Under the pieces are notes generated by a model. The model was not told the DNA's origin, did no database searches, and saw nothing but the letters and a program-made list of their open reading frames with translations. The position numbers and the translations under genes were made by a program. A stretch of 64,000 nucleotides of DNA from an uncultured Flavobacteriales bacterium (lineage in GTDB: Bacteria; Bacteroidota; Bacteroidia; Flavobacteriales_G; Salibacteraceae). Position 1 is the first letter of the stretch. Each line of letters starts with the position of its first letter. Location: positions 62,001 through 126,000 of the forward strand of contig CAJIZE010000005.1 in the NCBI GenBank assembly GCA_905181855.1, read 5' to 3'. Below are positions 1 through 64,000 of this stretch, piece by piece.

Positions 1-134
1 GTAAAATGACTGGTAGTATTTAGGTCTCCAACATAGTAAGATTGACCAAAAGTTGCCCCTAGCTCAACATTAGGTTGAGGAAAACAAAATGAAGATATAG
101 TTAAACTTAAAAAAAGGAGCTGAATTTGTTTCAT
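1..134 (-). CDS. DUF6089 family outer-membrane protein, 5' part only
   Basis: The gene runs off the left edge, so only about 44 N-terminal residues are present. They begin MKQIQLLFLSLTISSFCFPQ, a signal peptide with likely cleavage around residue 19-20. The mature part then has ELGATFGQSYYVGDLN, the opening of DUF6089 proteins (EIG..GG..YxGDLN), which are predicted outer-membrane beta-barrels. In Bacteroidota this gene usually follows nadK and precedes uppS and bamA, and the same order (pdxJ, CBS, nadK, DUF6089) is seen here. A TAAATTCG -7 box lies 10 nt before the ATG, so it probably has its own promoter. The family's function is unknown. Confidence 0.75.
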   Translation of the reverse strand, partial: MKQIQLLFLSLTISSFCFPQPNVELGATFGQSYYVGDLNTTSHF

Positions 135-440
135 GAATAATGAACGAATTTAGAATCGTATTATTAGAAACGAGGTTTGATGCTTTTAACTTTAAGAAAC
201 TTGTAATGAACCTCAACCATAGCCTAAAGATAGTAATCGTTTGATGAGGCGCTACCTCTTTGCTCACCTGTTGTCGTCCAATTTGGTTTGTCTGCAGTAA
301 CGTTTGGCGACACAAACCCTGCTGCAACACCGCCATAAGCTAATCGTAATGCATCATTGTCGTAAAAAACTGTAATTACTATCAGTAAAGATTGTATTCT
401 GGTTAGGGTCATTGTTGGCAAATATAAAAAATCGAATGAT
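135..440. other. Intergenic region between nadK and the DUF6089 gene
   Basis: About 306 nt hold no gene I can support. A 65-codon minus-strand frame (224-421) is open, but it has no signal peptide, recognisable domain or family. Positions 236-345 look clearly richer in G+C than the surroundings. They contain an inverted repeat, GGTTTGT (285-291) with ACAAACC (312-318), separated by 20 nt. This resembles a small intergenic repeat or relic more than a gene. Confidence 0.4.
145..152 (-). promoter_or_regulatory. -7 promoter element for the DUF6089 gene
   Basis: TAAATTCG on the minus strand matches the Bacteroidota TAnnTTTG/TAnnTTCG -7 element. It ends 10 nt before the ATG at 134, which predicts a leader of only a few nucleotides. 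No clear TTG -33 element is visible. Confidence 0.45.
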
Positions 441-1334
441 TCAAGAAATGATATTTCTTTTATCTAAACCCCAATTTAATTTATTTCGAATGGTTCCAAG
501 ATAGGTGTGATGCCTTAATCGAAGCAATTGAATGAAAAAACTATTCTTTGTAATGGTCAATTCTATCGATGAGTCGATGGCTTTAGACCTAGAATCGAGG
601 GTTACAAGAAATGAACTGCTACGGCCTTCAATTTTAAGTTTTAAAGTTTTGTGGTCAGGAATAACAATAGGTCTTACATTTAGGTTGTGTGGTGCCACAG
701 GTGTAATAACAAAGTTTTTTGATCCAGGAAACAGGATTGGGCCACCACAGCTCAGAGAGTAGGCGGTAGAGCCTGTTGGGGTTGCTACTATCAGGCCATC
801 TGCCCAATAGGTATTGATAAATTGGTCGTCCAAAAAACTATGTATGCTAATCATAGAAGAAGAATCTTTTTTATGCACGGTGACTTCATTTAATGCGAAG
901 TTTGCTCCTTCAAATAAAGGGGTAGAAGCCTCTAAACGTATTGTAGCACGTTCATATTTTTCGAAATCATTCTCTAAAATGGCTGGAGCAATAAGATTAT
1001 ACTCGTTTATTGAGGCGCCAGATAAAAAACCAAGACGACCTGTATTTATTCCCAAAATCGGAATTCCTGAATCTCTTATAAAAGTTGTGGCATCAAGGTA
1101 GGTGCCATCTCCACCTAGCACCAACATTAAATCTACATTGAAATTGTGAAAACTTGACCGATCATAAACCTGAACACCTTTTACGGCATTGGTTCTTGCA
1201 TTAATAAAATCGTAAAATGGTTCATTAATAACCAACTCAATGTTGTTATCAAACAGATCTTTAATAAGCAATTCAACCTTTTCATTTAAATCGCTGGGAT
1301 AAAGTCGGCCAAAAACTGCAACGGTTTTGCTCAT
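441..1334 (-). CDS. nadK: NAD kinase
   Basis: Phosphorylates NAD to NADP with ATP in the cytoplasm. The hallmark GGDGT loop is at residues 74-78, followed by NTGRLGFLS (97-105) and, further on, the GSTAYSLSCGGPI segment that shapes the NAD site. At 297 residues it is the usual length. Its ATG overlaps the stop of the upstream CBS gene by one base (TAATG), so the two are translationally coupled. The order pdxJ / CBS protein / nadK / DUF6089 is conserved in Bacteroidota. Nothing is missing from the motifs. Confidence 0.96.
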   Translation of the reverse strand: MSKTVAVFGRLYPSDLNEKVELLIKDLFDNNIELVINEPFYDFINARTNAVKGVQVYDRSSFHNFNVDLMLVLGGDGTYLDATTFIRDSGIPILGINTGRLGFLSGASINEYNLIAPAILENDFEKYERATIRLEASTPLFEGANFALNEVTVHKKDSSSMISIHSFLDDQFINTYWADGLIVATPTGSTAYSLSCGGPILFPGSKNFVITPVAPHNLNVRPIVIPDHKTLKLKIEGRSSSFLVTLDSRSKAIDSSIELTITKNSFFIQLLRLRHHTYLGTIRNKLNWGLDKRNIIS

Positions 1335-1996
1335 TACATGTTGAGGTATTTCATGAGCTGGTCGTATCTATCATTTAGGTTGTCATTAACTAATTTTTTG
1401 TTGTAAGAAGCCGTAATTGTATATTTAAACCGTTCCAAAGAACTCATTATAGATTGTACATTTTCAACATTAAGTTTGATTGTTAATTCCATTTTAGTAG
1501 AATCTGGAAATCGAGTGATAAACGAACCAAGAATTTTAGCATTATCTTCCTCAACAATTCTAGAAATTTCGAACAAGGAATAATCACTCATGCTCATTTC
1601 TAATACAATTATAGCACCGGGAGTTTTAACAACTGGCATTTCTGCTATTGTCTCCATTAATAGTTTTAAGGTGATTCCACCTAGATATTTGCTTTGGGCG
1701 TTAATTACCGGAATGGAAGAAATCTGAAAATCAGAAACTTTCTTAATAACCTCAAATAAATGTTGATGATTTAAAACGAACGCCATTTTGTAATCTTTTG
1801 TTAAAGAAGTTAAGCTAGTGCTATCGTCTTCACAATTATACAAGGAGTTTTCATCAATCATACCTTTATAAATACCGTCTTCAACAATGGTTAAATGCGA
1901 TAACTTATAGTCGTCCATTAAACCCAATGCTTTAGAAACTTTATCCGATGGACTCAGTACTGGAATTTCTTCATTTATTAATTGTTCTGCCAACAT
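1334..1996 (-). CDS. CBS-domain protein with C-terminal ACT-like region
   Basis: 220 residues. Two CBS motifs lie at about 1-55 and 68-122; such pairs form a Bateman module that binds adenosyl ligands. Residues 125-220 (GAIIVLEMSMSDYSLFEISR onward) have the strand-helix pattern of an ACT-like regulatory domain. There is no signal peptide or membrane segment, so it should be cytoplasmic. It is translationally coupled to nadK by a one-base overlap. Control of NAD(P) metabolism or sensing of adenylates is a reasonable inference from this pairing, but no substrate or partner can be read from the sequence. Confidence 0.85.
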   Translation of the reverse strand: MLAEQLINEEIPVLSPSDKVSKALGLMDDYKLSHLTIVEDGIYKGMIDENSLYNCEDDSTSLTSLTKDYKMAFVLNHQHLFEVIKKVSDFQISSIPVINAQSKYLGGITLKLLMETIAEMPVVKTPGAIIVLEMSMSDYSLFEISRIVEEDNAKILGSFITRFPDSTKMELTIKLNVENVQSIMSSLERFKYTITASYNKKLVNDNLNDRYDQLMKYLNM

Positions 1997-2006
1997 ATAT
2001 CAAAGC

Positions 2007-2036
2007 CAAATGTAAAGAATAATTCAGCTAATTTTG
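2007..2036. promoter_or_regulatory. Back-to-back -7 elements for CBS-nadK (-) and pdxJ (+)
   Basis: In the 56-nt divergent spacer, TACATTTG (minus strand, 2007-2014) lies 10 nt before the CBS ATG, and TAATTTTG (plus strand, 2029-2036) lies 16 nt before the pdxJ ATG. Both match TAnnTTTG exactly. Clear TTG -33 elements at good spacing are not evident. The two promoters are close enough to interfere with each other. Confidence 0.55.
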
Positions 2037-2052
2037 AAGCCAATTTTAAAGT

Positions 2053-2772
2053 ATGATTAGGTTAAGTGTAAACGTAAATAAGATTGCAACTTTGAGAAAC
2101 GCTAGAGGACATGATGTTCCAAACTTGAGCAAGGTTGTTCAGGATTGTGAACATTTTGGAGCTCAAGGTATTACGGTACATCCAAGACCAGATGAACGAC
2201 ATATAAAATATCAAGATGTGTTTGATCTTAAAAGTATCGTAAAAACTGAACTTAACGTTGAAGGTTATCCAAATAAAAGTTTCATGGATTTGGTCTTAGC
2301 GGTTAAACCTGCCCAGGTTACTTTGGTTCCAGATCCTCCTGGCGTGCTTACATCAAATGCAGGTTGGGATACCATCTTTCATCAAAGTTTGTTGTCTGAA
2401 GCTGTGGGCGAGTTTAAAAAGAATGGTATACGAACATCAATTTTTATTGAAACTGAATTAAGGTTGTTCGAGCCTGCCAAGAAAGCAGGTGCTGATAGGA
2501 TAGAACTTTATACGGAATCATATGCGGATTCGTATAGAAAAGGGAAATCGGATGCTATTAAATGTTTTACAGAAGCAGCTGTTGAGGCCCAAAAGGTTGG
2601 GCTAGGTATAAATGCGGGACACGATCTTAGCTTGGAAAACCTGGAATATTTCGTAGAAAACATACCTGGCTTGCTAGAGGTTTCAATAGGGCATGCCTTA
2701 ATTAGTGATGCTTTGTATTTCGGATTGGATAATACCATAAAAATGTATTTAAGATTACTAAACAGAGTATGA
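2053..2772 (+). CDS. pdxJ: Pyridoxine 5'-phosphate synthase
   Basis: Condenses 1-deoxyxylulose 5-phosphate with 3-amino-2-oxopropyl phosphate to give pyridoxine 5'-phosphate, the last step of the DXP-dependent vitamin B6 pathway. The N-terminus (LSVNVNKIATLRNARG) and ITVHPRPDERHI are diagnostic. Later INAGHDLSLENL and the phosphate-binding SIGHALISDALYFGL are intact. Length 239, as in other PdxJ proteins. Its TGA overlaps the ATG of the following hydrolase by 4 nt. No membrane segments; cytoplasmic TIM barrel. Confidence 0.97.
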   Translation: MIRLSVNVNKIATLRNARGHDVPNLSKVVQDCEHFGAQGITVHPRPDERHIKYQDVFDLKSIVKTELNVEGYPNKSFMDLVLAVKPAQVTLVPDPPGVLTSNAGWDTIFHQSLLSEAVGEFKKNGIRTSIFIETELRLFEPAKKAGADRIELYTESYADSYRKGKSDAIKCFTEAAVEAQKVGLGINAGHDLSLENLEYFVENIPGLLEVSIGHALISDALYFGLDNTIKMYLRLLNRV

Positions 2773-3530
2773 GTTTAAATTTTAAAAAATTTGGCGAAGG
2801 CGAACCTTTGATCATTTTACATGGGTTAATGGGAATGCTCGACAATTGGCAAACTCAGGCAAAGGCTCTTTCTGAAAATTTTGAAGTTTACCTAATTGAC
2901 CAAAGAAATCATGGCAAATCATTTCATTCTGATGAACATAATTACTCTGTGTTGGCAGAAGATTTATTCGGGTTTATATATGAAAATCAACTGCATGATG
3001 TAAATTTATTAGGCCATTCTATGGGAGGTAAGGTTGTTATGAAGTTTGCCCAAAACAACCCTCACTTGGTTAATAAATTAATAGTAGCAGATATAGCACC
3101 TAGGCATTACCCAGTGCACCATCAACATTTGTTAGATGTACTTTTATCCATCAATTTGAACGGGATAAAGAGAAGACAAGAGGTTTCTGAATTAATGGAA
3201 AGGAACATTGAAAATAAGGTAATTGTTCTGTTTTTACTCAAGAATTTATATTGGATCGAAAGAGGAAAACTAGCTTGGAGGTTTAATCTGAAATCAATAA
3301 AACGAAATATTTCCTTGGTCAGTGACGAAATAAAAGATAAACCTTATGACGGAGAAACATTGTTTGTTGGGGGTTCTAACTCAAGTTATATTTCAGAGCC
3401 TGATCATGTTGACATAAAAGAATATTTTCCTAACAGTAGAATAAACATGATTAATAAAGCGGGGCATTGGCTGCATGCTGATCAGCCAAAAGAGTTTTTG
3501 AGAATTTGTACTGAGTTTTTAATTGATTAA
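2769..3530 (+). CDS. Alpha/beta-fold hydrolase (YbfF-like esterase)
   Basis: 253 residues. The oxyanion HG is at 18-19 (ILHGLMGMLDNW), the nucleophile Ser84 lies in GHSMGGK (82-88), and a late His sits in KAGHWLHAD near residue 234; these fit a Ser-Asp-His triad. The QRNHGKS segment (45-51) is typical of YbfF-type acyl-CoA or carboxyl esterases. No signal peptide, so cytoplasmic. It is coupled to pdxJ by an ATGA overlap, but no link to vitamin B6 chemistry is visible. The natural substrate is not deducible. Confidence 0.88.
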   Translation: MSLNFKKFGEGEPLIILHGLMGMLDNWQTQAKALSENFEVYLIDQRNHGKSFHSDEHNYSVLAEDLFGFIYENQLHDVNLLGHSMGGKVVMKFAQNNPHLVNKLIVADIAPRHYPVHHQHLLDVLLSINLNGIKRRQEVSELMERNIENKVIVLFLLKNLYWIERGKLAWRFNLKSIKRNISLVSDEIKDKPYDGETLFVGGSNSSYISEPDHVDIKEYFPNSRINMINKAGHWLHADQPKEFLRICTEFLID

Positions 3531-4709
3531 CTAATCAAAATCAAGCGTAAGTTTAAACCTCAAAATTCTTCCATTACCGGCATCGGCAACATAAACTATT
3601 TGATTTAGGTAGGCTACAGCTTGAGGCTCGTTAAATTGCACAGCAGAATTGCCTGACCCACCAAACGAGGCTTTAATGTATTTTGTTTCAACCGAACCAG
3701 GAGGGGGCTTGATTCCTTCAAGACCGGTTAAAGTAAATTGATAAAGAGAATCAGTTTCAGCATCTACAACAAAAACAAAATTTGTTCCGTCACCAGATAT
3801 TGTAATCCCTTTTGGTTCTTTAAACCTAAATGGTCTTTGTAAAAAATCTTCAGCCTGTGAATTATCGTTCACTACAGTTTGTTCTGGCCCATAAGAAGCG
3901 CCAAAATCACTTTCGGTATAAGTAATGTAGTTTATCTTTAGTACAGCGTCTTCATCCAATGAAGTAGAAATAAAACTTCGGCTTGTATTTGCACTAATTT
4001 GTGGTGGTTGTGCAAGGCTTGTAATTCCAAAAGGTATTTTAAAAAAATCTCGATACAGTATTCCTCCTGATGAGATGAAAACTGGTGTAAATTCTTTGTC
4101 GTTGTGGCTGAAAAGTAAAATAGATTGGTCAGGTGCAATGATGTCAGAACCTAAACCATTTCGAGTAACATAAAAGTCATCGTTTGCCAAGATAGCAATG
4201 TCGTTAAAGGTTACGTCAACATCTGAACTTTTTACTGTGTTTCTGAAATAGAAAGGATGAATTATTTTGTTTGTTATTTTGGCTTCATTTAAACTATAAG
4301 TGCCATTGTTCAATGAAATTCGATAAATACAAGCTAAGGTGGTAATTTGCCCTAATGCATCAGTGGTATCAGCAGTGCCTAATGCAAGGATTTCTAAACC
4401 TCTATTTTGAATGATTTTTGTTACTCCTTGAACTTTAAAACGTGCCAATTCGTTAAGTGATTGATCTAAGCTTATAATCTCTTCTGTGCCTTGGTCAACT
4501 ACATAAATTAGCTCATCAAACCCTGCCAAAACATCAGTTGGATAAACGAATCCGTTCAGAATTGGTTGGATAGGAACATAAGATACTGACCTAGCTTGAT
4601 AAGCTGGCTGGTCAATAAAGTTTAAATCAGTTTTTTCACCGAAATAATTTTCACAAGAAGATAGCCCAAGAATCAACCCTAATAATATGATTATTCTAGA
4701 TAAAATCAT
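3531..4709 (-). CDS. Lipoprotein with NHL-like beta-propeller
   Basis: A lipoprotein signal ends in the lipobox LSSC with lipidated Cys19. The rest repeats short beta-rich units such as FVYPTDVLAGFDELIYVVDQ, FKEPKGITISGDGTNFVFVV and FNEPQAVAYLNQIVYVADAG, the spacing and D-x-G-N feature of NHL/6-bladed propeller blades. Such propellers normally bind proteins or glycans. It is the last gene of the envelope cluster and overlaps the PorV/PorQ-like gene by 4 nt (ATGA), so it is probably made with the receptor. Its stop abuts the convergent hydrolase gene directly. Function unknown; an outer-membrane partner of the receptor/barrel pair is my inference. Confidence 0.8.
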   Translation of the reverse strand: MILSRIIILLGLILGLSSCENYFGEKTDLNFIDQPAYQARSVSYVPIQPILNGFVYPTDVLAGFDELIYVVDQGTEEIISLDQSLNELARFKVQGVTKIIQNRGLEILALGTADTTDALGQITTLACIYRISLNNGTYSLNEAKITNKIIHPFYFRNTVKSSDVDVTFNDIAILANDDFYVTRNGLGSDIIAPDQSILLFSHNDKEFTPVFISSGGILYRDFFKIPFGITSLAQPPQISANTSRSFISTSLDEDAVLKINYITYTESDFGASYGPEQTVVNDNSQAEDFLQRPFRFKEPKGITISGDGTNFVFVVDAETDSLYQFTLTGLEGIKPPPGSVETKYIKASFGGSGNSAVQFNEPQAVAYLNQIVYVADAGNGRILRFKLTLDFD

Positions 4710-5707
4710 TCTCTTTCCATTTTGTTCCAGTTAAAACTAACTCCAAAAACATGTTGAAGTCCAATGTAATTAGTTGGATTAATTCCATAATCTATTTTGA
4801 AAGGATGAGCACCAATACTGGTAGCTAGACCTATTCCAAAAGTTGGTGATTTTTGACCTTTAACGCTTAGTTTGTAACCTGTTCTGACCTGTAAAATATT
4901 TTTAAATGAATAAGCTAATCCAAAACGTAAATTCTCAGCATTGTCGTTAGGGTGGTCAAGTTCTGCTGCAAAAAGCACTGAATGATTATCAGATTTATAA
5001 GGCAAAAATGAAAACCCCATTCTAAAAATAGTTGGTACGGTGTAGCTATTAACAGCTACTGTTGAATCACGATTAAAGCCAACCTCTGTAAAAGTTCCTT
5101 TTAATGAAGAGTTGCCTCCAAAATCTTGTACTTTAATTGCAAAAGCTAAACCTTTGAAATCGGTTGTGTATGAAAATGCGAAATCAGCGGTAGCCGCATG
5201 ATTTGTGTATTGAGCGAGCTGCTCAAATATGTATTTAAATGTCACACCCATAGCAAACCTGTCGCTAAGTTTTTGAGCATACGTAAGACCTGTAGCTATA
5301 TTGGTGGCATAAAAATATTCGCCAGTTCCATAAGGCTGGAATTCCGTTCTAACTTCCATTGCATCAGTGCTAAGAGCGTTAATCGAAAGGCCAAATCGTT
5401 TGCTGTTATAAGGAACAACTGCACTTACAAAATTTTGTTGAACGCCTGCACCAACTATCATACTTGAGGCAGAAGCATTAAATGAATTGAAATCTGTAAT
5501 AAGAGCAGGGTTATTAATAATAGAATAACCATCATAGTCTAAAGCAACACTTGCGCCTCCCATGGCAATAGACCTTGGGTTTAGGTCGTTTTTAAGAAAA
5601 CTTAAAGCAGATAAGCCTGCTCTCTGACCACCATAATTAGGGAAAATTTGACTGAAACCAGATGTGGTTAATGCTAACAGAATGATATTTAAGAATAGTT
5701 TTTTCAT
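4706..5707 (-). CDS. PorV/PorQ family outer-membrane barrel protein
   Basis: 333 residues with signal peptide (cleavage near ...TSGFSQ). The mature start GGQRAGLSALSFLKNDLNPRS and AMGGASVALDYDGYSIINNP are the signature of the PorV/PorQ (UPF0164-like) family. Members form FadL-type barrels, and PorV itself shuttles T9SS cargo to the attachment complex. The tail HVFGVSFNWN is a typical barrel end. It overlaps the receptor gene upstream by one base and the propeller lipoprotein downstream by four. It may be a dedicated PorV paralogue for the secreted proteins encoded in this cluster; the sequence alone does not separate PorV from PorQ or other FadL-like members. Confidence 0.82.
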   Translation of the reverse strand: MKKLFLNIILLALTTSGFSQIFPNYGGQRAGLSALSFLKNDLNPRSIAMGGASVALDYDGYSIINNPALITDFNSFNASASSMIVGAGVQQNFVSAVVPYNSKRFGLSINALSTDAMEVRTEFQPYGTGEYFYATNIATGLTYAQKLSDRFAMGVTFKYIFEQLAQYTNHAATADFAFSYTTDFKGLAFAIKVQDFGGNSSLKGTFTEVGFNRDSTVAVNSYTVPTIFRMGFSFLPYKSDNHSVLFAAELDHPNDNAENLRFGLAYSFKNILQVRTGYKLSVKGQKSPTFGIGLATSIGAHPFKIDYGINPTNYIGLQHVFGVSFNWNKMERE

Positions 5708-8532
5708 TAGAATTTAAAACTGATTCCTCCTAAAATCTGTCTTGGTTGTAGGTATCTTGCTGGGTTATCTGCAGGCGTACCGTTCTCTTCAGGCCCTATG
5801 TATCTAGGGTCTCGCCAGCCATTAGGAACATCATCACCGTTTTCGTATGCACTACCTGTAACCGGATTTATAATTTGGGAGTTTTTAGAGTTGGTTAAAT
5901 TTTTAATTTCGATAGAAACCGATAAGCCACTTCTGTTTTTGAAAGGAAAATCGCGGGATAATTTAAAATCAACCCAAAACCATGGATCTGCTTGTTCTTG
6001 GAGATATTGTTCGTCTACGGTAACAAAAAGTGGTCTTCCTAATCCATTGTAGCCTTCTAAAGCGACAGGTGTATATCTGAAGCCCGATTTATATGTAGCA
6101 ACTGTAAAAAATCTAAAATTATTTAAGTTTAAACCAAACAAGGTTGTGTTTGAGTCACCCCTAAACGTTATGCCTGTTTTAATATCCCATGGTCTGTCAA
6201 AAGCCAAATATTGTTCTGTTGAAAGCTCAACCTGACCAGTTTGTTCAATTTGTAAACCGGCCTCACGGGCAGAATTTGATTTACCTCTTGCAATTTGATA
6301 TGTAACATTGGTGAAAACGCTAAAATTGGTTAACAGTCTTGCCACAAACCCAAATTCAAGACCCATGATTTTAGCGTAATCTTGATTGATGTACATTCTT
6401 TTAGATACAAATCTTCCGGTTTGATCTTTTACAAGTACATTTCTTGAAACTATGTAATCAAATCTGTTGTTGTTAAATGCAGAAACGGTGATTGCTATAT
6501 CTTTTGTCAGCTGTGATTTTGTTCCTATTTCATATGAAACATTAATTTCAGGTTGTAAACTCGGGTTACCCAGAAATGATAAGAAAGATCTATCTTGATA
6601 AACAGGATCTAAACCTGCATAAACGAATCGAGGATGAGGTAGTTTCATACTATGACCGTAATTAAAATACAAAACATTGTTTTCGGTAACAGGGAATGAA
6701 ACATTTATTTTAGGTAATAATCTAGATTTTACACGAGTGCCAAACAAGCCGAAACTTTCGTTGATGTAATCTTCACGAACTTGATCAATAACTGGTGAAG
6801 TTGAGTCAGCAATTGCATCATCGGCAAAAGAACCTGGCATCCAATAATTATAACGTAAACCTAAAGTTGCTTGTATACCCTTATAAGTGATAATATCTTG
6901 AACATAAAAACCCCCGGTAGTTGGGTTGACTTTCCAAATATCGTTTGATGAACCAATGCTAATTGATGGGGTAGAAGTGTTTTCATCTATTACGATAGGA
7001 GCGCCAACCCAGGGACGAGTAACATCAACCCATTGATATTCGGTTAGCTTTAAATCTTTTCCGAATGTAAAACGATGCGCTTTGTTGTTTGGGTAATAGC
7101 TTAATTTTATTTTAAAAGTGTATTCTTCAACATAGTGGTCGTGCCACGTGGAAGTGATACCTCCATTATTGATTAGCCCTGGGCCAGGCAAAACAAAAGT
7201 TACGGAATCTTCAGGGTTAAACAATGAAACTGGGGCTGTCACAATTGATTCTTCATCATAAATTTGGTCTACTGTTTCATCTCTAAACGGTCTGCCATTA
7301 GCATCAGCTCTTAGATTGGTGAACAGTCGACCCGCTGAAAAATTTAAATTTAAGTTGTTGTTTATAAAATGATTTAAATTTAACGCGGTTAGGTTTGAGT
7401 GATGCGTATAAGTAGTTGCATTGTCTAAATTTAAACTTCTATCAAATTGAAATCCAGGTGCGAGAATAGCGTCAAAACCAACAATTTGCAATGACCTTGT
7501 GTTTTGATTAATCGATAAACTATGTTGGTTAGTGAAAGTTAATTTGGTCCCTGGCTTTATTTGATAAGCAAGTTTAAAAGTATGCGACCATTTATTGTCA
7601 TAACGTAATGCCCATGATGAGTCATTTCCTGAAAAAAGTGAACTATGAAGTTGATTGGCAGTTGCACCAAAATATTGGTCAGTAAAGTTAAAACTGAAAT
7701 TACTAAAATAGGTAAGTTTTCCATTTGTAAACGGAATTGGACCAGCTACCGAAAGCTCACCGAAATCCGTTCTCCATTGCATTGCACCATCATATAGATT
7801 TCCATAATTGTCGGTTTCCCAATTACCTGCTATTTCAAATTTGTCACCACCTTCTTTTATTTTTGTTGAAATAACACCAGAAGAGCCATCACCAAATTCA
7901 GCTCCAGCACCTCCTGTAATGAGTTTTAAATCGCCAATTGAGCCAGATGAAACTTCAACACCAAAACCAGTACCGGCTAGTGGATCAGAAGCAGAAATTC
8001 CGTCAACTAAATATTGTGTTTCGTATACACGCGCACCTCTAATTTGAAGCCCATCAGATGTTTTGCTAACGCCTGCTTGCATTGCTACTACATCTTGAAC
8101 ATTTTTAACGTTCATTTGCGAGATTTCTTCTGAAGATATTTTCACCTCTGAGGAAGCAGATTCTAGGTTTACCAAGTTTTTTTGTCCCACAACTACAACC
8201 TCAATAATAGAATGGGCTCTTAGGGTTAACTGAGTATTTAGGTTTGTTGTTTTGTTTGCTTCAATTTCAATTCCATTAAAAATTTTATCTGAGTAACCGA
8301 TAAACGAAATTTTCACAGAGTAATCTCCAGGCTTAATTTCTTTTATGGCATAGTTGCCATCAATATCACATGATGCACCTGTATAGGTTCCTACCAGTTG
8401 AATCGTTGCTCCAATTAGCACGTCTTTTGTGTCTCCATCAGTTATTTTGCCCGAAAGAGTACCGGTTTGTTGAGCAATGCCAATTAAAGTAAACAACGAA
8501 AACAAAGTCGATATAACTAGCTTTTTCATCAT
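5707..8532 (-). CDS. TonB-dependent receptor with carboxypeptidase-like N-domain
   Basis: 941 residues. Signal peptide (to about 20), then a CarboxypepD_reg-like domain (GTLSGKITDGDTKDVLIGAT, 23-110), a plug (about 130-235, with VKNVQDVVAMQAGVSKTSDG and QIRGARVYETQYLVDGI) and a long 22-strand-type barrel ending ILGGISFKF with terminal Phe. The N-domain is like that of SusC/RagA and related receptors, but the protein lacks a partner of SusD type nearby. It may start at Met1 or Met2. Its start overlaps the upstream lipoprotein by 4 nt. Ligand unknown: the barrel could act in import or as a platform for the secreted products of the cluster. Confidence 0.9.
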   Translation of the reverse strand: MMKKLVISTLFSLFTLIGIAQQTGTLSGKITDGDTKDVLIGATIQLVGTYTGASCDIDGNYAIKEIKPGDYSVKISFIGYSDKIFNGIEIEANKTTNLNTQLTLRAHSIIEVVVVGQKNLVNLESASSEVKISSEEISQMNVKNVQDVVAMQAGVSKTSDGLQIRGARVYETQYLVDGISASDPLAGTGFGVEVSSGSIGDLKLITGGAGAEFGDGSSGVISTKIKEGGDKFEIAGNWETDNYGNLYDGAMQWRTDFGELSVAGPIPFTNGKLTYFSNFSFNFTDQYFGATANQLHSSLFSGNDSSWALRYDNKWSHTFKLAYQIKPGTKLTFTNQHSLSINQNTRSLQIVGFDAILAPGFQFDRSLNLDNATTYTHHSNLTALNLNHFINNNLNLNFSAGRLFTNLRADANGRPFRDETVDQIYDEESIVTAPVSLFNPEDSVTFVLPGPGLINNGGITSTWHDHYVEEYTFKIKLSYYPNNKAHRFTFGKDLKLTEYQWVDVTRPWVGAPIVIDENTSTPSISIGSSNDIWKVNPTTGGFYVQDIITYKGIQATLGLRYNYWMPGSFADDAIADSTSPVIDQVREDYINESFGLFGTRVKSRLLPKINVSFPVTENNVLYFNYGHSMKLPHPRFVYAGLDPVYQDRSFLSFLGNPSLQPEINVSYEIGTKSQLTKDIAITVSAFNNNRFDYIVSRNVLVKDQTGRFVSKRMYINQDYAKIMGLEFGFVARLLTNFSVFTNVTYQIARGKSNSAREAGLQIEQTGQVELSTEQYLAFDRPWDIKTGITFRGDSNTTLFGLNLNNFRFFTVATYKSGFRYTPVALEGYNGLGRPLFVTVDEQYLQEQADPWFWVDFKLSRDFPFKNRSGLSVSIEIKNLTNSKNSQIINPVTGSAYENGDDVPNGWRDPRYIGPEENGTPADNPARYLQPRQILGGISFKF

Positions 8533-9944
8533 AATCCTAATTCAGTTAGCATTGATTCTACTAGCGTTTTTTGAGCCACTGGATCTTTGTCAAATTTGTA
8601 AAGCTGAATTGAATAAAAAATTTGATTGGTTGAGCCTCCAACACTTCGTTTAGCAGCAACCACTTTAGGTCCGGTCCAACCTGAAACGCCTCTTAATTGA
8701 GCCTCGTAAATTGGTGTTGCATCCTGTGTGGGGTTAAATGGAGATACACCAATAATTATATTGGTAGGACTTAATGAAGGAAATGTTAAATTATCTACAG
8801 GATAAATTACACTATCACTCATTATCCTTGCATGACCATTGCTTGTTGAAATACTGTCAATAGGAAAAACTTCAGAAATAGCGGAAATGTCATCACCCAA
8901 TGAAAAGGAAGTTGTCACAAAAGCTTTGCCGCGATCATTAAAAAAGGTTTGTAAGCTTGGCGCCATAAAATCAAGAAGAAGCCCACTTTGTTGATTGTAT
9001 GAATTTGTAAAAACATTCGCATCTGCATGAATGAATAGATACTTGTATTGTTCTATAATTAAGCTAAAAGTAGGTTCCCAAAATTTGGGTTGCTTTTCAG
9101 CAATTTGGTAATTTAAGAAGTCATAAGATTGACTAGACAAAAGGTTTTTGTAAGTTCCAGTAACCAAATCATCTTGGCCTGAAATAAACAACAAATCAGA
9201 GCTAGACTTTGATGAAATGAAAATCTCATTACTTGTATCTACTTTACTTTCAGCTCCGGCAAAATCAACTACTTTTAAATAAAAGGTGTTGATTCCGTTG
9301 TTGTTAAAGTCATCGATTAAATCAGTACTATATTTCCCGTTATAATGAACCTTAGCATCAGTAATACCATTTGTTTCAACAGTATTGCTAATTACAGATA
9401 TTAAACTTGCATTGGTCGGAATCTGGTACCAAGTACCATTATTAACTTTTAAAAATGCATTGGTTACCGTTTCGTTACCGTCATTATCGGTAGCAAGCCA
9501 ACTAAAAGTTGCTACTAAATGAATCGAATCTTCAGGCAACGATGTTTCTATAAACTTTACTGAAGGGGGTGTGTTTTTTAATGGAATTTTAAGATAGGCA
9601 GGTGTAGGGTCAACAACATCGAAATTATCTACAGATCTAATGTAAAAATCAATATCAGTTGTGTCAGATCCAACAGATAGTTCGAAAACAAAGGTGCTAT
9701 CTTGACTAGTTACAAAACCCCAATTAGTATTGTCTAACGATATTTCAAAACCTTTAATATATCCATCCTTATCTGTTCCAAACCAGCTTAATTCAACCTT
9801 TGAGTTTAACCGGTCATCACCTGACAAATTAATGGACTCAAAAACCAATTGCGTTTCTGGCGCAATATTGTCATGCTTTTCACCTTTTTTACAAGATGAA
9901 AATCCAACAGCTAAAATAAACAAGCAAACTAAATAGTGACGCAT
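8529..9944 (-). CDS. Lipoprotein with fibronectin-III-like domains
   Basis: 471 residues. Lipobox FSSC gives lipidated Cys18 (then KKGE). Two Ig/FN3-like beta sandwiches follow: APETQLVFESINLSGDDRLN with ELSWFGTDKDGYIKGFEISL (about 28-125), and TPPSVKFIETSLPEDS onward with FSWLATDNDGNETV (about 127-235). The C-terminal half (from about 245, DLLFISGQDDLVTG) looks like a flavodoxin/Rossmann-like fold of the kind seen in DUF-type periplasmic proteins. I know of no named family. It sits directly upstream of, and overlaps by 4 nt, the TonB receptor, so it is probably its surface or periplasmic partner. Confidence 0.72.
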   Translation of the reverse strand: MRHYLVCLFILAVGFSSCKKGEKHDNIAPETQLVFESINLSGDDRLNSKVELSWFGTDKDGYIKGFEISLDNTNWGFVTSQDSTFVFELSVGSDTTDIDFYIRSVDNFDVVDPTPAYLKIPLKNTPPSVKFIETSLPEDSIHLVATFSWLATDNDGNETVTNAFLKVNNGTWYQIPTNASLISVISNTVETNGITDAKVHYNGKYSTDLIDDFNNNGINTFYLKVVDFAGAESKVDTSNEIFISSKSSSDLLFISGQDDLVTGTYKNLLSSQSYDFLNYQIAEKQPKFWEPTFSLIIEQYKYLFIHADANVFTNSYNQQSGLLLDFMAPSLQTFFNDRGKAFVTTSFSLGDDISAISEVFPIDSISTSNGHARIMSDSVIYPVDNLTFPSLSPTNIIIGVSPFNPTQDATPIYEAQLRGVSGWTGPKVVAAKRSVGGSTNQIFYSIQLYKFDKDPVAQKTLVESMLTELGL

Positions 9945-9953
9945 TAAATAAAT

Positions 9954-9986
9954 GTTCTAGCTCGGCAATAATCACCGAACTAGAAC
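9954..9986 (-). terminator. Strong stem-loop between cargo gene and lipoprotein gene
   Basis: GTTCTAG (9954-9960) pairs with CTAGAAC (9980-9986), and inside it TCGG pairs with CCGA, around a 9-nt loop with one mismatch. It lies 8 nt after the stop of the 735-residue secreted protein and 9 nt before the ATG of the next gene. The T-run is poor on the minus strand, so partial termination, or protection of the upstream mRNA 3' end, is likelier than a full stop. Confidence 0.55.
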
Positions 9987-9994
9987 TTTAAAAT

Positions 9995-12202
9995 TTATTG
10001 AATAATAATTTTTTGAGTTTTCAATAATTGACCCTCTTTTGTTTTTAATTCAATTAGGTATAGGCCTTTATTAATGAATGAAACATCAAGGGTAGTAATT
10101 GGAAATGCACTGATTTTAGTGTAAACATTTTTACCAGTTACATCCAATATTTCAATTCCAAAAGTATTACTTTCTCCACCGATAGATCCAATATTTAATA
10201 CACCATTAGCTGGGTTTGGGAAAATGTTAAATTCATGATTGTAAATGTTTTGAACAGAACTTGTAGTATCCTTTACACAAGGAACAAAGCCTGATGGCTC
10301 CAACGAAACATTTAATCCATAGATATCTTCGTTGTTACGTGGTAACAATTTGTAATTGTTAAAGCTATAATAATACATACCTGAAATAGAATCCATGGTC
10401 ATGTTAGCGTCGGTAATTACGGTATCAACTTCCATTTGACCATCGTTATCATAGTAATAAGCATCTGTAACCAATGAAACGTGCAATGAAGCAAAAGATG
10501 ATCCTGATTGACGACCAGCCAAAACTCTCATGTTTGTTGAAGCACCTTGAGTTCCAACTTCATATTCTCCGAAACCTGCATCAGGGTTGTTCATGTATAT
10601 CTGACCACCTGAAGGATCTTTAGCGACTACCAGCATGCTTTCATAAGCTTCGTGGTTAAGGTTTGCATCAGAAGGGTCAACTGCTGTTGCTGCAAGAATT
10701 TTAAAATTACCTGTTTTGGATACTTTAGTAACGCCAACTCTGGTGAAGCCAAAGTTTTCTTCAACTATTCCCTCAATAGTAACTTCATCACCTCTACAAA
10801 GAGCAATTAAATCAGGATTTCCAACACAGTTGATACCGGCAAATTCACTTGCACCTTGCTGTTGAACATAAATGTATCCAATATCTGAATTTTTAGCAGA
10901 AGCAGTAACATAACCTGTAAACTCAACACTTGCACCTAAGAAAGAGGAAAGGTCAGACCCTCCAAACGTTTTTTGAATATCAACTATTTCTAATCCATTG
11001 TCTCTTACCGTATAATGATAAACATTGGTAGTTGTTTGAGCAGAAGGGGTAAAAGGAGAAGTAGTAGTATTAGCAGCGTCGTCAGTTGCTTCAAGTATGT
11101 ACCTAACAACAGTTCCGTTAGCTTGAGCAGAAATACTAGCTTCGTATTTGTCGCCAGATGTATTTGTCATTGCAACACTAGTAAACGCAGAAACTGGGTC
11201 AGTTAAATTGTATGAGTACAAAAGGTTTGCAGAAACAACTGTACCATCAAAATCGGTAATGTTAGATGATATTGTAACTTGGTCAGAACTACCAGGCACA
11301 ACAACGTCTCTTTCAATATCGGCAATATTTGGAGGAGCTACACCAATGTTATAATCGGTAGAAAATGCAGGATCTAATTCATAACCTCGACCTGTAGGGT
11401 TTCCAGTACAACCGTTTTCAGAATGTATAACAAATCCTCTAACGTAAGTATACTGAGTTCCAATTGGAGGAGCCACGAAACTACCAGTTGTTGATGGCGA
11501 TTGTGGGTTTACGGTTTGATGAGATGGTAATTTTTGAGCTAAAAAACGATCCGAAAGGTTTAACAAATTTCCATTTGCATCAGATACGTCCATACTAACT
11601 CTGCTACCACCACTAAAATAATTTACAGCAACAACAGTAACGTTTTGCACTTCAATATAAGAACCTTCCCATTGCTCGCCAGTTTCAAGTATGTTAACTC
11701 TTTGGTCATCATTTAAATCGCCAACTGATACGACAACCGGGGTTGGAGCATTCATGCTACCTAAAACGGTAATTGCTGAAGAAGAAACTGGGGTTGCCTG
11801 AGTTTCGCCATCATAAGCACCTAAGGTTGCAGTAACACCGATAATATCACCGGCAACTAAGTTTTCAAATCCTGGGGTAGGATCTGAGGTTCCATCAATT
11901 ACTCCCATTAAATCCAAACCTCTAAAAGGTCCACCTGCACCATTATCTGCTGTATCTAATACAGAAACAAAAGGTCTTGACCCACCTGTAATAGAACCTG
12001 ATGCAACTTCTGATAGATTTCCATTAACAGCTACAACAGCTACAAAGTAGACTGTTTTATTTTGATATTGTGATGTATCTTCACATGCCTGAAGAGTTGC
12101 TTGGTTAACAAATTGTATGTCATAAACTGACACGGTATCTACTTGAGCAAAGCCTATTAGGCTTACAAGTGTAAAAGTTAAAAAGAATAATTGTTTTTTC
12201 AT
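9995..12202 (-). CDS. Secreted multidomain protein with T9SS type A sorting domain
   Basis: 735 residues. Signal peptide MKKQLFFLTFTLVSLIGFAQ. Two OB-fold-like beta regions are suggested: one near 20-160, and one near 415-500 (GASVEFTGYVTASAKNS with CRGDEVTIEGIVEENFGF), as in secreted nucleases and DUF5689-like proteins. An Ig-like part lies between (about 300-400). The last 75 residues, starting FNIFPNPANGVLNI and ending LKTQKIIIQ, are a textbook T9SS type A tail, so it is exported and then released or anchored at the surface. No catalytic nuclease motif was recognised. It follows the 720-residue gene by 47 nt. Confidence 0.82.
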   Translation of the reverse strand: MKKQLFFLTFTLVSLIGFAQVDTVSVYDIQFVNQATLQACEDTSQYQNKTVYFVAVVAVNGNLSEVASGSITGGSRPFVSVLDTADNGAGGPFRGLDLMGVIDGTSDPTPGFENLVAGDIIGVTATLGAYDGETQATPVSSSAITVLGSMNAPTPVVVSVGDLNDDQRVNILETGEQWEGSYIEVQNVTVVAVNYFSGGSRVSMDVSDANGNLLNLSDRFLAQKLPSHQTVNPQSPSTTGSFVAPPIGTQYTYVRGFVIHSENGCTGNPTGRGYELDPAFSTDYNIGVAPPNIADIERDVVVPGSSDQVTISSNITDFDGTVVSANLLYSYNLTDPVSAFTSVAMTNTSGDKYEASISAQANGTVVRYILEATDDAANTTTSPFTPSAQTTTNVYHYTVRDNGLEIVDIQKTFGGSDLSSFLGASVEFTGYVTASAKNSDIGYIYVQQQGASEFAGINCVGNPDLIALCRGDEVTIEGIVEENFGFTRVGVTKVSKTGNFKILAATAVDPSDANLNHEAYESMLVVAKDPSGGQIYMNNPDAGFGEYEVGTQGASTNMRVLAGRQSGSSFASLHVSLVTDAYYYDNDGQMEVDTVITDANMTMDSISGMYYYSFNNYKLLPRNNEDIYGLNVSLEPSGFVPCVKDTTSSVQNIYNHEFNIFPNPANGVLNIGSIGGESNTFGIEILDVTGKNVYTKISAFPITTLDVSFINKGLYLIELKTKEGQLLKTQKIIIQ

Positions 12203-12249
12203 AAGTATAAGTGTTTGTGGATAATAGGGTTTTGTTTTTCTTTTTTTAA

Positions 12250-14412
12250 TTATTTAATTACTACAAATTTTCCTTTGGTTATCTTTCCTGTTTCTAAATC
12301 TTCAACCGAAAAGAGGTAGATGCCCCTAGCAATAATTTGGGTATCAGAACTTAATAAATCCCAAGCATGTTCACCGCCTGAGAAAATGTTTTCTTCAGCA
12401 TTTTCACTTCCAAATGTTGAAAACCACCTTGTGTCGTCTCCATTGTATTCTGAATCGTGGTAAATTTCATCAATAAAATCACCTGCTGCTGTAAAAACTC
12501 TAATGATACAATTGGCCGGCAAGTTAGCAAACATTAATTTTCTGCTTTCTTCTTGGAAATTAGAAATGCCTTCCCAAGCTGCTCCGGCATAATAAGGGCT
12601 TGGGTAAGCAAAAGGAGGGTTTTTGTCCGTTTCGGTGTTAGCTATGGTGCCAGGAAAAACCCTAAAGTTGTTACTTAAAAGTGTAGACTCTAATGGTTCT
12701 AAATTGCTTTCAGGGTTTCCTCGGTCAAATGCACTTACTGAAATTGCATATTGCCATCCGTTGAGTAGATTTTTTACGCTGTACTTATAAAAAAATGTAT
12801 CTCCTTCAATTACTTCTGGTGTTGCCAGTTTTACACTTTTAAAACCAATTTCTTTGAAATACCCGTTGCCCTTAATGTCGAACTCTGCAATTTTTACTAA
12901 ATCTTCAGAAAGATTAGGAACGGTCGTAACATCAAACCCAAGTTTAGTCATGTAAATTCTATATCCCTCAAAATCTTGTTCTTGAGTTATTGGGTCAATA
13001 GATGATTCGCTATTGTTGCCCCAATAAACATCAATTTTGTTGGTATCAGCAAAAACTTTTGTTTTAGGTATATCCGGAGGCGTCGGCAATATGTATCTGG
13101 TTATTTTTCCATCTTGATCCAAATCTTCTCCTTCGTCGAGCTTACCGTTAAAGTTTGAATCCTCACCATTGTATGCCGTTTGTGCCCATTCTGCATTTTC
13201 AATTAAATTTTTTCGTTGAATTTTGTTGTTGTCACTATTAGGGTTTCCATCACTGTTCTTTTTAGCATAAACAAAACCATAAGCAACCTTTATAGTATCA
13301 CCCGGTGCCATGTCGGCAAAGGGGCCAACTGACAATAAGTCACTTCTGTTACCGGCACCGTTAATTTCGGCTTGGATATCTGTATCAATTCCGTTAACGC
13401 ATAATGGGTCGGAAGGGGTCAGCCAACATGGTTCATCGTTCAATCCACTTGTCATTTTTGAATAGCGTTGTTGATCAGTGCTTGGTAAAAAGTACAAAGC
13501 ATTCGAGGTATTGTTAAACTCCCAAGCCGAATAATGAGACTTGAAATCGTCATTAAATTGGCCCGTGTTTGAAAGTGTATCAATTGATGGATGTCTGAAC
13601 CCTAACTTATCTTCACCTCCTAAAAACTTTTGTCCTGCGTAGCTCTCCGTGAAACCAATATCGCCCGAGTTATCATAACAATAGGCCAGGTTTAAACTAT
13701 CCATAAATCCATTTCCTCCTTTGTTGTAAAACGCTGCACCGCCAGTGCCAGTAGGAGTAACGTTTATGTTACGAACAACGGTGTTGGCCCAAAGAGCAAA
13801 ATATGGATTATTTATGGTAGCTGAGCCATCGTTAATTATTGTGTAATTTACAATAACAAAGAAATCGCTAAAACTGTAATTCCAATTGTAGCTTTCTTGA
13901 ATAACTCTAACATTTAAGGGGTTTATGTGGTTTTGAATCGGAATAGCCGTTCCAGGCACTTGAACGTTTTTGTCAGAAAATTCAGCTATGAAATCTTCAT
14001 GTGATATTGCTTTAGGATTGTATGCAGGGCTTTCGAAAAGAGAGCTTACATTGGTTAGTTTAGAGCCTGTTTCTGCCGTAAACTCAAATCCAGCTCTGCC
14101 AGGAGCGTAGCCTTGCGGTGCATCGTAGGCAGAAGTTGATATTATCTGTTGCCCACTAACTTCGCCTCCAAACCAAATGCCTGATTCGAATAAATGTTCA
14201 ATTCCAGAACCGGCAGGATATTCACCACTTTGGTCACTTGATCCATCTCGGTAGCCTCTAAAAGCATTGCCGTAAGTACCAACATTTGTAATAGTAATTC
14301 GAACATTTGACGCTGACGTTACCTGCTCGTCAAACGACTCATTTTGCGCTTTTACATTCGGGCTTAAAATGCCGAACAGTAAAATTGCTAAATAAAAATA
14401 ATACTTTGCCAA
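12250..14412 (-). CDS. Large secreted protein with EF-hand/dockerin-like segment and FlgD-like tail
   Basis: 720 residues starting with TTG (no ATG is available in the signal peptide AKYYFYLAILLFGILSPNVKAQ; an in-frame TAA lies a few codons upstream). Around residues 422-445 it reads DSNFNGKLDEGEDLDQDGKI, the D-x-N/D-x-N/D-G spacing of paired calcium loops. The C-terminal 100 residues (NLPANCIIRVFTAAGDFIDE ... ARGIYLFSVED ... GKFVVIK) resemble FlgD-Ig/T9SS-associated tails. The central part is unassigned. A strong promoter lies directly upstream, so this gene probably heads the envelope cluster. Export by T9SS is inferred, not certain: the tail is not the standard type A form. Confidence 0.72.
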   Translation of the reverse strand: MAKYYFYLAILLFGILSPNVKAQNESFDEQVTSASNVRITITNVGTYGNAFRGYRDGSSDQSGEYPAGSGIEHLFESGIWFGGEVSGQQIISTSAYDAPQGYAPGRAGFEFTAETGSKLTNVSSLFESPAYNPKAISHEDFIAEFSDKNVQVPGTAIPIQNHINPLNVRVIQESYNWNYSFSDFFVIVNYTIINDGSATINNPYFALWANTVVRNINVTPTGTGGAAFYNKGGNGFMDSLNLAYCYDNSGDIGFTESYAGQKFLGGEDKLGFRHPSIDTLSNTGQFNDDFKSHYSAWEFNNTSNALYFLPSTDQQRYSKMTSGLNDEPCWLTPSDPLCVNGIDTDIQAEINGAGNRSDLLSVGPFADMAPGDTIKVAYGFVYAKKNSDGNPNSDNNKIQRKNLIENAEWAQTAYNGEDSNFNGKLDEGEDLDQDGKITRYILPTPPDIPKTKVFADTNKIDVYWGNNSESSIDPITQEQDFEGYRIYMTKLGFDVTTVPNLSEDLVKIAEFDIKGNGYFKEIGFKSVKLATPEVIEGDTFFYKYSVKNLLNGWQYAISVSAFDRGNPESNLEPLESTLLSNNFRVFPGTIANTETDKNPPFAYPSPYYAGAAWEGISNFQEESRKLMFANLPANCIIRVFTAAGDFIDEIYHDSEYNGDDTRWFSTFGSENAEENIFSGGEHAWDLLSSDTQIIARGIYLFSVEDLETGKITKGKFVVIK

Positions 14413-14419
14413 TGTTCTG

Positions 14420-14448
14420 CGAAATTAGGATTCTTTCAACTTGTACAA
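14420..14448 (-). promoter_or_regulatory. Promoter of the envelope cluster (TTG-N18-TAATTTCG)
   Basis: On the minus strand TTG (14446-14448) is followed by 18 nt and TAATTTCG (14420-14427), a match to the Bacteroidota -33/-7 promoter. Transcription should begin within a base or two of 14412, so the TTG start codon would be at the very 5' end of the mRNA. Confidence 0.6.
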
Positions 14449-14460
14449 GCTTTAAATTTA

Positions 14461-14476
14461 GGTTAACTTATTAACC
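14461..14476. repeat. Inverted repeat upstream of the cluster promoter
   Basis: GGTTAA-CTTA-TTAACC, a perfect 6-bp-arm repeat. It lies just upstream of the -33 of the cluster promoter and 37 nt after the stop of the secreted nuclease gene. It could be a weak terminator or an operator; the arms are too short to decide. Confidence 0.4.
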
Positions 14477-14513
14477 TTTGTTTATTACTTTTATTTAGTC
14501 CATTGCTAATGGG

Positions 14514-15815
14514 TTACTTTTTAATGAATTTAGCACTAAAAATTTCCCCATTAGCGGATAAAGAATTTAAAAAGTACATTCCAGAATTTAGAGTTTGAAC
14601 ATCCACAATAAATTCTGAATTAACATTAAAGGTGAAGAGGCGTTTGGCTACCATTTTTCCATTAACATCGGTGACAGTTAGCTCGGTTTTACCAATACTT
14701 ACAGTTGACCTTATACTTAAAGTTTCTTGAACAACAGACTGAACAATCAAGTCAGGTGCTGACGCAGATGCTTCATCTATTCCTACTTCTATCTTTTTTA
14801 TCAAAAAATCTAGTTTCACGGGCAAGTGATCGCTTAAATTATAAAGCGCTGTATCAATACCGGCTGGAACCGAGTAGTTTTTTGGTGAGATGATAGATTC
14901 ATTAAACCTGTTACCATCTTGCCCAATAGCTTTGTATGAGTTGTTAATGTATTCAATATTTTTTGCTCCGTTCATAGTTGCCCCTGATCCAAGGATAAAA
15001 TCAAAACGATCGTCCATGCCGCCACCGGATAAACACCCGTTTGAAGTAACTCTGGTAGATTGAGTGTGGTAGTATTTGTAGCTAGCGTTGTTGTGCCAGT
15101 TTCCTATTTCGTCAATTGGATCCTCAAAATTGTAGTCGGATGAAGTCCAGTTAATTAAATTTTGAAAGCCCTGCTCTGCTGCATCGTAAACATTAAAATC
15201 ACCACACATGTATACATTACCTTTTATATCGTTGTTTTCAATGTACTCCATTACCGCTTTTGTTGCTAAATCACGTTGAGTTTCATCTGCAGTAGTAGAG
15301 CCAGCTTTTAGATGTGCCGAAACAACAGTAATAAATGTTGTGTCAGAACCGGGGCTTAATTTAGGGTCTTTATAATAGAGCGTATAAAAATCAATAACTC
15401 TTACAAGGTAGGTTCCATTCGATGATTGTGTTAAATAGTCTTGCTTTTTCAATTCAAAAACGTCTGAATCGTAAAAAAGCATGTTGACCAAATTGGAAGA
15501 ATTATTAGAATATCCACATTGTTTCCAAGAAGTTTCACCATCAACGTTAAGTGCGTTTTCGATTATTTTATTTGGGTTTGCGAAATTTGATCCGATTTCA
15601 TTACAGACTAATAGGTTTGGTTGAGCATATTGGATGATTTTTTTAAGAGCAGCATCTTTAACATTGGCGTCGTTATTACTGCCATTGCAAAAGTTTGATG
15701 TCTCTCTATAGAATGTTAAATTGTAGGTCATTAATGTTCCTGTTTGGTAATCTTGTGCTTGCAAATTCATACCAATCAGCAATATAAAAATTAATATATT
15801 TAAAGTAGTTTTCAT
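14514..15815 (-). CDS. Secreted endonuclease/exonuclease/phosphatase-fold protein with T9SS tail
   Basis: 433 residues from the ATG at 15815. A longer frame opens at 15875, but its first 20 codons lie upstream of a TAnnTTTG box, while Met at 15815 begins a good signal peptide (MKTTLNILIFILLIGMNLQAQ). The catalytic fold shows metal and active-site motifs: an early Glu in LLVCNEIGSN, GDFNVYDA (Asp/Asn), and the final SDHLPVKLDF (Asp-His). The last ~75 residues ending GMYFLNSLSANGEIFSAKFI are T9SS-like. It may cleave extracellular DNA or phosphoesters. The motifs support hydrolysis but not the exact substrate. Upstream of the cluster, probably separately transcribed. Confidence 0.85.
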   Translation of the reverse strand: MKTTLNILIFILLIGMNLQAQDYQTGTLMTYNLTFYRETSNFCNGSNNDANVKDAALKKIIQYAQPNLLVCNEIGSNFANPNKIIENALNVDGETSWKQCGYSNNSSNLVNMLFYDSDVFELKKQDYLTQSSNGTYLVRVIDFYTLYYKDPKLSPGSDTTFITVVSAHLKAGSTTADETQRDLATKAVMEYIENNDIKGNVYMCGDFNVYDAAEQGFQNLINWTSSDYNFEDPIDEIGNWHNNASYKYYHTQSTRVTSNGCLSGGGMDDRFDFILGSGATMNGAKNIEYINNSYKAIGQDGNRFNESIISPKNYSVPAGIDTALYNLSDHLPVKLDFLIKKIEVGIDEASASAPDLIVQSVVQETLSIRSTVSIGKTELTVTDVNGKMVAKRLFTFNVNSEFIVDVQTLNSGMYFLNSLSANGEIFSAKFIKK

Positions 15816-15851
15816 TTTAAAAAATTGAGGCCCAAAATTGCAGATTTTAAT

Positions 15852-15859
15852 CAAACTTA
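15852..15859 (-). promoter_or_regulatory. -7 element for the secreted nuclease gene
   Basis: TAAGTTTG on the minus strand, an exact TAnnTTTG. The predicted transcript start near 15845 lies inside the longer open frame, which supports translation from the ATG at 15815. Confidence 0.45.
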
Positions 15860-15943
15860 GCGGAGAAAATTTCATAAGCGATTATTTAATCGTTAAAACA
15901 ATTCAGTTTCACATTTTTTAAGAGTTTTGAAAACTGAAAAAAC

Positions 15944-15951
15944 TATATTCG
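15944..15951 (+). promoter_or_regulatory. -7 element for the polyprenol glycosyltransferase gene
   Basis: TATATTCG, a TAnnTTCG element, 17 nt before the GTG start at 15969. The same octamer occurs before the porin gene at 25974. Confidence 0.4.
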
Positions 15952-15968
15952 CTGCTCATTGTTGAAAA

Positions 15969-16673
15969 GTGATAGACCGTCTAGTAATTATTCCTACGTA
16001 CAACGAAAAAGAAAACATCGAAAAGATGGTGCGGAAGGTATTTTCGTTACCTAAAGAATTTCATCTTTTAATTATTGATGATGGCTCACCTGATGGAACA
16101 GCTGATATTGTAAAAAAACTTCAAAAAGAGTTTGAAGGGTTCCTACATATGGTTCAACGAACCGGTAAGCTTGGCTTAGGAACAGCGTATATAGCTGGTT
16201 TTAAATGGGGTATTGAAAAAGGGTATGAGTTTATTTTTGAAATGGACTGCGACTTTTCTCATAACCCAGATGATCTTGTTCGCTTGCACGATGCTTGTGA
16301 AGCTGGAGCAGACGTGGCTATTGGATCACGTTATTGTAAAGGCGGGCGCGTAAGCAACTGGCCTCTTGGCAGAATTATGATGAGCTATTTTGCGTCGGTT
16401 TATGTTCGGATTGTACTTTGGATGGATATTAAAGATACCACTGCGGGCTTTAAGTGTTACCGTCGTAAAGTTCTTGAAACCATTGCACTCGATGAAATAA
16501 GATTTGTTGGTTATGCTTTTCAGATTGAAATGAAATATAGATCTCTCAAAAGAGGATTTAAGTTGGTTGAAGTGCCCATTACTTTTGTGGATAGAATTGA
16601 AGGAGTTTCAAAAATGTCAACCAATATATTTAAGGAGGCTTTTATAGGGGTGCTCCAAATGCGATTTTCCTAG
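15969..16673 (+). CDS. Polyprenol monophosphomannose synthase-like glycosyltransferase (GT2)
   Basis: 234 residues from a GTG start; no ATG precedes the conserved RLVIIPTYNEKENIEKM. GT-A motifs: DDGSPDGTADIV near 35-45 and the metal-binding DCDFSHNPDD near 94-103, with the RIEGVSKMS segment near the end. These are the marks of DPM1-type enzymes, which move mannose (or glucose) from the nucleotide sugar to polyprenyl phosphate on the cytoplasmic face of the membrane. It lacks C-terminal membrane helices, as in soluble DPM1. Followed after 4 nt by dihydroorotase, a gene pairing common in Bacteroidota. Confidence 0.9.
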   Translation: MIDRLVIIPTYNEKENIEKMVRKVFSLPKEFHLLIIDDGSPDGTADIVKKLQKEFEGFLHMVQRTGKLGLGTAYIAGFKWGIEKGYEFIFEMDCDFSHNPDDLVRLHDACEAGADVAIGSRYCKGGRVSNWPLGRIMMSYFASVYVRIVLWMDIKDTTAGFKCYRRKVLETIALDEIRFVGYAFQIEMKYRSLKRGFKLVEVPITFVDRIEGVSKMSTNIFKEAFIGVLQMRFS

Positions 16674-16677
16674 AAAC

Positions 16678-18018
16678 ATGAAAACAGATTTTTTAATCAA
16701 AGGCGCTACTGTTGTTAATGAAGGCAAGCAACAAGTGGCTAATGTTTACATTGCTAACTCCCGTATTTTTAAAATTTCAACAAATTTAGATCAACAACTA
16801 GAACCAATTGAAACAATTAACGGAACTGGGAAATTACTATTACCAGGTGTAATTGATGATCAGGTTCATTTCAGAGAGCCTGGGTTAACTCAAAAAGCTG
16901 AAATTGCAACAGAAGCTAAAGCAGCAGTTGCAGGTGGCGTTACTTCTTTTATGGAAATGCCGAACACTATTCCAAACGCGCTTACTCAAAAATTACTTCA
17001 AGATAAATACGATCGGGCTGCAGAAGTTTCCTTAGCAAATTACTCATTTTATATGGGGGCTTCAAACAATAATTTAGATGAAGTTTTAACAACCAATCCT
17101 AAGGATGTTTGTGGTGTTAAAGTATTTATGGGTTCATCAACGGGCAATATGTTGGTTGATAAACAGGCTACATTAGAAGGAATTTTCGGTGAATGTGAAA
17201 TGTTGATTGCGACACATTGTGAGGACGAACAAACTATACGGAACAACACGAAGATTTTTAAGGAAAAATATGGACATGATATTCCTTTTTCAGCTCATCC
17301 TAAGATAAGAAACGCCGAAGCTTGTTATATTTCATCTTCAAAAGCGGTTGAATTAGCAACAAAGACAGGAGCGAGGCTACATATTTTGCATTTGTCTACT
17401 GCCAAGGAAATGAGTCTTTTTAGAAATGACATTCCGTTAAAGAATAAAAAAATTACAGCTGAAGCATGTGTTCATCATCTTTGGTTCGACGAATCGCAAT
17501 ACGATACAAAAGGGGCATTTATTAAATGGAATCCAGCTGTGAAATCAATTGCTGATAGAGATGCCATACGAGCAGCAGTAAATAGCAATTTAATTGATGT
17601 TATTGCAACAGATCATGCGCCGCATACATTTAAAGAAAAATCGTTGGATTATGTAAGAGCCCCATCAGGAGGTCCTTTAGTGCAGCATGTTTTACTTGCT
17701 ATGCTTCAAATGGTAGATCAAGGAATTTTTACCCTTGATAAAATCGTTGAAAAGTTATGTCACGCACCAGCTGACTTATTCAATGTTGTTGACAGAGGTT
17801 ACATTCGAGAAGGATATTATGCGGATTTAGTTTTGGTTAATAAAAGTGATTTTTCAGTAACAAAAAGCAATATTTTGTACAAATGTGGCTGGAGCCCATT
17901 TGAGGGGACCACTTTTAATAACACTATAGACAGTACTTTTGTAAACGGTATTTTAGTTTATAATAAAGGGAATTTTAATGAAGAGAACAAAGGCAGCAGG
18001 CTACTTTTTAATCGTTAG
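16678..18018 (+). CDS. pyrC: Dihydroorotase (Bacteroidota type)
   Basis: Cyclises carbamoyl-aspartate to dihydroorotate in pyrimidine synthesis. 446 residues. The metal site motif reads GVIDDQVHFREPGL (58-70): the first His of the usual HxH is Gln62, while His64 remains. The carboxylatable Lys in KVFMGSS, His in IATHCEDE, His in LHILHLST and Asp in ATDHAPH are all present. As I recall it, the QVHFREPG form is usual for dihydroorotases of this phylum, so it probably is still active. Its last 41 nt overlap the DUF4296 lipoprotein gene, so they are co-transcribed. Confidence 0.9.
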   Translation: MKTDFLIKGATVVNEGKQQVANVYIANSRIFKISTNLDQQLEPIETINGTGKLLLPGVIDDQVHFREPGLTQKAEIATEAKAAVAGGVTSFMEMPNTIPNALTQKLLQDKYDRAAEVSLANYSFYMGASNNNLDEVLTTNPKDVCGVKVFMGSSTGNMLVDKQATLEGIFGECEMLIATHCEDEQTIRNNTKIFKEKYGHDIPFSAHPKIRNAEACYISSSKAVELATKTGARLHILHLSTAKEMSLFRNDIPLKNKKITAEACVHHLWFDESQYDTKGAFIKWNPAVKSIADRDAIRAAVNSNLIDVIATDHAPHTFKEKSLDYVRAPSGGPLVQHVLLAMLQMVDQGIFTLDKIVEKLCHAPADLFNVVDRGYIREGYYADLVLVNKSDFSVTKSNILYKCGWSPFEGTTFNNTIDSTFVNGILVYNKGNFNEENKGSRLLFNR

Positions 18019-18442
18019 TATTTTAGTTTTTTCTTGCTCAGAAAAGAAAGTTGAACAATTGCCTGAATTTCTCATAGCTGAAGACACTTTAATGAATGTT
18101 TTAAAAGACATTCATCTACTTGAAGGATATATAGCTCGAAACCCTAAAAAATCTAGATCTACAGATACTCTATATCAAAAAGGATATCAAGAAATATTTA
18201 ATCGCTATAATATAGATGAGGTAAGGTTTAAAAAAACATATAAATATTATGTTCTTAAACCAAAAGAACTTGAGCTGATGTACGATCAAATAATTGAGGA
18301 TTTAACTACCGCGCAAGCGGCGCTTCAAAGTGTCGATAAATTGTCAGACAGTAGTTCTGTAAAAGCAGACCCAAAATTGCCTAAGAAGTTTCGGAAAGAT
18401 AACAATCAGAAGAATGCTTCACAGAATCAGCAACAGGAATGA
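17978..18442 (+). CDS. DUF4296 lipoprotein
   Basis: 154 residues. Lipobox VFSC with lipidated Cys20. The DUF4296 core is MNVLKDIHLLEGYIA with the downstream FKKTYKYYVLKPKELELMYD, a small helical domain. The C-terminal 35 residues are low-complexity (KKFRKDNNQKNASQNQQQE). DUF4296 genes regularly follow pyrC in Bacteroidota, as here with a 41-nt overlap. Its 3' end overlaps the convergent epimerase gene by 62 nt. Function unknown; an envelope role is all that can be said. Confidence 0.85.
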   Translation: MKRTKAAGYFLIVSILVFSCSEKKVEQLPEFLIAEDTLMNVLKDIHLLEGYIARNPKKSRSTDTLYQKGYQEIFNRYNIDEVRFKKTYKYYVLKPKELELMYDQIIEDLTTAQAALQSVDKLSDSSSVKADPKLPKKFRKDNNQKNASQNQQQE

Positions 18443-19406
18443 ACCCAATATTCAGCTCACGTTGAGCTTTGCTGTTGTCGTACTTTTTTAATACATGCCC
18501 TGATTTAGCCGTTTCTTTGGTTAGATGGCCTCTCTTTTGTGTAAATAACTCAATAAACCGTATGACTCTCCACCCAATGGCCGATAAAAATTTATTGGCA
18601 TAAATCGATGGCCTTTTGACTGTGAGTGAATCTGCAATTAGATTAAACAGGTCTCTAAAAATTAAATTTTCAGAAACTACCAAATAACGGTGGCCGTATT
18701 TTTTCTGTTCGTGAACTTTAACCAAAGCTTCAGTAACGTTGCGTACATCTACAAATCCATTTGAACCTAGCGTATAGAAGGTTATTCCATTCGCAATCAT
18801 CTGTATTAGTGAAGTGCTGCTTTTGCCCCAAAGGCCAGGGCCAATAATAACCGAGGGGTTTATTATACCAACATTAAGGCCTTCTTCCATGCCTCGCCAT
18901 ACTTCTAATTCGGCAAGGTGCTTTGATACGGAATAGTTAGTTGTATGTTTTTCTTTTTTCCATTCAGCGGTTTCGTTAATTCCTTTTTCTGAATAAAAAT
19001 CTTCACCTATGGCTGCTGTAGAACTTGTGTAAATGAAATTTTTAACTCCAAGTTCAACACATAAACTTATCAAATCGCGAGTAGCTTTGAGGTTGTTTAC
19101 ATACAGTTCTTTTGCATCTCTAGGGTGAAAAGAAACTTTAGCTCCACAATGAAAAACAGTGGTTACTTTTTTAAGTGTTTCAATTATGATATCAATATCT
19201 GAGAACGATCCTTTAACCCATTCAATTTGATCAAAATAATCAGAAGGTTTGTTGTACCATTTGCTAAATTTAGAATAAAGAGTTTTGTGATTTTCAGACC
19301 GAACAAGGGCTAAAACGTGATACCCTTTTTCTAATAATAGCATCACTAAATGCGATCCCACTAGGCCCGATGCTCCAGTAACAAAAACGGTTTCTCTTTT
19401 ATTCAA
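18381..19406 (-). CDS. NAD-dependent epimerase/dehydratase (extended SDR)
   Basis: 341 residues. N-terminal dinucleotide-binding TGASGLVG (10-17) and catalytic Y-x-x-x-K (YSVSK, about 158-162) with the active-site TSS (YTSSTAA) upstream. It resembles dihydroflavonol-4-reductase/3-beta-HSD-type family members, which act on alcohol or ketone groups of sugars or lipids. No membrane segment. Its last 62 nt lie antisense to the end of the DUF4296 gene and encode an unusual tail (VKHSSDCYLSETS), so the original C-terminus may have been altered. Substrate unknown. Confidence 0.87.
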   Translation of the reverse strand: MNKRETVFVTGASGLVGSHLVMLLLEKGYHVLALVRSENHKTLYSKFSKWYNKPSDYFDQIEWVKGSFSDIDIIIETLKKVTTVFHCGAKVSFHPRDAKELYVNNLKATRDLISLCVELGVKNFIYTSSTAAIGEDFYSEKGINETAEWKKEKHTTNYSVSKHLAELEVWRGMEEGLNVGIINPSVIIGPGLWGKSSTSLIQMIANGITFYTLGSNGFVDVRNVTEALVKVHEQKKYGHRYLVVSENLIFRDLFNLIADSLTVKRPSIYANKFLSAIGWRVIRFIELFTQKRGHLTKETAKSGHVLKKYDNSKAQRELNIGFIPVADSVKHSSDCYLSETS

Positions 19407-19486
19407 ATCAAGGCAAAGAAAACTGATTTTTTCACTAAAAAAATTAGTGAGTGGTTAATCTTACAATAAGTTTATAAAAGCGATTG

Positions 19487-20668
19487 CTAAAGATGCATTT
19501 CAAATTGTAATCTGAACATGAGCTCGTCTGGAGAAGTGCCTTCAGTTACATAGGTAAAGTCCGTTTGAACTTTTAGGCTATGCCCAACTACATATTTCGA
19601 GGCTCCAACGGTGTATTGATTTAGTTCATTGCGTCCCGTAGCTGCTTCCGGAACAACATTAGTATATCTTATTCCAAGTTCTACATTGTTTTCAAATAAA
19701 TAACCCATTTGTAAATTAGTCCCTGAACCGGTATAAAAAGACCCTTCTTTAAGCGTTTGGAGTTCATCAAGGTAAACCACAGGATTTGATGTTGTTTTGT
19801 TTGCATATTCAGCCATAATTGACAGCCCATTGTATTTAAACATTAAGTCAGCAAATACAGTTTTTAAATCTCTCTCAGCAAAAGCTGAATCAAAGTAATC
19901 ACCCAATTGGCCTCTTTGTCTTGTTGCGCCTTCATTATAATCGTATGAAACACCTATGGCTAGTTTAGGTTTTGATTCACGGTTTAAATCACTGCCAAAG
20001 TAATCACCCTTACTGGCGAATTGTCCAAACGGTAGAATCTCAATTCTTCCTGTATAGTCATACCCTGCAATATTATCAGCGGTAAAGTTACGGCCTTCAC
20101 CATTTGAAATAGAAAAGACTTCCCTGATTATAAAGTCGCCAGCACTAAAATGATGTCTTAACTGAACTCCTGCGTCACGATCAATGTTAAATTTTGAATT
20201 AACCAAACTTCGATCTACAAATTGCAATTTTGACGAGCTAATAACCCTTTCGCGATTGCCCGGTAATTTTGTTTGACCTGCCCACAGTTCAAAGTTTTTA
20301 TAAAAATTCCATTTTAAAACGGCATCCAAAATTATTCTGTTTGCATCGCTGGTAGTTGCATGGGATCCGCTTATGTCGCGATTAGATAACCCGAATTCCA
20401 TTTTGTATTTAATTTTAGGAGAAAAAATAAATCCATCAAATTTCAATCTAGATCGTCTAATCATAAATTTCGTGTCTATGGTCTGGTTTTCGGTTATAGA
20501 TTCAGCAGTAAACAATGTTTGGAAACGTGCTCCAAAGCGCAAAGAGAACGATGAATCTGCAGCAAGGACTTTTATCCCTTTGCCAAAAGTGTCTTTGGTG
20601 ATGTTTTGAGAATAAGAAATGGATGATGCACCAATAAACAGTAAAAAAAATGTAAATCGTAAAATCAT
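19487..20668 (-). CDS. Phosphate-selective porin (OprO/OprP type)
   Basis: 393 residues with a signal peptide (ends SSISYSQ). The mature protein begins with KGIKVLAADSSFSLRFGARF, followed by the barrel of the Porin_O_P family (RSRLKFDGFIFSPKIKYKME, KLPGNRERVISSSKLQFVDR) and ends in LMFRLQFEMHL, a barrel end. OprP forms anion channels selective for phosphate. It is divergent from the Na/Pi cotransporter gene, and the shared region has a TAAC direct repeat, so phosphate control is likely. A closely related gene lies at 25974. Confidence 0.87.
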   Translation of the reverse strand: MILRFTFFLLFIGASSISYSQNITKDTFGKGIKVLAADSSFSLRFGARFQTLFTAESITENQTIDTKFMIRRSRLKFDGFIFSPKIKYKMEFGLSNRDISGSHATTSDANRIILDAVLKWNFYKNFELWAGQTKLPGNRERVISSSKLQFVDRSLVNSKFNIDRDAGVQLRHHFSAGDFIIREVFSISNGEGRNFTADNIAGYDYTGRIEILPFGQFASKGDYFGSDLNRESKPKLAIGVSYDYNEGATRQRGQLGDYFDSAFAERDLKTVFADLMFKYNGLSIMAEYANKTTSNPVVYLDELQTLKEGSFYTGSGTNLQMGYLFENNVELGIRYTNVVPEAATGRNELNQYTVGASKYVVGHSLKVQTDFTYVTEGTSPDELMFRLQFEMHL

Positions 20669-20767
20669 GAAGAAAGCAGTTTTTGTTTTATTTGTTGAGG
20701 CAAAGATTCGTAAATTAACCTTTTGATAGCCTAAATTTTAGCTTGACTAAAATCAGGAAACGTAATC

Positions 20768-20785
20768 TTAACATTGAGGTAACAT
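20768..20785 (+). promoter_or_regulatory. Pho-box-like direct repeat (upstream pair)
   Basis: TTAACAT-TGAG-GTAACAT: two heptamers 11 bp apart, the same unit as the boxes at 20930 and 31555. It lies 100 nt upstream of the porin gene and 227 nt upstream of the cotransporter, so which gene it serves is unclear. Confidence 0.5.
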
Positions 20786-20929
20786 TGGTCTATTTGGTCA
20801 GAATAAATTAAGAGAAAGTTCATTGCTCTAGGCTCCTTTATCTTTCGGTAATTCATGAAATTTCATGTGGATTTTTTCAAAATTCGGCAAAGTGAAGGAA
20901 TTAAAGTGTTGAAAACAGGAATCCAATTG

Positions 20930-20947
20930 TTAACATAAACTTTACAC
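20930..20947 (+). promoter_or_regulatory. Pho-box-like direct repeat before the Na/Pi cotransporter promoter
   Basis: TTAACAT-AAAC-TTTACAC: two heptamers with 4-nt spacer (11-bp period), placed 30 nt upstream of the -7 element. This position suits an activator such as PhoB, which binds one turn of DNA per half-site and replaces the need for a good -35. Confidence 0.55.
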
Positions 20948-20957
20948 AAGAAGATAT

Positions 20958-20984
20958 TTGGAGGTTAACGGAATCATATTTTTG
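20958..20984 (+). promoter_or_regulatory. Promoter of the Na/Pi cotransporter gene
   Basis: TTG (20958-20960), 16 nt, then TATTTTTG (20977-20984). The predicted start of transcription is near 20991. A TTG codon at 20958 that opens a longer frame is therefore the -33 element, not a start codon. Confidence 0.6.
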
Positions 20985-21011
20985 CATCACTATTTAGTAA
21001 AAGAAAACGCA

Positions 21012-22703
21012 ATGGTTGAATTCGGATTTTATGATGTTTTAAAGCTAATTGGATCGCTTGGTTTTTTCATGTATGGCATGAAAATAATGAGTGAAGGCAT
21101 TCAAAAGGCGGCAGGGAACAGGCTTCGTCAGATTTTAAGTACAATGACTCAAAATAGAGTTCTTGGGGTGCTTACGGGATTTTTAGTCACTTCACTAGTG
21201 CAGTCATCGTCTGCAACGACGGTAATGACGGTGAGTTTTGTAAATGCAGGACTGCTTTCATTAGTTGAATCAGCAGGTGTAATGATGGGAGCCAATGTTG
21301 GGACTACAATAACCGGGTGGTTGGTTTCGATTTTTGGTTTTAAAGTAAGCATAGCTAAAATTGCATTACCCATAATTGCTTTCGGAATGCCAATGATGTT
21401 TGTGAAAAGCGGCAGAACAAAATTTTGGGGAGAATTTTTAGTTGGCTTTGCTCTATTATTTTTAGGTCTAGACTTTCTGAAACATTCGGTTCCTGATTTA
21501 AAAAGCAGTCCTGAGGTCCTCTCATTTTTAGCTGGATTCGCTGATATGGGAATCTTATCAGCAATGATGTTTATAGGTATTGGTACATTACTGACCATAG
21601 CGGTACAATCATCCAGTGCGGCAATGGCCTTAACTATTGTGATGTGTCACAATGGATGGATTCCTTTTGAAATTGCAGCACCAATGATATTGGGCGAAAA
21701 CATCGGAACAACAATTACCGCAGAGTTAGCCTCCATCGTAGGAAATGTACATGCAAAGAGATCAGCTCGAATCCACTCAATGTTTAATATAGTAGGGGTA
21801 ACGTGGATGTTATTTGCCTATACTTACTTTTTAGATGGAATCAATTACTTAATGGTAGATTACATGGGTATGGTTTCACCTTTTGAGGATGCTGCATCAG
21901 TGCCAATTGCACTATCGTTCTTTCATACAGCATTCAATTTAACAAACGTGTTTATAATGATTTGGTTTGTTCCTTTATTGGTTAGAATAGCAGAAAGAAC
22001 AGTATCATCTAAAGGTGAGGAAGATGAACAATTTCATCTTGAGTTTATTGGTGGATATATAATGGGCGCTGCCGAACTTTCATTGCTCGAAGCAAAAAAA
22101 GAAGTGAAAAAATTTGGTGAGTTAACTTTAAAAATGCACAACCAAACCATTAAGGTGTTTGAGGAAAGAAACCCTAAAAAAGCAAGAAAATTAATCAGCA
22201 AAATTGCCAAGTATGAGGAAATAACAGATAGGTTAGAAGTGGAAATTGCAAGCTTTTTACAAAAAGTCTCTCAAGGAGAATTGAGCGAAAGATCATCAAT
22301 TATGGTTAGAAGTATGATCAGTGTTATTGGCGACTTAGAGCGAATCGGAGACATCTATTATCAGTTGTCTAAATCATTAGAACGAAAATTAGATGATGAA
22401 ATTTGGTTTACACCAGATCAAAGAAATAACCTGGTTGAACTTATAGGCAAGTTGGGTGATGCATTTGATTTTATGATTGAAAACATTGAAATAAGCGCTG
22501 ATGATCTAAATATTAACAAAGCTGTTGATATAGAAAATGAGATTGACAGATTAAGAAATAGATTAAGAAAAGATCATCTTAAAAGTATTGGCGATAGCGA
22601 CTATAATATTGAAAGTGGAATGATTTACACCAACATGTTCTCATCTTTTGAACGAATTGGAGATCACATAATCAATGTTAGTGAAGCATTAGCAGAAAAG
22701 TAA
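21012..22703 (+). CDS. Na+/phosphate cotransporter with PhoU-like tail
   Basis: 563 residues from the ATG at 21012 (MVEFGFYDVLKLIGSLGFFM). The inner-membrane NptA/PNaS family has two inverted repeats, each with a QSSSA motif: LVQSSSATTVMTV and AVQSSSAAMALTI. About eight to ten helices run to about residue 330. The C-terminal part (about 350-563) is a PhoU-like helical domain with EITDRLEVEIASFLQ and GDLERIGDIYYQL, which probably controls transport. A Pho-box-like repeat and a good promoter precede it. Imports phosphate with sodium. The longer frame from TTG 20958 is rejected because it would begin upstream of the promoter's -7. Confidence 0.92.
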   Translation: MVEFGFYDVLKLIGSLGFFMYGMKIMSEGIQKAAGNRLRQILSTMTQNRVLGVLTGFLVTSLVQSSSATTVMTVSFVNAGLLSLVESAGVMMGANVGTTITGWLVSIFGFKVSIAKIALPIIAFGMPMMFVKSGRTKFWGEFLVGFALLFLGLDFLKHSVPDLKSSPEVLSFLAGFADMGILSAMMFIGIGTLLTIAVQSSSAAMALTIVMCHNGWIPFEIAAPMILGENIGTTITAELASIVGNVHAKRSARIHSMFNIVGVTWMLFAYTYFLDGINYLMVDYMGMVSPFEDAASVPIALSFFHTAFNLTNVFIMIWFVPLLVRIAERTVSSKGEEDEQFHLEFIGGYIMGAAELSLLEAKKEVKKFGELTLKMHNQTIKVFEERNPKKARKLISKIAKYEEITDRLEVEIASFLQKVSQGELSERSSIMVRSMISVIGDLERIGDIYYQLSKSLERKLDDEIWFTPDQRNNLVELIGKLGDAFDFMIENIEISADDLNINKAVDIENEIDRLRNRLRKDHLKSIGDSDYNIESGMIYTNMFSSFERIGDHIINVSEALAEK

Positions 22704-22721
22704 AATACTTTTAGTTCCCAA

Positions 22722-22750
22722 TTGCTCTTTTGGGTCTAAAGCTATCTTTG
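22722..22750 (+). promoter_or_regulatory. Promoter of tyrS (TTG-N18-TATCTTTG)
   Basis: TTG at 22722-22724, an 18-nt spacer, and TATCTTTG at 22743-22750, an exact match. The start at 22769 leaves a leader of about 12 nt. No T-box leader is present. Confidence 0.65.
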
Positions 22751-22768
22751 CAGGCAAAATTCCTGAAA

Positions 22769-24043
22769 ATGAATGTAGTTAAAGAACTTGAATGGCGTGG
22801 ATTGGTGCATGATGTTACGCCGGGTACCGAAGAACAATTATTAAAGGAAAAAACTAAAGGCTATGTTGGTTTTGACCCGACAGCAGACTCTTTGCACATT
22901 GGGAATTTAGTTCCAATCACTCTCTTGGTACATTTACAAAAAGCCGGGCACCAGCCTATAGTTCTGGTTGGAGGAGCAACTGGTATGGTAGGTGATCCTT
23001 CTGGTAAATCACAGGAAAGAAACCTTTTAGATAAAGATACTTTAGAGCATAATATTGCCTGCCAAAAGAAGCAGCTGAAAAAATTCTTGGATTTTGATAA
23101 AGCTGAAAATCCAGCTTTAATAGTTAATAACTACGATTGGTTTGCTGAAATTAATTTTTTAGATTTTATCCGAGATATAGGGAAACACATCACCGTAAAT
23201 TACATGACGGCAAAAGATTCTGTAAAAAATAGGCTTGAAAACGGCATGTCATTTACAGAGTTTAGCTATCAATTGGTTCAAGGTTACGATTTTTACCACC
23301 TTTATAAAAACATGGATTGCAAACTTCAAATGGGCGGTTCTGATCAATGGGGAAATATTGTTACAGGTACTGAGCTAATCAGAAGAATGGTTGGAGGAAC
23401 TGCTTTTGCGTTGACTGCGCCACTTGTTAGAAAAGCTGATGGAGGTAAATTTGGTAAGACAGAATCTGGCAATGTTTGGTTGGACCCTAGTAGAACTTCC
23501 CCATACAAGTTTTATCAGTTTTGGATTAATAGCTCTGATGAGGATGCTGAAAATTATGTTAAAGTTTTTACGTTCAGAACACAAGAGGAGATTACAGCCT
23601 TGTTAGAAGAACACAACAAAGCACCTCATGCTCGATTGTTACAAAAAGAATTAGCTAAAGATATTACCATTAGAGTTCACTCTGATGAAGACTACAATAG
23701 GGCAATTGAAGCATCAGATTTGTTGTTTGGAAAAGCCAATAAAGTATCACTAGAGCGAATAAGTGAAATGGACCTTTTGTCTATTGTTGAGGGGATACCA
23801 GGTGCAGAGTTGTCAAAATCAGAATTCGCTCAAGGAGTCGGAATCATTGATGTTTTGTCTGCAAAATCTGGATTTTTAAAATCGAATGGAGATGCAAGAA
23901 GAGCTTTAAAAGAAAATTCAATATCGCTGAATAAAGAAAAAGTAAACGATACCTATCAAGTAACCGAGTCTGATTTAATTTACGGTAAGTATTTATTGCT
24001 GCAAAGAGGGAAGAAAAATTACTTTTTGCTTAAAGCAATTTAA
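22769..24043 (+). CDS. tyrS: Tyrosine--tRNA ligase
   Basis: Class Ic synthetase that charges tRNA-Tyr. From ATG 22769 it has 424 residues. The class I HIGN motif is at 43-46, the KMSKS-like loop reads KFGKT (about 232), and a C-terminal S4 RNA-binding domain (about 355-424) ends in [13 protein letters not shown]. The [17 protein letters not shown] segment binds tyrosine. A longer frame from TTG 22730 would start upstream of the -7 element and is rejected. Its 3' end is followed after 31 nt by the convergent LuxE-like gene. Confidence 0.97.
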
Positions 24044-24074
24044 TGATTATCCTTAACCTTTTGTAGCCGTAATT

Positions 24075-25058
24075 CTATAACGCCATCAAATTGCAACCTC
24101 TTAAGTCGGAGTTATCGAACCTACCAAGAATTTCGAACTTGTCATTGTGTATTTTACCAAGATCCTGAGTAGCAATAAAACAACAGGAGTTTATGTTGGC
24201 TAAATCTAAAACATTAATCCCGCCAGTTCGAGTGGTTGAATAGGCGAAAGGATCTGTTGTTTCTCGAATTAGTACTTTCATCCAATTAGGAGTGGTAAAT
24301 TGACCATGACCATCAGAATATGCTTGAGACATAAGCTCGGTCATACCATATTCAGAGTGAATAGTTTTTGAGCCAAATGCTTTATTTAAAGCTAAATGGA
24401 CCTCATTTCTAGTCTGCTCTTTTTTTCGTCCTTTCATGCCGCCAGTCTCCATTACTATTCCGTGGTTAATAGTAGGTTGGTATTGATCAATAAAGTCAAG
24501 TAAACCAAAGGTAACACCTAAAAGTAAATAGGGCTTGACAGTTTTTTCAAGGGTAACTATTGTGTCATTTAGAGCATCGAAGTCATCTAGGAAAAAGCCG
24601 CTCAATTCAGAGTTTGATTGCTCAATTAGTTTCTTCGCCATATAAACTAATGACGACCCTTCTCTTTCTAAATATGAAGGTAAGAGGGCTAGAATGGTTA
24701 AATTTTTATCATAATAATTATCGAATATAGCATTGAAATTTTGCTCGTACCATTTTAACGATTTAACGAAATGACTTGAAGTATTTTGACTTGTGGTTCT
24801 ACTTGATGTAAAGACAGTTTCTGCATTAAATGAACCTGATTTAATCTCATGGGTTTTGAAAAATTCGATAGGCAAAAAAGGAATCTTTTCAAGTTGGTTA
24901 ACTTCTTTAATGTTTATTCCTAAATGGTCTACAAACTCAGCATAAACGTCACACTGATCGTATTGAAAATTAAAGGTTTCAATTGCCAGCGCATTAAAGT
25001 CGCTGTTGGTTTTAATGTTTAGTAAATCTTGGAAAGAAAACGGAGCTGATAACTCCAT
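24075..25058 (-). CDS. LuxE/PaaK-like acyl-activating enzyme
   Basis: 327 residues, similar to the acyl-protein synthetase family of LuxE within the adenylate-forming superfamily. Motifs: TSSRTTSQNTSSHFV (a glycine-poor P-loop-like segment), METGGMKGRKKE, and HSEYGMTELMSQAY, which recalls the YGMTE adenylation motif. Proteins of this type are common beside polysaccharide or lipid genes in Bacteroidota and are called acyl transferases. Substrate unknown. It is followed by a small lipoprotein gene on the same strand (12-nt gap) and lies tail-to-tail with tyrS. Confidence 0.85.
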   Translation of the reverse strand: MELSAPFSFQDLLNIKTNSDFNALAIETFNFQYDQCDVYAEFVDHLGINIKEVNQLEKIPFLPIEFFKTHEIKSGSFNAETVFTSSRTTSQNTSSHFVKSLKWYEQNFNAIFDNYYDKNLTILALLPSYLEREGSSLVYMAKKLIEQSNSELSGFFLDDFDALNDTIVTLEKTVKPYLLLGVTFGLLDFIDQYQPTINHGIVMETGGMKGRKKEQTRNEVHLALNKAFGSKTIHSEYGMTELMSQAYSDGHGQFTTPNWMKVLIRETTDPFAYSTTRTGGINVLDLANINSCCFIATQDLGKIHNDKFEILGRFDNSDLRGCNLMAL

Positions 25059-25070
25059 AAGAAAAATGGG

Positions 25071-25337
25071 TTATTTGTTGGGTGAAGTTTGAATTTCTTC
25101 TTCCTTAACAGTATTAGAAACCACGGCTCCTTCTTCGTTTTTGAAAACAACCTTGTATGATTTTTGTCCATTTTTAAATACCTGTTTATCAATTAACATT
25201 GGTACATTGTCAATAACATAATAGACAATTTCTCCCTGCGAATATTTGAATTCTTCGCTTTTTGGTAAAGAACTGCAAGCGGTTAAAAAAACAATTGATG
25301 CTACAAAACCAAATATAATTACTTTTAACCGTTCCAA
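25071..25337 (-). CDS. Small lipoprotein
   Basis: 88 residues from a TTG start (no ATG or GTG in the signal peptide). The lipobox FLTAC makes Cys21 the lipidated residue. The mature part has beta-strand pattern YSQGEIVYYVIDNVPMLIDK and a short acidic tail. No family recognised. The 5' side is the symmetric divergent promoter region shared with the next gene, so both may answer to the same regulator. Ordering with the LuxE-like gene downstream suggests an operon. Confidence 0.7.
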   Translation of the reverse strand: MERLKVIIFGFVASIVFLTACSSLPKSEEFKYSQGEIVYYVIDNVPMLIDKQVFKNGQKSYKVVFKNEEGAVVSNTVKEEEIQTSPNK

Positions 25338-25352
25338 AATGGGTATTTCTTT

Positions 25353-25377
25353 TCATTAATTTCGTCGAAATTAATGA
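25353..25377. promoter_or_regulatory. Perfect 25-bp palindrome carrying two mirrored -7 boxes
   Basis: Arms TCATTAATTTCG (25353-25364) and CGAAATTAATGA (25366-25377) flank one central T. Each arm contains TAATTTCG in its own direction (25357-25364 plus, 25366-25373 minus), so the palindrome may be the divergent promoter and also a binding site for a dimeric regulator. Confidence 0.55.
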
Positions 25378-25416
25378 TTATAAAGCTATCGATTCGGTTC
25401 AACGGAATTTTTTTAC

Positions 25417-25896
25417 ATGAAAAACAATATTTTATACCTTTCTATTCCTTTTTTAATCGCTAATTTGATTATTTGCATGGAATCTTGTAAAGTTGACGAG
25501 TGCGAAGAGATTATTCCGACCGCTGAATATGTGGATTTAGTAACTCATGGAGATACTGCTACAATTACATTGTCATTTAAAGATTGTGATGGCGACTTAG
25601 GATTATTACCTTCGGATACTACTGCACCTTATGAATTCAACCTTTTTTTGGAGTATTACCAATTAAAAAATGGTGTTTGGGAAGTTGTTGGGCCATTACC
25701 CACACCATATTATTATAGAATCCCTGTACTTGAAACATCGGGAAACTCAATAATCACTGAAGGAGAAATTGACATAAGCTTAATTCCCTACTACTTACCC
25801 GGATATTCTGATACTATTAAATATCAAATTTATATAGTAGATAAAGCTTTAAATCAAAGCAATACAATTGAAACAGACATTTTAGTTGTTCAGTAA
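25417..25896 (+). CDS. Lipoprotein with Ig-like fold, function unknown
   Basis: 159 residues. Lipobox MESC gives lipidated Cys24. Residues 55-75 (TITLSFKDCDGDLGLLPSD) are the CDGDLG motif seen in several Bacteroidota lipoproteins of unknown role, followed by beta strands ending IDISLIPYYLPG and IYIVDKALNQSNT. Probably a single beta-sandwich domain. Divergent from the small lipoprotein gene, from which it is separated by 79 nt with the palindrome. The next gene, a porin, starts 77 nt later with its own -7 box. Confidence 0.72.
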   Translation: MKNNILYLSIPFLIANLIICMESCKVDECEEIIPTAEYVDLVTHGDTATITLSFKDCDGDLGLLPSDTTAPYEFNLFLEYYQLKNGVWEVVGPLPTPYYYRIPVLETSGNSIITEGEIDISLIPYYLPGYSDTIKYQIYIVDKALNQSNTIETDILVVQ

Positions 25897-25941
25897 TGTT
25901 CTAATCAAATAGGATGTACAAGCAAATAGCGATCTTAATTC

Positions 25942-25949
25942 TATATTCG
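25942..25949 (+). promoter_or_regulatory. -7 element for the second porin
   Basis: TATATTCG, 24 nt before the ATG at 25974. No Pho-box-like repeat was seen nearby, unlike at the first porin. Confidence 0.4.
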
Positions 25950-25973
25950 CTTCATTATCAAAAAAAATTTTAA

Positions 25974-27182
25974 ATGCTCTCTAACCACTCATGTTTAGCT
26001 AAATATTCATTGCTTTTATCTGTTACAATTCTATTGTCATTTGAAATTTCGGCACAAAAGAAAGGGATTTCATCACGTACCGAAATTGGTGAAGGGATTA
26101 AGTTTACCGCTCGTGATAAAAGTTACGACGTCCACCTTTATGGATGGGGACAGACTATAGCACATACCGAATTTCCGATTAAGAGTAATTTAAACCTGCA
26201 AGAGCTAGAATATGGCTTGGGTGTGACGCATGCAAGAACTGGCTTGAGAGGGTATTTGATTCAACCGGAATTACTTTTTCATTTTCAGATGGAATTTGTT
26301 AACTCAGGAGATCAAATCAGAAATGATATACAAGGAATTCAATTTAATGGTCTTTTGGATGCTTTTATTGAATGGAACATTTACAAAGGATTTAATTTTA
26401 GTGCTGGCCAACGTTTTGTGCCTGGCACAAGAGCAAGTACAACTCCAATACGAAATCTTCAGTTTGCAGGGAGAAGCACCTTTGATGCGTTTTCTGGCTT
26501 CACAAGAGATGCAGGACTCTTTGTATGGTATGACTTTGAAAGTAATGGAGCTTTAATTCGAACAATTGGAGCTGTAACACAAGGTGAAGGCGCTAACGTT
26601 CAAGTTAATTCCGGTGGATTGGCTTATACCGCTCGTGCTGATTGGTTTCCTTTTGGTGAATTCACGGATAATGGACAATTAACTCAAGGTGATCTAGAAA
26701 AAGAAAGGGCACCAAAATTACAATTGGGCGGAGGGGTTGAATTTAACGACAACTCGGTAAGAGAAAACGGACATTTAGGAGATTTGGTAATGGTTGAACG
26801 TGATATTTTAACCTATTTTGCTGATGTATTGTTCAAGTATCAAGGCTTTGCTTTTCAAGCCGATTTTGTAGATAAAGAAGTTGATATACCGGTTGTGTAT
26901 GACACCCTTTTTAATACCATAGGAATATTTAATAGCGGCATGGCCTTCGGAGGGTCGGGTAGCTATATGCTTGCTGATGATATTAGTTTAGCGATACGAT
27001 ATCATAGACTGATGCCAACTCCGGTTACCAAAAGAATTACATCTGATAACTACGGAATTGCCTTATCTAAATATTTTGCAGGTCACAATGTTAAAGTACA
27101 AACTGATATAGCTTTACAGGTACTTGATAATGATACTGACCCCAACTTTCAATGGCAGCTATTAATGTCGTTTGGATTTTAA
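25974..27182 (+). CDS. Phosphate-selective porin (OprO/OprP type), second copy
   Basis: 402 residues; signal peptide to about residue 27 (FEISA). Same family as the porin at 19487: mature start EIGEGIKFTARDKSYDVHLY, with RFVPGTRASTTPIRNLQFAG as counterpart of KLPGNRERVISSSKLQFVDR and a barrel end FQWQLLMSFGF. The paralogues are clearly diverged. A role in outer-membrane entry of phosphate or other anions is inferred from the family and from the neighbouring phosphate genes. Its stop is 7 nt from the stop of the convergent TonB receptor. Confidence 0.83.
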   Translation: MLSNHSCLAKYSLLLSVTILLSFEISAQKKGISSRTEIGEGIKFTARDKSYDVHLYGWGQTIAHTEFPIKSNLNLQELEYGLGVTHARTGLRGYLIQPELLFHFQMEFVNSGDQIRNDIQGIQFNGLLDAFIEWNIYKGFNFSAGQRFVPGTRASTTPIRNLQFAGRSTFDAFSGFTRDAGLFVWYDFESNGALIRTIGAVTQGEGANVQVNSGGLAYTARADWFPFGEFTDNGQLTQGDLEKERAPKLQLGGGVEFNDNSVRENGHLGDLVMVERDILTYFADVLFKYQGFAFQADFVDKEVDIPVVYDTLFNTIGIFNSGMAFGGSGSYMLADDISLAIRYHRLMPTPVTKRITSDNYGIALSKYFAGHNVKVQTDIALQVLDNDTDPNFQWQLLMSFGF

Positions 27183-27189
27183 GTAGTTT

Positions 27190-30039
27190 TTAAAAGGTAA
27201 AGCTGTACTTAAAATTGAAACCAACTCCTGGATTGTATTTGTTGAAGATTTTGTCATCTGAGCCAAAAGAGTGGTAAACCATTTCTCTTGAATCGTTAAG
27301 AATATTAGTAACTCCAAAAGTTATTTTGCTGTTGAAATCTTTGCCAAAAGATTTATATGAGTTGAAATTAAAGCTATTAAACGACCGCGTATAAATGTCA
27401 GGAACTCTTTCTGAACCAATGATAGTAAGTTGATCTCCTTGTACGTTGTATGCAAGAGAGAAGCTCAATTTAGTTGCTGGTTCATCGTAAGATAAAGCAA
27501 CATTAACAGCATAAGGAGATTGACCAGACATTTGTCTTGTATTGGCAATTGTTTCTCCGTCTCTTAAAAAACCTTCTCGCGATTGAAATTCGGTTTTTCC
27601 ATCGTTGTTAACGTAAACGCTGTTCATATCAATAGCTGAGTTCACCAATGAGACATTGGTGGTGAAAAACAATCTATTTAAAAAATTTTCAGCTTCAGGT
27701 AAGCCTTTTCTTAATTCAACTTCAATACCATAAACCATGGCATCACCAGAGTTTCGCGGTTTTACTTCGTCAGGGTTTAAGTTGTTTGAAATTAGCTCAA
27801 TATGCCCATCAAATTGTTTGTAAAAACCTGCAACTGAGAATAGTTCTTTAGGACTAATGAAATACTCATAACGAACATCAAAATTCATGATTTTAGTTTG
27901 CTCTAAATCCAAGTTACCGATAAATGTTCTTTTGGTTATTGGGTCGTAAATTTGAGCAATTGATTTTTCTTTAAATGATGGCATGGCCACTGTTTTGTTA
28001 GCTGCTAACCTTAAGTTCATGTCCTCGTTAACAGAGTAAACGAAATTCAACGATGGCAAAAAGTTAAATGCATCTAAAGTTTTTGTTCTGTTGTAGGTTT
28101 CGCTGCCTGAGTTGTTTGTTCCAGTATAATACAAATCAGTTTTTTCAACACGAACACCATAAACTGCTTTAAACAAACCTAAAAACCTGTTTTCTGCCAT
28201 TAAGTAACCAGCAAGTTGGGTTTGATCTGCAGAGTAGGAGTTTGCAGGTTGGTATGAGCCAATAGTATAAGTGCCATTTCTAAAGTTAGGACTCTCTTTG
28301 TCTGAAGACCAAATGTTTTCATCTGCTAAAAACCAATTAGGGTCAGTGCTGATTGCTCCAGAACCATTGTTGTCAAGTTTAAAATTAACAATTTCAAAAT
28401 CACGGTGTTTGAACATGGCAAAACCACCTGTTTTAATACTCATGTTATCGTTAAGTTGATGCTTAACATCAAACTTAAACGATTCGTTGTATTCGTTTAA
28501 GTATCTCCAAAACCTGTTTATTCCTGCGCCATCACCAGTATTTAAAGAAACAACACCATCAGTCATAGAAATTTTAGTTTCTCTAAAGTCTGGATCGTAA
28601 ACTTTTGAAAACGATAAAGCGTTTGACCAGGAAATGTTGGTATTGTTAACTTTATGGTTACCACTTAAAATTCCCGAAGTAAGTGTTCGTGCAGAGTAAG
28701 TTAGGATATCTTCTGCTAAAATAGCGCCTGTTTGCTCGTGGTCTTTATTGACTCTTTTGGCAGCAGTTGATTCTCCACTTTGAGTATTTAAAATAGATAG
28801 AACAAAAACGTTGCTGCCTTTTTTGTAAGAACCTGAAGCTAATCCACTCCACATAACACTGTTCTTGCCAAGATTACCTTTTATGGTCACAAACTCATTT
28901 AAGTTGTTTTCGTTTTTGCTTGTACTTTTCAAGTAAAAGTTAGACTCAAAACCCTCATAAAATGTTCTAGCGGTAGAGTAATTGGCAACTGCATTATAGC
29001 CAATTGTTCCTCCGTTATCAAGATTAAGTTGGTTGCCATGGTTGAACGAGAATGATCCGTTTGGTAAAGCAATTTTATTTTTAATACCTAATTGATTGCT
29101 AAACGAGCGAGTAATGTTCTCAAGTTCAGGGTCAGCTAAAACTTCGTCCGGAATTTTGGCGTTTCTGAAAAAAGGCAGCTCACGATCTTTACCAGCAAAC
29201 CCTAATGCATCTGCAGAGTTTCCATCGTAATAAACATAATCAGAGTTAAAGTGCATTCCAGGAGTAAAAGTGGTTCCAAAACTTAAGTTAGTTGTTTTTT
29301 CAAGTGGAAACTTTTTGGTAACAACATCAATCATTCCGCCGGTAAAATCGCCATAAAGGTCTGGCGAAAACGTTTTATATACAGCAACATTTTCTAAAAC
29401 AGAAGTAGGGAAAATGTCAATCTGTATACTATTAACATCCGGATCTAAACCTGGTATTGCCATACCATTTAAGGTCGTTTTTGTGTATCGATCGCCCAAG
29501 CCACGGACGTAAACATATTTTCCATCTTGAACCGTGACTCCGGTAACTCTTTTCATAGCACTGCCCAAATTGGCATCACCAATTTTCCTGAATGATTGTG
29601 AAGAAATACCATCTGTTACATTGGTTGCTTTTTTCATGTCCATTAGAATAGCAGTTTCGTTGTTTCGACTTGCCTTTGCGGTTATAACTACTGCTTTTAA
29701 CGTTGCGGTAGAAGCTTTTAATGTTGCGTCTACAACAGTTGATTCGCCCAATTTTATTTCCGTTTGAGGGAAAACCACGGGAGCATAAGAAATAAATGAC
29801 ACTTTAATGGTGTATGATCCCGGAGGAAGAGGCAATGAAAAATTACCGTCAAAATCCGTAATTGTTCCGACCCCCGGCATTTCTTCCACCGTAACAGCAG
29901 CTCCAATGAGTGGTCCACCAAAATCACCATCAGCAATATTTCCTCTTATAAAGCCTTTGGTTTTGTCACCTTCCGGATTATTACTAAAAGCACTAAAGCT
30001 GATAAGAAGAAGAGAGATTAATAGAGTAATTCGTGTCAT
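27190..30039 (-). CDS. TonB-dependent receptor, probably phosphate-regulated
   Basis: 949 residues from the ATG at 30039 (MTRITLLISLLLISFSAFSN); the longer frame to 30108 begins inside a hairpin and lacks a signal peptide at its start, so it is rejected. CarboxypepD_reg-like domain (about 30-115, GFIRGNIADGDFGGPLIGAA), a plug with RGLGDRYTKTTLNG and SIQIDIFPTSVLENVAVYKT, then a barrel ending FNFKYSFTF. The gene follows the beta-helix lipoprotein by 91 nt and has no promoter of its own that I can see, so it probably shares the Pho-box-like operator upstream of that gene. No SusD partner. Ligand probably phosphorylated, but that is inference. Confidence 0.9.
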   Translation of the reverse strand: MTRITLLISLLLISFSAFSNNPEGDKTKGFIRGNIADGDFGGPLIGAAVTVEEMPGVGTITDFDGNFSLPLPPGSYTIKVSFISYAPVVFPQTEIKLGESTVVDATLKASTATLKAVVITAKASRNNETAILMDMKKATNVTDGISSQSFRKIGDANLGSAMKRVTGVTVQDGKYVYVRGLGDRYTKTTLNGMAIPGLDPDVNSIQIDIFPTSVLENVAVYKTFSPDLYGDFTGGMIDVVTKKFPLEKTTNLSFGTTFTPGMHFNSDYVYYDGNSADALGFAGKDRELPFFRNAKIPDEVLADPELENITRSFSNQLGIKNKIALPNGSFSFNHGNQLNLDNGGTIGYNAVANYSTARTFYEGFESNFYLKSTSKNENNLNEFVTIKGNLGKNSVMWSGLASGSYKKGSNVFVLSILNTQSGESTAAKRVNKDHEQTGAILAEDILTYSARTLTSGILSGNHKVNNTNISWSNALSFSKVYDPDFRETKISMTDGVVSLNTGDGAGINRFWRYLNEYNESFKFDVKHQLNDNMSIKTGGFAMFKHRDFEIVNFKLDNNGSGAISTDPNWFLADENIWSSDKESPNFRNGTYTIGSYQPANSYSADQTQLAGYLMAENRFLGLFKAVYGVRVEKTDLYYTGTNNSGSETYNRTKTLDAFNFLPSLNFVYSVNEDMNLRLAANKTVAMPSFKEKSIAQIYDPITKRTFIGNLDLEQTKIMNFDVRYEYFISPKELFSVAGFYKQFDGHIELISNNLNPDEVKPRNSGDAMVYGIEVELRKGLPEAENFLNRLFFTTNVSLVNSAIDMNSVYVNNDGKTEFQSREGFLRDGETIANTRQMSGQSPYAVNVALSYDEPATKLSFSLAYNVQGDQLTIIGSERVPDIYTRSFNSFNFNSYKSFGKDFNSKITFGVTNILNDSREMVYHSFGSDDKIFNKYNPGVGFNFKYSFTF

Positions 30040-30082
30040 TTTATTTTTGATTTTATTTTTTACTTTTTTAACATCAAAACCC

Positions 30083-30102
30083 CTTAGCTTTTTTAAGCTA
30101 AG
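30083..30102 (-). terminator. Hairpin between lipoprotein and receptor genes
   Basis: CTTAGCTT-TTTT-AAGCTAAG, a perfect 8-bp stem, 28 nt after the lipoprotein stop. The T-tract after it on the minus strand is short (GGGGTTTT), so it probably causes partial termination, giving more lipoprotein than receptor. Confidence 0.55.
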
Positions 30103-30130
30103 AGACATTGAATCTTTCTATTGGTTGGTA

Positions 30131-31471
30131 TTATAATTCATTGTTAATTCCAGCCGCAGTCCATGAGAAAAGCGATATAGGGTTAATAGTTGAACCGCTT
30201 CCGCTAGTGATTAAAGCTTCTGCAGCAGTTTGATCAGCAGTAAAAACAGTACAGTCGTTTGTATTAGCATTATCTGTTGATGAAGTGTAAACACTTACAA
30301 CATCAAATTTTGAGTTGGTGAAAACTAAGGTTGGGTTAGCATCGGTTAAATGTGTTAATGCATCTGTTTTTGAATCAGCACAATCGTTTTGGTAGCTTGC
30401 TCTAACTTTTAATTTAGCAGATGGGTAAGTGAAAGTCACATTTTCGATTGTACCTTGTGCTTTTGATTTGAAATCGCCAGCTGAACCTTCAGTGCCTTGA
30501 GTTTTTACTAGTCCATTCTTAAGAGTAAACAAACCTGTTGTATTTGTTGAACCTTCAGGACCATCAATTTCTAATCCTTCGTCGGTTTCAATTCCGTCAC
30601 CGTGAATTACAGCGAAGTTTTCAATTGTACCTGAATAGTTTTGGTCTAAATCAATTCCGTCATCACCTTGATAAAAAACAAGTGCGTTGCTAATATTAAC
30701 TGTTCCACCAAAACACTCAATTCCGTCATCAAGCGTTGCGTAAACCTCAATGTTGCTAATAGTAGTCCCTGAACCAACGCCGCCTAAAGTTAATCCGTTA
30801 AGTTCGTTTCCTTCACCAATGGTAATACCACCGTGGCGTATTGAAACATAAGTTAACGTACCTGAATTATCTGCGGCAACTGACCCACCGTATTTACCAT
30901 AACCTGCGTCGGCTGGTATTCCTTCAATGTTTCCTTCAGTATCACCGTTTTCTGTACTTACAGGAGCGTTGCCTAAAATTACAATTCCTCCCCATTTCTG
31001 ATTGTCGGTTTTGGTTAAGTTAGATCCTACTTTTTGGCTGAACTCAATGTTATCAAGTATTGATGTGAAAATGATTGGATCTGCAGCAGTTCCTACCGCG
31101 ATTAATTTGCCACCTTTTGCAATAATCAGCGCAGAAGCGTTGGTTTCTTGACCTTCTTGACCTTTTACAATAGTACCGGCTTCAATTGTTAAAGTAGCGC
31201 CACTTTCTACAACTACTTTACCTTCAAGTTCGTAGATGTTGTTCGATGTCCAGGTTTCACTTGTAGTAACACTACCTGATTTCACTATGTTGCTATTTAC
31301 AATAGTGTCATACTCACATGCTACATTCTTGTCTTCTTTTTTTGCATCTTCATCGTAATTAGATGCTTTTGGGTCTGTACACCCTTTTTTACAAGATGTT
31401 GTTACCCCGCTTAATGCGAAAAGTGCAAATGTGATTAATGTTGTTTGTTTTAATGTTTTCATTGTTTTCAT
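30131..31471 (-). CDS. Lipoprotein with right-handed beta-helix, phosphate-starvation-linked
   Basis: 446 residues. Lipobox TTSC with lipidated Cys27. The mature N-terminus GCTDPKASNYDEDAKKED...ACEYD is the cysteine-containing CTDPxAxNYxxxA motif common on Bacteroidota surface proteins. Residues 80-420 have repeated short strands such as KVVVESGATLTIEAGTIV, SGTLTYVSIRHGGITIGEGN and DGIECFGGTVNISNALVFYQ, the pattern of a parallel beta-helix of polysaccharide-lyase or pectate-lyase shape; I see no catalytic lyase residues. Upstream lies a four-unit Pho-box-like array. With the receptor downstream it looks like a two-gene uptake operon. Confidence 0.8.
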   Translation of the reverse strand: MKTMKTLKQTTLITFALFALSGVTTSCKKGCTDPKASNYDEDAKKEDKNVACEYDTIVNSNIVKSGSVTTSETWTSNNIYELEGKVVVESGATLTIEAGTIVKGQEGQETNASALIIAKGGKLIAVGTAADPIIFTSILDNIEFSQKVGSNLTKTDNQKWGGIVILGNAPVSTENGDTEGNIEGIPADAGYGKYGGSVAADNSGTLTYVSIRHGGITIGEGNELNGLTLGGVGSGTTISNIEVYATLDDGIECFGGTVNISNALVFYQGDDGIDLDQNYSGTIENFAVIHGDGIETDEGLEIDGPEGSTNTTGLFTLKNGLVKTQGTEGSAGDFKSKAQGTIENVTFTYPSAKLKVRASYQNDCADSKTDALTHLTDANPTLVFTNSKFDVVSVYTSSTDNANTNDCTVFTADQTAAEALITSGSGSTINPISLFSWTAAGINNEL

Positions 31472-31508
31472 TATTTGTTTATTTTTTTTTGATGCAAATA
31501 ACCTCCTT

Positions 31509-31516
31509 CAATATTA
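31509..31516 (-). promoter_or_regulatory. Likely -7 element of the lipoprotein/receptor operon
   Basis: TAATATTG (minus strand), one base off TAnnTTTG, 16 nt downstream of the last heptamer of the array. The leader to the ATG at 31471 would be about 30 nt. Confidence 0.35.
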
Positions 31517-31532
31517 TCTGGTAATTTACTGA

Positions 31533-31572
31533 TTGTTATAGTTGAGTTAGAATTATGTTAAGCCAATGTTAA
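31533..31572 (-). promoter_or_regulatory. Pho-box-like operator of four TAAC heptamers at 11-bp period
   Basis: Read on the minus strand from 31572: TTAACAT, TTAACAT, CTAACTC, ATAACAA, each separated by 4 nt. The first two are identical and every unit keeps TAAC. The 7+4 geometry is that of E. coli Pho boxes (different base sequence). A PhoB-like regulator is encoded about 220 nt away. Confidence 0.65.
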
Positions 31573-31709
31573 CATCAAAACAAGAGACTTTCAGATTGTT
31601 TCTAACTTACCACCATTTTAAAGTTTGAAAGCAACATAAATTCTGATTAGAATTAAGTAAATTTGAAGATAGCAATACGAACTAGCCTTTTTGTTAAAGG
31701 CTTTAAAAA

Positions 31710-31738
31710 TTAATCGTTTATTAAAAGTAAGATAACAT
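31710..31738 (+). promoter_or_regulatory. Weak array before the PhoB-like gene
   Basis: Three heptamers at 11-bp spacing, TTAATCG, TTAAAAG and ATAACAT, keep TAA in the same phase. Only the last has the full TAAC core. If real it would be an autoregulatory site 54 nt upstream of the GTG start. Confidence 0.25.
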
Positions 31739-31791
31739 TGAACGGTAAAAAAACATCTAAGATTGACACTTATTTAAATAGGAAAAAAATA

Positions 31792-32472
31792 GTGAAAAAG
31801 GTCTTTAAAGTTTTAGTAGTTGATGACGAACCAGACATTGTTGAATTGGTTAGTTATCATTTGAAAAAAGAAGCGTTTAAAGTGTTCACAGCATTTAATG
31901 GTGCTACCGCAATAGAAGTTGCAAAAAAGGAGTTACCAGACTTAATTTTACTTGATGTGATGATGCCTGATATGGATGGAGTTGAAACTTGCGTTGAACT
32001 TAGGTCAATAGATGCGTTGAAACATGTGTTTATTGCTTTTTTGACCGCTCGAAGTGAGGATTATTCGCAGATAGCTGGTTTTGATGCTGGTGCAGATGAC
32101 TATATAACCAAACCAATTAAACCTCGTGTTTTGGTAAGCAGAATAAAAGCCATGCTCCGCAGGAACTTGATAAATGATAACGACTCAAACATCGAAACTA
32201 TTGGAGGATTAGTAATAGATAAAGATAAGTACACCGTAACATTGGACGGTTTTGAGATAAGCTTTCCAAAAAAACAGTTTGAACTATTGGCTTTATTGAC
32301 ATCTTCCATAGGCAAGGTTTTTACCCGTGATGTAATATTAAATAAAGTATGGGGAGACGATGTAATCGTTGGCGATAGAACCATTGATGTGCATATTAGA
32401 AAACTAAGAGAAAAAATCGGAGATTTAAAAATAAAAACAATTAAAGGGGTAGGGTATAAATTTGAAGCTTAA
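31792..32472 (+). CDS. PhoB-like OmpR-family response regulator
   Basis: 226 residues from the GTG at 31792, which gives MKKVFKVLVVDDEPDIVELV, the normal start of the family; the TTG at 31738 would add 18 residues of poor quality. Receiver domain with D11, D12, phospho-acceptor Asp55 (ILLDVMMPDMDG) and Lys in YITKPIKP. C-terminal winged helix (about 128-226, GDRTIDVHIRKLREKIG). It is followed with zero gap by a PhoR-like kinase. Bacteroidota PhoB proteins look like this, and the neighbourhood of phosphate transporters and Pho-box-like repeats supports the assignment. Confidence 0.88.
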   Translation: MKKVFKVLVVDDEPDIVELVSYHLKKEAFKVFTAFNGATAIEVAKKELPDLILLDVMMPDMDGVETCVELRSIDALKHVFIAFLTARSEDYSQIAGFDAGADDYITKPIKPRVLVSRIKAMLRRNLINDNDSNIETIGGLVIDKDKYTVTLDGFEISFPKKQFELLALLTSSIGKVFTRDVILNKVWGDDVIVGDRTIDVHIRKLREKIGDLKIKTIKGVGYKFEA

Positions 32473-33534
32473 ATGAAAAGTATTTTACCAAGACGGATAG
32501 CTTGGATATCCTCAATCATCTCAACAACATTTTTAGGGCTAATTATGGCCCTTCTTTTTTTATATTCAGGCAATGAAAATTGGTTACTGTTTGTATTAGG
32601 ATTGTTGGCTGGCGCTGTAGTTAGTTATGTGATTTTTCAATTTGCTATTGAAAATTTTGTTCATGCTAAAATCAAAATAATTTATAAAACCATTCATCAA
32701 CAAAAAAGAGCTTTAAACCAGAAAGAAGAGCTGGATTTTAGCCAAGATGTAATAGGAAAAGTAAATAGGGAGGTTATCGAATGGGCTTCTGAAAATCGAA
32801 ATGAAATAGCCTCGCTTAGAGAACAAGCCAAGTATCGGCGTGAATTTATTGGTAATTTATCACACGAATTAAAAACACCTCTTTTTTTAGCTCAGGGTTA
32901 TCTTTTAACCTTACTTGAAGGAGGCTTAGATGACAAACAAATTAACAAAGACTATTTGCTAAGAGCAGATAATAATGTTCAAAGATTGATCGATTTAGTT
33001 GAAGATTTAGATGGAATATCGAAACTTGATACCGGCGATGAAACATTAAATGTAGAGCGTATTGATATAGTAAAACTGGTAAAAGACATATTAAATTCAC
33101 TTGAACTAAATGCTAAAAAGAAAAGCATAAAATTGCTTTTTAATGAAAATAACGACAAACCAATTTATGCTTATTGTGATCCTAAAAGGATAGCCCAAGT
33201 TGTTACTAATTTGGTTGTTAATGGTATTAATTACAATACTAAAGAGGGGTATGTTAAGGCGAAATTCTACGATATGGATGAGAATATTCTTGTTGAATTT
33301 GAAGACAATGGAATAGGAATCTCACAAGATGATTTACCAAGATTGTTTGAACGCTTTTATAGGGTTGATAAGAGCAGATCAAGACATGAAGGTGGCACTG
33401 GTTTAGGGTTATCGATCGTGAAACATTTCATTGAAGCACATAAACAAACGATAAATGTTCGAAGCGAATTAGATAAAGGGTCTACATTTTCATTTACTTT
33501 AAGTAAAAGCAATAATCTTGTTAAGGGCAACTAA
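32473..33534 (+). CDS. PhoR-like sensor histidine kinase
   Basis: 353 residues. Two membrane helices (about 10-31 and 37-57) are joined by only about five residues, so there is no periplasmic sensor domain. HisKA with His131 in FIGNLSHELKTPL, then HATPase with N box (VTNLVVNGINY), G1 (EFEDNGIGIS), F box (LFERFYRVD) and G2 (GGTGLGLSIV). This layout fits PhoR, which senses phosphate through PhoU and the transporter. PhoU-like sequence is present here as the tail of the Na/Pi cotransporter. Starts on the base after the regulator's stop. Confidence 0.87.
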   Translation: MKSILPRRIAWISSIISTTFLGLIMALLFLYSGNENWLLFVLGLLAGAVVSYVIFQFAIENFVHAKIKIIYKTIHQQKRALNQKEELDFSQDVIGKVNREVIEWASENRNEIASLREQAKYRREFIGNLSHELKTPLFLAQGYLLTLLEGGLDDKQINKDYLLRADNNVQRLIDLVEDLDGISKLDTGDETLNVERIDIVKLVKDILNSLELNAKKKSIKLLFNENNDKPIYAYCDPKRIAQVVTNLVVNGINYNTKEGYVKAKFYDMDENILVEFEDNGIGISQDDLPRLFERFYRVDKSRSRHEGGTGLGLSIVKHFIEAHKQTINVRSELDKGSTFSFTLSKSNNLVKGN

Positions 33535-33679
33535 TTATCGGGGATTCCAAGGAAATAAGAATAATAGAAAAACGGCACTACAATTCGAAACTAATTTGGT
33601 TTGGTTAATATTTTTATAGGTAATTACTATAATGGGTGTAATAATATCGAAAACGGACTTAACTTTGGGTTTAACGATA

Positions 33680-33694
33680 CTAAGCATATCTTAG
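33680..33694. repeat. Inverted repeat beside the GSCFA gene promoter
   Basis: CTAAG-CATAT-CTTAG, two bases upstream of the -7 element at 33697. It could be an operator, but the arms are only 5 bp long. Confidence 0.3.
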
Positions 33695-33696
33695 AA

Positions 33697-33704
33697 TATT
33701 TTTG
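33697..33704 (+). promoter_or_regulatory. -7 element for the GSCFA gene
   Basis: TATTTTTG, exact TAnnTTTG. An apparent TTG start at 33702 is part of this box. Transcription should start near 33711, just before the TTG at 33714. Confidence 0.45.
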
Positions 33705-33713
33705 TCAATAACA

Positions 33714-34691
33714 TTGAGTCAGTTTAGAACCAAAATTAACGTACAAAAACTACCTTTTCAGGTTTCTTCTTTTAGCAAGATGGCCTTGTTGGGTTCCTGT
33801 TTTTCAGATAACATCGGAGTTAAATTATCCGCTGCAAAAGCCAATGTGTTTTTAAATCCGTTTGGAACCATTTTTAACCCTGTTTCGTTAGCCGAAATTC
33901 TTGATTTACATCTTTCTGCTGAAACATTTTCTTCAAATCAACTTTTTCAGAATGAGGACACATTCCATGGTTTACAGTTTGCCGCTGAGTTTAAAAGTAA
34001 CAGTAAAGCAGAACTACTAAAACGTGTTAATGACATCTTAAACCAGGGGAAACAATTCCTGAAACAGGCTGATGTATTAATTCTTACACTGGGCTCTGCT
34101 TGGGCATATCGATTAAATCAAACCAATCAAATTGTAGGTAATTGCCACAAGCTTCCAAATTCAATTTTCTCAAAAGAATTGTTATCGCTTGATGAAATGC
34201 AAAATGGCTTAGGATGTTCATTCAATGCTTTATTCGAAATAAACCCTTCAATTAAAATTGTTGTTACCGTAAGTCCGGTGAGACATATAAAGGATGGAAT
34301 CATTGAAAATAACCTTTCTAAATCAAGACTGATTCAAGTAGCGCATCATTTAAAAGATAAATATAGTGAGGTAGCTTATTTTCCTTCTTACGAAATTATG
34401 ATGGACGATTTACGCGACTACCGTTTTTACAATGAGGATATGATTCACCCATCGCAGGTGGCTATTGATTATATATGGGAGGCCTTTAAAGCGTCAATTT
34501 ACGCTCAGCCTGATATAGAAAACATCCAAAAACTAGAGAAATTCGCAAAGCTATTTTCACACAAAGTACTTGGTGATATTAAATCCAGGGCAAATTGGAG
34601 AAAGAATTTACTCACCAGAGTTGAAGCTATGGAAATAGAATTTCCACAATTAAAATTCATAAAAGAAAGAGCCTTTATTTCTACTTTGTAA
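33714..34691 (+). CDS. GSCFA-domain protein (SGNH-hydrolase relative)
   Basis: 325 residues from the TTG at 33714 (MSQFRTKINVQKLPF), the position that matches the usual start of the family. GSCFSDNIGVKLSAA is the GSCFA motif near residues 27-41. Later NPFGTIFNPVSL, LTLGSAWAYRL and the C-terminal NEDMIHPSQVAIDYIWE (block V-type Asp/His) fit an SGNH-like active site. No signal peptide, so a cytoplasmic esterase or acyltransferase is likely. Substrate unknown. The next gene, recG, begins 31 nt later with its own promoter. Confidence 0.8.
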   Translation: MSQFRTKINVQKLPFQVSSFSKMALLGSCFSDNIGVKLSAAKANVFLNPFGTIFNPVSLAEILDLHLSAETFSSNQLFQNEDTFHGLQFAAEFKSNSKAELLKRVNDILNQGKQFLKQADVLILTLGSAWAYRLNQTNQIVGNCHKLPNSIFSKELLSLDEMQNGLGCSFNALFEINPSIKIVVTVSPVRHIKDGIIENNLSKSRLIQVAHHLKDKYSEVAYFPSYEIMMDDLRDYRFYNEDMIHPSQVAIDYIWEAFKASIYAQPDIENIQKLEKFAKLFSHKVLGDIKSRANWRKNLLTRVEAMEIEFPQLKFIKERAFISTL

Positions 34692-34715
34692 AGAACCTTT
34701 TCATCATTACTTTTG
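34686..34715 (+). promoter_or_regulatory. Promoter of recG (TTG-N19-TACTTTTG)
   Basis: TTG at 34686-34688, 19-nt spacer, and TACTTTTG at 34708-34715. The TTG inside TTTTG at 34713 is not a start codon. The ATG at 34722 is only 6 nt after the -7 box, which predicts a leaderless mRNA. Confidence 0.6.
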
Positions 34716-34721
34716 AGGCTA

Positions 34722-36824
34722 ATGGAATCGGTGCTTGATACGTCAATAGAATTCTTAAAAGGAGTTGGACCTCAGAGGGCAAACCTTTTGAAATCTGAAT
34801 TAGGCATTTTTACTTTTGGCGATTTACTCAATTATTTTCCTTTCCGATACGTAGATCGATCTCAGTTTTTAAAATTAAACCAGCTGATTGATCAGGAAGC
34901 GCATGTACAAGTAAAAGGCAAAATTAAAGAAGCTAAAATAGTTGGAAAAGGCAGAGGGCAAAGACTGCATGCAGAACTTATCGATGATACTGGTTCAATT
35001 GAGCTCGTTTGGTTTCAAGGCGCTCGGTTTATAAAACCACAGTTAGAATTAGGTAAGGAGTTCATAGTTTTTGGAAAACCAAATAATTTCAACAATAAAA
35101 TAAGTATTACACACCCTGAACTAACTAGCCCTCAAGAGGCATTACTTACAGTTAATTCAACGTTACAGCCTGTCTACCATTCAGGCGAAAAACTTAGTTC
35201 TCGTGGACTTAATAGTCGAGGAGTTGAGAAAATAATGCAATCTCTTTTTGCGAAAATTAAAAATGATATTCCGGAAAATATATCAAAACCAACACGAGAA
35301 AAATACAAGCTTATAAATCGAGGGCAAGCGTTTTTTAATGTCCATTTCCCTACGGGCGACGAAGAATTAAAAAATGCTAGATACAGATTAAAATTCGAAG
35401 AGTTGTTCTTTTTACAGCTCTTTATTTTAAGACAAAAACTAGGAAGAAGCTTACAATCAAGTGGCCATATTTTTGAGGTCGTAGCAAGCCATTTTAATGA
35501 CTTTTACAATGATAAATTACCTTTTGAGCTAACAGGAGCACAAAAAAAAGTTATTAAACAAATCAGGAAAGATTGCGCCACTGGTAAGCAAATGAATCGC
35601 CTTTTGCAAGGCGATGTAGGTAGTGGAAAAACAATTGTTGCCTTATTAAATATCTTAATTGCTATCGATAATGGTTTTCAGGCAGCCTTAATGGCTCCAA
35701 CCGAAATATTGGCCACACAACATTTCAATGGTTTATCGCAATTACTGGAGGGAACATCCACTAATGTGGCCATTTTAACAGGATCAACAAAACAAAAAGC
35801 AAGGCGCTTTTTACACGAACAATTGGAAAATCAAGAAATTGATATCCTTATTGGAACACACGCCTTGATTGAAGATAAAGTGAAATTTAAGAATTTAGGT
35901 TTTGTTGTAATTGATGAACAGCATCGTTTTGGTGTAGAGCAAAGAGCAAAACTTTGGAGAAAAAATAATCCGCCACCGCATATTTTGGTAATGACAGCAA
36001 CACCAATACCTAGGACTTTGGCAATGACCGTTTATGGGGATTTGGATGTTTCTGTAATTGATGAATTACCACCTGGCAGAAAGACAATAAAAACTGAACA
36101 TTGTTTTGATTCAGCACGTCTTAGGATTTTTGGTTTCATAAAAAAGCAAATTGATTTGGGACGCCAAGTATATCTTGTATATCCGTTAATTCAAGAATCA
36201 GAAACATTAGATTACAAAGATTTGATGGATGGTTATGAAAGTATCACGCGAGCTTTTCCAATTCCTAAATACCAAGTTAGCATTGTTCATGGTAAAATGA
36301 AAGCAGCTGATAAAGAGTTTGAAATGCAACGTTTTAAGAAAGGTGAAACACACATTTTAGTAGCAACAACAGTAATTGAAGTAGGGGTAGATGTTCCTAA
36401 TGCTACAACTATGGTAATCGAAAGTGCCGAACGTTTTGGTTTATCACAATTGCATCAATTAAGAGGAAGAGTAGGTCGTGGAGGTGAACAATCGTATTGT
36501 GTTTTAATGACAGGTAACAAACTCTCAAACGAAGCAAAACTCAGAATGAGCACCATGGTAAGAACAAATAATGGCTTTGAGATAGCAGATACCGATTTAA
36601 AATTACGGGGGCCAGGTGATATGATGGGAACGAGACAAAGCGGAATACTTGAATTTAAAATTGCTGACCTTACCAAAGATCAGCAAATATTGCTTTATGC
36701 AAGAACGGCAGCTTCTGATTTGTTAAAGGAAGACCCTAATTTCCGAAAGCATGAAAACGTATTAACTGGGCAATCGTTTAAAGTTTACATGCGCAAGAAG
36801 TCGACTTGGAGTAAGATTTCATAA
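34722..36824 (+). CDS. recG: ATP-dependent DNA helicase RecG
   Basis: Branch-migrating helicase for stalled forks and Holliday junctions. 700 residues from ATG 34722. N-terminal wedge/OB domain (about 1-230, GVGPQRANLLKSELGIFTFG at 13 and VQVKGKIKEAKIVGKGRGQR). Helicase motifs: I GDVGSGKT, II VVIDEQHRFG, III MTATPIPRTLAM, VI GLSQLHQLRGRVGRG. All are present, so it should be active. Normal length. A T7-tailed hairpin follows (36886). The TTG at 34713 is a promoter base run, not the start. Confidence 0.97.
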   Translation: MESVLDTSIEFLKGVGPQRANLLKSELGIFTFGDLLNYFPFRYVDRSQFLKLNQLIDQEAHVQVKGKIKEAKIVGKGRGQRLHAELIDDTGSIELVWFQGARFIKPQLELGKEFIVFGKPNNFNNKISITHPELTSPQEALLTVNSTLQPVYHSGEKLSSRGLNSRGVEKIMQSLFAKIKNDIPENISKPTREKYKLINRGQAFFNVHFPTGDEELKNARYRLKFEELFFLQLFILRQKLGRSLQSSGHIFEVVASHFNDFYNDKLPFELTGAQKKVIKQIRKDCATGKQMNRLLQGDVGSGKTIVALLNILIAIDNGFQAALMAPTEILATQHFNGLSQLLEGTSTNVAILTGSTKQKARRFLHEQLENQEIDILIGTHALIEDKVKFKNLGFVVIDEQHRFGVEQRAKLWRKNNPPPHILVMTATPIPRTLAMTVYGDLDVSVIDELPPGRKTIKTEHCFDSARLRIFGFIKKQIDLGRQVYLVYPLIQESETLDYKDLMDGYESITRAFPIPKYQVSIVHGKMKAADKEFEMQRFKKGETHILVATTVIEVGVDVPNATTMVIESAERFGLSQLHQLRGRVGRGGEQSYCVLMTGNKLSNEAKLRMSTMVRTNNGFEIADTDLKLRGPGDMMGTRQSGILEFKIADLTKDQQILLYARTAASDLLKEDPNFRKHENVLTGQSFKVYMRKKSTWSKIS

Positions 36825-36885
36825 CTGAATTTTGAGTTTTTTGGGTAATTGATTTACTTGCTTTATTGAGAGCGTATATGATGAT

Positions 36886-36914
36886 GCACTTTGATCTATT
36901 GAAGTGCTTTTTTT
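36886..36914 (+). terminator. Rho-independent terminator after recG
   Basis: GCACTT (36886-36891) pairs with AAGTGC (36902-36907) around a 10-nt loop, followed by seven T residues (36908-36914). It separates recG from pheT and is the best intrinsic terminator in the window. Confidence 0.8.
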
Positions 36915-36938
36915 CAATCCCTACATTAATTCATTATC

Positions 36939-36946
36939 TACCTTTG
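36939..36946 (+). promoter_or_regulatory. -7 element of pheT
   Basis: TACCTTTG, exact TAnnTTTG, 19 nt before the ATG at 36966 and right after the recG terminator. No T-box or leader peptide seen. Confidence 0.5.
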
Positions 36947-36965
36947 CCCGCGTTAAAAGAAACAA

Positions 36966-39395
36966 ATGAAAGTATCTTACAATTGGCTTAAAACCTATCT
37001 GAGTATAAATTTACCCGCGGTACAAGTTGCTGAAGTTCTTACTGATATAGGGCTAGAGATTGAAGGTGTGGATGAAGTTGAAGCAATGCCCGGAGGTCTG
37101 AAAGGCTTAGTAATAGGTGAAATTTTAAGTGTTGCCAAACACGCTAATGCTGATAAATTAAATGTAACTGAAGTTAATATTGGTACGGATGAAAACTTAC
37201 CAATTGTTTGTGGTGCACCAAATGTATCAGTTGGTCAAAAGGTTGTTGTTGCCACCGTTAATGCAATATTGTATCCAGCTGATGGAGATCCGTTTAAAAT
37301 TAAAAAAGCAAAAATAAGAGGCGAAGTTTCTATCGGAATGATTTGCGCTGAAGACGAAATTGGTTTAGGTGAAGGTCATGACGGAATAATGGTTTTACCA
37401 AACGACACTGTTGTTGGCACCCCTGCATCTGAGTACTTTAAAGTAGAAAGTGACTATGTTTTTGAAATTGGATTAACACCAAACCGTGCCGATGCTATGA
37501 GTCATTATGGCGTTGCACGCGATTTAGCAGTTGGCTTAAAACAACAAAATCTTTTAAATAACGATGTTGTTGTTACAATTACTGAAACTAATTTCAAAGT
37601 AGACAATACTTCAAAAACACTAAAAGTTAATGTTGCATCTGTTGAGGCATGTTCAAGATATTGCGGTGTAAGTATTTCAGGTATAACAGTTCAAGAATCA
37701 CCGGATTGGTTAAAGAACAGGCTTCGCTCTATTGGCTTAAAGCCGGTAAACAATGTAGTTGATGCAACCAACTTTATTTTACACGACATGGGTCAGCCAT
37801 TGCATGCTTTTGATGCAGATCAAATAAAAGGCGATGAGGTGAATGTTAAAATGCTTGCTCAAAATACACCTTTTGTAACGCTTGATGAAGTTGAACGAAA
37901 GCTCAACGAAAAGGATTTAATGATTTGTAATGCCGAGGAAGGAATGTGCATAGCCGGAGTTTTCGGAGGTGTTCATTCAGGTGTTACCAATAAAACGACC
38001 TCTATCTTTTTAGAGTCAGCGTATTTTAATCCTGTTTTTGTTCGTAAAACAGCAAAACGACTTGGCTTAAATACCGATGCTTCTTTCCGTTTTGAAAGAG
38101 GAATAGACCCGAACATTACTATGGTTGCGCTTAAAAGGGCAGCTATGTTAATTAAGGAGCTAACCGGCGGTGAAATTTCATCTGAAGTTTCAGACACCAA
38201 TCCAACGCAAGTTGAAAATTTTGAAGTGCCATTTAATGTAGAAAGAGCTTGCGCTGTTATTGGGAAAGTAATTCCAACGGAAGAAATCAAGAATATTTTA
38301 GCACAACTTGAAATAAAAATCAAGTCAGAAGCAGGAGCAGAGTGGTTGTTGAATGTTCCACCATACCGAAATGATACAACACGTGAAGCTGACGTAATTG
38401 AAGATATTCTTAGGATATATGGTTATAACAAAATTGCGATTCCTGAAAAATTGGTTGGTTCCGTTTCTTATTCAACGGGCTTAGACCATCCAACTTTAAA
38501 AAACTCAATGGCCAATTTATTAGTTGGAATGGGTTACAATGAGAGTATGTCAAACTCATTGGCATCAAAAGAGGTGGTTAGCAAAATAAAGGGATTTGAT
38601 GTTGAGCAGTTTGTTGATGTTGAAAACCCGTTAAGCAACGAGCTTAATATGATGCGACCTAATTTAATGTACCATGCTTTGGAGGTAGTTAAGTACAACG
38701 CCAACCGTAAACAACCAGATTTAAGGTTGTTTGAAATGGGCAAGTCCTACCTTAAAGGCGATGAAAAATACATCGAAACAGAGTTAATGTCTTTTACGAT
38801 AACAGGTAACATTTATTCTGAAAGTTGGATAGGAAAAGAAACGCCAATCAACTTGGCTTACGCTAGATCAGTAGTTGATGCAATTTTAAAAAGATACAAG
38901 GTTGAAGTAAATATTTCTGAATTAAACCACCCTGCTTATGAATATGGTTTGAACTTTAACATGGGCAATAAAGTATTGGCTTATGTGGGGAAAGTGTCTG
39001 ACGAAACATTGAATCATTTTGATGTTTCAGAGCCAGTTTATTTTGGTGAAATAAACAGAGATATTTTATTAAAGAAAGCACGTAAAAACAAAGTTTCAGT
39101 TATTGAACTTCCGAAATATCCACAAGTACGTAGAGATTTGGCATTACTAATTAACAACGATGTACAGTTTGATAGTCTGAAAGAAAACATCAAGAAATCT
39201 GAAAGAAAACTTTTGCAAGAGGTTGATTTATTTGATGTGTATCAAGGCAAGAATTTACCAGAAGGCAAAAAGTCATACGCTGTAAAAATTATTTTACAAG
39301 ATGCCAAAGAAACCCTTACAGATAAAAGAGTTGATAAGGTGATGGACAAAATCATAAGTTCACTTAAAGCTGAGTTCAACGCTGAGCTAAGGTAG
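36966..39395 (+). CDS. pheT: Phenylalanine--tRNA ligase beta subunit
   Basis: 809 residues, usual length. Domains in order: N-terminal B1; EMAP/tRNA-binding B2 (about 40-150, VIGEILSVAKHANADKLNVT); B3/B4 editing domain (about 210-400, DATNFILHDMGQPLHAFDAD); B5 (about 405-475); the B6/B7 core; and a C-terminal FDX-ACB anticodon-binding domain (about 715-809, KYPQVRRDLALLIN). With PheS it forms the (alpha-beta)2 synthetase; pheS is not in the window. Single-gene transcription from the promoter upstream. Confidence 0.97.
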   Translation: MKVSYNWLKTYLSINLPAVQVAEVLTDIGLEIEGVDEVEAMPGGLKGLVIGEILSVAKHANADKLNVTEVNIGTDENLPIVCGAPNVSVGQKVVVATVNAILYPADGDPFKIKKAKIRGEVSIGMICAEDEIGLGEGHDGIMVLPNDTVVGTPASEYFKVESDYVFEIGLTPNRADAMSHYGVARDLAVGLKQQNLLNNDVVVTITETNFKVDNTSKTLKVNVASVEACSRYCGVSISGITVQESPDWLKNRLRSIGLKPVNNVVDATNFILHDMGQPLHAFDADQIKGDEVNVKMLAQNTPFVTLDEVERKLNEKDLMICNAEEGMCIAGVFGGVHSGVTNKTTSIFLESAYFNPVFVRKTAKRLGLNTDASFRFERGIDPNITMVALKRAAMLIKELTGGEISSEVSDTNPTQVENFEVPFNVERACAVIGKVIPTEEIKNILAQLEIKIKSEAGAEWLLNVPPYRNDTTREADVIEDILRIYGYNKIAIPEKLVGSVSYSTGLDHPTLKNSMANLLVGMGYNESMSNSLASKEVVSKIKGFDVEQFVDVENPLSNELNMMRPNLMYHALEVVKYNANRKQPDLRLFEMGKSYLKGDEKYIETELMSFTITGNIYSESWIGKETPINLAYARSVVDAILKRYKVEVNISELNHPAYEYGLNFNMGNKVLAYVGKVSDETLNHFDVSEPVYFGEINRDILLKKARKNKVSVIELPKYPQVRRDLALLINNDVQFDSLKENIKKSERKLLQEVDLFDVYQGKNLPEGKKSYAVKIILQDAKETLTDKRVDKVMDKIISSLKAEFNAELR

Positions 39396-39447
39396 CGCGG
39401 CATCCTTAATTACTTAATTTTAATACCTTTAGCTAAAATATAAACAA

Positions 39448-39864
39448 ATGAAAAATGTTTTGCTAGGAGTATTTGGGTTTGTTGTTGGAGCTGTGATAGG
39501 TGGTTTTGTAAACATGAGTATAATTGTAAACGCACATTTAATTATTCCATATCCAGAAGGAGTTGACCCAAGTAATATGGAAAGCCTAACAGCGGTCATG
39601 CCAACCTTTGAGATAAAACATTTTATAATGCCTTTTCTTGCTCACGCTTTAGGAACTTTAGTAGGAGCGTTTGTTGCAACGCTGATTGCTACAGCTGCAA
39701 GGTTACCAATTGCTTTAGGTATTGGAGTATTGTTTTTAGTTGGAGGAGTAATGATGGTTATGGATTTACCATCGCCAATGTGGTTTAATGTATTGGATTT
39801 GGTTGGTGCCTATTTACCAATGGGTTTTTTAGGTTACGTGATTGCATTTAAAGTTAGGGAGTAG
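39448..39864 (+). CDS. Small four-helix membrane protein
   Basis: 138 residues with predicted transmembrane helices at about 4-26, 57-80, 84-104 and 112-133, and a short periplasmic loop rich in Pro/Glu near 35-50. No family was recognised. Starts with ATG 52 nt after pheT. A -7-like TACCTTTA lies at about 39424. Inner-membrane location is clear; no function can be assigned. Confidence 0.75.
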   Translation: MKNVLLGVFGFVVGAVIGGFVNMSIIVNAHLIIPYPEGVDPSNMESLTAVMPTFEIKHFIMPFLAHALGTLVGAFVATLIATAARLPIALGIGVLFLVGGVMMVMDLPSPMWFNVLDLVGAYLPMGFLGYVIAFKVRE

Positions 39865-39969
39865 TTGTTTTTTCATTCTCTATAATCTCTATTCGAAACA
39901 TGTTTAACAAACACACAAGTTTTCATTTTAAAAAGCTTTCGGTCGCACTGAGCCTATTTTAGAAGACCA

Positions 39970-40596
39970 CTAGATGAATCGACCTAAATAATCTTTTGCT
40001 TGTTCTGCCAAAAACGGATTGTTGATGCTTTGTTCAAGTAATGCCTTATTACTGCTTCTTTCTGTAAATGCTTTAACCGCTTCTGATACTTTTTGAGAAT
40101 TAACGGATTTCACCAACTCAAAAGATGTGTCAGGTTTTATAATTCCCTCTTTAATTACTTTCAAGTAAAACCCGAAACGCTCAGCATCAATAAACCTGGC
40201 TAACATTTCTTTGTTGTTAAAAGCAATATTCAGCTTAAAACAAGGAAAACGAGGTTGACAAACTTGTAATTCAACATCACCGAACGTATAAACATCTCCA
40301 ATATTAACTTCGGAATCAATTAGTCCGATAGTTGTTAAGTTTTCACCAAATGCCCCTGCCTGAATTTTTATTCCTAGTTCTTTTTCCCAAAAAGCATAAT
40401 GTTCTTTCGGATAACAATAAATGGCTTTGTCAATTCCTCCATGAACAGCTAAATCCGCTTGCTGGTCGTTTTTAAACCCCAAATAAGTGACCTGCTGAGA
40501 TTCGGAGGTTGGTTTCTTAAAAAAGCCAGTTTCAATTGGTTTGCCTTGCCAATTTACTGTTATTACTTTTCCAATATTTAATGAGACCAGTTTCAA
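39970..40596 (-). CDS. MOSC-domain protein
   Basis: 208 residues. The MOSC fold, a sulfur-carrier domain of molybdenum-cofactor sulfurases, is shown by VHGGIDKAIYCYPKEHYAFW, GAFGENLTTIGLID and CQPRFPCFKLNIAF, whose Cys is the expected sulfur acceptor. YiiM-like. It begins with TTG overlapping the hutU stop (TTGA), so it is translationally coupled to hutU. The LVSLNIGK start fits the family, and there is no ATG option. The link to histidine breakdown is unclear. Confidence 0.85.
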   Translation of the reverse strand: MKLVSLNIGKVITVNWQGKPIETGFFKKPTSESQQVTYLGFKNDQQADLAVHGGIDKAIYCYPKEHYAFWEKELGIKIQAGAFGENLTTIGLIDSEVNIGDVYTFGDVELQVCQPRFPCFKLNIAFNNKEMLARFIDAERFGFYLKVIKEGIIKPDTSFELVKSVNSQKVSEAVKAFTERSSNKALLEQSINNPFLAEQAKDYLGRFI

Positions 40597-42587
40597 TTCA
40601 ATAAGTTTTCATCCACAATGTTTGGCAAGGTAACTTTGAGTTTAGGTTCAGCTTCCATGGCTCTTTTAATAGCGAAAATAGCACCTTCGTTTCGTGCCCA
40701 GTTTCTACGAGCAATTCCATTGTTTACATCCCAATGCAACATCATTCGTAATCTACGATCAGCATCATCTGATCCATCGAGCACCATTCCGAATCCACCA
40801 TTTATAACTTCGCCCCAACCAACGCCACCGCCATTGTGAATAGAAATCCATGTAGCACCTCTAAAGCCATCGCCTATAACGTTTTGAATGGCCATGTCAG
40901 CTGTAAATTGCGAGCCATCATAAATATTTGACGTTTCTCTAAAAGGAGAATCTGTGCCTGAAACATCGTGATGATCGCGACCCAAAACTATGGGTGCAGA
41001 AATTTTACCATCAGCAATAGCCTTGTTGAAAGCAGCTGCAATTTTGGTTCGGCCATCAGCATCAGCATATAAAATACGTGCTTGTGAGCCTACAACCATT
41101 TTGTTTTTGCCAGCCTCTTCAATCCATTTTATGTTATCAGCCATCTGTTGCTGAATTTCAGCAGGTGATTCTAACTTTAGAGCTTGTAAAACTTGGCAAG
41201 CAATTTTATCTGTTTTTGCTAAATCATCAGGGTTGCTTGATGCACAAACCCATCTGAAAGGACCAAAGCCAAAATCAAAACACATAGGGCCTATAATATC
41301 TTGAACGTACGATTGATATCTGAAAGTTCCATCGGGTTTCATGATGTCTGCACCGGCACGGCTGGCTTCCAACAAAAATGCATTTCCGTAATCGAAAAAA
41401 TAGGTTCCTCTGGCAGTATGTCTGTTTACAGCAGCAACATGGCGACGCAACGATTCTTGAACTTTTTCTTTAAACAAATCAGGGTTATTAGCCATCATGT
41501 CGTTCGATTCATCCAAAGTTAAACCAGCAGGGTAGTAGCCTCCTGCCCATGGATTGTGTAAGGATGTTTGATCTGATCCAATATCAATATACAAATCAGC
41601 ATCAGCGAAAGCTTCCCAAACATCTACTATATTGCCAACAAAAGCATATGATATTGTTTCTTTGTTTGTGCAAGACGCTTTTACTTTTTCAATCAGCTCA
41701 TTGATATCATAAACTAACACATCAACCCAACCTTGTTGGTGTCTTTTTTCTGCAGCAAGTGCATTTATTTCTGCAGTAACGCTAATCACTCCGCTAATAT
41801 TAGCCGCTTTTGGTTGAGCACCACTCATGCCACCAAGACCTGCCGTTATGAATAGTTTTCCTCCACGTTCATGATCTTTTACCCCTTTTAAACGAAGAGC
41901 GTTCATCACGGTAATGGTTGTTCCATGTACAATTCCTTGCGGGCCTATGTACATGAAAGAGCCAGCTGTCATTTGTCCATATTGGGTAACACCAAGAGCG
42001 TTGTATTTCTCCCAATCATCGGGTTTGCTGTAATTCGGAATCATCATTCCATTAGTAACCACAACTCGAGGCGCATCCTTATGCGATGGAAACAAACCCA
42101 TCGGATGACCGGAGTATAAAACTAAGGTTTGGTCATCAGTCATGTTAGCCAAATACTGCATGGTTAGTCTGTATTGGGCCCAGTTTTGAAAAACGGCACC
42201 ATTACCACCATAAGTAATTAGCTCATGTGGATGCTGGGCAATTGAATGGTCTAAGTTATTTGAAAGCATCAGCATTATTGCTGCCGCTTGAATGCTTTTG
42301 TGCGGAAAATCAAATATTGATTTACTGCTAATTTCGTAAGTAGGGCGATAGCGGTACATGTAGATACGCCCGTATTTATCAAGTTCTTCTTTAAGCTCAC
42401 TAACCAATTGAGCATGTAAGTTGGCAGGGATATAGCGAAGTGCATTTTTTATTGCAAGTTTCTTTTCTGATTCGTTTAAAATCGATTTTCTTTTCGGAGC
42501 ATGATTTACACTGGTATCGTAATCTTTAGCCTTAGGAAGCTGATTAGTGATTCCTTCTAGAATTTCTTCCTTAAAAGATAGACTCAT
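40593..42587 (-). CDS. hutU: Urocanate hydratase (long form)
   Basis: Converts urocanate to 4-imidazolone-5-propionate in histidine degradation, using bound NAD. From ATG 42587 it has 664 residues, longer than the ~556-residue proteobacterial enzyme and close to the eukaryote-type size. Hallmarks include ITYGGNGAVFQNWAQYRLTM, VLYSGHPMGLFPSH, ITAGLGGMSGAQPKAA and GPFRWVCASSNPDDL. The ATG overlaps the DUF5522 stop (ATGA); the 33 codons before it in the long open frame only read through that upstream gene. No hutH, hutI or hutG gene lies within the window. Confidence 0.94.
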   Translation of the reverse strand: MSLSFKEEILEGITNQLPKAKDYDTSVNHAPKRKSILNESEKKLAIKNALRYIPANLHAQLVSELKEELDKYGRIYMYRYRPTYEISSKSIFDFPHKSIQAAAIMLMLSNNLDHSIAQHPHELITYGGNGAVFQNWAQYRLTMQYLANMTDDQTLVLYSGHPMGLFPSHKDAPRVVVTNGMMIPNYSKPDDWEKYNALGVTQYGQMTAGSFMYIGPQGIVHGTTITVMNALRLKGVKDHERGGKLFITAGLGGMSGAQPKAANISGVISVTAEINALAAEKRHQQGWVDVLVYDINELIEKVKASCTNKETISYAFVGNIVDVWEAFADADLYIDIGSDQTSLHNPWAGGYYPAGLTLDESNDMMANNPDLFKEKVQESLRRHVAAVNRHTARGTYFFDYGNAFLLEASRAGADIMKPDGTFRYQSYVQDIIGPMCFDFGFGPFRWVCASSNPDDLAKTDKIACQVLQALKLESPAEIQQQMADNIKWIEEAGKNKMVVGSQARILYADADGRTKIAAAFNKAIADGKISAPIVLGRDHHDVSGTDSPFRETSNIYDGSQFTADMAIQNVIGDGFRGATWISIHNGGGVGWGEVINGGFGMVLDGSDDADRRLRMMLHWDVNNGIARRNWARNEGAIFAIKRAMEAEPKLKVTLPNIVDENLLN

Positions 42588-42799
42588 TTTTTGTTGCTTT
42601 TTAAATTCGTTATTCTCTGCTTTACAACGCGACCTTTCGATTTCACAAAACCATAGGGGCAATGTTTGCATCCATTTTGACAACAAAACCCTCTTTTTGA
42701 AAGATATTTTTCAGTAAAAACCAAGTATCCTTCAGGGCTATAGTAGAATTCATCGTCTTTTAACTTAGGTTTTGATGAAAATCCGCTCATGTCGTCCAT
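42584..42799 (-). CDS. DUF5522 cysteine-rich protein
   Basis: 71 residues. The DUF5522 core is FYYSPEGYLVFTEKYLSKRG followed by CCQNGCKHCPYG, four cysteines plus one His that could bind zinc or an iron-sulfur cluster. Ends in basic residues. No signal peptide. Starts divergently from the ACC-deaminase-like gene (39 nt apart) and overlaps hutU by 4 nt. Function unknown; the small size and Cys pattern suggest a metal-binding accessory. Confidence 0.85.
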   Translation of the reverse strand: MDDMSGFSSKPKLKDDEFYYSPEGYLVFTEKYLSKRGFCCQNGCKHCPYGFVKSKGRVVKQRITNLKSNKK

Positions 42800-42838
42800 A
42801 GTTTACAAAAATCTGATTTTTTTGCATAGCGTTTAGTC

Positions 42839-43765
42839 ATGAATCAAAAAGAATTAAATATACCATCATCAATTGAGTCCTTTGCCTTTGCAGATGGAAC
42901 AGGAAGTACCCTAAAATTGTTCTTGAAACGTGATGATTTAATTCATCCTGTAGTTTCTGGAAACAAGTGGCGAAAATTAAAATTGAACTTGCTAAATGCA
43001 AAACAACAAAAGTTCACTAAGGTTTTAACATATGGCGGTGCTTATTCAAATCATTTGGTGGCAACCGCTTATGCAGCGCATAAAGCAGGATTAAAATCTA
43101 TTGGTATAGTGCGTGGTTTGGATGCTGATTTAGAAAATCATTCATTGAAGTTTGTTCGAGAGTGTGGAATGGAAGTCAAACGGATTAGTAGAGAAGAATA
43201 CCGTTTTAAGAACGAACCAGATTTTTTACAAGAGTTAAGAGATGAGTTTGGTCCTCATTACAGAATACCTGAAGGTGGAGCAAATTTTTTGGGAGTTGAA
43301 GGTTGCATGGAAATAATAACTGAAAGTGAAACAGCCTTTAAAGCAATCGATTTTATCTGTACGTCAATTGGAACAGGAACAACATTAGCAGGTATGTTGG
43401 CTGCCAATTCTATGAACAAGCCAATATTAGGCTTTACTCCTTTTAAGAAAGGTGATTTTTTAAGAGGAGAGGTTTCCGATTTAATGTATCGCACTTTTTT
43501 AGATGAGGAGTTTGTTGATGAACAAATGGAAAATTTACATTTAGTAACTGAGTATCATTTTGGAGGATTTGGAAAAGTAAAACCAGAGCTGAAGGAATTT
43601 GTTTTTTGGTTAAAAGAATCAACAGGCGTTCAGTTTGATTTGGTTTACAACGGTAAAATGATGTTCGGTTTGTACCAGATGATTAAATCTGGTAAGTTTA
43701 AAGATGGTGATTCAATAATCATCTTACACTGTGGAGGTGTTCAGGGTAATGTGGGGTTTGATTGA
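42839..43765 (+). CDS. PLP-dependent ACC deaminase/D-cysteine desulfhydrase family enzyme
   Basis: 308 residues. KRDDLIHPVVSGNKWRKLKL places the PLP-binding Lys at residue 43 in the NK pair. YGGAYSNHLVATAYAA, ICTSIGTGTTLAGM (phosphate cup) and IILHCGGVQGN complete the fold-type II pattern. The family splits 1-aminocyclopropane-1-carboxylate or D-cysteine to ammonia and a keto acid or sulfide. I cannot choose between these activities by eye. It stands alone as a divergent single gene beside DUF5522-hutU. Confidence 0.87.
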   Translation: MNQKELNIPSSIESFAFADGTGSTLKLFLKRDDLIHPVVSGNKWRKLKLNLLNAKQQKFTKVLTYGGAYSNHLVATAYAAHKAGLKSIGIVRGLDADLENHSLKFVRECGMEVKRISREEYRFKNEPDFLQELRDEFGPHYRIPEGGANFLGVEGCMEIITESETAFKAIDFICTSIGTGTTLAGMLAANSMNKPILGFTPFKKGDFLRGEVSDLMYRTFLDEEFVDEQMENLHLVTEYHFGGFGKVKPELKEFVFWLKESTGVQFDLVYNGKMMFGLYQMIKSGKFKDGDSIIILHCGGVQGNVGFD

Positions 43766-43851
43766 TAAATCCCAATGAATCTAGAATTTAACCAGCCATT
43801 TGTACCATTCTCCTTTCTTCTATAAAACAACGTTTCGCTTAAAATCTAATT

Positions 43852-43859
43852 TACCTTTG
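43852..43859 (+). promoter_or_regulatory. -7 element of the LytS/LytTR operon
   Basis: TACCTTTG, exact TAnnTTTG, 4 nt before the ATG at 43864, so the mRNA would be leaderless or nearly so if the box is used. Confidence 0.4.
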
Positions 43860-43863
43860 GTAC

Positions 43864-44922
43864 ATGGATGTATCATACTTTAATCAACACAGAGTCTATT
43901 GGAGCTTACAACTTGGCGGTTGGTTTTTTTACATTCTGACAGCCTTTATTTTTAGCCAATTTCGAGGTTATCCAGTTAATATTAGTTTGGTTTTACCATT
44001 GGCTTTGGCCTATGTTTTAGGTGTCAGTATATCACATACTTATCGTGAAATTATTTTAAAACTCGATTGGCTAAGATTCAATATAATAGGACTGATTCCC
44101 AGAATTTTAGGCGCTACTTTGTTTTTTAGTTTAGTTTTTGAACTTGTCTATTTTGGGACAACCTATACGCTATTTTTCAGAGGTCAGGCAATTGATTGGA
44201 TTGGCGTTGTACAAGAATACCTTGGATGGGAAATATTGATCTTATTATGGAGCATGTTCTACTTTGTTTTTCACATTTTTAAGAATTACAAAAACGAAGA
44301 AATTAAAAACCTGAGGTGGGAGGCAAGTAAGAGCGAAATCGAACTTAACAAACTAAAGTCACAACTAAACCCTCATTTCATTTTCAATGCAATGAATAGT
44401 ATTAGGGCTCTGGTTGATGAGAATCCTAAAAAGTCCAAACAAGTTATCACTCAATTGTCAAATGTGCTCCGAAATAACTTGTTAATGGGAAGAAAAAAAG
44501 TGACAAATCTTCAGGAAGAAATTTCTATGGTGAAAGATTATTTAGAAATTGAAAGCGCTCGATTTGAAGAAAGATTGCGTTACAACATCGATATAGAAGA
44601 CGATTGCCTAACCCTAATGGTTCCCCCGATGATGGTCCAAACATTGGTTGAAAACGGTATAAAGCACGGTATCTCCAAGCTACCTAAAGGAGGAGAACTC
44701 GAAGTTACGGCTAAAAAAGAAGATGGTTTATTAAACGTAGAAATATTGAACACAGGTAAATACTTGAAGTCTAAAAAGCCTGAAACGGGTTTTGGTATTG
44801 AGAATACAAAAGAAAGGTTGCGTCTACTTTTTGGAAGAGAAGACTTGTTTGCAATTAATAACTTTGGAGATAATCAAGTCAAAACAACACTTACAATTCC
44901 ACAGAATCTTAAAATTTCATAA
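43864..44922 (+). CDS. LytS/YehU-type sensor histidine kinase
   Basis: 352 residues. Four membrane helices (about 15-33, 42-60, 75-105, 118-140) and then the His_kinase (PF06580) domain with His171 in LNPHFIFNAMNSI, followed by a HATPase with VQTLVENGIKHGI and GFGIENTKERL. No separate sensing domain is visible, so it may detect a membrane state or small hydrophobic signal. It is paired with the LytTR regulator, whose ATG follows after 2 nt. This family controls envelope, autolysis or pyruvate genes. Confidence 0.9.
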   Translation: MDVSYFNQHRVYWSLQLGGWFFYILTAFIFSQFRGYPVNISLVLPLALAYVLGVSISHTYREIILKLDWLRFNIIGLIPRILGATLFFSLVFELVYFGTTYTLFFRGQAIDWIGVVQEYLGWEILILLWSMFYFVFHIFKNYKNEEIKNLRWEASKSEIELNKLKSQLNPHFIFNAMNSIRALVDENPKKSKQVITQLSNVLRNNLLMGRKKVTNLQEEISMVKDYLEIESARFEERLRYNIDIEDDCLTLMVPPMMVQTLVENGIKHGISKLPKGGELEVTAKKEDGLLNVEILNTGKYLKSKKPETGFGIENTKERLRLLFGREDLFAINNFGDNQVKTTLTIPQNLKIS

Positions 44923-44924
44923 TC

Positions 44925-45659
44925 ATGATAAATGCAGTAATAATTGACGACGAACGATTAGCCAGACAGGAACTTAAACGACTTCTAGAAGTTCATAGCG
45001 ATGTTGATATTGTTAGTGAATTTGGAGATGCAGATGAAGCTATTGCTTACTTGAAAGACAATCAACCTGATTTAATATTTTTAGATATTCAAATGCCAGG
45101 TAAAGATGGCTTTCAATTTTTAGAGGCTTTAGAAAGAGTACCAAACGTGATTTTCGTAACGGCCTATGATGAGTATGCTCTAAAAGCTTTCGAGGTTTCG
45201 GCCATGGATTACTTACTGAAACCAGTGGAAGAAAACAGGTTGCAAGAAGCTCTGAACAAAGTAAGAGAGGAAATAAGCAATGAAAAAGAAACTGAAAAGC
45301 AAAAGGATGATCCTAAGGGAGTGCTGGACGGTAACGATCAAATCTTTATAAAAGATGGAGATAAATGTTGGTTTGTTGAGTTAAAAAATGTTCGGCTGTT
45401 TGAGAGTGAAGGTAATTATGTGAGAGTGTATTTTGATAAAAGTAAGCCATTGATTCTTAAGTCATTAAATAACCTTGAAAGAAGGTTGAGCGATAAAGAT
45501 TTTTTTAGAGCCAACCGCAAACATATTATAAATTTAAAACAGGTTGCAAAAATCGAAAGTTGGTTTAATGGAGGCTTGTTGGTTACTTTAAAAGATGAAA
45601 AGGCAATTGAAATTAGCCGCCGCCAAGCCGTTAAATTGAAGGATAGGATGATCCTTTAA
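44925..45659 (+). CDS. LytTR-family response regulator
   Basis: 244 residues. Receiver domain with D8, D9 and phospho-acceptor Asp54 (LIFLDIQMPGKDG), Lys in YLLKPVEE. C-terminal LytTR DNA-binding domain (about 140-244: FIKDGDKCWFVELKNVRLFE, FFRANRKHIINLKQVAKI). Partner of the kinase above. A pair of 9-mers ATTGTTAGT (45665) and ACTGTTAAT (45683) lies in the 97-nt gap before the next gene and resembles LytTR half sites, though their spacing is short. It may regulate the operon at 45757. Confidence 0.9.
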   Translation: MINAVIIDDERLARQELKRLLEVHSDVDIVSEFGDADEAIAYLKDNQPDLIFLDIQMPGKDGFQFLEALERVPNVIFVTAYDEYALKAFEVSAMDYLLKPVEENRLQEALNKVREEISNEKETEKQKDDPKGVLDGNDQIFIKDGDKCWFVELKNVRLFESEGNYVRVYFDKSKPLILKSLNNLERRLSDKDFFRANRKHIINLKQVAKIESWFNGGLLVTLKDEKAIEISRRQAVKLKDRMIL

Positions 45660-45756
45660 ATTTAATTGTTAGTTCACTTTAAACTGTTAATATTAGATTA
45701 CGAAAAACTTAATAGCGCGGTTCTTTGAGCTTATTTTTAGCGATCTTAAAAGTGAG

Positions 45757-48474
45757 ATGAATAGAGTATTATTATTTGTAGTAGTTATTGTAATTTTTAT
45801 TGGTTCGGTTTTATCCGGGTACTTTTACATGCGTTCAATAAACAGAGATGTGAACATATCTCTAAATGCAGTTCCCACGCAAGCGGCTTTTGTATTTGAA
45901 TCGAACAATTTTTTAAAAGATTGGAAAAACGAATCGCTGAACAGTTTACTGTTCTCAGAGCTTCGTTCATTTGAAACATTTGCGACCTACGATTCGGTTT
46001 TCACTCAATTAGACTCGGCACTTGAGCAAGATTTAAACTTAAAAACATTTTTTGCTGATTTAACAATAACCATATCATTACATAAATCAGGGGCGAAAAA
46101 CGTTGATTTACTTTTCACTTTCAGCATTCCACCAACACAAAATGAGGATGCGTTTGTTACCAAGCTCGAGGCTTATTTTAGCAACGACTACAACAAAAAA
46201 GAAAAGCAATACGATCAGGCTAAACTAGTGTCATTTGAGTCAAATGGCAATAGTATTTTCTATACTTTTTATAAAGACGTAATAGTTATTTCGTTAAACC
46301 AGATGTTGGTTGAAGACGCTATTAGGCAACTAAATTCGGGTAAGTCATTACTTGATAAACCCTCTTTTAACAAAGTTTACAAAACAAAGGGCAATGGTAA
46401 TAATGGTAATTTGTTGATTAACCCTGAAACAATGCAAACAATTGCCGCAACTGTTTTTAATGGCAGTACACAGAAATTTGAAACACCATTTAGTGGTTGG
46501 ATGGCCTATGACTTAATGTTAAAACCAAACTCGTTGTTTTTAAGTGGGTTTTGTCAAGTTTCAGATTCAACAACATTGTTTTTAAATCGTTTTAAAGGTC
46601 AGAGTTCACAAGATTTTAGCGTTGCTGAAATTTTACCTTCAAACACCTGCTTTGTTCTTCATTATGGCGTGAGCGATTTCAACTCTTATTACAAAAATTA
46701 CTTATCTGAATTATCATCAAGCAACCAAATTTTCGATTATGAAAAGAACATAAAAAGTAAAAGAGAAATTTACGGCGAATCAGCTATAAATGCTTTAATA
46801 AACTTTACTCAAAACGAGTTTGGTTTGTTTATTACTCAACCTGTGTTAAGCGATGTAGAGAGGAATTCTTTTGCATTTTTTCGAAGCTCAAACCTATCGC
46901 AATCAGAAAAAGAATTGTCCGCTGTTAGTTTTAGAGTTGATTCAATAAATTTTAACGACGATAAAAAGATCATTTATCAATGCCAAGTGAACAGCTTATT
47001 GCCTGACTTATTTGGTGATGGCTTTGGTATTATTGAAGGCAATTACTACATGACTTTTTCAAACTATTTGATTTTCTCTAATACAATTTCATCGTTAAAA
47101 GAACTTGTCAACCAGAATATTGCTGAAAACACATTAACTAATAAGAATGGATTTAAAGCTTTTTCTGAGCATTTATCAAGCGAAACAAATTACATGGTGT
47201 ATTGTAATGTCTCAAAATCAAATCAGCTTTTTGAATCCGTTTTAAAAAGGCCATCATTTCGGTTTTTAAAGAAAAATTTCGAGAGTATTAAAAATTTCGA
47301 AAATGTTACTTTCCAAGTATCCAGCGGAAGCAATAACTTATTTTACAGCAATATTTTTTTAAACCATAATCCCGATTACAAACAAGAAACAGGATCGTTA
47401 TGGGAGCTTGAGTTAGATACACAAATAGTATCTAAGCCATTTGTGTTTATTAACCACTATACCAAATCAAGAGAGATTTTCGTTCAAGATGCAAACAACA
47501 AAACATACTTAGTCTCAAATACAGGAAAAGTGCTTTGGGAGAGTCAATTGAACAACAGAATAGTGGATAAAATTTATATGGTTGATGTTTATAAAAACAA
47601 TAAATATCAGTTGCTTTTTAACACTTCTAACGCCGTTTATTTAATCGACAGAAACGGCAAAAATGTTGATAATTACCCAATTATCATAAAAGAAGGAATT
47701 GCGGGATCAGTTCATTTACTTGATTATGATAAAAATCGGGAATACCGAGTTTTAATTCCTACCAAAGATGGTAAATTACAAAATAGAACAATTGGAGGTT
47801 CAATTGTAAAAGGTTGGAATTACAAATCAAAGAATACTTCAAACGTTGCAAAGCTAGATTTCTTTAAAATAAAATCTAAAGATTACATATCGGTAATTTA
47901 CAACAACGGATTAATTGAGTTTTTAAACCGAAAAGGTGAAGCTAGGCTCAAGTTAAAAGAAACACTACCTGAAGGCTCTGTTGAAAGAGTGTTTCTTCAA
48001 AAGTCTAATTCGCTTGAAAACACTTTGTTTATCACATCTGATTCCCTTGGAAATATTGTGAATATTTCGTGTAGCGACAAGAAAACCATCACCACTACAG
48101 ATCATGTTATAAGATCTGAACACACCTATTATCCAATAACGTTAGAAGTAGGCGCGAAGTACCATCTGTTCGCTGATGTAAATACTTGTCTGCTTTACGA
48201 TGATCAAATAGGGTTGCTGTTTGAGAAACAGTTTGATAATGATTATCTGCTTTCACCACAGGTATATGTTGATAAAAACGGAATCATTAAAATTGTGTTA
48301 ACCCTTCAAAAAGAAAAAAGGGTATTTTTGATTAACCATTTTGGGATATCCGTTGAGGAATACCCTATTAAAGGGTCAACATCGGTTTTAATAGGTGACT
48401 TAAACAACGATGGGTCTTACAATATGGTTGTAGGTTCAGGTAATAAGAAGTTAATGATGTACTCTTTAAATTAA
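45757..48474 (+). CDS. Membrane-anchored protein with C-terminal beta-propeller
   Basis: 905 residues. One N-terminal helix (about 4-24, VLLFVVVIVIFIGSVLSGYF) anchors or exports it. Residues 30-500 have an alpha/beta pattern reminiscent of DUF3352-like proteins (FVFESNNFLKDWKNESLNSL). Residues 540-905 carry repeated strands, such as GKVLWESQLNNRIVDKIYMV, NAVYLIDRNGKNVDNYPI and VLIGDLNNDGSYNMVVGSGN, typical of quinoprotein or FG-GAP-like propeller blades. It heads the operon that ends in the TPR-CHAT gene and follows the LytTR gene by 97 nt. No catalytic motif seen. Confidence 0.75.
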   Translation: MNRVLLFVVVIVIFIGSVLSGYFYMRSINRDVNISLNAVPTQAAFVFESNNFLKDWKNESLNSLLFSELRSFETFATYDSVFTQLDSALEQDLNLKTFFADLTITISLHKSGAKNVDLLFTFSIPPTQNEDAFVTKLEAYFSNDYNKKEKQYDQAKLVSFESNGNSIFYTFYKDVIVISLNQMLVEDAIRQLNSGKSLLDKPSFNKVYKTKGNGNNGNLLINPETMQTIAATVFNGSTQKFETPFSGWMAYDLMLKPNSLFLSGFCQVSDSTTLFLNRFKGQSSQDFSVAEILPSNTCFVLHYGVSDFNSYYKNYLSELSSSNQIFDYEKNIKSKREIYGESAINALINFTQNEFGLFITQPVLSDVERNSFAFFRSSNLSQSEKELSAVSFRVDSINFNDDKKIIYQCQVNSLLPDLFGDGFGIIEGNYYMTFSNYLIFSNTISSLKELVNQNIAENTLTNKNGFKAFSEHLSSETNYMVYCNVSKSNQLFESVLKRPSFRFLKKNFESIKNFENVTFQVSSGSNNLFYSNIFLNHNPDYKQETGSLWELELDTQIVSKPFVFINHYTKSREIFVQDANNKTYLVSNTGKVLWESQLNNRIVDKIYMVDVYKNNKYQLLFNTSNAVYLIDRNGKNVDNYPIIIKEGIAGSVHLLDYDKNREYRVLIPTKDGKLQNRTIGGSIVKGWNYKSKNTSNVAKLDFFKIKSKDYISVIYNNGLIEFLNRKGEARLKLKETLPEGSVERVFLQKSNSLENTLFITSDSLGNIVNISCSDKKTITTTDHVIRSEHTYYPITLEVGAKYHLFADVNTCLLYDDQIGLLFEKQFDNDYLLSPQVYVDKNGIIKIVLTLQKEKRVFLINHFGISVEEYPIKGSTSVLIGDLNNDGSYNMVVGSGNKKLMMYSLN

Positions 48475-48519
48475 TCCGCTTGCATCAAGTTGAGGAATGG
48501 TTAAATTTAAATATTGGTG

Positions 48520-50169
48520 ATGAACAATAAAACAAAACCCAAAACAAATCTGCTGAGCCACATTGCTCTTCTCTTGTTTATGTTAGTAGTCCTAAAAGGA
48601 TGCGACAAACGATACAATATTGATGGCTTTGAGCCCTTACTTTGGACACCCGAAATCGCTGTTCCTTTATTGGATGCAGAAATTAGCGTTGCAGATTTGC
48701 TAGCTCGCAACAATCTTGATGTTGTTCAGACGGATAAAGATGGAAAAATAACTTTGGTTTATGAAACTGAAATACAAACGTTTAATCCTTTTTCGCTCAT
48801 TCCATCATTAGATCAAGAATTTTCATATCAAATTCCTTTAGGTTTTCCAGGCAAGATAACGGCAACTGCTCCTAAAGAATTTGCTTTTGATGATATTGAG
48901 GAAATTGAATTTCCTACCGATTCAGGAATGACACTGAAAGAATTGAAATTGAAATCAGGTGTACTACAACTAGAAATCACTGTAAATGTGCCTGGAGTCA
49001 CTAAAGATTTTGAATTAGCATTAAAAATTCCATCAATTGTAATGCCCTCTGGTGAAAGTTTGGGAGACTCGGTATCCATAAAACCAGGAACTACCGGAAC
49101 ATTAAACATTGATTTAGGTGGAGCAGTCATTGATTTTGAGGGAGTAGGCAATGCTGATAACAAGATAACAATTGACTACAAGGCGGTTTTGGCTATGGCT
49201 AGCGGTGACGTAATAGAGTCCGCAGACAATTTTGGATTTACATTTCGATTAAAAGATCTTAAGATTGAACATATTATTGGTGATTTTGGTAATCAATCAA
49301 CAACAGTTGTGCATGATTCATTACGTCTTGATATTTTCGAGAAAGCCTCTGGGTTAGGAGATATACAGTTAACAAACCCGCAGTTGTATCTGAAGTTTAC
49401 TAATGGCATCGGATTACCTTTTCAATTATCATTTACTGATTTATACACTAAAAATGCCGCCACCGGTGAAAAATTTGATATTCTTTATAGCACGTTTCAA
49501 AATCCGTTTGTCATAAACTCGCCATTAGAACTTGGCGATTCAGCAACAACTGAAGTTAAAATTGATAAATCAAACACCGATTTTGCGAATATTTTAAAAC
49601 CAACTCCAAAATTTATAGTGTATAAAGTAGATGCTGAAGTAAACCCTGGACCAGCACCGCACTATAACTTTATTAGCGACCAAAGCTTTTTTAACATCAC
49701 CTGTAAAGCAGTGCTGCCAATAGAAGGACTGGTTAACGATTTTCATTTAACTGATACCTTGGATTTTGGCTTAAACCAAACTATAGAAGAATTAGATTCC
49801 GCAACTTTAAACCTAAGAATTACAAATGGATTGCCAATCGATGCATATCTTCAAATTTATTTGTACAATGAAGAAAGAGGTGTTATAGACTCTCTCTTAA
49901 CAACTTCGACCAAACATATTTTTAAAGCAGGAATAGCAGACGCTCAAGGTAAAGTTAATCAGAGTGATGTAATTGAAGACCAACTATTAATAATCCTTGA
50001 TAAAGTCAAAGCCGTAAACCTTTTTCAAGCTGAAAAAATGATTTTGCAAACGAGGATGAGTACCTATAATGCTCCTAACCAATCCATAGCGTTTTATGAT
50101 GATTATAAGTTGGGAATATCCGTAGGAATAAAACTCAAAGGTGAAATTGAATTATCACTACCTGAATGA
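48520..50169 (+). CDS. Lipoprotein, function unknown
   Basis: 549 residues from ATG 48520; a TTG at 48514 and GTG at 48517 are in frame but give no better start. Lipobox VLKGC with Cys28 as the lipidated residue, then DKRYNIDGFEPLLWTPEIA. The remainder is beta-rich with repeated segments like SVKPGTTGTLNIDLGGAVID and a series of Ig-like strands. It overlaps the DUF5723 gene by 4 nt (ATGA) and follows the propeller protein by 45 nt. Likely an outer-membrane lipoprotein serving as a partner of the DUF5723 barrel. Confidence 0.75.
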   Translation: MNNKTKPKTNLLSHIALLLFMLVVLKGCDKRYNIDGFEPLLWTPEIAVPLLDAEISVADLLARNNLDVVQTDKDGKITLVYETEIQTFNPFSLIPSLDQEFSYQIPLGFPGKITATAPKEFAFDDIEEIEFPTDSGMTLKELKLKSGVLQLEITVNVPGVTKDFELALKIPSIVMPSGESLGDSVSIKPGTTGTLNIDLGGAVIDFEGVGNADNKITIDYKAVLAMASGDVIESADNFGFTFRLKDLKIEHIIGDFGNQSTTVVHDSLRLDIFEKASGLGDIQLTNPQLYLKFTNGIGLPFQLSFTDLYTKNAATGEKFDILYSTFQNPFVINSPLELGDSATTEVKIDKSNTDFANILKPTPKFIVYKVDAEVNPGPAPHYNFISDQSFFNITCKAVLPIEGLVNDFHLTDTLDFGLNQTIEELDSATLNLRITNGLPIDAYLQIYLYNEERGVIDSLLTTSTKHIFKAGIADAQGKVNQSDVIEDQLLIILDKVKAVNLFQAEKMILQTRMSTYNAPNQSIAFYDDYKLGISVGIKLKGEIELSLPE

Positions 50170-51575
50170 GAAAAAAAATAGGTTTATCGGGACTCTTACT
50201 TTTTGTTGCGTTTATGGGTAATGCACAAAACGATTTCACTTTGTATCAAATGAAAGCGGTACCTCAAGTGGTTTCTGTTAACCCTGCAGCAAGACCGTTT
50301 AGTAAATTAAACATTGGTTTACCCTTAGTTTCTGCTATTTACCTAGGCGTTGGTAATAGTGGTTTTGCATATGATGATTTTGTGAAAATAAACAGCGATA
50401 ACTCCTTGAGAATTGAAATGGATGATGCTATTGCTCAGATGAATGAAAGGAATCGTTTGTCAACTTATTTACGTACTGATATATTCTCACTTGGATTTAA
50501 AGTAGGTAATAACTATATTTCAATGGGAGTTACGGATAAGATAAATTTAAATTTCACCTATCCTAAAGATTTATTCAAGTTAGCTTGGGAAGGAAATGCC
50601 AGTTCAGATTTTATCGGGCAAAGAATTGCATTTGATGGATTGGGAGTAGATTTTTTACATTTCACCCAATATAGTTTCGGGATTAATCGTAGAGTTACTC
50701 CATCGTTGTCAATAGGAGGCAGAATAAACTATTTGGTGGGGCATGAGGCACTGTATACTAAACAATCAGATATTGGTATTACAACTGATGCTTATAACTA
50801 TGGCATAACAGCAGATGCTTCTATTGAGATTAATACTTCAATAGATACTGCGGTTACAAAAACGTTTATTGATTCAAATTCTACTCAGCAAGATTTGATT
50901 AATTTTTACGTAAAACCTTCAACATTACAGAATTACTTTGTTGGTTCTAGGAACAATGGATATAGTTTAGATTTTGGTTTTAATTATAATTTGTTTGATG
51001 TGGTAACCTTTAGTGGATCAGTGATAGATTTAGGAAGTATAACATGGAGGGCCCATACAGCAAATTACACCGTAGAAGATAAAGAATTTACCTTTGAAGG
51101 TATTAATTTATTTGATATTGCTGACCCATTAGATAGCGCAAGCAGTCAGCCTAGCAACGCGTTTGTTGGACCATTGTTAGATTCAGTATTGTCAACTTTT
51201 ACCGATATTCAAAGAACTACAGGTGATTTCTCAACAGCATTAAATACTCAAATTTATTTAGGAGTTCAATATCATTTATCAAATAGATTGAGGGTAGGAG
51301 TATTATCAAGAAGTCAAATTGTAAGAGGCAAGCTGGTTACTTCTAGCAGTGTTTCGCTTAATACTACCATCCGTAATATTATAAGCCTTAGTGCTAATTA
51401 CTCTATACAGGGTGGAAGCTATGGGAATATTGGTTTAGGAATGTCAGCTAGTTTAGGTCCATTACAGATATATGTCATAACCGATAATATTATGTCGTTT
51501 ATGCAATGGTACAATACACGAGTTGTTCATACAAGATTTGGGTTAAACTTTACTTTCGGTAAGGACTATGAATAA
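50166..51575 (+). CDS. DUF5723 outer-membrane protein
   Basis: 469 residues. Signal peptide ends FMGNAQ. The mature start NDFTLYQMKAVPQVVSVNPA and RPFSKLNIGLPLVSAIYLGV matches DUF5723, predicted outer-membrane barrels of Bacteroidota. The C-terminus (FGLNFTFGKDYE) has alternating hydrophobic strands. It is coupled on both sides: 4-nt overlap with the lipoprotein gene and 8-nt overlap with the TPR-CHAT gene. Probably the channel or docking barrel for this operon; that role is inference. Confidence 0.85.
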   Translation: MRKKIGLSGLLLFVAFMGNAQNDFTLYQMKAVPQVVSVNPAARPFSKLNIGLPLVSAIYLGVGNSGFAYDDFVKINSDNSLRIEMDDAIAQMNERNRLSTYLRTDIFSLGFKVGNNYISMGVTDKINLNFTYPKDLFKLAWEGNASSDFIGQRIAFDGLGVDFLHFTQYSFGINRRVTPSLSIGGRINYLVGHEALYTKQSDIGITTDAYNYGITADASIEINTSIDTAVTKTFIDSNSTQQDLINFYVKPSTLQNYFVGSRNNGYSLDFGFNYNLFDVVTFSGSVIDLGSITWRAHTANYTVEDKEFTFEGINLFDIADPLDSASSQPSNAFVGPLLDSVLSTFTDIQRTTGDFSTALNTQIYLGVQYHLSNRLRVGVLSRSQIVRGKLVTSSSVSLNTTIRNIISLSANYSIQGGSYGNIGLGMSASLGPLQIYVITDNIMSFMQWYNTRVVHTRFGLNFTFGKDYE

Positions 51576-54500
51576 TAAGTTTGATAAAATGGCAGATGTT
51601 TTTAAAAGTGCAATGATTAAGTATTTGCTAATGATTGCAATGCTGTTTAGCGCAGGCGCTGTACTTGCTCAATCTTTTGAAACAACTCCACCCCATTCCA
51701 AAGAGAACAATTTAAACAACCAGATAACCACTGTTAAAACTACAAAGGTTATTGACGAAGTTTCTGAACAAAATAAGCTTGGTGAAACACCATCAATGGA
51801 GAAGATTACGGTGAGCGAGAAGGGATTCCAGAAATACCTTGATAAATGGAACAGAAGCGTAACTGTTTCAGACATGCATTACGATCATGGTGCCTATGGT
51901 TTAAGTTATGGTAGAATGCGAATGCGTGTGCGTAAGGATGGTAAAAAATCAAAAACTAATGCATTTTTTATTATTGATTTAGCAAAAAAAGCTAAATATT
52001 TAGATGGGAAAGGGGAGTTTATGGAGTCTACAGAATTATTTGATTCATCGCTAACCATAATGAACAAATACTTGACCCCTGAAAGTTTTTATTATAAAAG
52101 GGCGTTGGTTGAAGTTGCCGAAGTAGGTAATAGTATTGGAAGAAACAAAGAGGCCTACGAACTTTTGAGGATGTACGATGACTCGCTTATCAAAGCCTTA
52201 GATAAGGCGGTTACAGGCAGAGCTGATGCTGTAATTAAACAATTTGTCGATGAGCTTAAAGATACATTGGTGATTACTGCAATGAAAAAGGAAGCAACTG
52301 ATTTGAGTTCGATAGATTTAGGGGGGGCAGAAAGTACGGCAAATGAAAATTCTACCAATAACTTCAATTCTGTTTCTATCACGTCTTTAGGGCTAAATAA
52401 TGACTCTGCATTGTTCTACAATTTTGCATATGTAATGATGAAAACTCAAAAAGATCTTGGGTATTTTCAGCAAGGCCTTGAATTGTTATCACGGTCGGTT
52501 AAGTATCACGAACGTATTTCCAAAAAGAAATTACATTTAGTTGACCAATCAGCAAATAAAAACCAAAAAATCAAAAAGAAAGAGCTCAAAAAACGAGAGT
52601 ATCATCTGGCTAAACTATATCTGCTTGAGGCCAAATTCTTATTTGCATCAGGTAACTACCCTCAAGCAGATTCTCTTTTTGAAAGAAATCATAAAAAGAG
52701 AATAAAAAAGTTATTAGGTGAGAAAAACGCTATTTATTTAGATAACCTATTGTCTTATGCTAATCTAAAATCGGTTCAAGAAGAGTACCATGATGCCGCT
52801 AAATTATATGAGAAAGCAAGAAAGAAAATCAATAAAACGAGTAAAGTGTCAAGCTCTGGTAAATTGTATTACGGAATTAAAGAAGGCCAAACATTAAATT
52901 ACATTAAACTTGATGATTATAGTAATTTTAGAAGGTCTGCAAAGGAATTTGAAGATGAAGCAAAATCTAAATATTCAAAAAAGTCACCTTATTTTTTAAC
53001 AACAGAGCGAGTATTGAATCAAGGCTTGTATTATTCTCACCCTAAAAAAGCGCAAAGAAGACTCAGAAGGGTTTATAAAAGATTACAAAAGCAAACACCC
53101 AAATTTCACGTTAGTAAAATACCTTATAACGAGCTGTTTTTTAAAATAAAAAGAAGAAATTCGGAATTAAATGAAGCCAAAAAGTTCTTAGATCATACAG
53201 TAGAGATTTACAAAGAAAACTATGGCGAGAACTCACCAAAGTACCATCTAGAGCGTCTGAAAATGGCGCAATATGAGATTAATTATAATAATGATTTTAG
53301 AAAGGCTGAAGATATTTTTGATGAAAGTTTTGGCATAGCTGCCAAAGCCCAATTACATCCTTATCACACAGATTATTTTAAGCTTTTAATAACGTATGCG
53401 GATTTATTCATTTTAACGGATAGATTCAGCAAAGCAGAGGAAGCAGTCATAACAGCATTAGCAATAATTAACAAAAAACATGGACAAGAAAACAAGTATT
53501 ACGGGGTTGGTTTAGAAAAATTAGCTGAAATTATGATTAAAGTAGGAGACTTTAACCGTGCTGAAAACTTATTGCTAAAAGCCATTGATATCATAAAAGA
53601 TGAGGAAGGGAAAAAATCTTTAGATTATATTAATGCGATAAGAACATTAGCTGAATTATTCAATATTAATGGGAAAAATGAAGATGCTGAAGGACTTATT
53701 AGGCAAGCGAATAAGTTAACTAAAAAATTAAGTAATTATGATGATTCGCCAAACGCTTCGAATGCTGAGCAATTGGCAGATTTATATATTCAAACTGGCC
53801 GATATGATGAAGCTTTTGATTTACTTCTTAAAACATTAGATATTAGGTATGCAAAGTACGGCGATGATCATAATCAGATGATTCAGCCTAATTTATTATT
53901 AGGTAAACTGTTTCTATTTAAAGGTGATTTTGTTAAGGCGGAAATGGCAACTCAAATTGGTGTAAGAATTGCTAAAGAAGTATTTAGTGATACGTCAACA
54001 GCATTCTTAGGTGGAGTTAATTTATTAGCTTTAGTTTACTTAAAGATGGGTGATTATGTTAAAGCAGAACGCATTTATCTTGATATCATTGAACAGAACA
54101 AAAAAATGTTTGGTGAACGAAGTATAACTGCTATAAAACCTGCTACTCAGTTAGCTAAAGTGATGATTGAGAATCGAGATAACAATGATGAGATTTTAAA
54201 ACTCCTCGAAGAAATTAGAGGAATTATTGATGAAAATTTGGGGAAGATGCATCCTAAGTATGCTGAAGTGCTCCAGCTTGAGTCTGAAGTTTTTATGCGC
54301 AAAGGAAAATACTATAATGCTGAAAAAACGATACTCGAAGCCCGTAATATTTGGATTGAAAAGTTGAGCAAGAACCACGTTAAGACTGCAGATAATATTA
54401 TGTTGAATGGTGAAATTCAATATCAAAAGAAAAATTACGATAACGCCATTAGTGAATTCGAAGGTGCACTTGAATTATACGAGTCTTTGTTTTCTATAGA

Positions 54501-56244
54501 ACATCCTAAATATGTTAAAACGCAAGGGTTATTAGCAAGAAGTTATTATGCAAAAGGTGACTATAGTAGATCTTTAAAGGTTTTTGATGCTACTCTTGCT
54601 CAATATTTATTGTACATAAAAAATTATTTCCCAGCATTGAGTGAAAATGAAAAAGCTAAATATTGGAACTCGATTAAGGAAGATTTTGAGATTTTCAATT
54701 CGTTAGCAATTAACTTTAAAGATCAGGAGCCTGAGGTGCTTCAAAAGATGTATGACTATAAAATATCTACTAAGACCATTTTGCTTTCTTCAATGATTAA
54801 AATTAAACAACGTATTTTAAATAGTGGAGATCAAGAGTTAATTTTAGCTTTTTATACATGGGTTGGCAAAAAAGAATTTCTAACTCGTGCTATTTCTATG
54901 AGTAATGACGAACTCAAAGGCTCAGGAATTAATTTGGAAGATTTACACATCGAAATCAATAAATTAGAAAAAGAGCTGAGTCAAAAATCTGAGATTTTTT
55001 CTCACAAGGGAGACGAAGATGATCTTACTTGGAAATCCATTCAAGATAAGCTCAGGCCAGGTGAAACTGTTATAGAGCAAATTAGATTTAGATATTTTGA
55101 TACGGAGCTAACAGACTCGGTTATATATGCCAATTTATTAGTCAGTAAGTCTACCAAAAGGCAACCAAAATTGGTGGTGTTGCCAAACGGTAACGATTTA
55201 GAAGGTAAATTTTTTAAGCATTACCGTGACATGGTTAAATACAAAGGAAAAGACAGGTATTCCTACCCTAATTTCTGGGCATCAATTGATGCCGTTGTGC
55301 CTGATGGGAATAAAGTTTTCTTATCGCCTGCTGGAATATTCAGTCAGCTTAATGTAGAAGTTCTTCAAGACGATAATGAAGTGTTTATGATTGATAAAAA
55401 TGAGTTCTACACTATTAGTAATTCTAAGGATATATTCCATAACCGAGTAAGGATTAAAGAGGATTTGGTTGAAATGAATAAACACAAACATCACAAAGAT
55501 GTAGAAGGTGATAATATTTTTAAGTCAACTATTATTTTGTTTGGGAACCCTGATTTTAAAAAAGGTCATGATGGTTCTAATGTAAAAGCAATTGCAGGGC
55601 GTCAAAGTTCAGTTGACCCACTGCTGGGTGCAGAAAAAGAAGTGACGGACCTTGAAGCGTTTATGAAAGCCAACCATTGGGATACGCAGTTGTATATTGG
55701 GGCTGATGCTACCGAAGATGAAGTTAAAGAGATGGAAAGCCCTACAGTATTTCATTTAGCAACACATGGCTTTTTTATTGATGAAGACCCTGGAGCTCAT
55801 CATTCTAGTCACGAATCCAATAATCCTTTAATGAAAGCAGGCTTAATGTTTACAGGAGCAGCAAGTTTAATTACAGAGCAGAATCTTTACAACCTCAACA
55901 AACAAGAAGGTATACTTACCGCTTACGAAGCGATGAACCTGCACCTTGATAACACCGAATTAGTTGTTCTTAGTTCATGTGAAACAGGCTTAGGTGAAAT
56001 TAAAGCAGGCGAAGTTGTACTTGGCTTACAGCGCGCCTTTTTGGTTGCAGGAGCAAATAATGTAATTATGAGTTTGTTTAAAGTAAACGACCAAGCTACA
56101 CAAGAGTTAATGAATACTTTCTATGAAGAGTGGATTAAGACTGGCGACAAAAGAAAGTCGTTTATCAAAGCCAAAAATCACATACGTAGTAAATACGACG
56201 AACCAATTAATTGGGGATCGTTTATTATGATTGGGCTTGATTAA
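51568..56244 (+). CDS. Exported TPR-CHAT caspase-like protease
   Basis: 1558 residues. N-terminal signal peptide with cleavage near GAVLA-Q (about 35); Met8 or Met16 are alternative starts. Many TPR units run from about 130 to 1050 (for example YNEDAEGLIRQANKLTKKL-type A/B helix pairs), then a linker (about 1050-1200). The C-terminal CHAT domain (about 1270-1558) keeps the catalytic dyad: His1400 in LATHGFF and Cys1471 in LSSCETGLG, with the follow-on GLQRAFLVAGANNVIMSLF and NWGSFIMIG motifs. CHAT proteases are cysteine peptidases of the separase/caspase clan. The signal peptide puts it outside the cytoplasm, unlike defence-type CHATs. It overlaps the DUF5723 gene by 8 nt. Substrate unknown. 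Confidence 0.87.
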   Translation: MNNKFDKMADVFKSAMIKYLLMIAMLFSAGAVLAQSFETTPPHSKENNLNNQITTVKTTKVIDEVSEQNKLGETPSMEKITVSEKGFQKYLDKWNRSVTVSDMHYDHGAYGLSYGRMRMRVRKDGKKSKTNAFFIIDLAKKAKYLDGKGEFMESTELFDSSLTIMNKYLTPESFYYKRALVEVAEVGNSIGRNKEAYELLRMYDDSLIKALDKAVTGRADAVIKQFVDELKDTLVITAMKKEATDLSSIDLGGAESTANENSTNNFNSVSITSLGLNNDSALFYNFAYVMMKTQKDLGYFQQGLELLSRSVKYHERISKKKLHLVDQSANKNQKIKKKELKKREYHLAKLYLLEAKFLFASGNYPQADSLFERNHKKRIKKLLGEKNAIYLDNLLSYANLKSVQEEYHDAAKLYEKARKKINKTSKVSSSGKLYYGIKEGQTLNYIKLDDYSNFRRSAKEFEDEAKSKYSKKSPYFLTTERVLNQGLYYSHPKKAQRRLRRVYKRLQKQTPKFHVSKIPYNELFFKIKRRNSELNEAKKFLDHTVEIYKENYGENSPKYHLERLKMAQYEINYNNDFRKAEDIFDESFGIAAKAQLHPYHTDYFKLLITYADLFILTDRFSKAEEAVITALAIINKKHGQENKYYGVGLEKLAEIMIKVGDFNRAENLLLKAIDIIKDEEGKKSLDYINAIRTLAELFNINGKNEDAEGLIRQANKLTKKLSNYDDSPNASNAEQLADLYIQTGRYDEAFDLLLKTLDIRYAKYGDDHNQMIQPNLLLGKLFLFKGDFVKAEMATQIGVRIAKEVFSDTSTAFLGGVNLLALVYLKMGDYVKAERIYLDIIEQNKKMFGERSITAIKPATQLAKVMIENRDNNDEILKLLEEIRGIIDENLGKMHPKYAEVLQLESEVFMRKGKYYNAEKTILEARNIWIEKLSKNHVKTADNIMLNGEIQYQKKNYDNAISEFEGALELYESLFSIEHPKYVKTQGLLARSYYAKGDYSRSLKVFDATLAQYLLYIKNYFPALSENEKAKYWNSIKEDFEIFNSLAINFKDQEPEVLQKMYDYKISTKTILLSSMIKIKQRILNSGDQELILAFYTWVGKKEFLTRAISMSNDELKGSGINLEDLHIEINKLEKELSQKSEIFSHKGDEDDLTWKSIQDKLRPGETVIEQIRFRYFDTELTDSVIYANLLVSKSTKRQPKLVVLPNGNDLEGKFFKHYRDMVKYKGKDRYSYPNFWASIDAVVPDGNKVFLSPAGIFSQLNVEVLQDDNEVFMIDKNEFYTISNSKDIFHNRVRIKEDLVEMNKHKHHKDVEGDNIFKSTIILFGNPDFKKGHDGSNVKAIAGRQSSVDPLLGAEKEVTDLEAFMKANHWDTQLYIGADATEDEVKEMESPTVFHLATHGFFIDEDPGAHHSSHESNNPLMKAGLMFTGAASLITEQNLYNLNKQEGILTAYEAMNLHLDNTELVVLSSCETGLGEIKAGEVVLGLQRAFLVAGANNVIMSLFKVNDQATQELMNTFYEEWIKTGDKRKSFIKAKNHIRSKYDEPINWGSFIMIGLD

Positions 56245-56372
56245 TTGCGTCTTTTGCCATGAGTAAGCCTACAAGTGGTCAAACCAGTTTTACCTTGGGT
56301 TAGAGAAGTTCTTTTCGTCCACTCTTCAATCCACTGTTTACCCTCCTCTGATAATTTTGACGAAAACGACAT
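56241..56372 (-). CDS. Possible 43-residue protein
   Basis: An ATG frame of 43 residues (MSFSSKLSEEGKQWIEEWTK, ending LTHGKRRN) lies tail-to-tail with the TPR-CHAT gene and overlaps its stop by 4 nt. Its composition is helix-forming and basic, but there is no promoter match, ribosome site or family. It might be a decayed gene end. Confidence 0.2.
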   Translation of the reverse strand: MSFSSKLSEEGKQWIEEWTKRTSLTQGKTGLTTCRLTHGKRRN

Positions 56373-56543
56373 AATGGAATGAGTTAAAGCTGACGTATGA
56401 ATAAACATTGTCGCCAACATAAGCTAAGATTGAATTAACAGGCACAAATTATAGCAGTACTGCTGTCCGCTACTTTAACAGAGCTTTATACAGGTTCTAT
56501 TCTAGATTTATTCATTAAACTAGTGCACAAATTAGGAATTTAA
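56245..56543. other. Intergenic region between the convergent TPR-CHAT and glucosaminidase genes
   Basis: About 299 nt. Apart from the doubtful 43-codon frame, it contains a perfect 12-bp palindrome AGCAGTACTGCT (56453-56464). I see no clear intrinsic terminator or RNA gene. Confidence 0.5.
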
Positions 56544-57500
56544 TTACCTAAGTTTAATTTTTTTACCAGCAATCAAAGATTGCTCCCCAGAAAGTTTGTT
56601 TCTGCTAATAACCCACTTTTGTTTAAGGCCATAATTTTGAGAAACGCTTTCAACAGTGTCGCCTGATCTAACAAGATGGAATTTCTCAAAAGCTTTCCAT
56701 CTTTTTGGTTGAAGATATATTTTGTCGCCTGATTTTGGCTTAATAGCGTCTTTCTGTAAATCATTATACTTCACCAGTTGCCACAAACGCATTTCAAATT
56801 TATTAGCTATACTTAGATAGGTATCACCACCGAGTGCTGTATAATATTTGATATAATTATCGCTGACTTTTATTTCAGATGAAGCATAATATACGTTGTA
56901 ATTTGATTTTACATTAACCACTTTCGCCGGTTTGTTAGGTTTTCGGTTATTGCTTTTTACTGATTTGTCATCTTTTGAAGTTCTAGCAATTGCAGATTTA
57001 TCATTGTCGAAGTTGTAAAGTTGATCCTCTTCAATTAGTTTGATTAATAAACCGGGGTATTTAGGATTGGTCGCATAACCAGCTTTTTTCAAACCATTGG
57101 CCCAGCCTTTATAATTGGTTGGTTTTAGATCAAATAAAAAGGCATACCTTGATTTGTTGACTAAAAAATCTGAATGATCTCGATACGATTCTTCAGCACT
57201 TTTATATACCCTGAAGCATTCGTCTTTTTTATCGTCGTCGTGAATGTATTTTTTCCCAGTCCAACTTGAGTGGCATTTTATTCCAAAATGGTTGTTTGCC
57301 TTTGTTGCTAGATCTGAATTGCCATCACCACTTTCAAGTATTCCTTGTGCTAATGTAATACTAGCAGGAATACCGGTTTTGTTCATCTCATTAACAGCAA
57401 CTTGTTTGTACTTGTCAATGTATTGAGACCGGGTTTGTTTCTGAGCCCAAACGCTAAAGCTAACAAAAAGCAAGAGGTTTGTTACAATACTTCGAATCAT
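56544..57500 (-). CDS. Glucosaminidase (GH73) with two LysM repeats
   Basis: 318 residues, signal peptide ending SVWAQ. Residues 25-165 form a GH73 peptidoglycan hydrolase: catalytic Glu56 in LAQGILESGDGNS, followed by HFGIKCHSSW and YRDHSDFLVNKSRYAFLF. After a linker rich in Lys/Asn, two LysM repeats bind peptidoglycan: one at about 224-270 (YYTALGGDTYLSIANKFEM) and one at about 275-318 (FHLVRSGDTVESVSQNYGLK). Exported to the cell wall, where it cuts glycan strands or takes part in remodelling. Single gene; tail-to-tail with the CHAT gene. Confidence 0.92.
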   Translation of the reverse strand: MIRSIVTNLLLFVSFSVWAQKQTRSQYIDKYKQVAVNEMNKTGIPASITLAQGILESGDGNSDLATKANNHFGIKCHSSWTGKKYIHDDDKKDECFRVYKSAEESYRDHSDFLVNKSRYAFLFDLKPTNYKGWANGLKKAGYATNPKYPGLLIKLIEEDQLYNFDNDKSAIARTSKDDKSVKSNNRKPNKPAKVVNVKSNYNVYYASSEIKVSDNYIKYYTALGGDTYLSIANKFEMRLWQLVKYNDLQKDAIKPKSGDKIYLQPKRWKAFEKFHLVRSGDTVESVSQNYGLKQKWVISRNKLSGEQSLIAGKKIKLR

Positions 57501-57561
57501 TTGGCTAAACTACAAAGTACTATATTCAGATTATTGAGGCTATTACGTAATTGCTAACAGC

Positions 57562-58095
57562 CTATTGCTCATTTTTAATTTGCTTGTAATTTAAGGCAAG
57601 CAAAGCAAGTAGTCTTGATATTGATTCAACAGCGGCCTGAGTGTCTGGGGTTATTGCCTGTTTTTTAAGTCTTAGTATCAACACACCGTAAACACCATTT
57701 AAGCATGTTTCAATAATATTCATAGCTGTTTCTGGTGATTTTTTACGAAGCAAATTGATGTTTGGTTCTGCTTCTTCATACAATGCATTGTACTGCTTAT
57801 CTTTTGTAAGGTTGAGCAAAGTGTTGTGTAAAAAGTTGAGTTCATGTATTACTTCATGAATCTCAAAAAGGTGTCCTTTGTTCACTTTCCCTTGATCTTT
57901 CATTTTAGAAATTAAATCGATGTACCAATCTCTAATAGCAAGCTGCGTATCTGCTTCTACATTGTATTGACTGATCACCAATTTTTCTATCGACGAAATC
58001 TCCATGTTGTTGGCGCGTAGAATATCCTCAATCTGCCACATATACAGAACGTATTCAACTATGTTTTCTTCTTTTTTTACTAATGCAATCAACAT
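57562..58095 (-). CDS. DUF4924 family protein
   Basis: 177 residues, all-helical and without a signal peptide. The DUF4924 signature is NIVEYVLYMWQIEDILRANN near the N-terminus, with HLFEIHEVIHELNFLHNTLL in the middle. In Bacteroidota it often neighbours an OmpH-like or peptidoglycan gene, as here: 2 nt after the OmpH-like stop and before the glucosaminidase. Function unknown. Confidence 0.88.
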   Translation of the reverse strand: MLIALVKKEENIVEYVLYMWQIEDILRANNMEISSIEKLVISQYNVEADTQLAIRDWYIDLISKMKDQGKVNKGHLFEIHEVIHELNFLHNTLLNLTKDKQYNALYEEAEPNINLLRKKSPETAMNIIETCLNGVYGVLILRLKKQAITPDTQAAVESISRLLALLALNYKQIKNEQ

Positions 58096-58097
58096 AA

Positions 58098-58709
58098 CTA
58101 ATCCGTTTTTATTTTGCTTTGGTGGTAATCGTTGTTTAACAAGTCAATTATCACATTCGTAATATCTAGATTTGGATCAGCTAGCAACAAATCAGATGAG
58201 CTGCTCATGCTTAATACGTAAGTATGTGAATGCTCAGTATTATATTTATTTAAAACATTGTAAATAGCGTCTTGAATTCCTATGTTTTTTTCTTGTTCGC
58301 TTTGAGCTAGCCTACCTGCTAAGTTTTCTTTCAAAGCCATTATTTCTTGTTCTTTTTGAACCAACGCTTCTTGCTCAATTCCTCTTTGTCGTTCTGAAAA
58401 CATTGCAGCTCTTTCCTGAAAGTTAAGATACGACTGCTCAAATGCTCTTGCTTCTTTTTCAAATTGCGATTCTAAACGTTGTCTTTCTTCTAATAAGTCC
58501 GTTTTCATTTCTTCTACATATGCATATTTACTCCACAACGAGTCAGTATTTAAATATACAATTTGACTACCTAGGCCTTCAACGGAACCTGTAGGAATAG
58601 ACTTTTTGTTTTTGACGGTAGCACTTTTATCTGAACTGAATTGGAAATAATACAAAATTGCAACAGCAATAGATAATACTACATTGATGATGAGTGAAGT
58701 TGATTTCAT
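58098..58709 (-). CDS. OmpH/Skp-like protein
   Basis: 203 residues. An N-terminal helix (about 6-22, LIINVVLSIAVAILYYF) with no clear cleavage site suggests an inner-membrane anchor. Residues 60-135 are a charged coiled coil (EEMKTDLLEERQRLESQFEK and QEIMALKENLAGRLAQSEQE), as in the tentacles of Skp, a periplasmic chaperone for outer-membrane proteins. A small C-terminal domain carries the YVLSMSSSSDLLLAD segment common to the family. Separated by 5 nt from the GDPD gene and by 2 nt from DUF4924, so all three are co-transcribed. Confidence 0.85.
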   Translation of the reverse strand: MKSTSLIINVVLSIAVAILYYFQFSSDKSATVKNKKSIPTGSVEGLGSQIVYLNTDSLWSKYAYVEEMKTDLLEERQRLESQFEKEARAFEQSYLNFQERAAMFSERQRGIEQEALVQKEQEIMALKENLAGRLAQSEQEKNIGIQDAIYNVLNKYNTEHSHTYVLSMSSSSDLLLADPNLDITNVIIDLLNNDYHQSKIKTD

Positions 58710-58714
58710 GAAAT

Positions 58715-59494
58715 TTATTTATTTGGAGATATAGAGTTTTCGAGTAATAGTAATTTTAGTTTATCCGGATAATTGGTGATTATACCATCAACACCTAGCC
58801 TGATAAGTCTTTTCATTGTTCTATGCTGATTTGCTGTCCAGCAATATATTTCTTTGTTTGCGTCATGAACACGCTTAATTAAGCGTTGATTAACATAGCG
58901 CTGGCTAGTATTGATTCCCTCCAGGTAGTCGATTGAGAACAAGTTGCCAGTTCTGAATTTTTCATCGTAATAAAATTTTGTTTTATCTCCTAAACCGATA
59001 TTGTAAACAATCAATTTGCTGATTCTAAACCGTTGATCTTTAGCGTGGAATAGGTCTAGTATTTTTGAATCAAAAGACTGTACTTTAACAAAGTCAAAAG
59101 CTTGATATTGCTCTAACAACAGATGAATTTTGTCAATCATTAAAGGGTATCGTGAGCGCTGAGCTGATTTTACTTCAACTAAAAGTTCGGTTTTCCCTTT
59201 GCAAGTTTCAATTACCTGCCTCAACGTTGGTATTCTCTCCCCTTTAAACTGCGAGTCAAACCAACTTCCTGCATCCAGATTACGAAGGTATTCGCTATTT
59301 AACCTGCGCAATAAGCCTTTGCTGTTTGTTGTACGGTTTACTTTTGCATCGTGCATCACAAACACCTCTCCATCTGAGGAAAGGCGAATATCAATTTCAA
59401 TAGCATCAACGCCAATGTCTATTGCTTTTTTAATTGCAGACAATGTGTTTTCTGGGCAAGCCCCTGATGCTCCTCTATGTGCTATGATTTTCAA
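58715..59494 (-). CDS. Glycerophosphodiester phosphodiesterase
   Basis: 259 residues from a TTG start directly after a TAnnTTTG box. IIAHRGASGACPENT gives catalytic His6-Arg7; AIEIDIRLSSDGEVFVMHD supplies the metal-binding Glu/Asp and second His, with IEINTS-like later motifs. No signal peptide, so cytoplasmic; it splits deacylated phospholipid head groups to glycerol 3-phosphate. First gene of the GDPD-OmpH-DUF4924 operon. It could add to phosphate supply, though no Pho-box-like repeat was seen here. Confidence 0.9.
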   Translation of the reverse strand: MKIIAHRGASGACPENTLSAIKKAIDIGVDAIEIDIRLSSDGEVFVMHDAKVNRTTNSKGLLRRLNSEYLRNLDAGSWFDSQFKGERIPTLRQVIETCKGKTELLVEVKSAQRSRYPLMIDKIHLLLEQYQAFDFVKVQSFDSKILDLFHAKDQRFRISKLIVYNIGLGDKTKFYYDEKFRTGNLFSIDYLEGINTSQRYVNQRLIKRVHDANKEIYCWTANQHRTMKRLIRLGVDGIITNYPDKLKLLLLENSISPNK

Positions 59495-59499
59495 AGCGG

Positions 59500-59507
59500 C
59501 AAATGTA
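59500..59507 (-). promoter_or_regulatory. -7 element of the GDPD operon
   Basis: TACATTTG on the minus strand, exact TAnnTTTG, 5 nt before the TTG start at 59494. Predicts a leaderless transcript. Confidence 0.5.
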
Positions 59508-59566
59508 GTTATAATGTGAACGTAACAGTGTTTTGCTTAAGAGTTGAAATTGCTCAGCTATCCCGT

Positions 59567-59656
59567 TTATTGTGCAAATATTGAAGCATAAGATTCGAAA
59601 GCCCATCTAAAATACTCTGGCAATGCATCTAGAAACAAAATGCCGTTGATAACCAT
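59567..59656 (-). pseudogene. Decayed fragment resembling the comM Walker B region
   Basis: A 29-codon minus-strand frame reads NGILFLDALPEYFR against comM residues 300-313 NGVLFLDELPEFSR. At DNA level 59617-59644 matches 60539-60566 at 23 of 28 positions. The frame ends at TAA and has an in-frame TGA directly upstream, so it is not a functional gene. It lies 922 bp from the matching part of comM, in the same orientation, so a duplicated and decayed piece is likely. Confidence 0.45.
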
Positions 59657-59927
59657 TCATGTTTTGCTTGGTTTTGTTCAATACAATAATCAAAAGAAAT
59701 TTTTTGTTTATTCAGAGAATTACGCAAATAGAATTTCTAGTGAAGTCGATAAATTATTGGAAGAAGCATAGAAAAGGTAAAATGAGAAATATAATTATAA
59801 AAAAGGATTTTAAGGTTTCTCCTCTCGAACCGCTCCATCGAAAAGAATTTAGAACTAAAGAACTTAAAACTATTTTAGATTGTTTAGTAAGTATTTCTTG
59901 TGTCGCATAACTACAAGAGCTTTAAAT

Positions 59928-61466
59928 CTATCCCAACCAACCTTCTCTATCCAAACTTCGGTACTGTATTGCTTCGGCAATATGAGATGGTTGGATTGAT
60001 TCAGATGCTTCTAAATCAGCAATAGTGCGGGCCACTTTTAAGATACGAGCGTAACTCCGAGCAGATAAGCCCAATGCTTCCATCGCGCGTTTTAATATTT
60101 GGTTTCCGTTTTCATCAATTTGGCAAACCTTTTTAATTTCTTTCGGTGGTATTTGAGCGTTGGAATGAATATGATCGTATTGAGCATAACGCAGAGACTG
60201 AATTTCTCTAGCTTTAATAACTCTTTCTCGCACGGTTTGGCTATTTTCTCCTGTTTGTCGAGACGATAACTCATCGTAAGGAATTGGGTTCACTTCAACA
60301 TGCAAATCAATTCTGTCAAGCAAAGGGCCAGATACTTTACTTAAGTATCTTCTTACAACCTGTTCTGAATCAGAATTTGGGTCGTTTGGATCATAGAAAT
60401 ACCCCGATGGCGAAGGGTTCATAGAGGCAATCAGCATAAATGAGCTAGGGTAGGTCACAGTCGATTTTGCACGTGATATGGTAACTTCTCTGTCTTCTAA
60501 AGGTTGCCGCATAACTTCTAAAACCGACCGACTAAATTCTGGTAATTCATCTAAAAACAAAACACCATTATGTGCCATTGAAATCTCACCTGGCTGAGGA
60601 TTTGAGCCGCCACCAACCAGGGCAACATCTGAAACTGTATGGTGAGGAGACCGAAATGGTCTGGAAGTTAACAAAGCAGTTTCGTTACCTAATTTGCCAG
60701 CAACAGAATGAATTTTGGTTGTTTCTAAAGCTTCATTTAAACTAAGAGGAGGAAGGATGGTGGGTAATCTTTTTGCTAGCATCGTCTTACCTACTCCAGG
60801 AGGACCAATCATTATAATGTTGTGTCCGCCTGCTGCTGCTATTTCTAATCCTCGTTTTGCAGTTTCTTGTCCTTTTACATCTTCAAAATCTAAATCATAT
60901 TGATTTATTTTATCCTCAAAAAGTGTCTTTAAATTTCTTTCTACAGGCAGCAGGGCTTTATCCCCATCAAAAAAATCAATTACTTGTTTTATGTTTTCAA
61001 TGGCATATACTTCTAATCCTTCAACAATTGCTGCTTCATTCGCATTCTGGCTTGGCAAAAAGAACCCTATAAAGCCTTCTTTCTTGGCACGAATAGCAAT
61101 TGGCAAAGCACCTTTTATAGGTCTTAAACTTCCATCAAGCGAAAGCTCACCCATAATTACATAGTCAGAAACTGAATTTGATTCCATTTGGCCCGAAGCA
61201 GCTAAAATACCAATGGCAATTGTTAAGTCGTAGGCACTGCCTTCTTTTTTGATATCGGCTGGGGCCATATTGATGGTAATGGTTTTACCCGGCATTTTGT
61301 ATTCAATGTTTTTTAAAGCCGCAGTAATGCGCTGCTGACTCTCTTTTACAGCACTATCAGGTAAGCCAACCAAATGAAAATTCAGACCTTTATCAACGTT
61401 TACCTCAACCGTTATTTGAATAGCATCAACTCCATAAACTGCACTTCCAAAGGTTTTAACTAACAT
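59928..61466 (-). CDS. comM: ComM/YifB-family Mg-chelatase-like AAA+ ATPase
   Basis: 512 residues. N-terminal Lon-protease-like/ChlI domain (1-170), Walker A GPPGVGKT (221-228), Walker B GVLFLDELPE (301-310), sensor arginine and the C-terminal four-cysteine-free helical domain. ComM-type helicases help branch migration during natural transformation. No partner competence gene is in the window. Starts with ATG after a 132-nt gap with a divergent membrane-protein gene. A decayed copy of its Walker B region lies downstream. Confidence 0.93.
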   Translation of the reverse strand: MLVKTFGSAVYGVDAIQITVEVNVDKGLNFHLVGLPDSAVKESQQRITAALKNIEYKMPGKTITINMAPADIKKEGSAYDLTIAIGILAASGQMESNSVSDYVIMGELSLDGSLRPIKGALPIAIRAKKEGFIGFFLPSQNANEAAIVEGLEVYAIENIKQVIDFFDGDKALLPVERNLKTLFEDKINQYDLDFEDVKGQETAKRGLEIAAAGGHNIIMIGPPGVGKTMLAKRLPTILPPLSLNEALETTKIHSVAGKLGNETALLTSRPFRSPHHTVSDVALVGGGSNPQPGEISMAHNGVLFLDELPEFSRSVLEVMRQPLEDREVTISRAKSTVTYPSSFMLIASMNPSPSGYFYDPNDPNSDSEQVVRRYLSKVSGPLLDRIDLHVEVNPIPYDELSSRQTGENSQTVRERVIKAREIQSLRYAQYDHIHSNAQIPPKEIKKVCQIDENGNQILKRAMEALGLSARSYARILKVARTIADLEASESIQPSHIAEAIQYRSLDREGWLG

Positions 61467-61570
61467 GGAACTAAAGTATTAATTATTTATGGCGAATGCG
61501 CATTTGTTAATTTAAATTAATATTTTTTAGTTGTGATTTTGATGTCGTAAATCATCGTAAAAATTAATAC

Positions 61571-61578
61571 TACATTCG
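61571..61578 (+). promoter_or_regulatory. -7 element for the membrane protein gene
   Basis: TACATTCG, a TAnnTTCG element, 20 nt before the ATG at 61599. Confidence 0.35.
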
Positions 61579-61598
61579 CCAGAACAACAAAAAAATAG

Positions 61599-62384
61599 AT
61601 GCAAACATTCAAAAGTTTTTTTTCAATTTTTAACTACAAAACGGTCATTTCTGGGGCATTAGCAGTTGCTTGTGCCTATTTGTGTATTCGATTTGAAATA
61701 AAGGCAGAATTCCCTTTTTATCTGATCAGTATTGCCATAGTTTTTCCTATTGTATTTTCAATTGATAGTGCTTATAAAAGAAGAGAACACGCACTCCAAT
61801 TTTATGCTGATTTGAAAGCGCATGCCATTTCACTTTATTTGGGAATTAAAGAATGGAGTGATGAATTGGATGAAGAGATTCCTAAGAAATACAAACAACA
61901 AATCAGTGAATTGTTTAAGTTAATAAGCTCAACTTTTATGATGAAACCTGATGATGCCAAAAAAGTTGAGCTAGAAATTTACAGCAGGCTTTCAGATCTT
62001 AGTAATGGATTAATTCATGTCAAAAATAAAGGTGTTGAAGCAGGTTTAATCTCAAGGTTGCATCAATATGTGAGCAAAATGATTGTAGCCTATGGAATTG
62101 TAAGAAATGTCTTTTATTATAGAACACCTGTTGCTTTACGTGCGTACAGCAAAGTATTTATTTACTTGTTTCCAGTAATTTATGGGCCTTATGCTGCTAG
62201 TACTTATGATGATTATTCTTATGGTATTGCATATGTGATTGCCGCTTTATACAGCATAATATTGATTTGTTTGGATAACCTTCAGGAAGACTTGGAAAAT
62301 CCTTTTGATCAAATTGGGAAGGATGATGTTAATTTTGAGGTAGATGAATTGGATCAGATATTAAATAATTATGATAATAAATAA
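61599..62384 (+). CDS. Integral membrane protein, function unknown
   Basis: 261 residues. Helices at about 14-30, 37-54, 185-202 and 206-224, with a long cytoplasmic helical stretch between (AYKRREHALQFYADLKAHAI, about 58-170). The overall pattern is reminiscent of bestrophin-type proteins, which I cannot confirm. Acidic C-terminus EVDELDQILNNYDNK. Followed after 21 nt by a DUF4442 gene, perhaps in one operon. No function assigned. Confidence 0.72.
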   Translation: MQTFKSFFSIFNYKTVISGALAVACAYLCIRFEIKAEFPFYLISIAIVFPIVFSIDSAYKRREHALQFYADLKAHAISLYLGIKEWSDELDEEIPKKYKQQISELFKLISSTFMMKPDDAKKVELEIYSRLSDLSNGLIHVKNKGVEAGLISRLHQYVSKMIVAYGIVRNVFYYRTPVALRAYSKVFIYLFPVIYGPYAASTYDDYSYGIAYVIAALYSIILICLDNLQEDLENPFDQIGKDDVNFEVDELDQILNNYDNK

Positions 62385-62405
62385 GGAGTTAGGAAGGTTT
62401 TGAAA

Positions 62406-62912
62406 ATGAATTTGCAAACAGCCGCATTGAAAGCGAACGATTCTAAAATTTGGAATTTTATTTTGAATTTCAGTTTGTTAAGAAAGGTGCCTTTTAACAA
62501 ACCTCATAGATTTTGGGTCAATTATATTTCTCCTCAAAAAGTTGTTGTTAGGTTGCCTTATAAGCGATCCAACATGAATCATTTAAAGGGGATTCATGCC
62601 TGTGCTATGGTTACCACGTCAGAGTATGCTTCTGGTTTGTTGCTCTTATTGCGCTTAAACCCTAAAAAATATAGACTAATAATGGAAAGCCTAGAGGCTA
62701 AATATCATTATCAGGGTAAAACAAACTCCATCACTGAGTTTGAAATAAATGACGAAGAATTTGAGCGAAGAGTTTTGAATCCTTTACAAAAAGCGGACTT
62801 GGTCTATTTAACGTGTATCGTTAAAACTTTTGACAACAAAAGAAACTTACTTTCTACTGTAACAGTAAATTGGCAAATAAAAAAGTGGGATAAAGTGAAA
62901 ACCGCCGTTTAG
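62406..62912 (+). CDS. DUF4442 hotdog-fold protein (thioesterase-like)
   Basis: 168 residues from ATG 62406; the TTG at 62400 is a weaker start. DUF4442 members have a hotdog fold as in acyl-CoA thioesterases. KGIHACAMVTTSEYASGLLL fits the central helix, which often carries the catalytic Asp/Glu (here Glu of TSEYAS). The C-terminus ends with WQIKKWDKVKTAV. Co-directional with the membrane protein, and 4 nt from the convergent fabD stop. Acyl substrate unknown; fatty-acid context is suggested by the adjacent fabD. Confidence 0.8.
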   Translation: MNLQTAALKANDSKIWNFILNFSLLRKVPFNKPHRFWVNYISPQKVVVRLPYKRSNMNHLKGIHACAMVTTSEYASGLLLLLRLNPKKYRLIMESLEAKYHYQGKTNSITEFEINDEEFERRVLNPLQKADLVYLTCIVKTFDNKRNLLSTVTVNWQIKKWDKVKTAV

Positions 62913-62916
62913 TTCG

Positions 62917-63792
62917 TTATGAAATACCCGAAGTTTCCATTGCTCGATCAGCCTTTTTAACTAACCCTTGTAGTACTTTACCAGGCCCAATTTCTGTAAA
63001 CGAAGTAGCGCCATCAGCAATCATCTGTTTAACCGTTTGTGTCCACCTTACTGGAGATGTAAGTTGAGAAATTAGATTCTTTTTAATTTCATTTGGATCT
63101 GAAACTGCATTAGCAGTAACATTCTGATAAACCGGACAAATTGGCTGGCTAAATTTGGTTGCATCGATAGCTGCTTCAAGTTCAACTCTTGCTGGCTCCA
63201 TCAAAGGCGAATGAAATGCACCTCCAACAGGTAGAATTAAAGCTCTTCTTGCACCCGCTTCAGTTAATTTAGCACAAGCGTCATTGATAGCTTTAATACT
63301 TCCTGAGATAACCAATTGACCAGGACAATTATAGTTTGCAGCGACAACAACTCCATCGGTTTCAGAGCAGATAGTTTCAACAACGTTATCATCTAAACCC
63401 AAAACAGCTGCCATAGTTGAAGACTCAACCTCACAGGCTTTTTGCATTGCTTGTGCTCGTTGAGACACAAGCTTTAGTCCATCGTTAAAAGAAAGTGTTT
63501 TGTTCGCAACCAAGGCTGAAAATTCGCCCAAAGAATGGCCAGCTACCATATCTGGTTTAAAGTTTCCGATCGTCGAAGCCAATATTACACTATGCAAGAA
63601 AATAGCTGGTTGGGTAACGTTAGTCTGTTTTAATTCATCAGGAGTTCCGTTAAACATAATGTTGGTGATATTAAATCCTAAAATATCGTTAGCGCGATTA
63701 AAAAGTTCAGCCGCAGTAGAATTAGTATTGAACAAATCTGCACCCATACCTGGGAACTGTGAACCTTGACCTGGAAAAACAAAAGCTTTCAT
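62917..63792 (-). CDS. fabD: Malonyl-CoA:ACP transacylase
   Basis: Moves malonyl from CoA to acyl-carrier protein, feeding fatty-acid elongation. 291 residues. FPGQGSQ (6-12), the nucleophile Ser87 in GHSLGEFSA (85-93), and catalytic His in GGAFHSPLMEPA near 194 are intact. Length and motifs are standard. Single gene on the minus strand with TATATTTG 19 nt upstream. Confidence 0.96.
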   Translation of the reverse strand: MKAFVFPGQGSQFPGMGADLFNTNSTAAELFNRANDILGFNITNIMFNGTPDELKQTNVTQPAIFLHSVILASTIGNFKPDMVAGHSLGEFSALVANKTLSFNDGLKLVSQRAQAMQKACEVESSTMAAVLGLDDNVVETICSETDGVVVAANYNCPGQLVISGSIKAINDACAKLTEAGARRALILPVGGAFHSPLMEPARVELEAAIDATKFSQPICPVYQNVTANAVSDPNEIKKNLISQLTSPVRWTQTVKQMIADGATSFTEIGPGKVLQGLVKKADRAMETSGIS

Positions 63793-63811
63793 AGAAGTAA
63801 ATTTATTTGGG

Positions 63812-63819
63812 CAAATATA
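63812..63819 (-). promoter_or_regulatory. -7 element of fabD
   Basis: TATATTTG on the minus strand, exact TAnnTTTG, 19 nt before the ATG at 63792. Confidence 0.45.
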
Positions 63820-63944
63820 TTTTTTATGATTTCATTATCCTGAATAATTCACATTGAAAAAAAATTGGGTGAAATAAAAACCCTAAATTACTTTTACATT
63901 TCTATCACACTTTGTGTTACTGTATGCTCAATAATAGTATACTC

Positions 63945-64000
63945 TCAAAAATTACCACTATATTTTTCAGAAAGCTCACATGCTTTCACATCTTTTGGAG
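63945..64000 (-). CDS. Possible 3' end of a gene entering from the right
   Basis: A minus-strand frame open to the window edge reads PKDVKACELSEKYSGNF and stops at 63945. It looks protein-like but is only 17 codons. Could be the end of a neighbour gene or chance. Confidence 0.25.
   Translation of the reverse strand, partial: PKDVKACELSEKYSGNF

Follow-up and report, generated by a model that had tools for sequence, protein, structure and literature searches.

Pho boxes consist of 11-nt direct repeats, each with seven conserved and four loose positions, which are bound head-to-tail by PhoB (PMC4415409). The E. coli PHO box and the array described here have in common 11-nt head-to-tail repeats beside promoters of phosphate genes and a PhoB/PhoR pair (PMC4415409). 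They differ in that the E. coli box has CTGTCAT units and a sigma-70 -10 element, whereas the units here are TTAACAT-like, are typically four in number and are coupled to the Bacteroidota -7 element TTTG.

The homologous PhoP regulator (PhoPR system) of Riemerella anatipestifer comes from the same phylum. According to the available part of the report, the most conserved letters of its DAP-seq motif are TTTAACA, a core shared with the array, and PhoP is autoregulated and binds ahead of a TonB receptor as well as ahead of its own operon (PMC9603813). That part of the report differs from the present case in giving no repeat period, unit number or promoter register and in placing its stress on virulence and redox, not on phosphate genes. 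In Flavobacterium johnsoniae, the cluster PUSIV (Fjoh_0541-0549) brings together phoB, phoR, an OprP-type porin, a TonB receptor and a pectin-lyase-fold lipoprotein (FII), as does the present region; the phoBR-linked TonB receptor and FII are up 8.0 and 9.9 log2 on Pi depletion, i.e., 250- to 1000-fold (PMC8115612, available sections). This cluster belongs to a different clade, its receptor precedes the lipoprotein by locus number, and no operator is described in those sections. FI and FII are given there as distant relatives of Caulobacter ElpS (CC0170), a surface lipoprotein that is induced by phosphate starvation and is likewise paired with a TonB receptor, CC0171 (PMC2996285). ElpS differs in its type II secretion and its phylum, and CC0171 is reported to be constitutive (PMC2996285).

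The array and its neighbouring genes

The window is the whole 64-kb stretch of DNA that was analysed. It is from a 55%-complete genome, and its order in the Bacteroidota is sampled by 42 genomes. A lipoprotein/TonB-receptor operon (31471 to 27190, minus strand) and a phoB-phoR pair (31792-33534, plus strand) diverge from each other, and the array occupies the gap that separates them. Read on the minus strand from 31572 to 31533, its sequence is TTAACATTGGCTTAACATAATTCTAACTCAACTATAACAA, with TAAC cores at 31571, 31560, 31549 and 31538, i.e., in phase and at exact 11-bp steps. Bacteroidota promoters have a -33/-7 TTTG consensus, and distances below are from the start of TAAC, or its equivalent in the weak units, to the candidate -7 TTTG.

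31566-31572, minus strand: box unit 1, TTAACAT; 6/6 to TTAACA; 73 bp upstream of TTTG
31555-31561, minus strand: box unit 2, TTAACAT; 6/6 to TTAACA; 62 bp upstream of TTTG
31544-31550, minus strand: box unit 3, CTAACTC; 4/6 to TTAACA; 51 bp upstream of TTTG
31533-31539, minus strand: box unit 4, ATAACAA; 5/6 to TTAACA; 40 bp upstream of TTTG
31523-31528, minus strand: possible weak unit 5, TAAATT; in phase; 3/6, not significant alone; register of 29 bp from TTTG, a conserved unit position in relatives
31512-31517, minus strand: possible weak unit 6, ATAATA; in phase; 4/6, not significant alone; core 18 bp before TTTG (31498-31495), the register of the proximal unit in relatives
31495-31498, minus strand: TTTG, candidate for the -7 promoter element, context GGTTATTTGCATC; shares the 11-bp register of every unit; 27 bp upstream of the start codon (ATG) of the lipoprotein

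The automatic -7 anchor picked another TTG in the window itself, at 31511, and the TTTG at 31498 is a manual reading; it is preferred because it is in register with the units.

This is the sole four-unit site in the window (TTAACA matches of 6, 6, 4 and 5 out of 6). With a PWM trained on relatives, from which the window's own site was left out, the array has a score of 24.5 bits and ranks first on both strands of the 64 kb, and the next independent site is at 14.2 bits. Among 300 Markov-1 simulated windows with the same dinucleotide make-up, none has an equally good four-unit site or four TAAC at 11-bp steps. The four in-phase TAAC units at exact 11-bp steps on the minus strand, first pointed out in a preliminary description of this DNA, are confirmed by the coordinates, the PWM rank and the simulations. 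The same description placed the array upstream of the lipoprotein/TonB receptor operon; the placement is correct, but the array shares its divergent gap with phoB-phoR, which went unmentioned. A two-unit match alone is unremarkable in this genome, with 38 sites (at most one mismatch) compared with 34 for the reversed pattern. The two-unit pattern was rejected as a marker for this lack of enrichment; its only other exact match in the genome lies close to genes for a ZIP-type metal transporter and a MerP-like protein.

The genes with a bearing on the array are as follows.

30131-31471, minus strand: beta-helix surface lipoprotein, operon gene 1; TSCKKG lipobox region; AlphaFold and Foldseek
27190-30108, minus strand: TonB-dependent receptor, operon gene 2; CarboxypepD_reg, Plug and barrel
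31792-32472, plus strand: phoB-type response regulator, divergent from the lipoprotein; best curated family PhoB TIGR02154, below cut-off
32473-33534, plus strand: phoR-type sensor histidine kinase; PAS domain not detected
19487-20668, minus strand: phosphate-selective porin O/P family protein; PF07396
21012-22703, plus strand: Na/Pi cotransporter fused to a PhoU domain; domain search

The regulator, whose mechanical ORF starts at TTG 31738, has its best two scores of 101 families with PhoB models, 210.4 bits for TIGR02154 and 202.6 bits for the Bacteroidetes model NF053854, both under the respective cut-offs of 296.2 and 270. It is called PhoB-type because of this best family, the phoR neighbour and the box. 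The best families of the kinase are PnpS, WalK and PhoR, all under curated cut-offs. The AlphaFold model of the lipoprotein (mean pLDDT 88.5) is rich in short strands, and its top PDB matches by Foldseek are nearly all parallel beta-helix proteins, at distant and weak levels (best E 0.004, TM 0.2-0.35); a sequence comparison of the lipoprotein with solved structures gives no match.

Further phosphate genes form a second set within 12 kb of the array: porin O/P, the Na/Pi cotransporter-PhoU fusion and another porin-like protein. The latter (25974-27182) is an outer-membrane protein related to the porin O/P at 19487, has no Pfam match and is directly convergent with the TonB receptor. Three other repeats are found in the window.

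31698-31741, plus strand: weak phoB-side array TTAATC, TTAAAA, ATAACA at 11-bp steps; 5.3 bits only
20768-20784, plus strand: two-unit TTAACA repeat between porin O/P and the Na/Pi cotransporter; no TTTG in register
20930-20946, plus strand: two-unit TTAACA repeat before the Na/Pi cotransporter; TTTG at distances of 26 and 15 bp, not in register

At 5.3 bits, a phoB-directed box in the window was rejected; autoregulation of phoB through the array at 31698-31741 is possible, not established.

Upstream regions of related operons

Relatives of the lipoprotein were gathered from 80 loci, and 73 non-redundant 250-bp upstream regions were analysed. When no motif is assumed, pairs of identical 5-letter words at a spacing of 11 bp number 147, compared with 28.6 ± 6.9 in pieces drawn at random from these loci. 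No other spacing approaches this excess; the only further peaks of note are at 22 bp (63 vs 24) and 20 bp (56 vs 22). A Gibbs sampler on which no period was imposed gives CTTAACAtT..CTTAAC.T...cTTAAC.c...CgTAAC in 61 of the 73 regions, a consensus with conserved cores and loose spacers. The TTAACA score peaks exactly 18, 29, 40 and 51 bp upstream of a -7 TTTG that was chosen independently of the box. Compared with these relatives, the window keeps the phase but has its strong units (40, 51, 62 and 73 bp) two helical turns further upstream, with degenerate units at 29 and 18 bp.

The receptor adjoins the lipoprotein, directly downstream, in about 70 of the 80 relatives, and phoB is nearby in about 25. 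Boxes are also found at lipoprotein operons that lack a neighbouring phoB, and the box is retained where another TonB receptor replaces the lipoprotein. Several relatives have strong boxes directed toward phoB. In two Chryseobacterium loci (L108 and L109) the gene order is flipped as in F. johnsoniae, with the receptor first and the lipoprotein second, and the box precedes the leading gene, that of the receptor.

Phosphate genes in the order and the class

Upstream regions of other phosphate genes in the order display the same period. Pairs at 11 bp number 69 (vs 15.8 ± 6.0) in 25 non-redundant phoB upstream regions, where some of the phoB gaps overlap lipoprotein promoters, and 47 (vs 13.3 ± 5.7) in 21 non-redundant Na/Pi cotransporter upstream regions. 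When the flanking genes of the relatives are ranked by box score, a PiT phosphate permease, several phoB genes and small exported proteins are near the top, and scores above 12 bits are found for 29% of phoB genes and 4% of other genes.

A search of the 42 genomes of the order with the four-unit pattern without TTTG (at most three mismatches) shows no enrichment. The pattern alone falls below its reversed control in number of matches; it is specific only through its position and the added TTTG. With an in-register TTTG, there are 22 matches in these genomes and 15 for the reversed control; 17 of the 22 are directly before phoB, lipoprotein or TonB receptor genes, and the site adjoins phoB in most genomes of the order. 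A stricter pattern of four units plus TTTG has 37 matches in 396 Bacteroidia genomes, compared with one for the reversed pattern and four when TTTG is moved by 5 bp. Flanking DNA is available for 30 of these class-wide matches. The next gene encodes PstS (3), PstC (1), PiT (1), the Na/Pi cotransporter (1), Porin_O_P (4), PhoB (2), the lipoprotein (1) or a TonB receptor (7), one match is the phoB/lipoprotein gap of the order, and the remainder are mixed. The check proposed at the outset, whether the repeat is enriched ahead of the phosphate genes of relatives, thus has a positive outcome (37 vs 1 reversed and 4 shifted, with pst, PiT, Na/Pi and porin genes downstream). A variant with a 10-bp period was rejected: its 21 class-wide matches include many in which TTAAC is simply repeated in tandem, and TTTG is intact in no more than about three.

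Other genes with strong boxes were observed in these searches. Among the strongest Pho boxes in the relatives' flanking DNA are those of small exported proteins with a single CarboxypepD_reg-like domain and no receptor barrel, which are possible uncharacterised members of the Pho regulon.

L086: 14450-14804, plus strand; single CarboxypepD_reg-like protein, strong box
L082: 14884-15238, minus strand; the same
L054: 8952-9294, plus strand; the same
L097: 15152-15518, plus strand; the same
L098: 6132-6504, plus strand; the same
L099: 9949-10324, minus strand; the same

Secreted proteins with MORN_2 repeats also recur with strong arrays, in L173 and L175 (sites near 1500), L089 (3562-3952, minus strand) and L092 (15430-15892, plus strand). 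In L173 and L175 the array ends less than 10 bp from the start codon; lying so near, it may therefore repress or belong to another regulator. A well-placed four-unit box with TTTG (two mismatches) precedes RND (ACR_tran) efflux genes in L250 and L251, two genomes of one family, and a strong in-register box with one mismatch precedes a small Cys/Lys-rich exported protein in L234.

None of the 42 genomes of the order has PstC or PstB above the curated cut-offs, with controls positive, and PhoB is present in 38 and the Na/Pi cotransporter in 41 of them. The order retains, besides PhoB, a Na/Pi cotransporter with a fused PhoU domain. Pst absence has already been reported for plant-associated Bacteroidetes in the available sections of PMC8115612. 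Since the order has no PstC or PstB above these cut-offs, the route through Pst known from E. coli is closed to its PhoR. A candidate for the partner of PhoR in such Pst-free genomes is the PhoU domain fused to the Na/Pi cotransporter.

Interpretation as a probable Pho box

On the evidence of sequence, the array is in all likelihood the Bacteroidota Pho box, a PhoB-activated switch for the lipoprotein and TonB receptor under phosphate starvation. The Bacteroidota form of the box had been suggested at the start, and it is supported by the class-wide matches, the TTTG register, the phosphate genes downstream and 17 of the 22 matches in the order. The properties of PHO boxes provide a comparison. 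The array has at least two 11-nt direct repeat units, and across relatives such arrays are upstream of phosphate-acquisition genes. Both the relatives (18/29/40/51 bp) and the class-wide matches (37 vs 4 shifted) show the box at a constant distance from the core promoter, immediately upstream of it. The E. coli-type unit consensus CTGTCAT is not found; the TTAACAT-like units agree with it at 4/7 positions, and the array is a different sequence class of Pho box from the E. coli type. The fixed promoter layout, with units in register with TTTG, is a new detail, and no description of it was found in the open-access literature searched.

In the proposed mechanism, PhoR (32473-33534) would phosphorylate PhoB (31792-32472) under phosphate starvation. 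Dimers of PhoB would then bind the 11-bp direct repeats head-to-tail, all on the same side of the double helix, and bring RNA polymerase to the promoter with the -7 TTTG at 31498-31495, the box substituting for the -33 element. The lipoprotein and TonB receptor would thereby be switched on and may scavenge phosphorus-containing material at the outer membrane. The term 'uptake system', applied to this operon in the preliminary description, may fit.

Several points stand against the Pho reading. The scores of the regulator are below the PhoB cut-offs, the four-unit pattern lacking TTTG is not enriched across the genomes of the order, and a number of strong sites stand before genes that are not linked to phosphate (MORN-repeat, RND efflux). 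In the window, the repeats beside phoB and the cotransporter are either weak or not in register, and the units in the canonical proximal positions, 18 and 29 bp, are degenerate.

Tandem direct-repeat sites are common to OmpR-family regulators, and another member of this family with a similar site could bind the array, the adjacency of phoBR being incidental. Strong sites before MORN-repeat and RND genes are in keeping with such a regulator, and the available part of the Riemerella report likens the PhoP motif to that of E. coli ArcA (PMC9603813). However, the array adjoins phoB in most genomes of the order, and the class-wide matches are dominated by pst, PiT, Na/Pi, porin O/P, phoB and receptor genes, which makes this explanation quite improbable. 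Somewhat less improbable, although still unlikely, is a box that serves mainly for autoregulation of phoB and not for the lipoprotein operon. The array does lie in the shared divergent gap, several relatives have phoB-directed boxes, and in Riemerella the operon that encodes PhoP is itself preceded by a PhoP binding site (PMC9603813, available part). The orientation of the array and its TTTG register nevertheless point toward the lipoprotein gene, the array on the phoB side reaches only 5.3 bits, and boxes occur at lipoprotein operons that are not near phoB.

A chance arrangement of AT-rich repeats has a negligible probability. Two-unit matches are frequent and the AT content of the window is 65%, but none of the 300 simulated windows has a comparable site, and conservation of the period, register and gene context in relatives already refutes this explanation.

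The reading as a Pho box is thus retained. As judged from the sequences compared, the four-unit array beside the phoB-phoR genes is very probably a switch for outer-membrane phosphorus-scavenging genes, with the same position before phosphate genes class-wide. A wider proposal is that four TTAACA-type units 11 bp apart, the last core 18 bp before a -7 TTTG, serve the class Bacteroidia as its general switch for phosphate starvation, Pst-free in the window's order, with PhoR reading phosphate through another partner, for which the cotransporter PhoU is the obvious candidate; the chances of this being so are about even. The layout provides a promoter rule by which phosphate-starvation genes can be searched for, in a phylum of central importance for carbon turnover in the sea, soil and gut, and lets regulons be predicted from raw genomes. 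Candidates for phosphorus scavenging under this rule are uncharacterised genes for TonB receptors, for beta-helix lipoproteins, for small CarboxypepD_reg proteins that stand alone and for MORN-repeat proteins, and phosphate sensing by PhoR in Pst-free lineages becomes testable.
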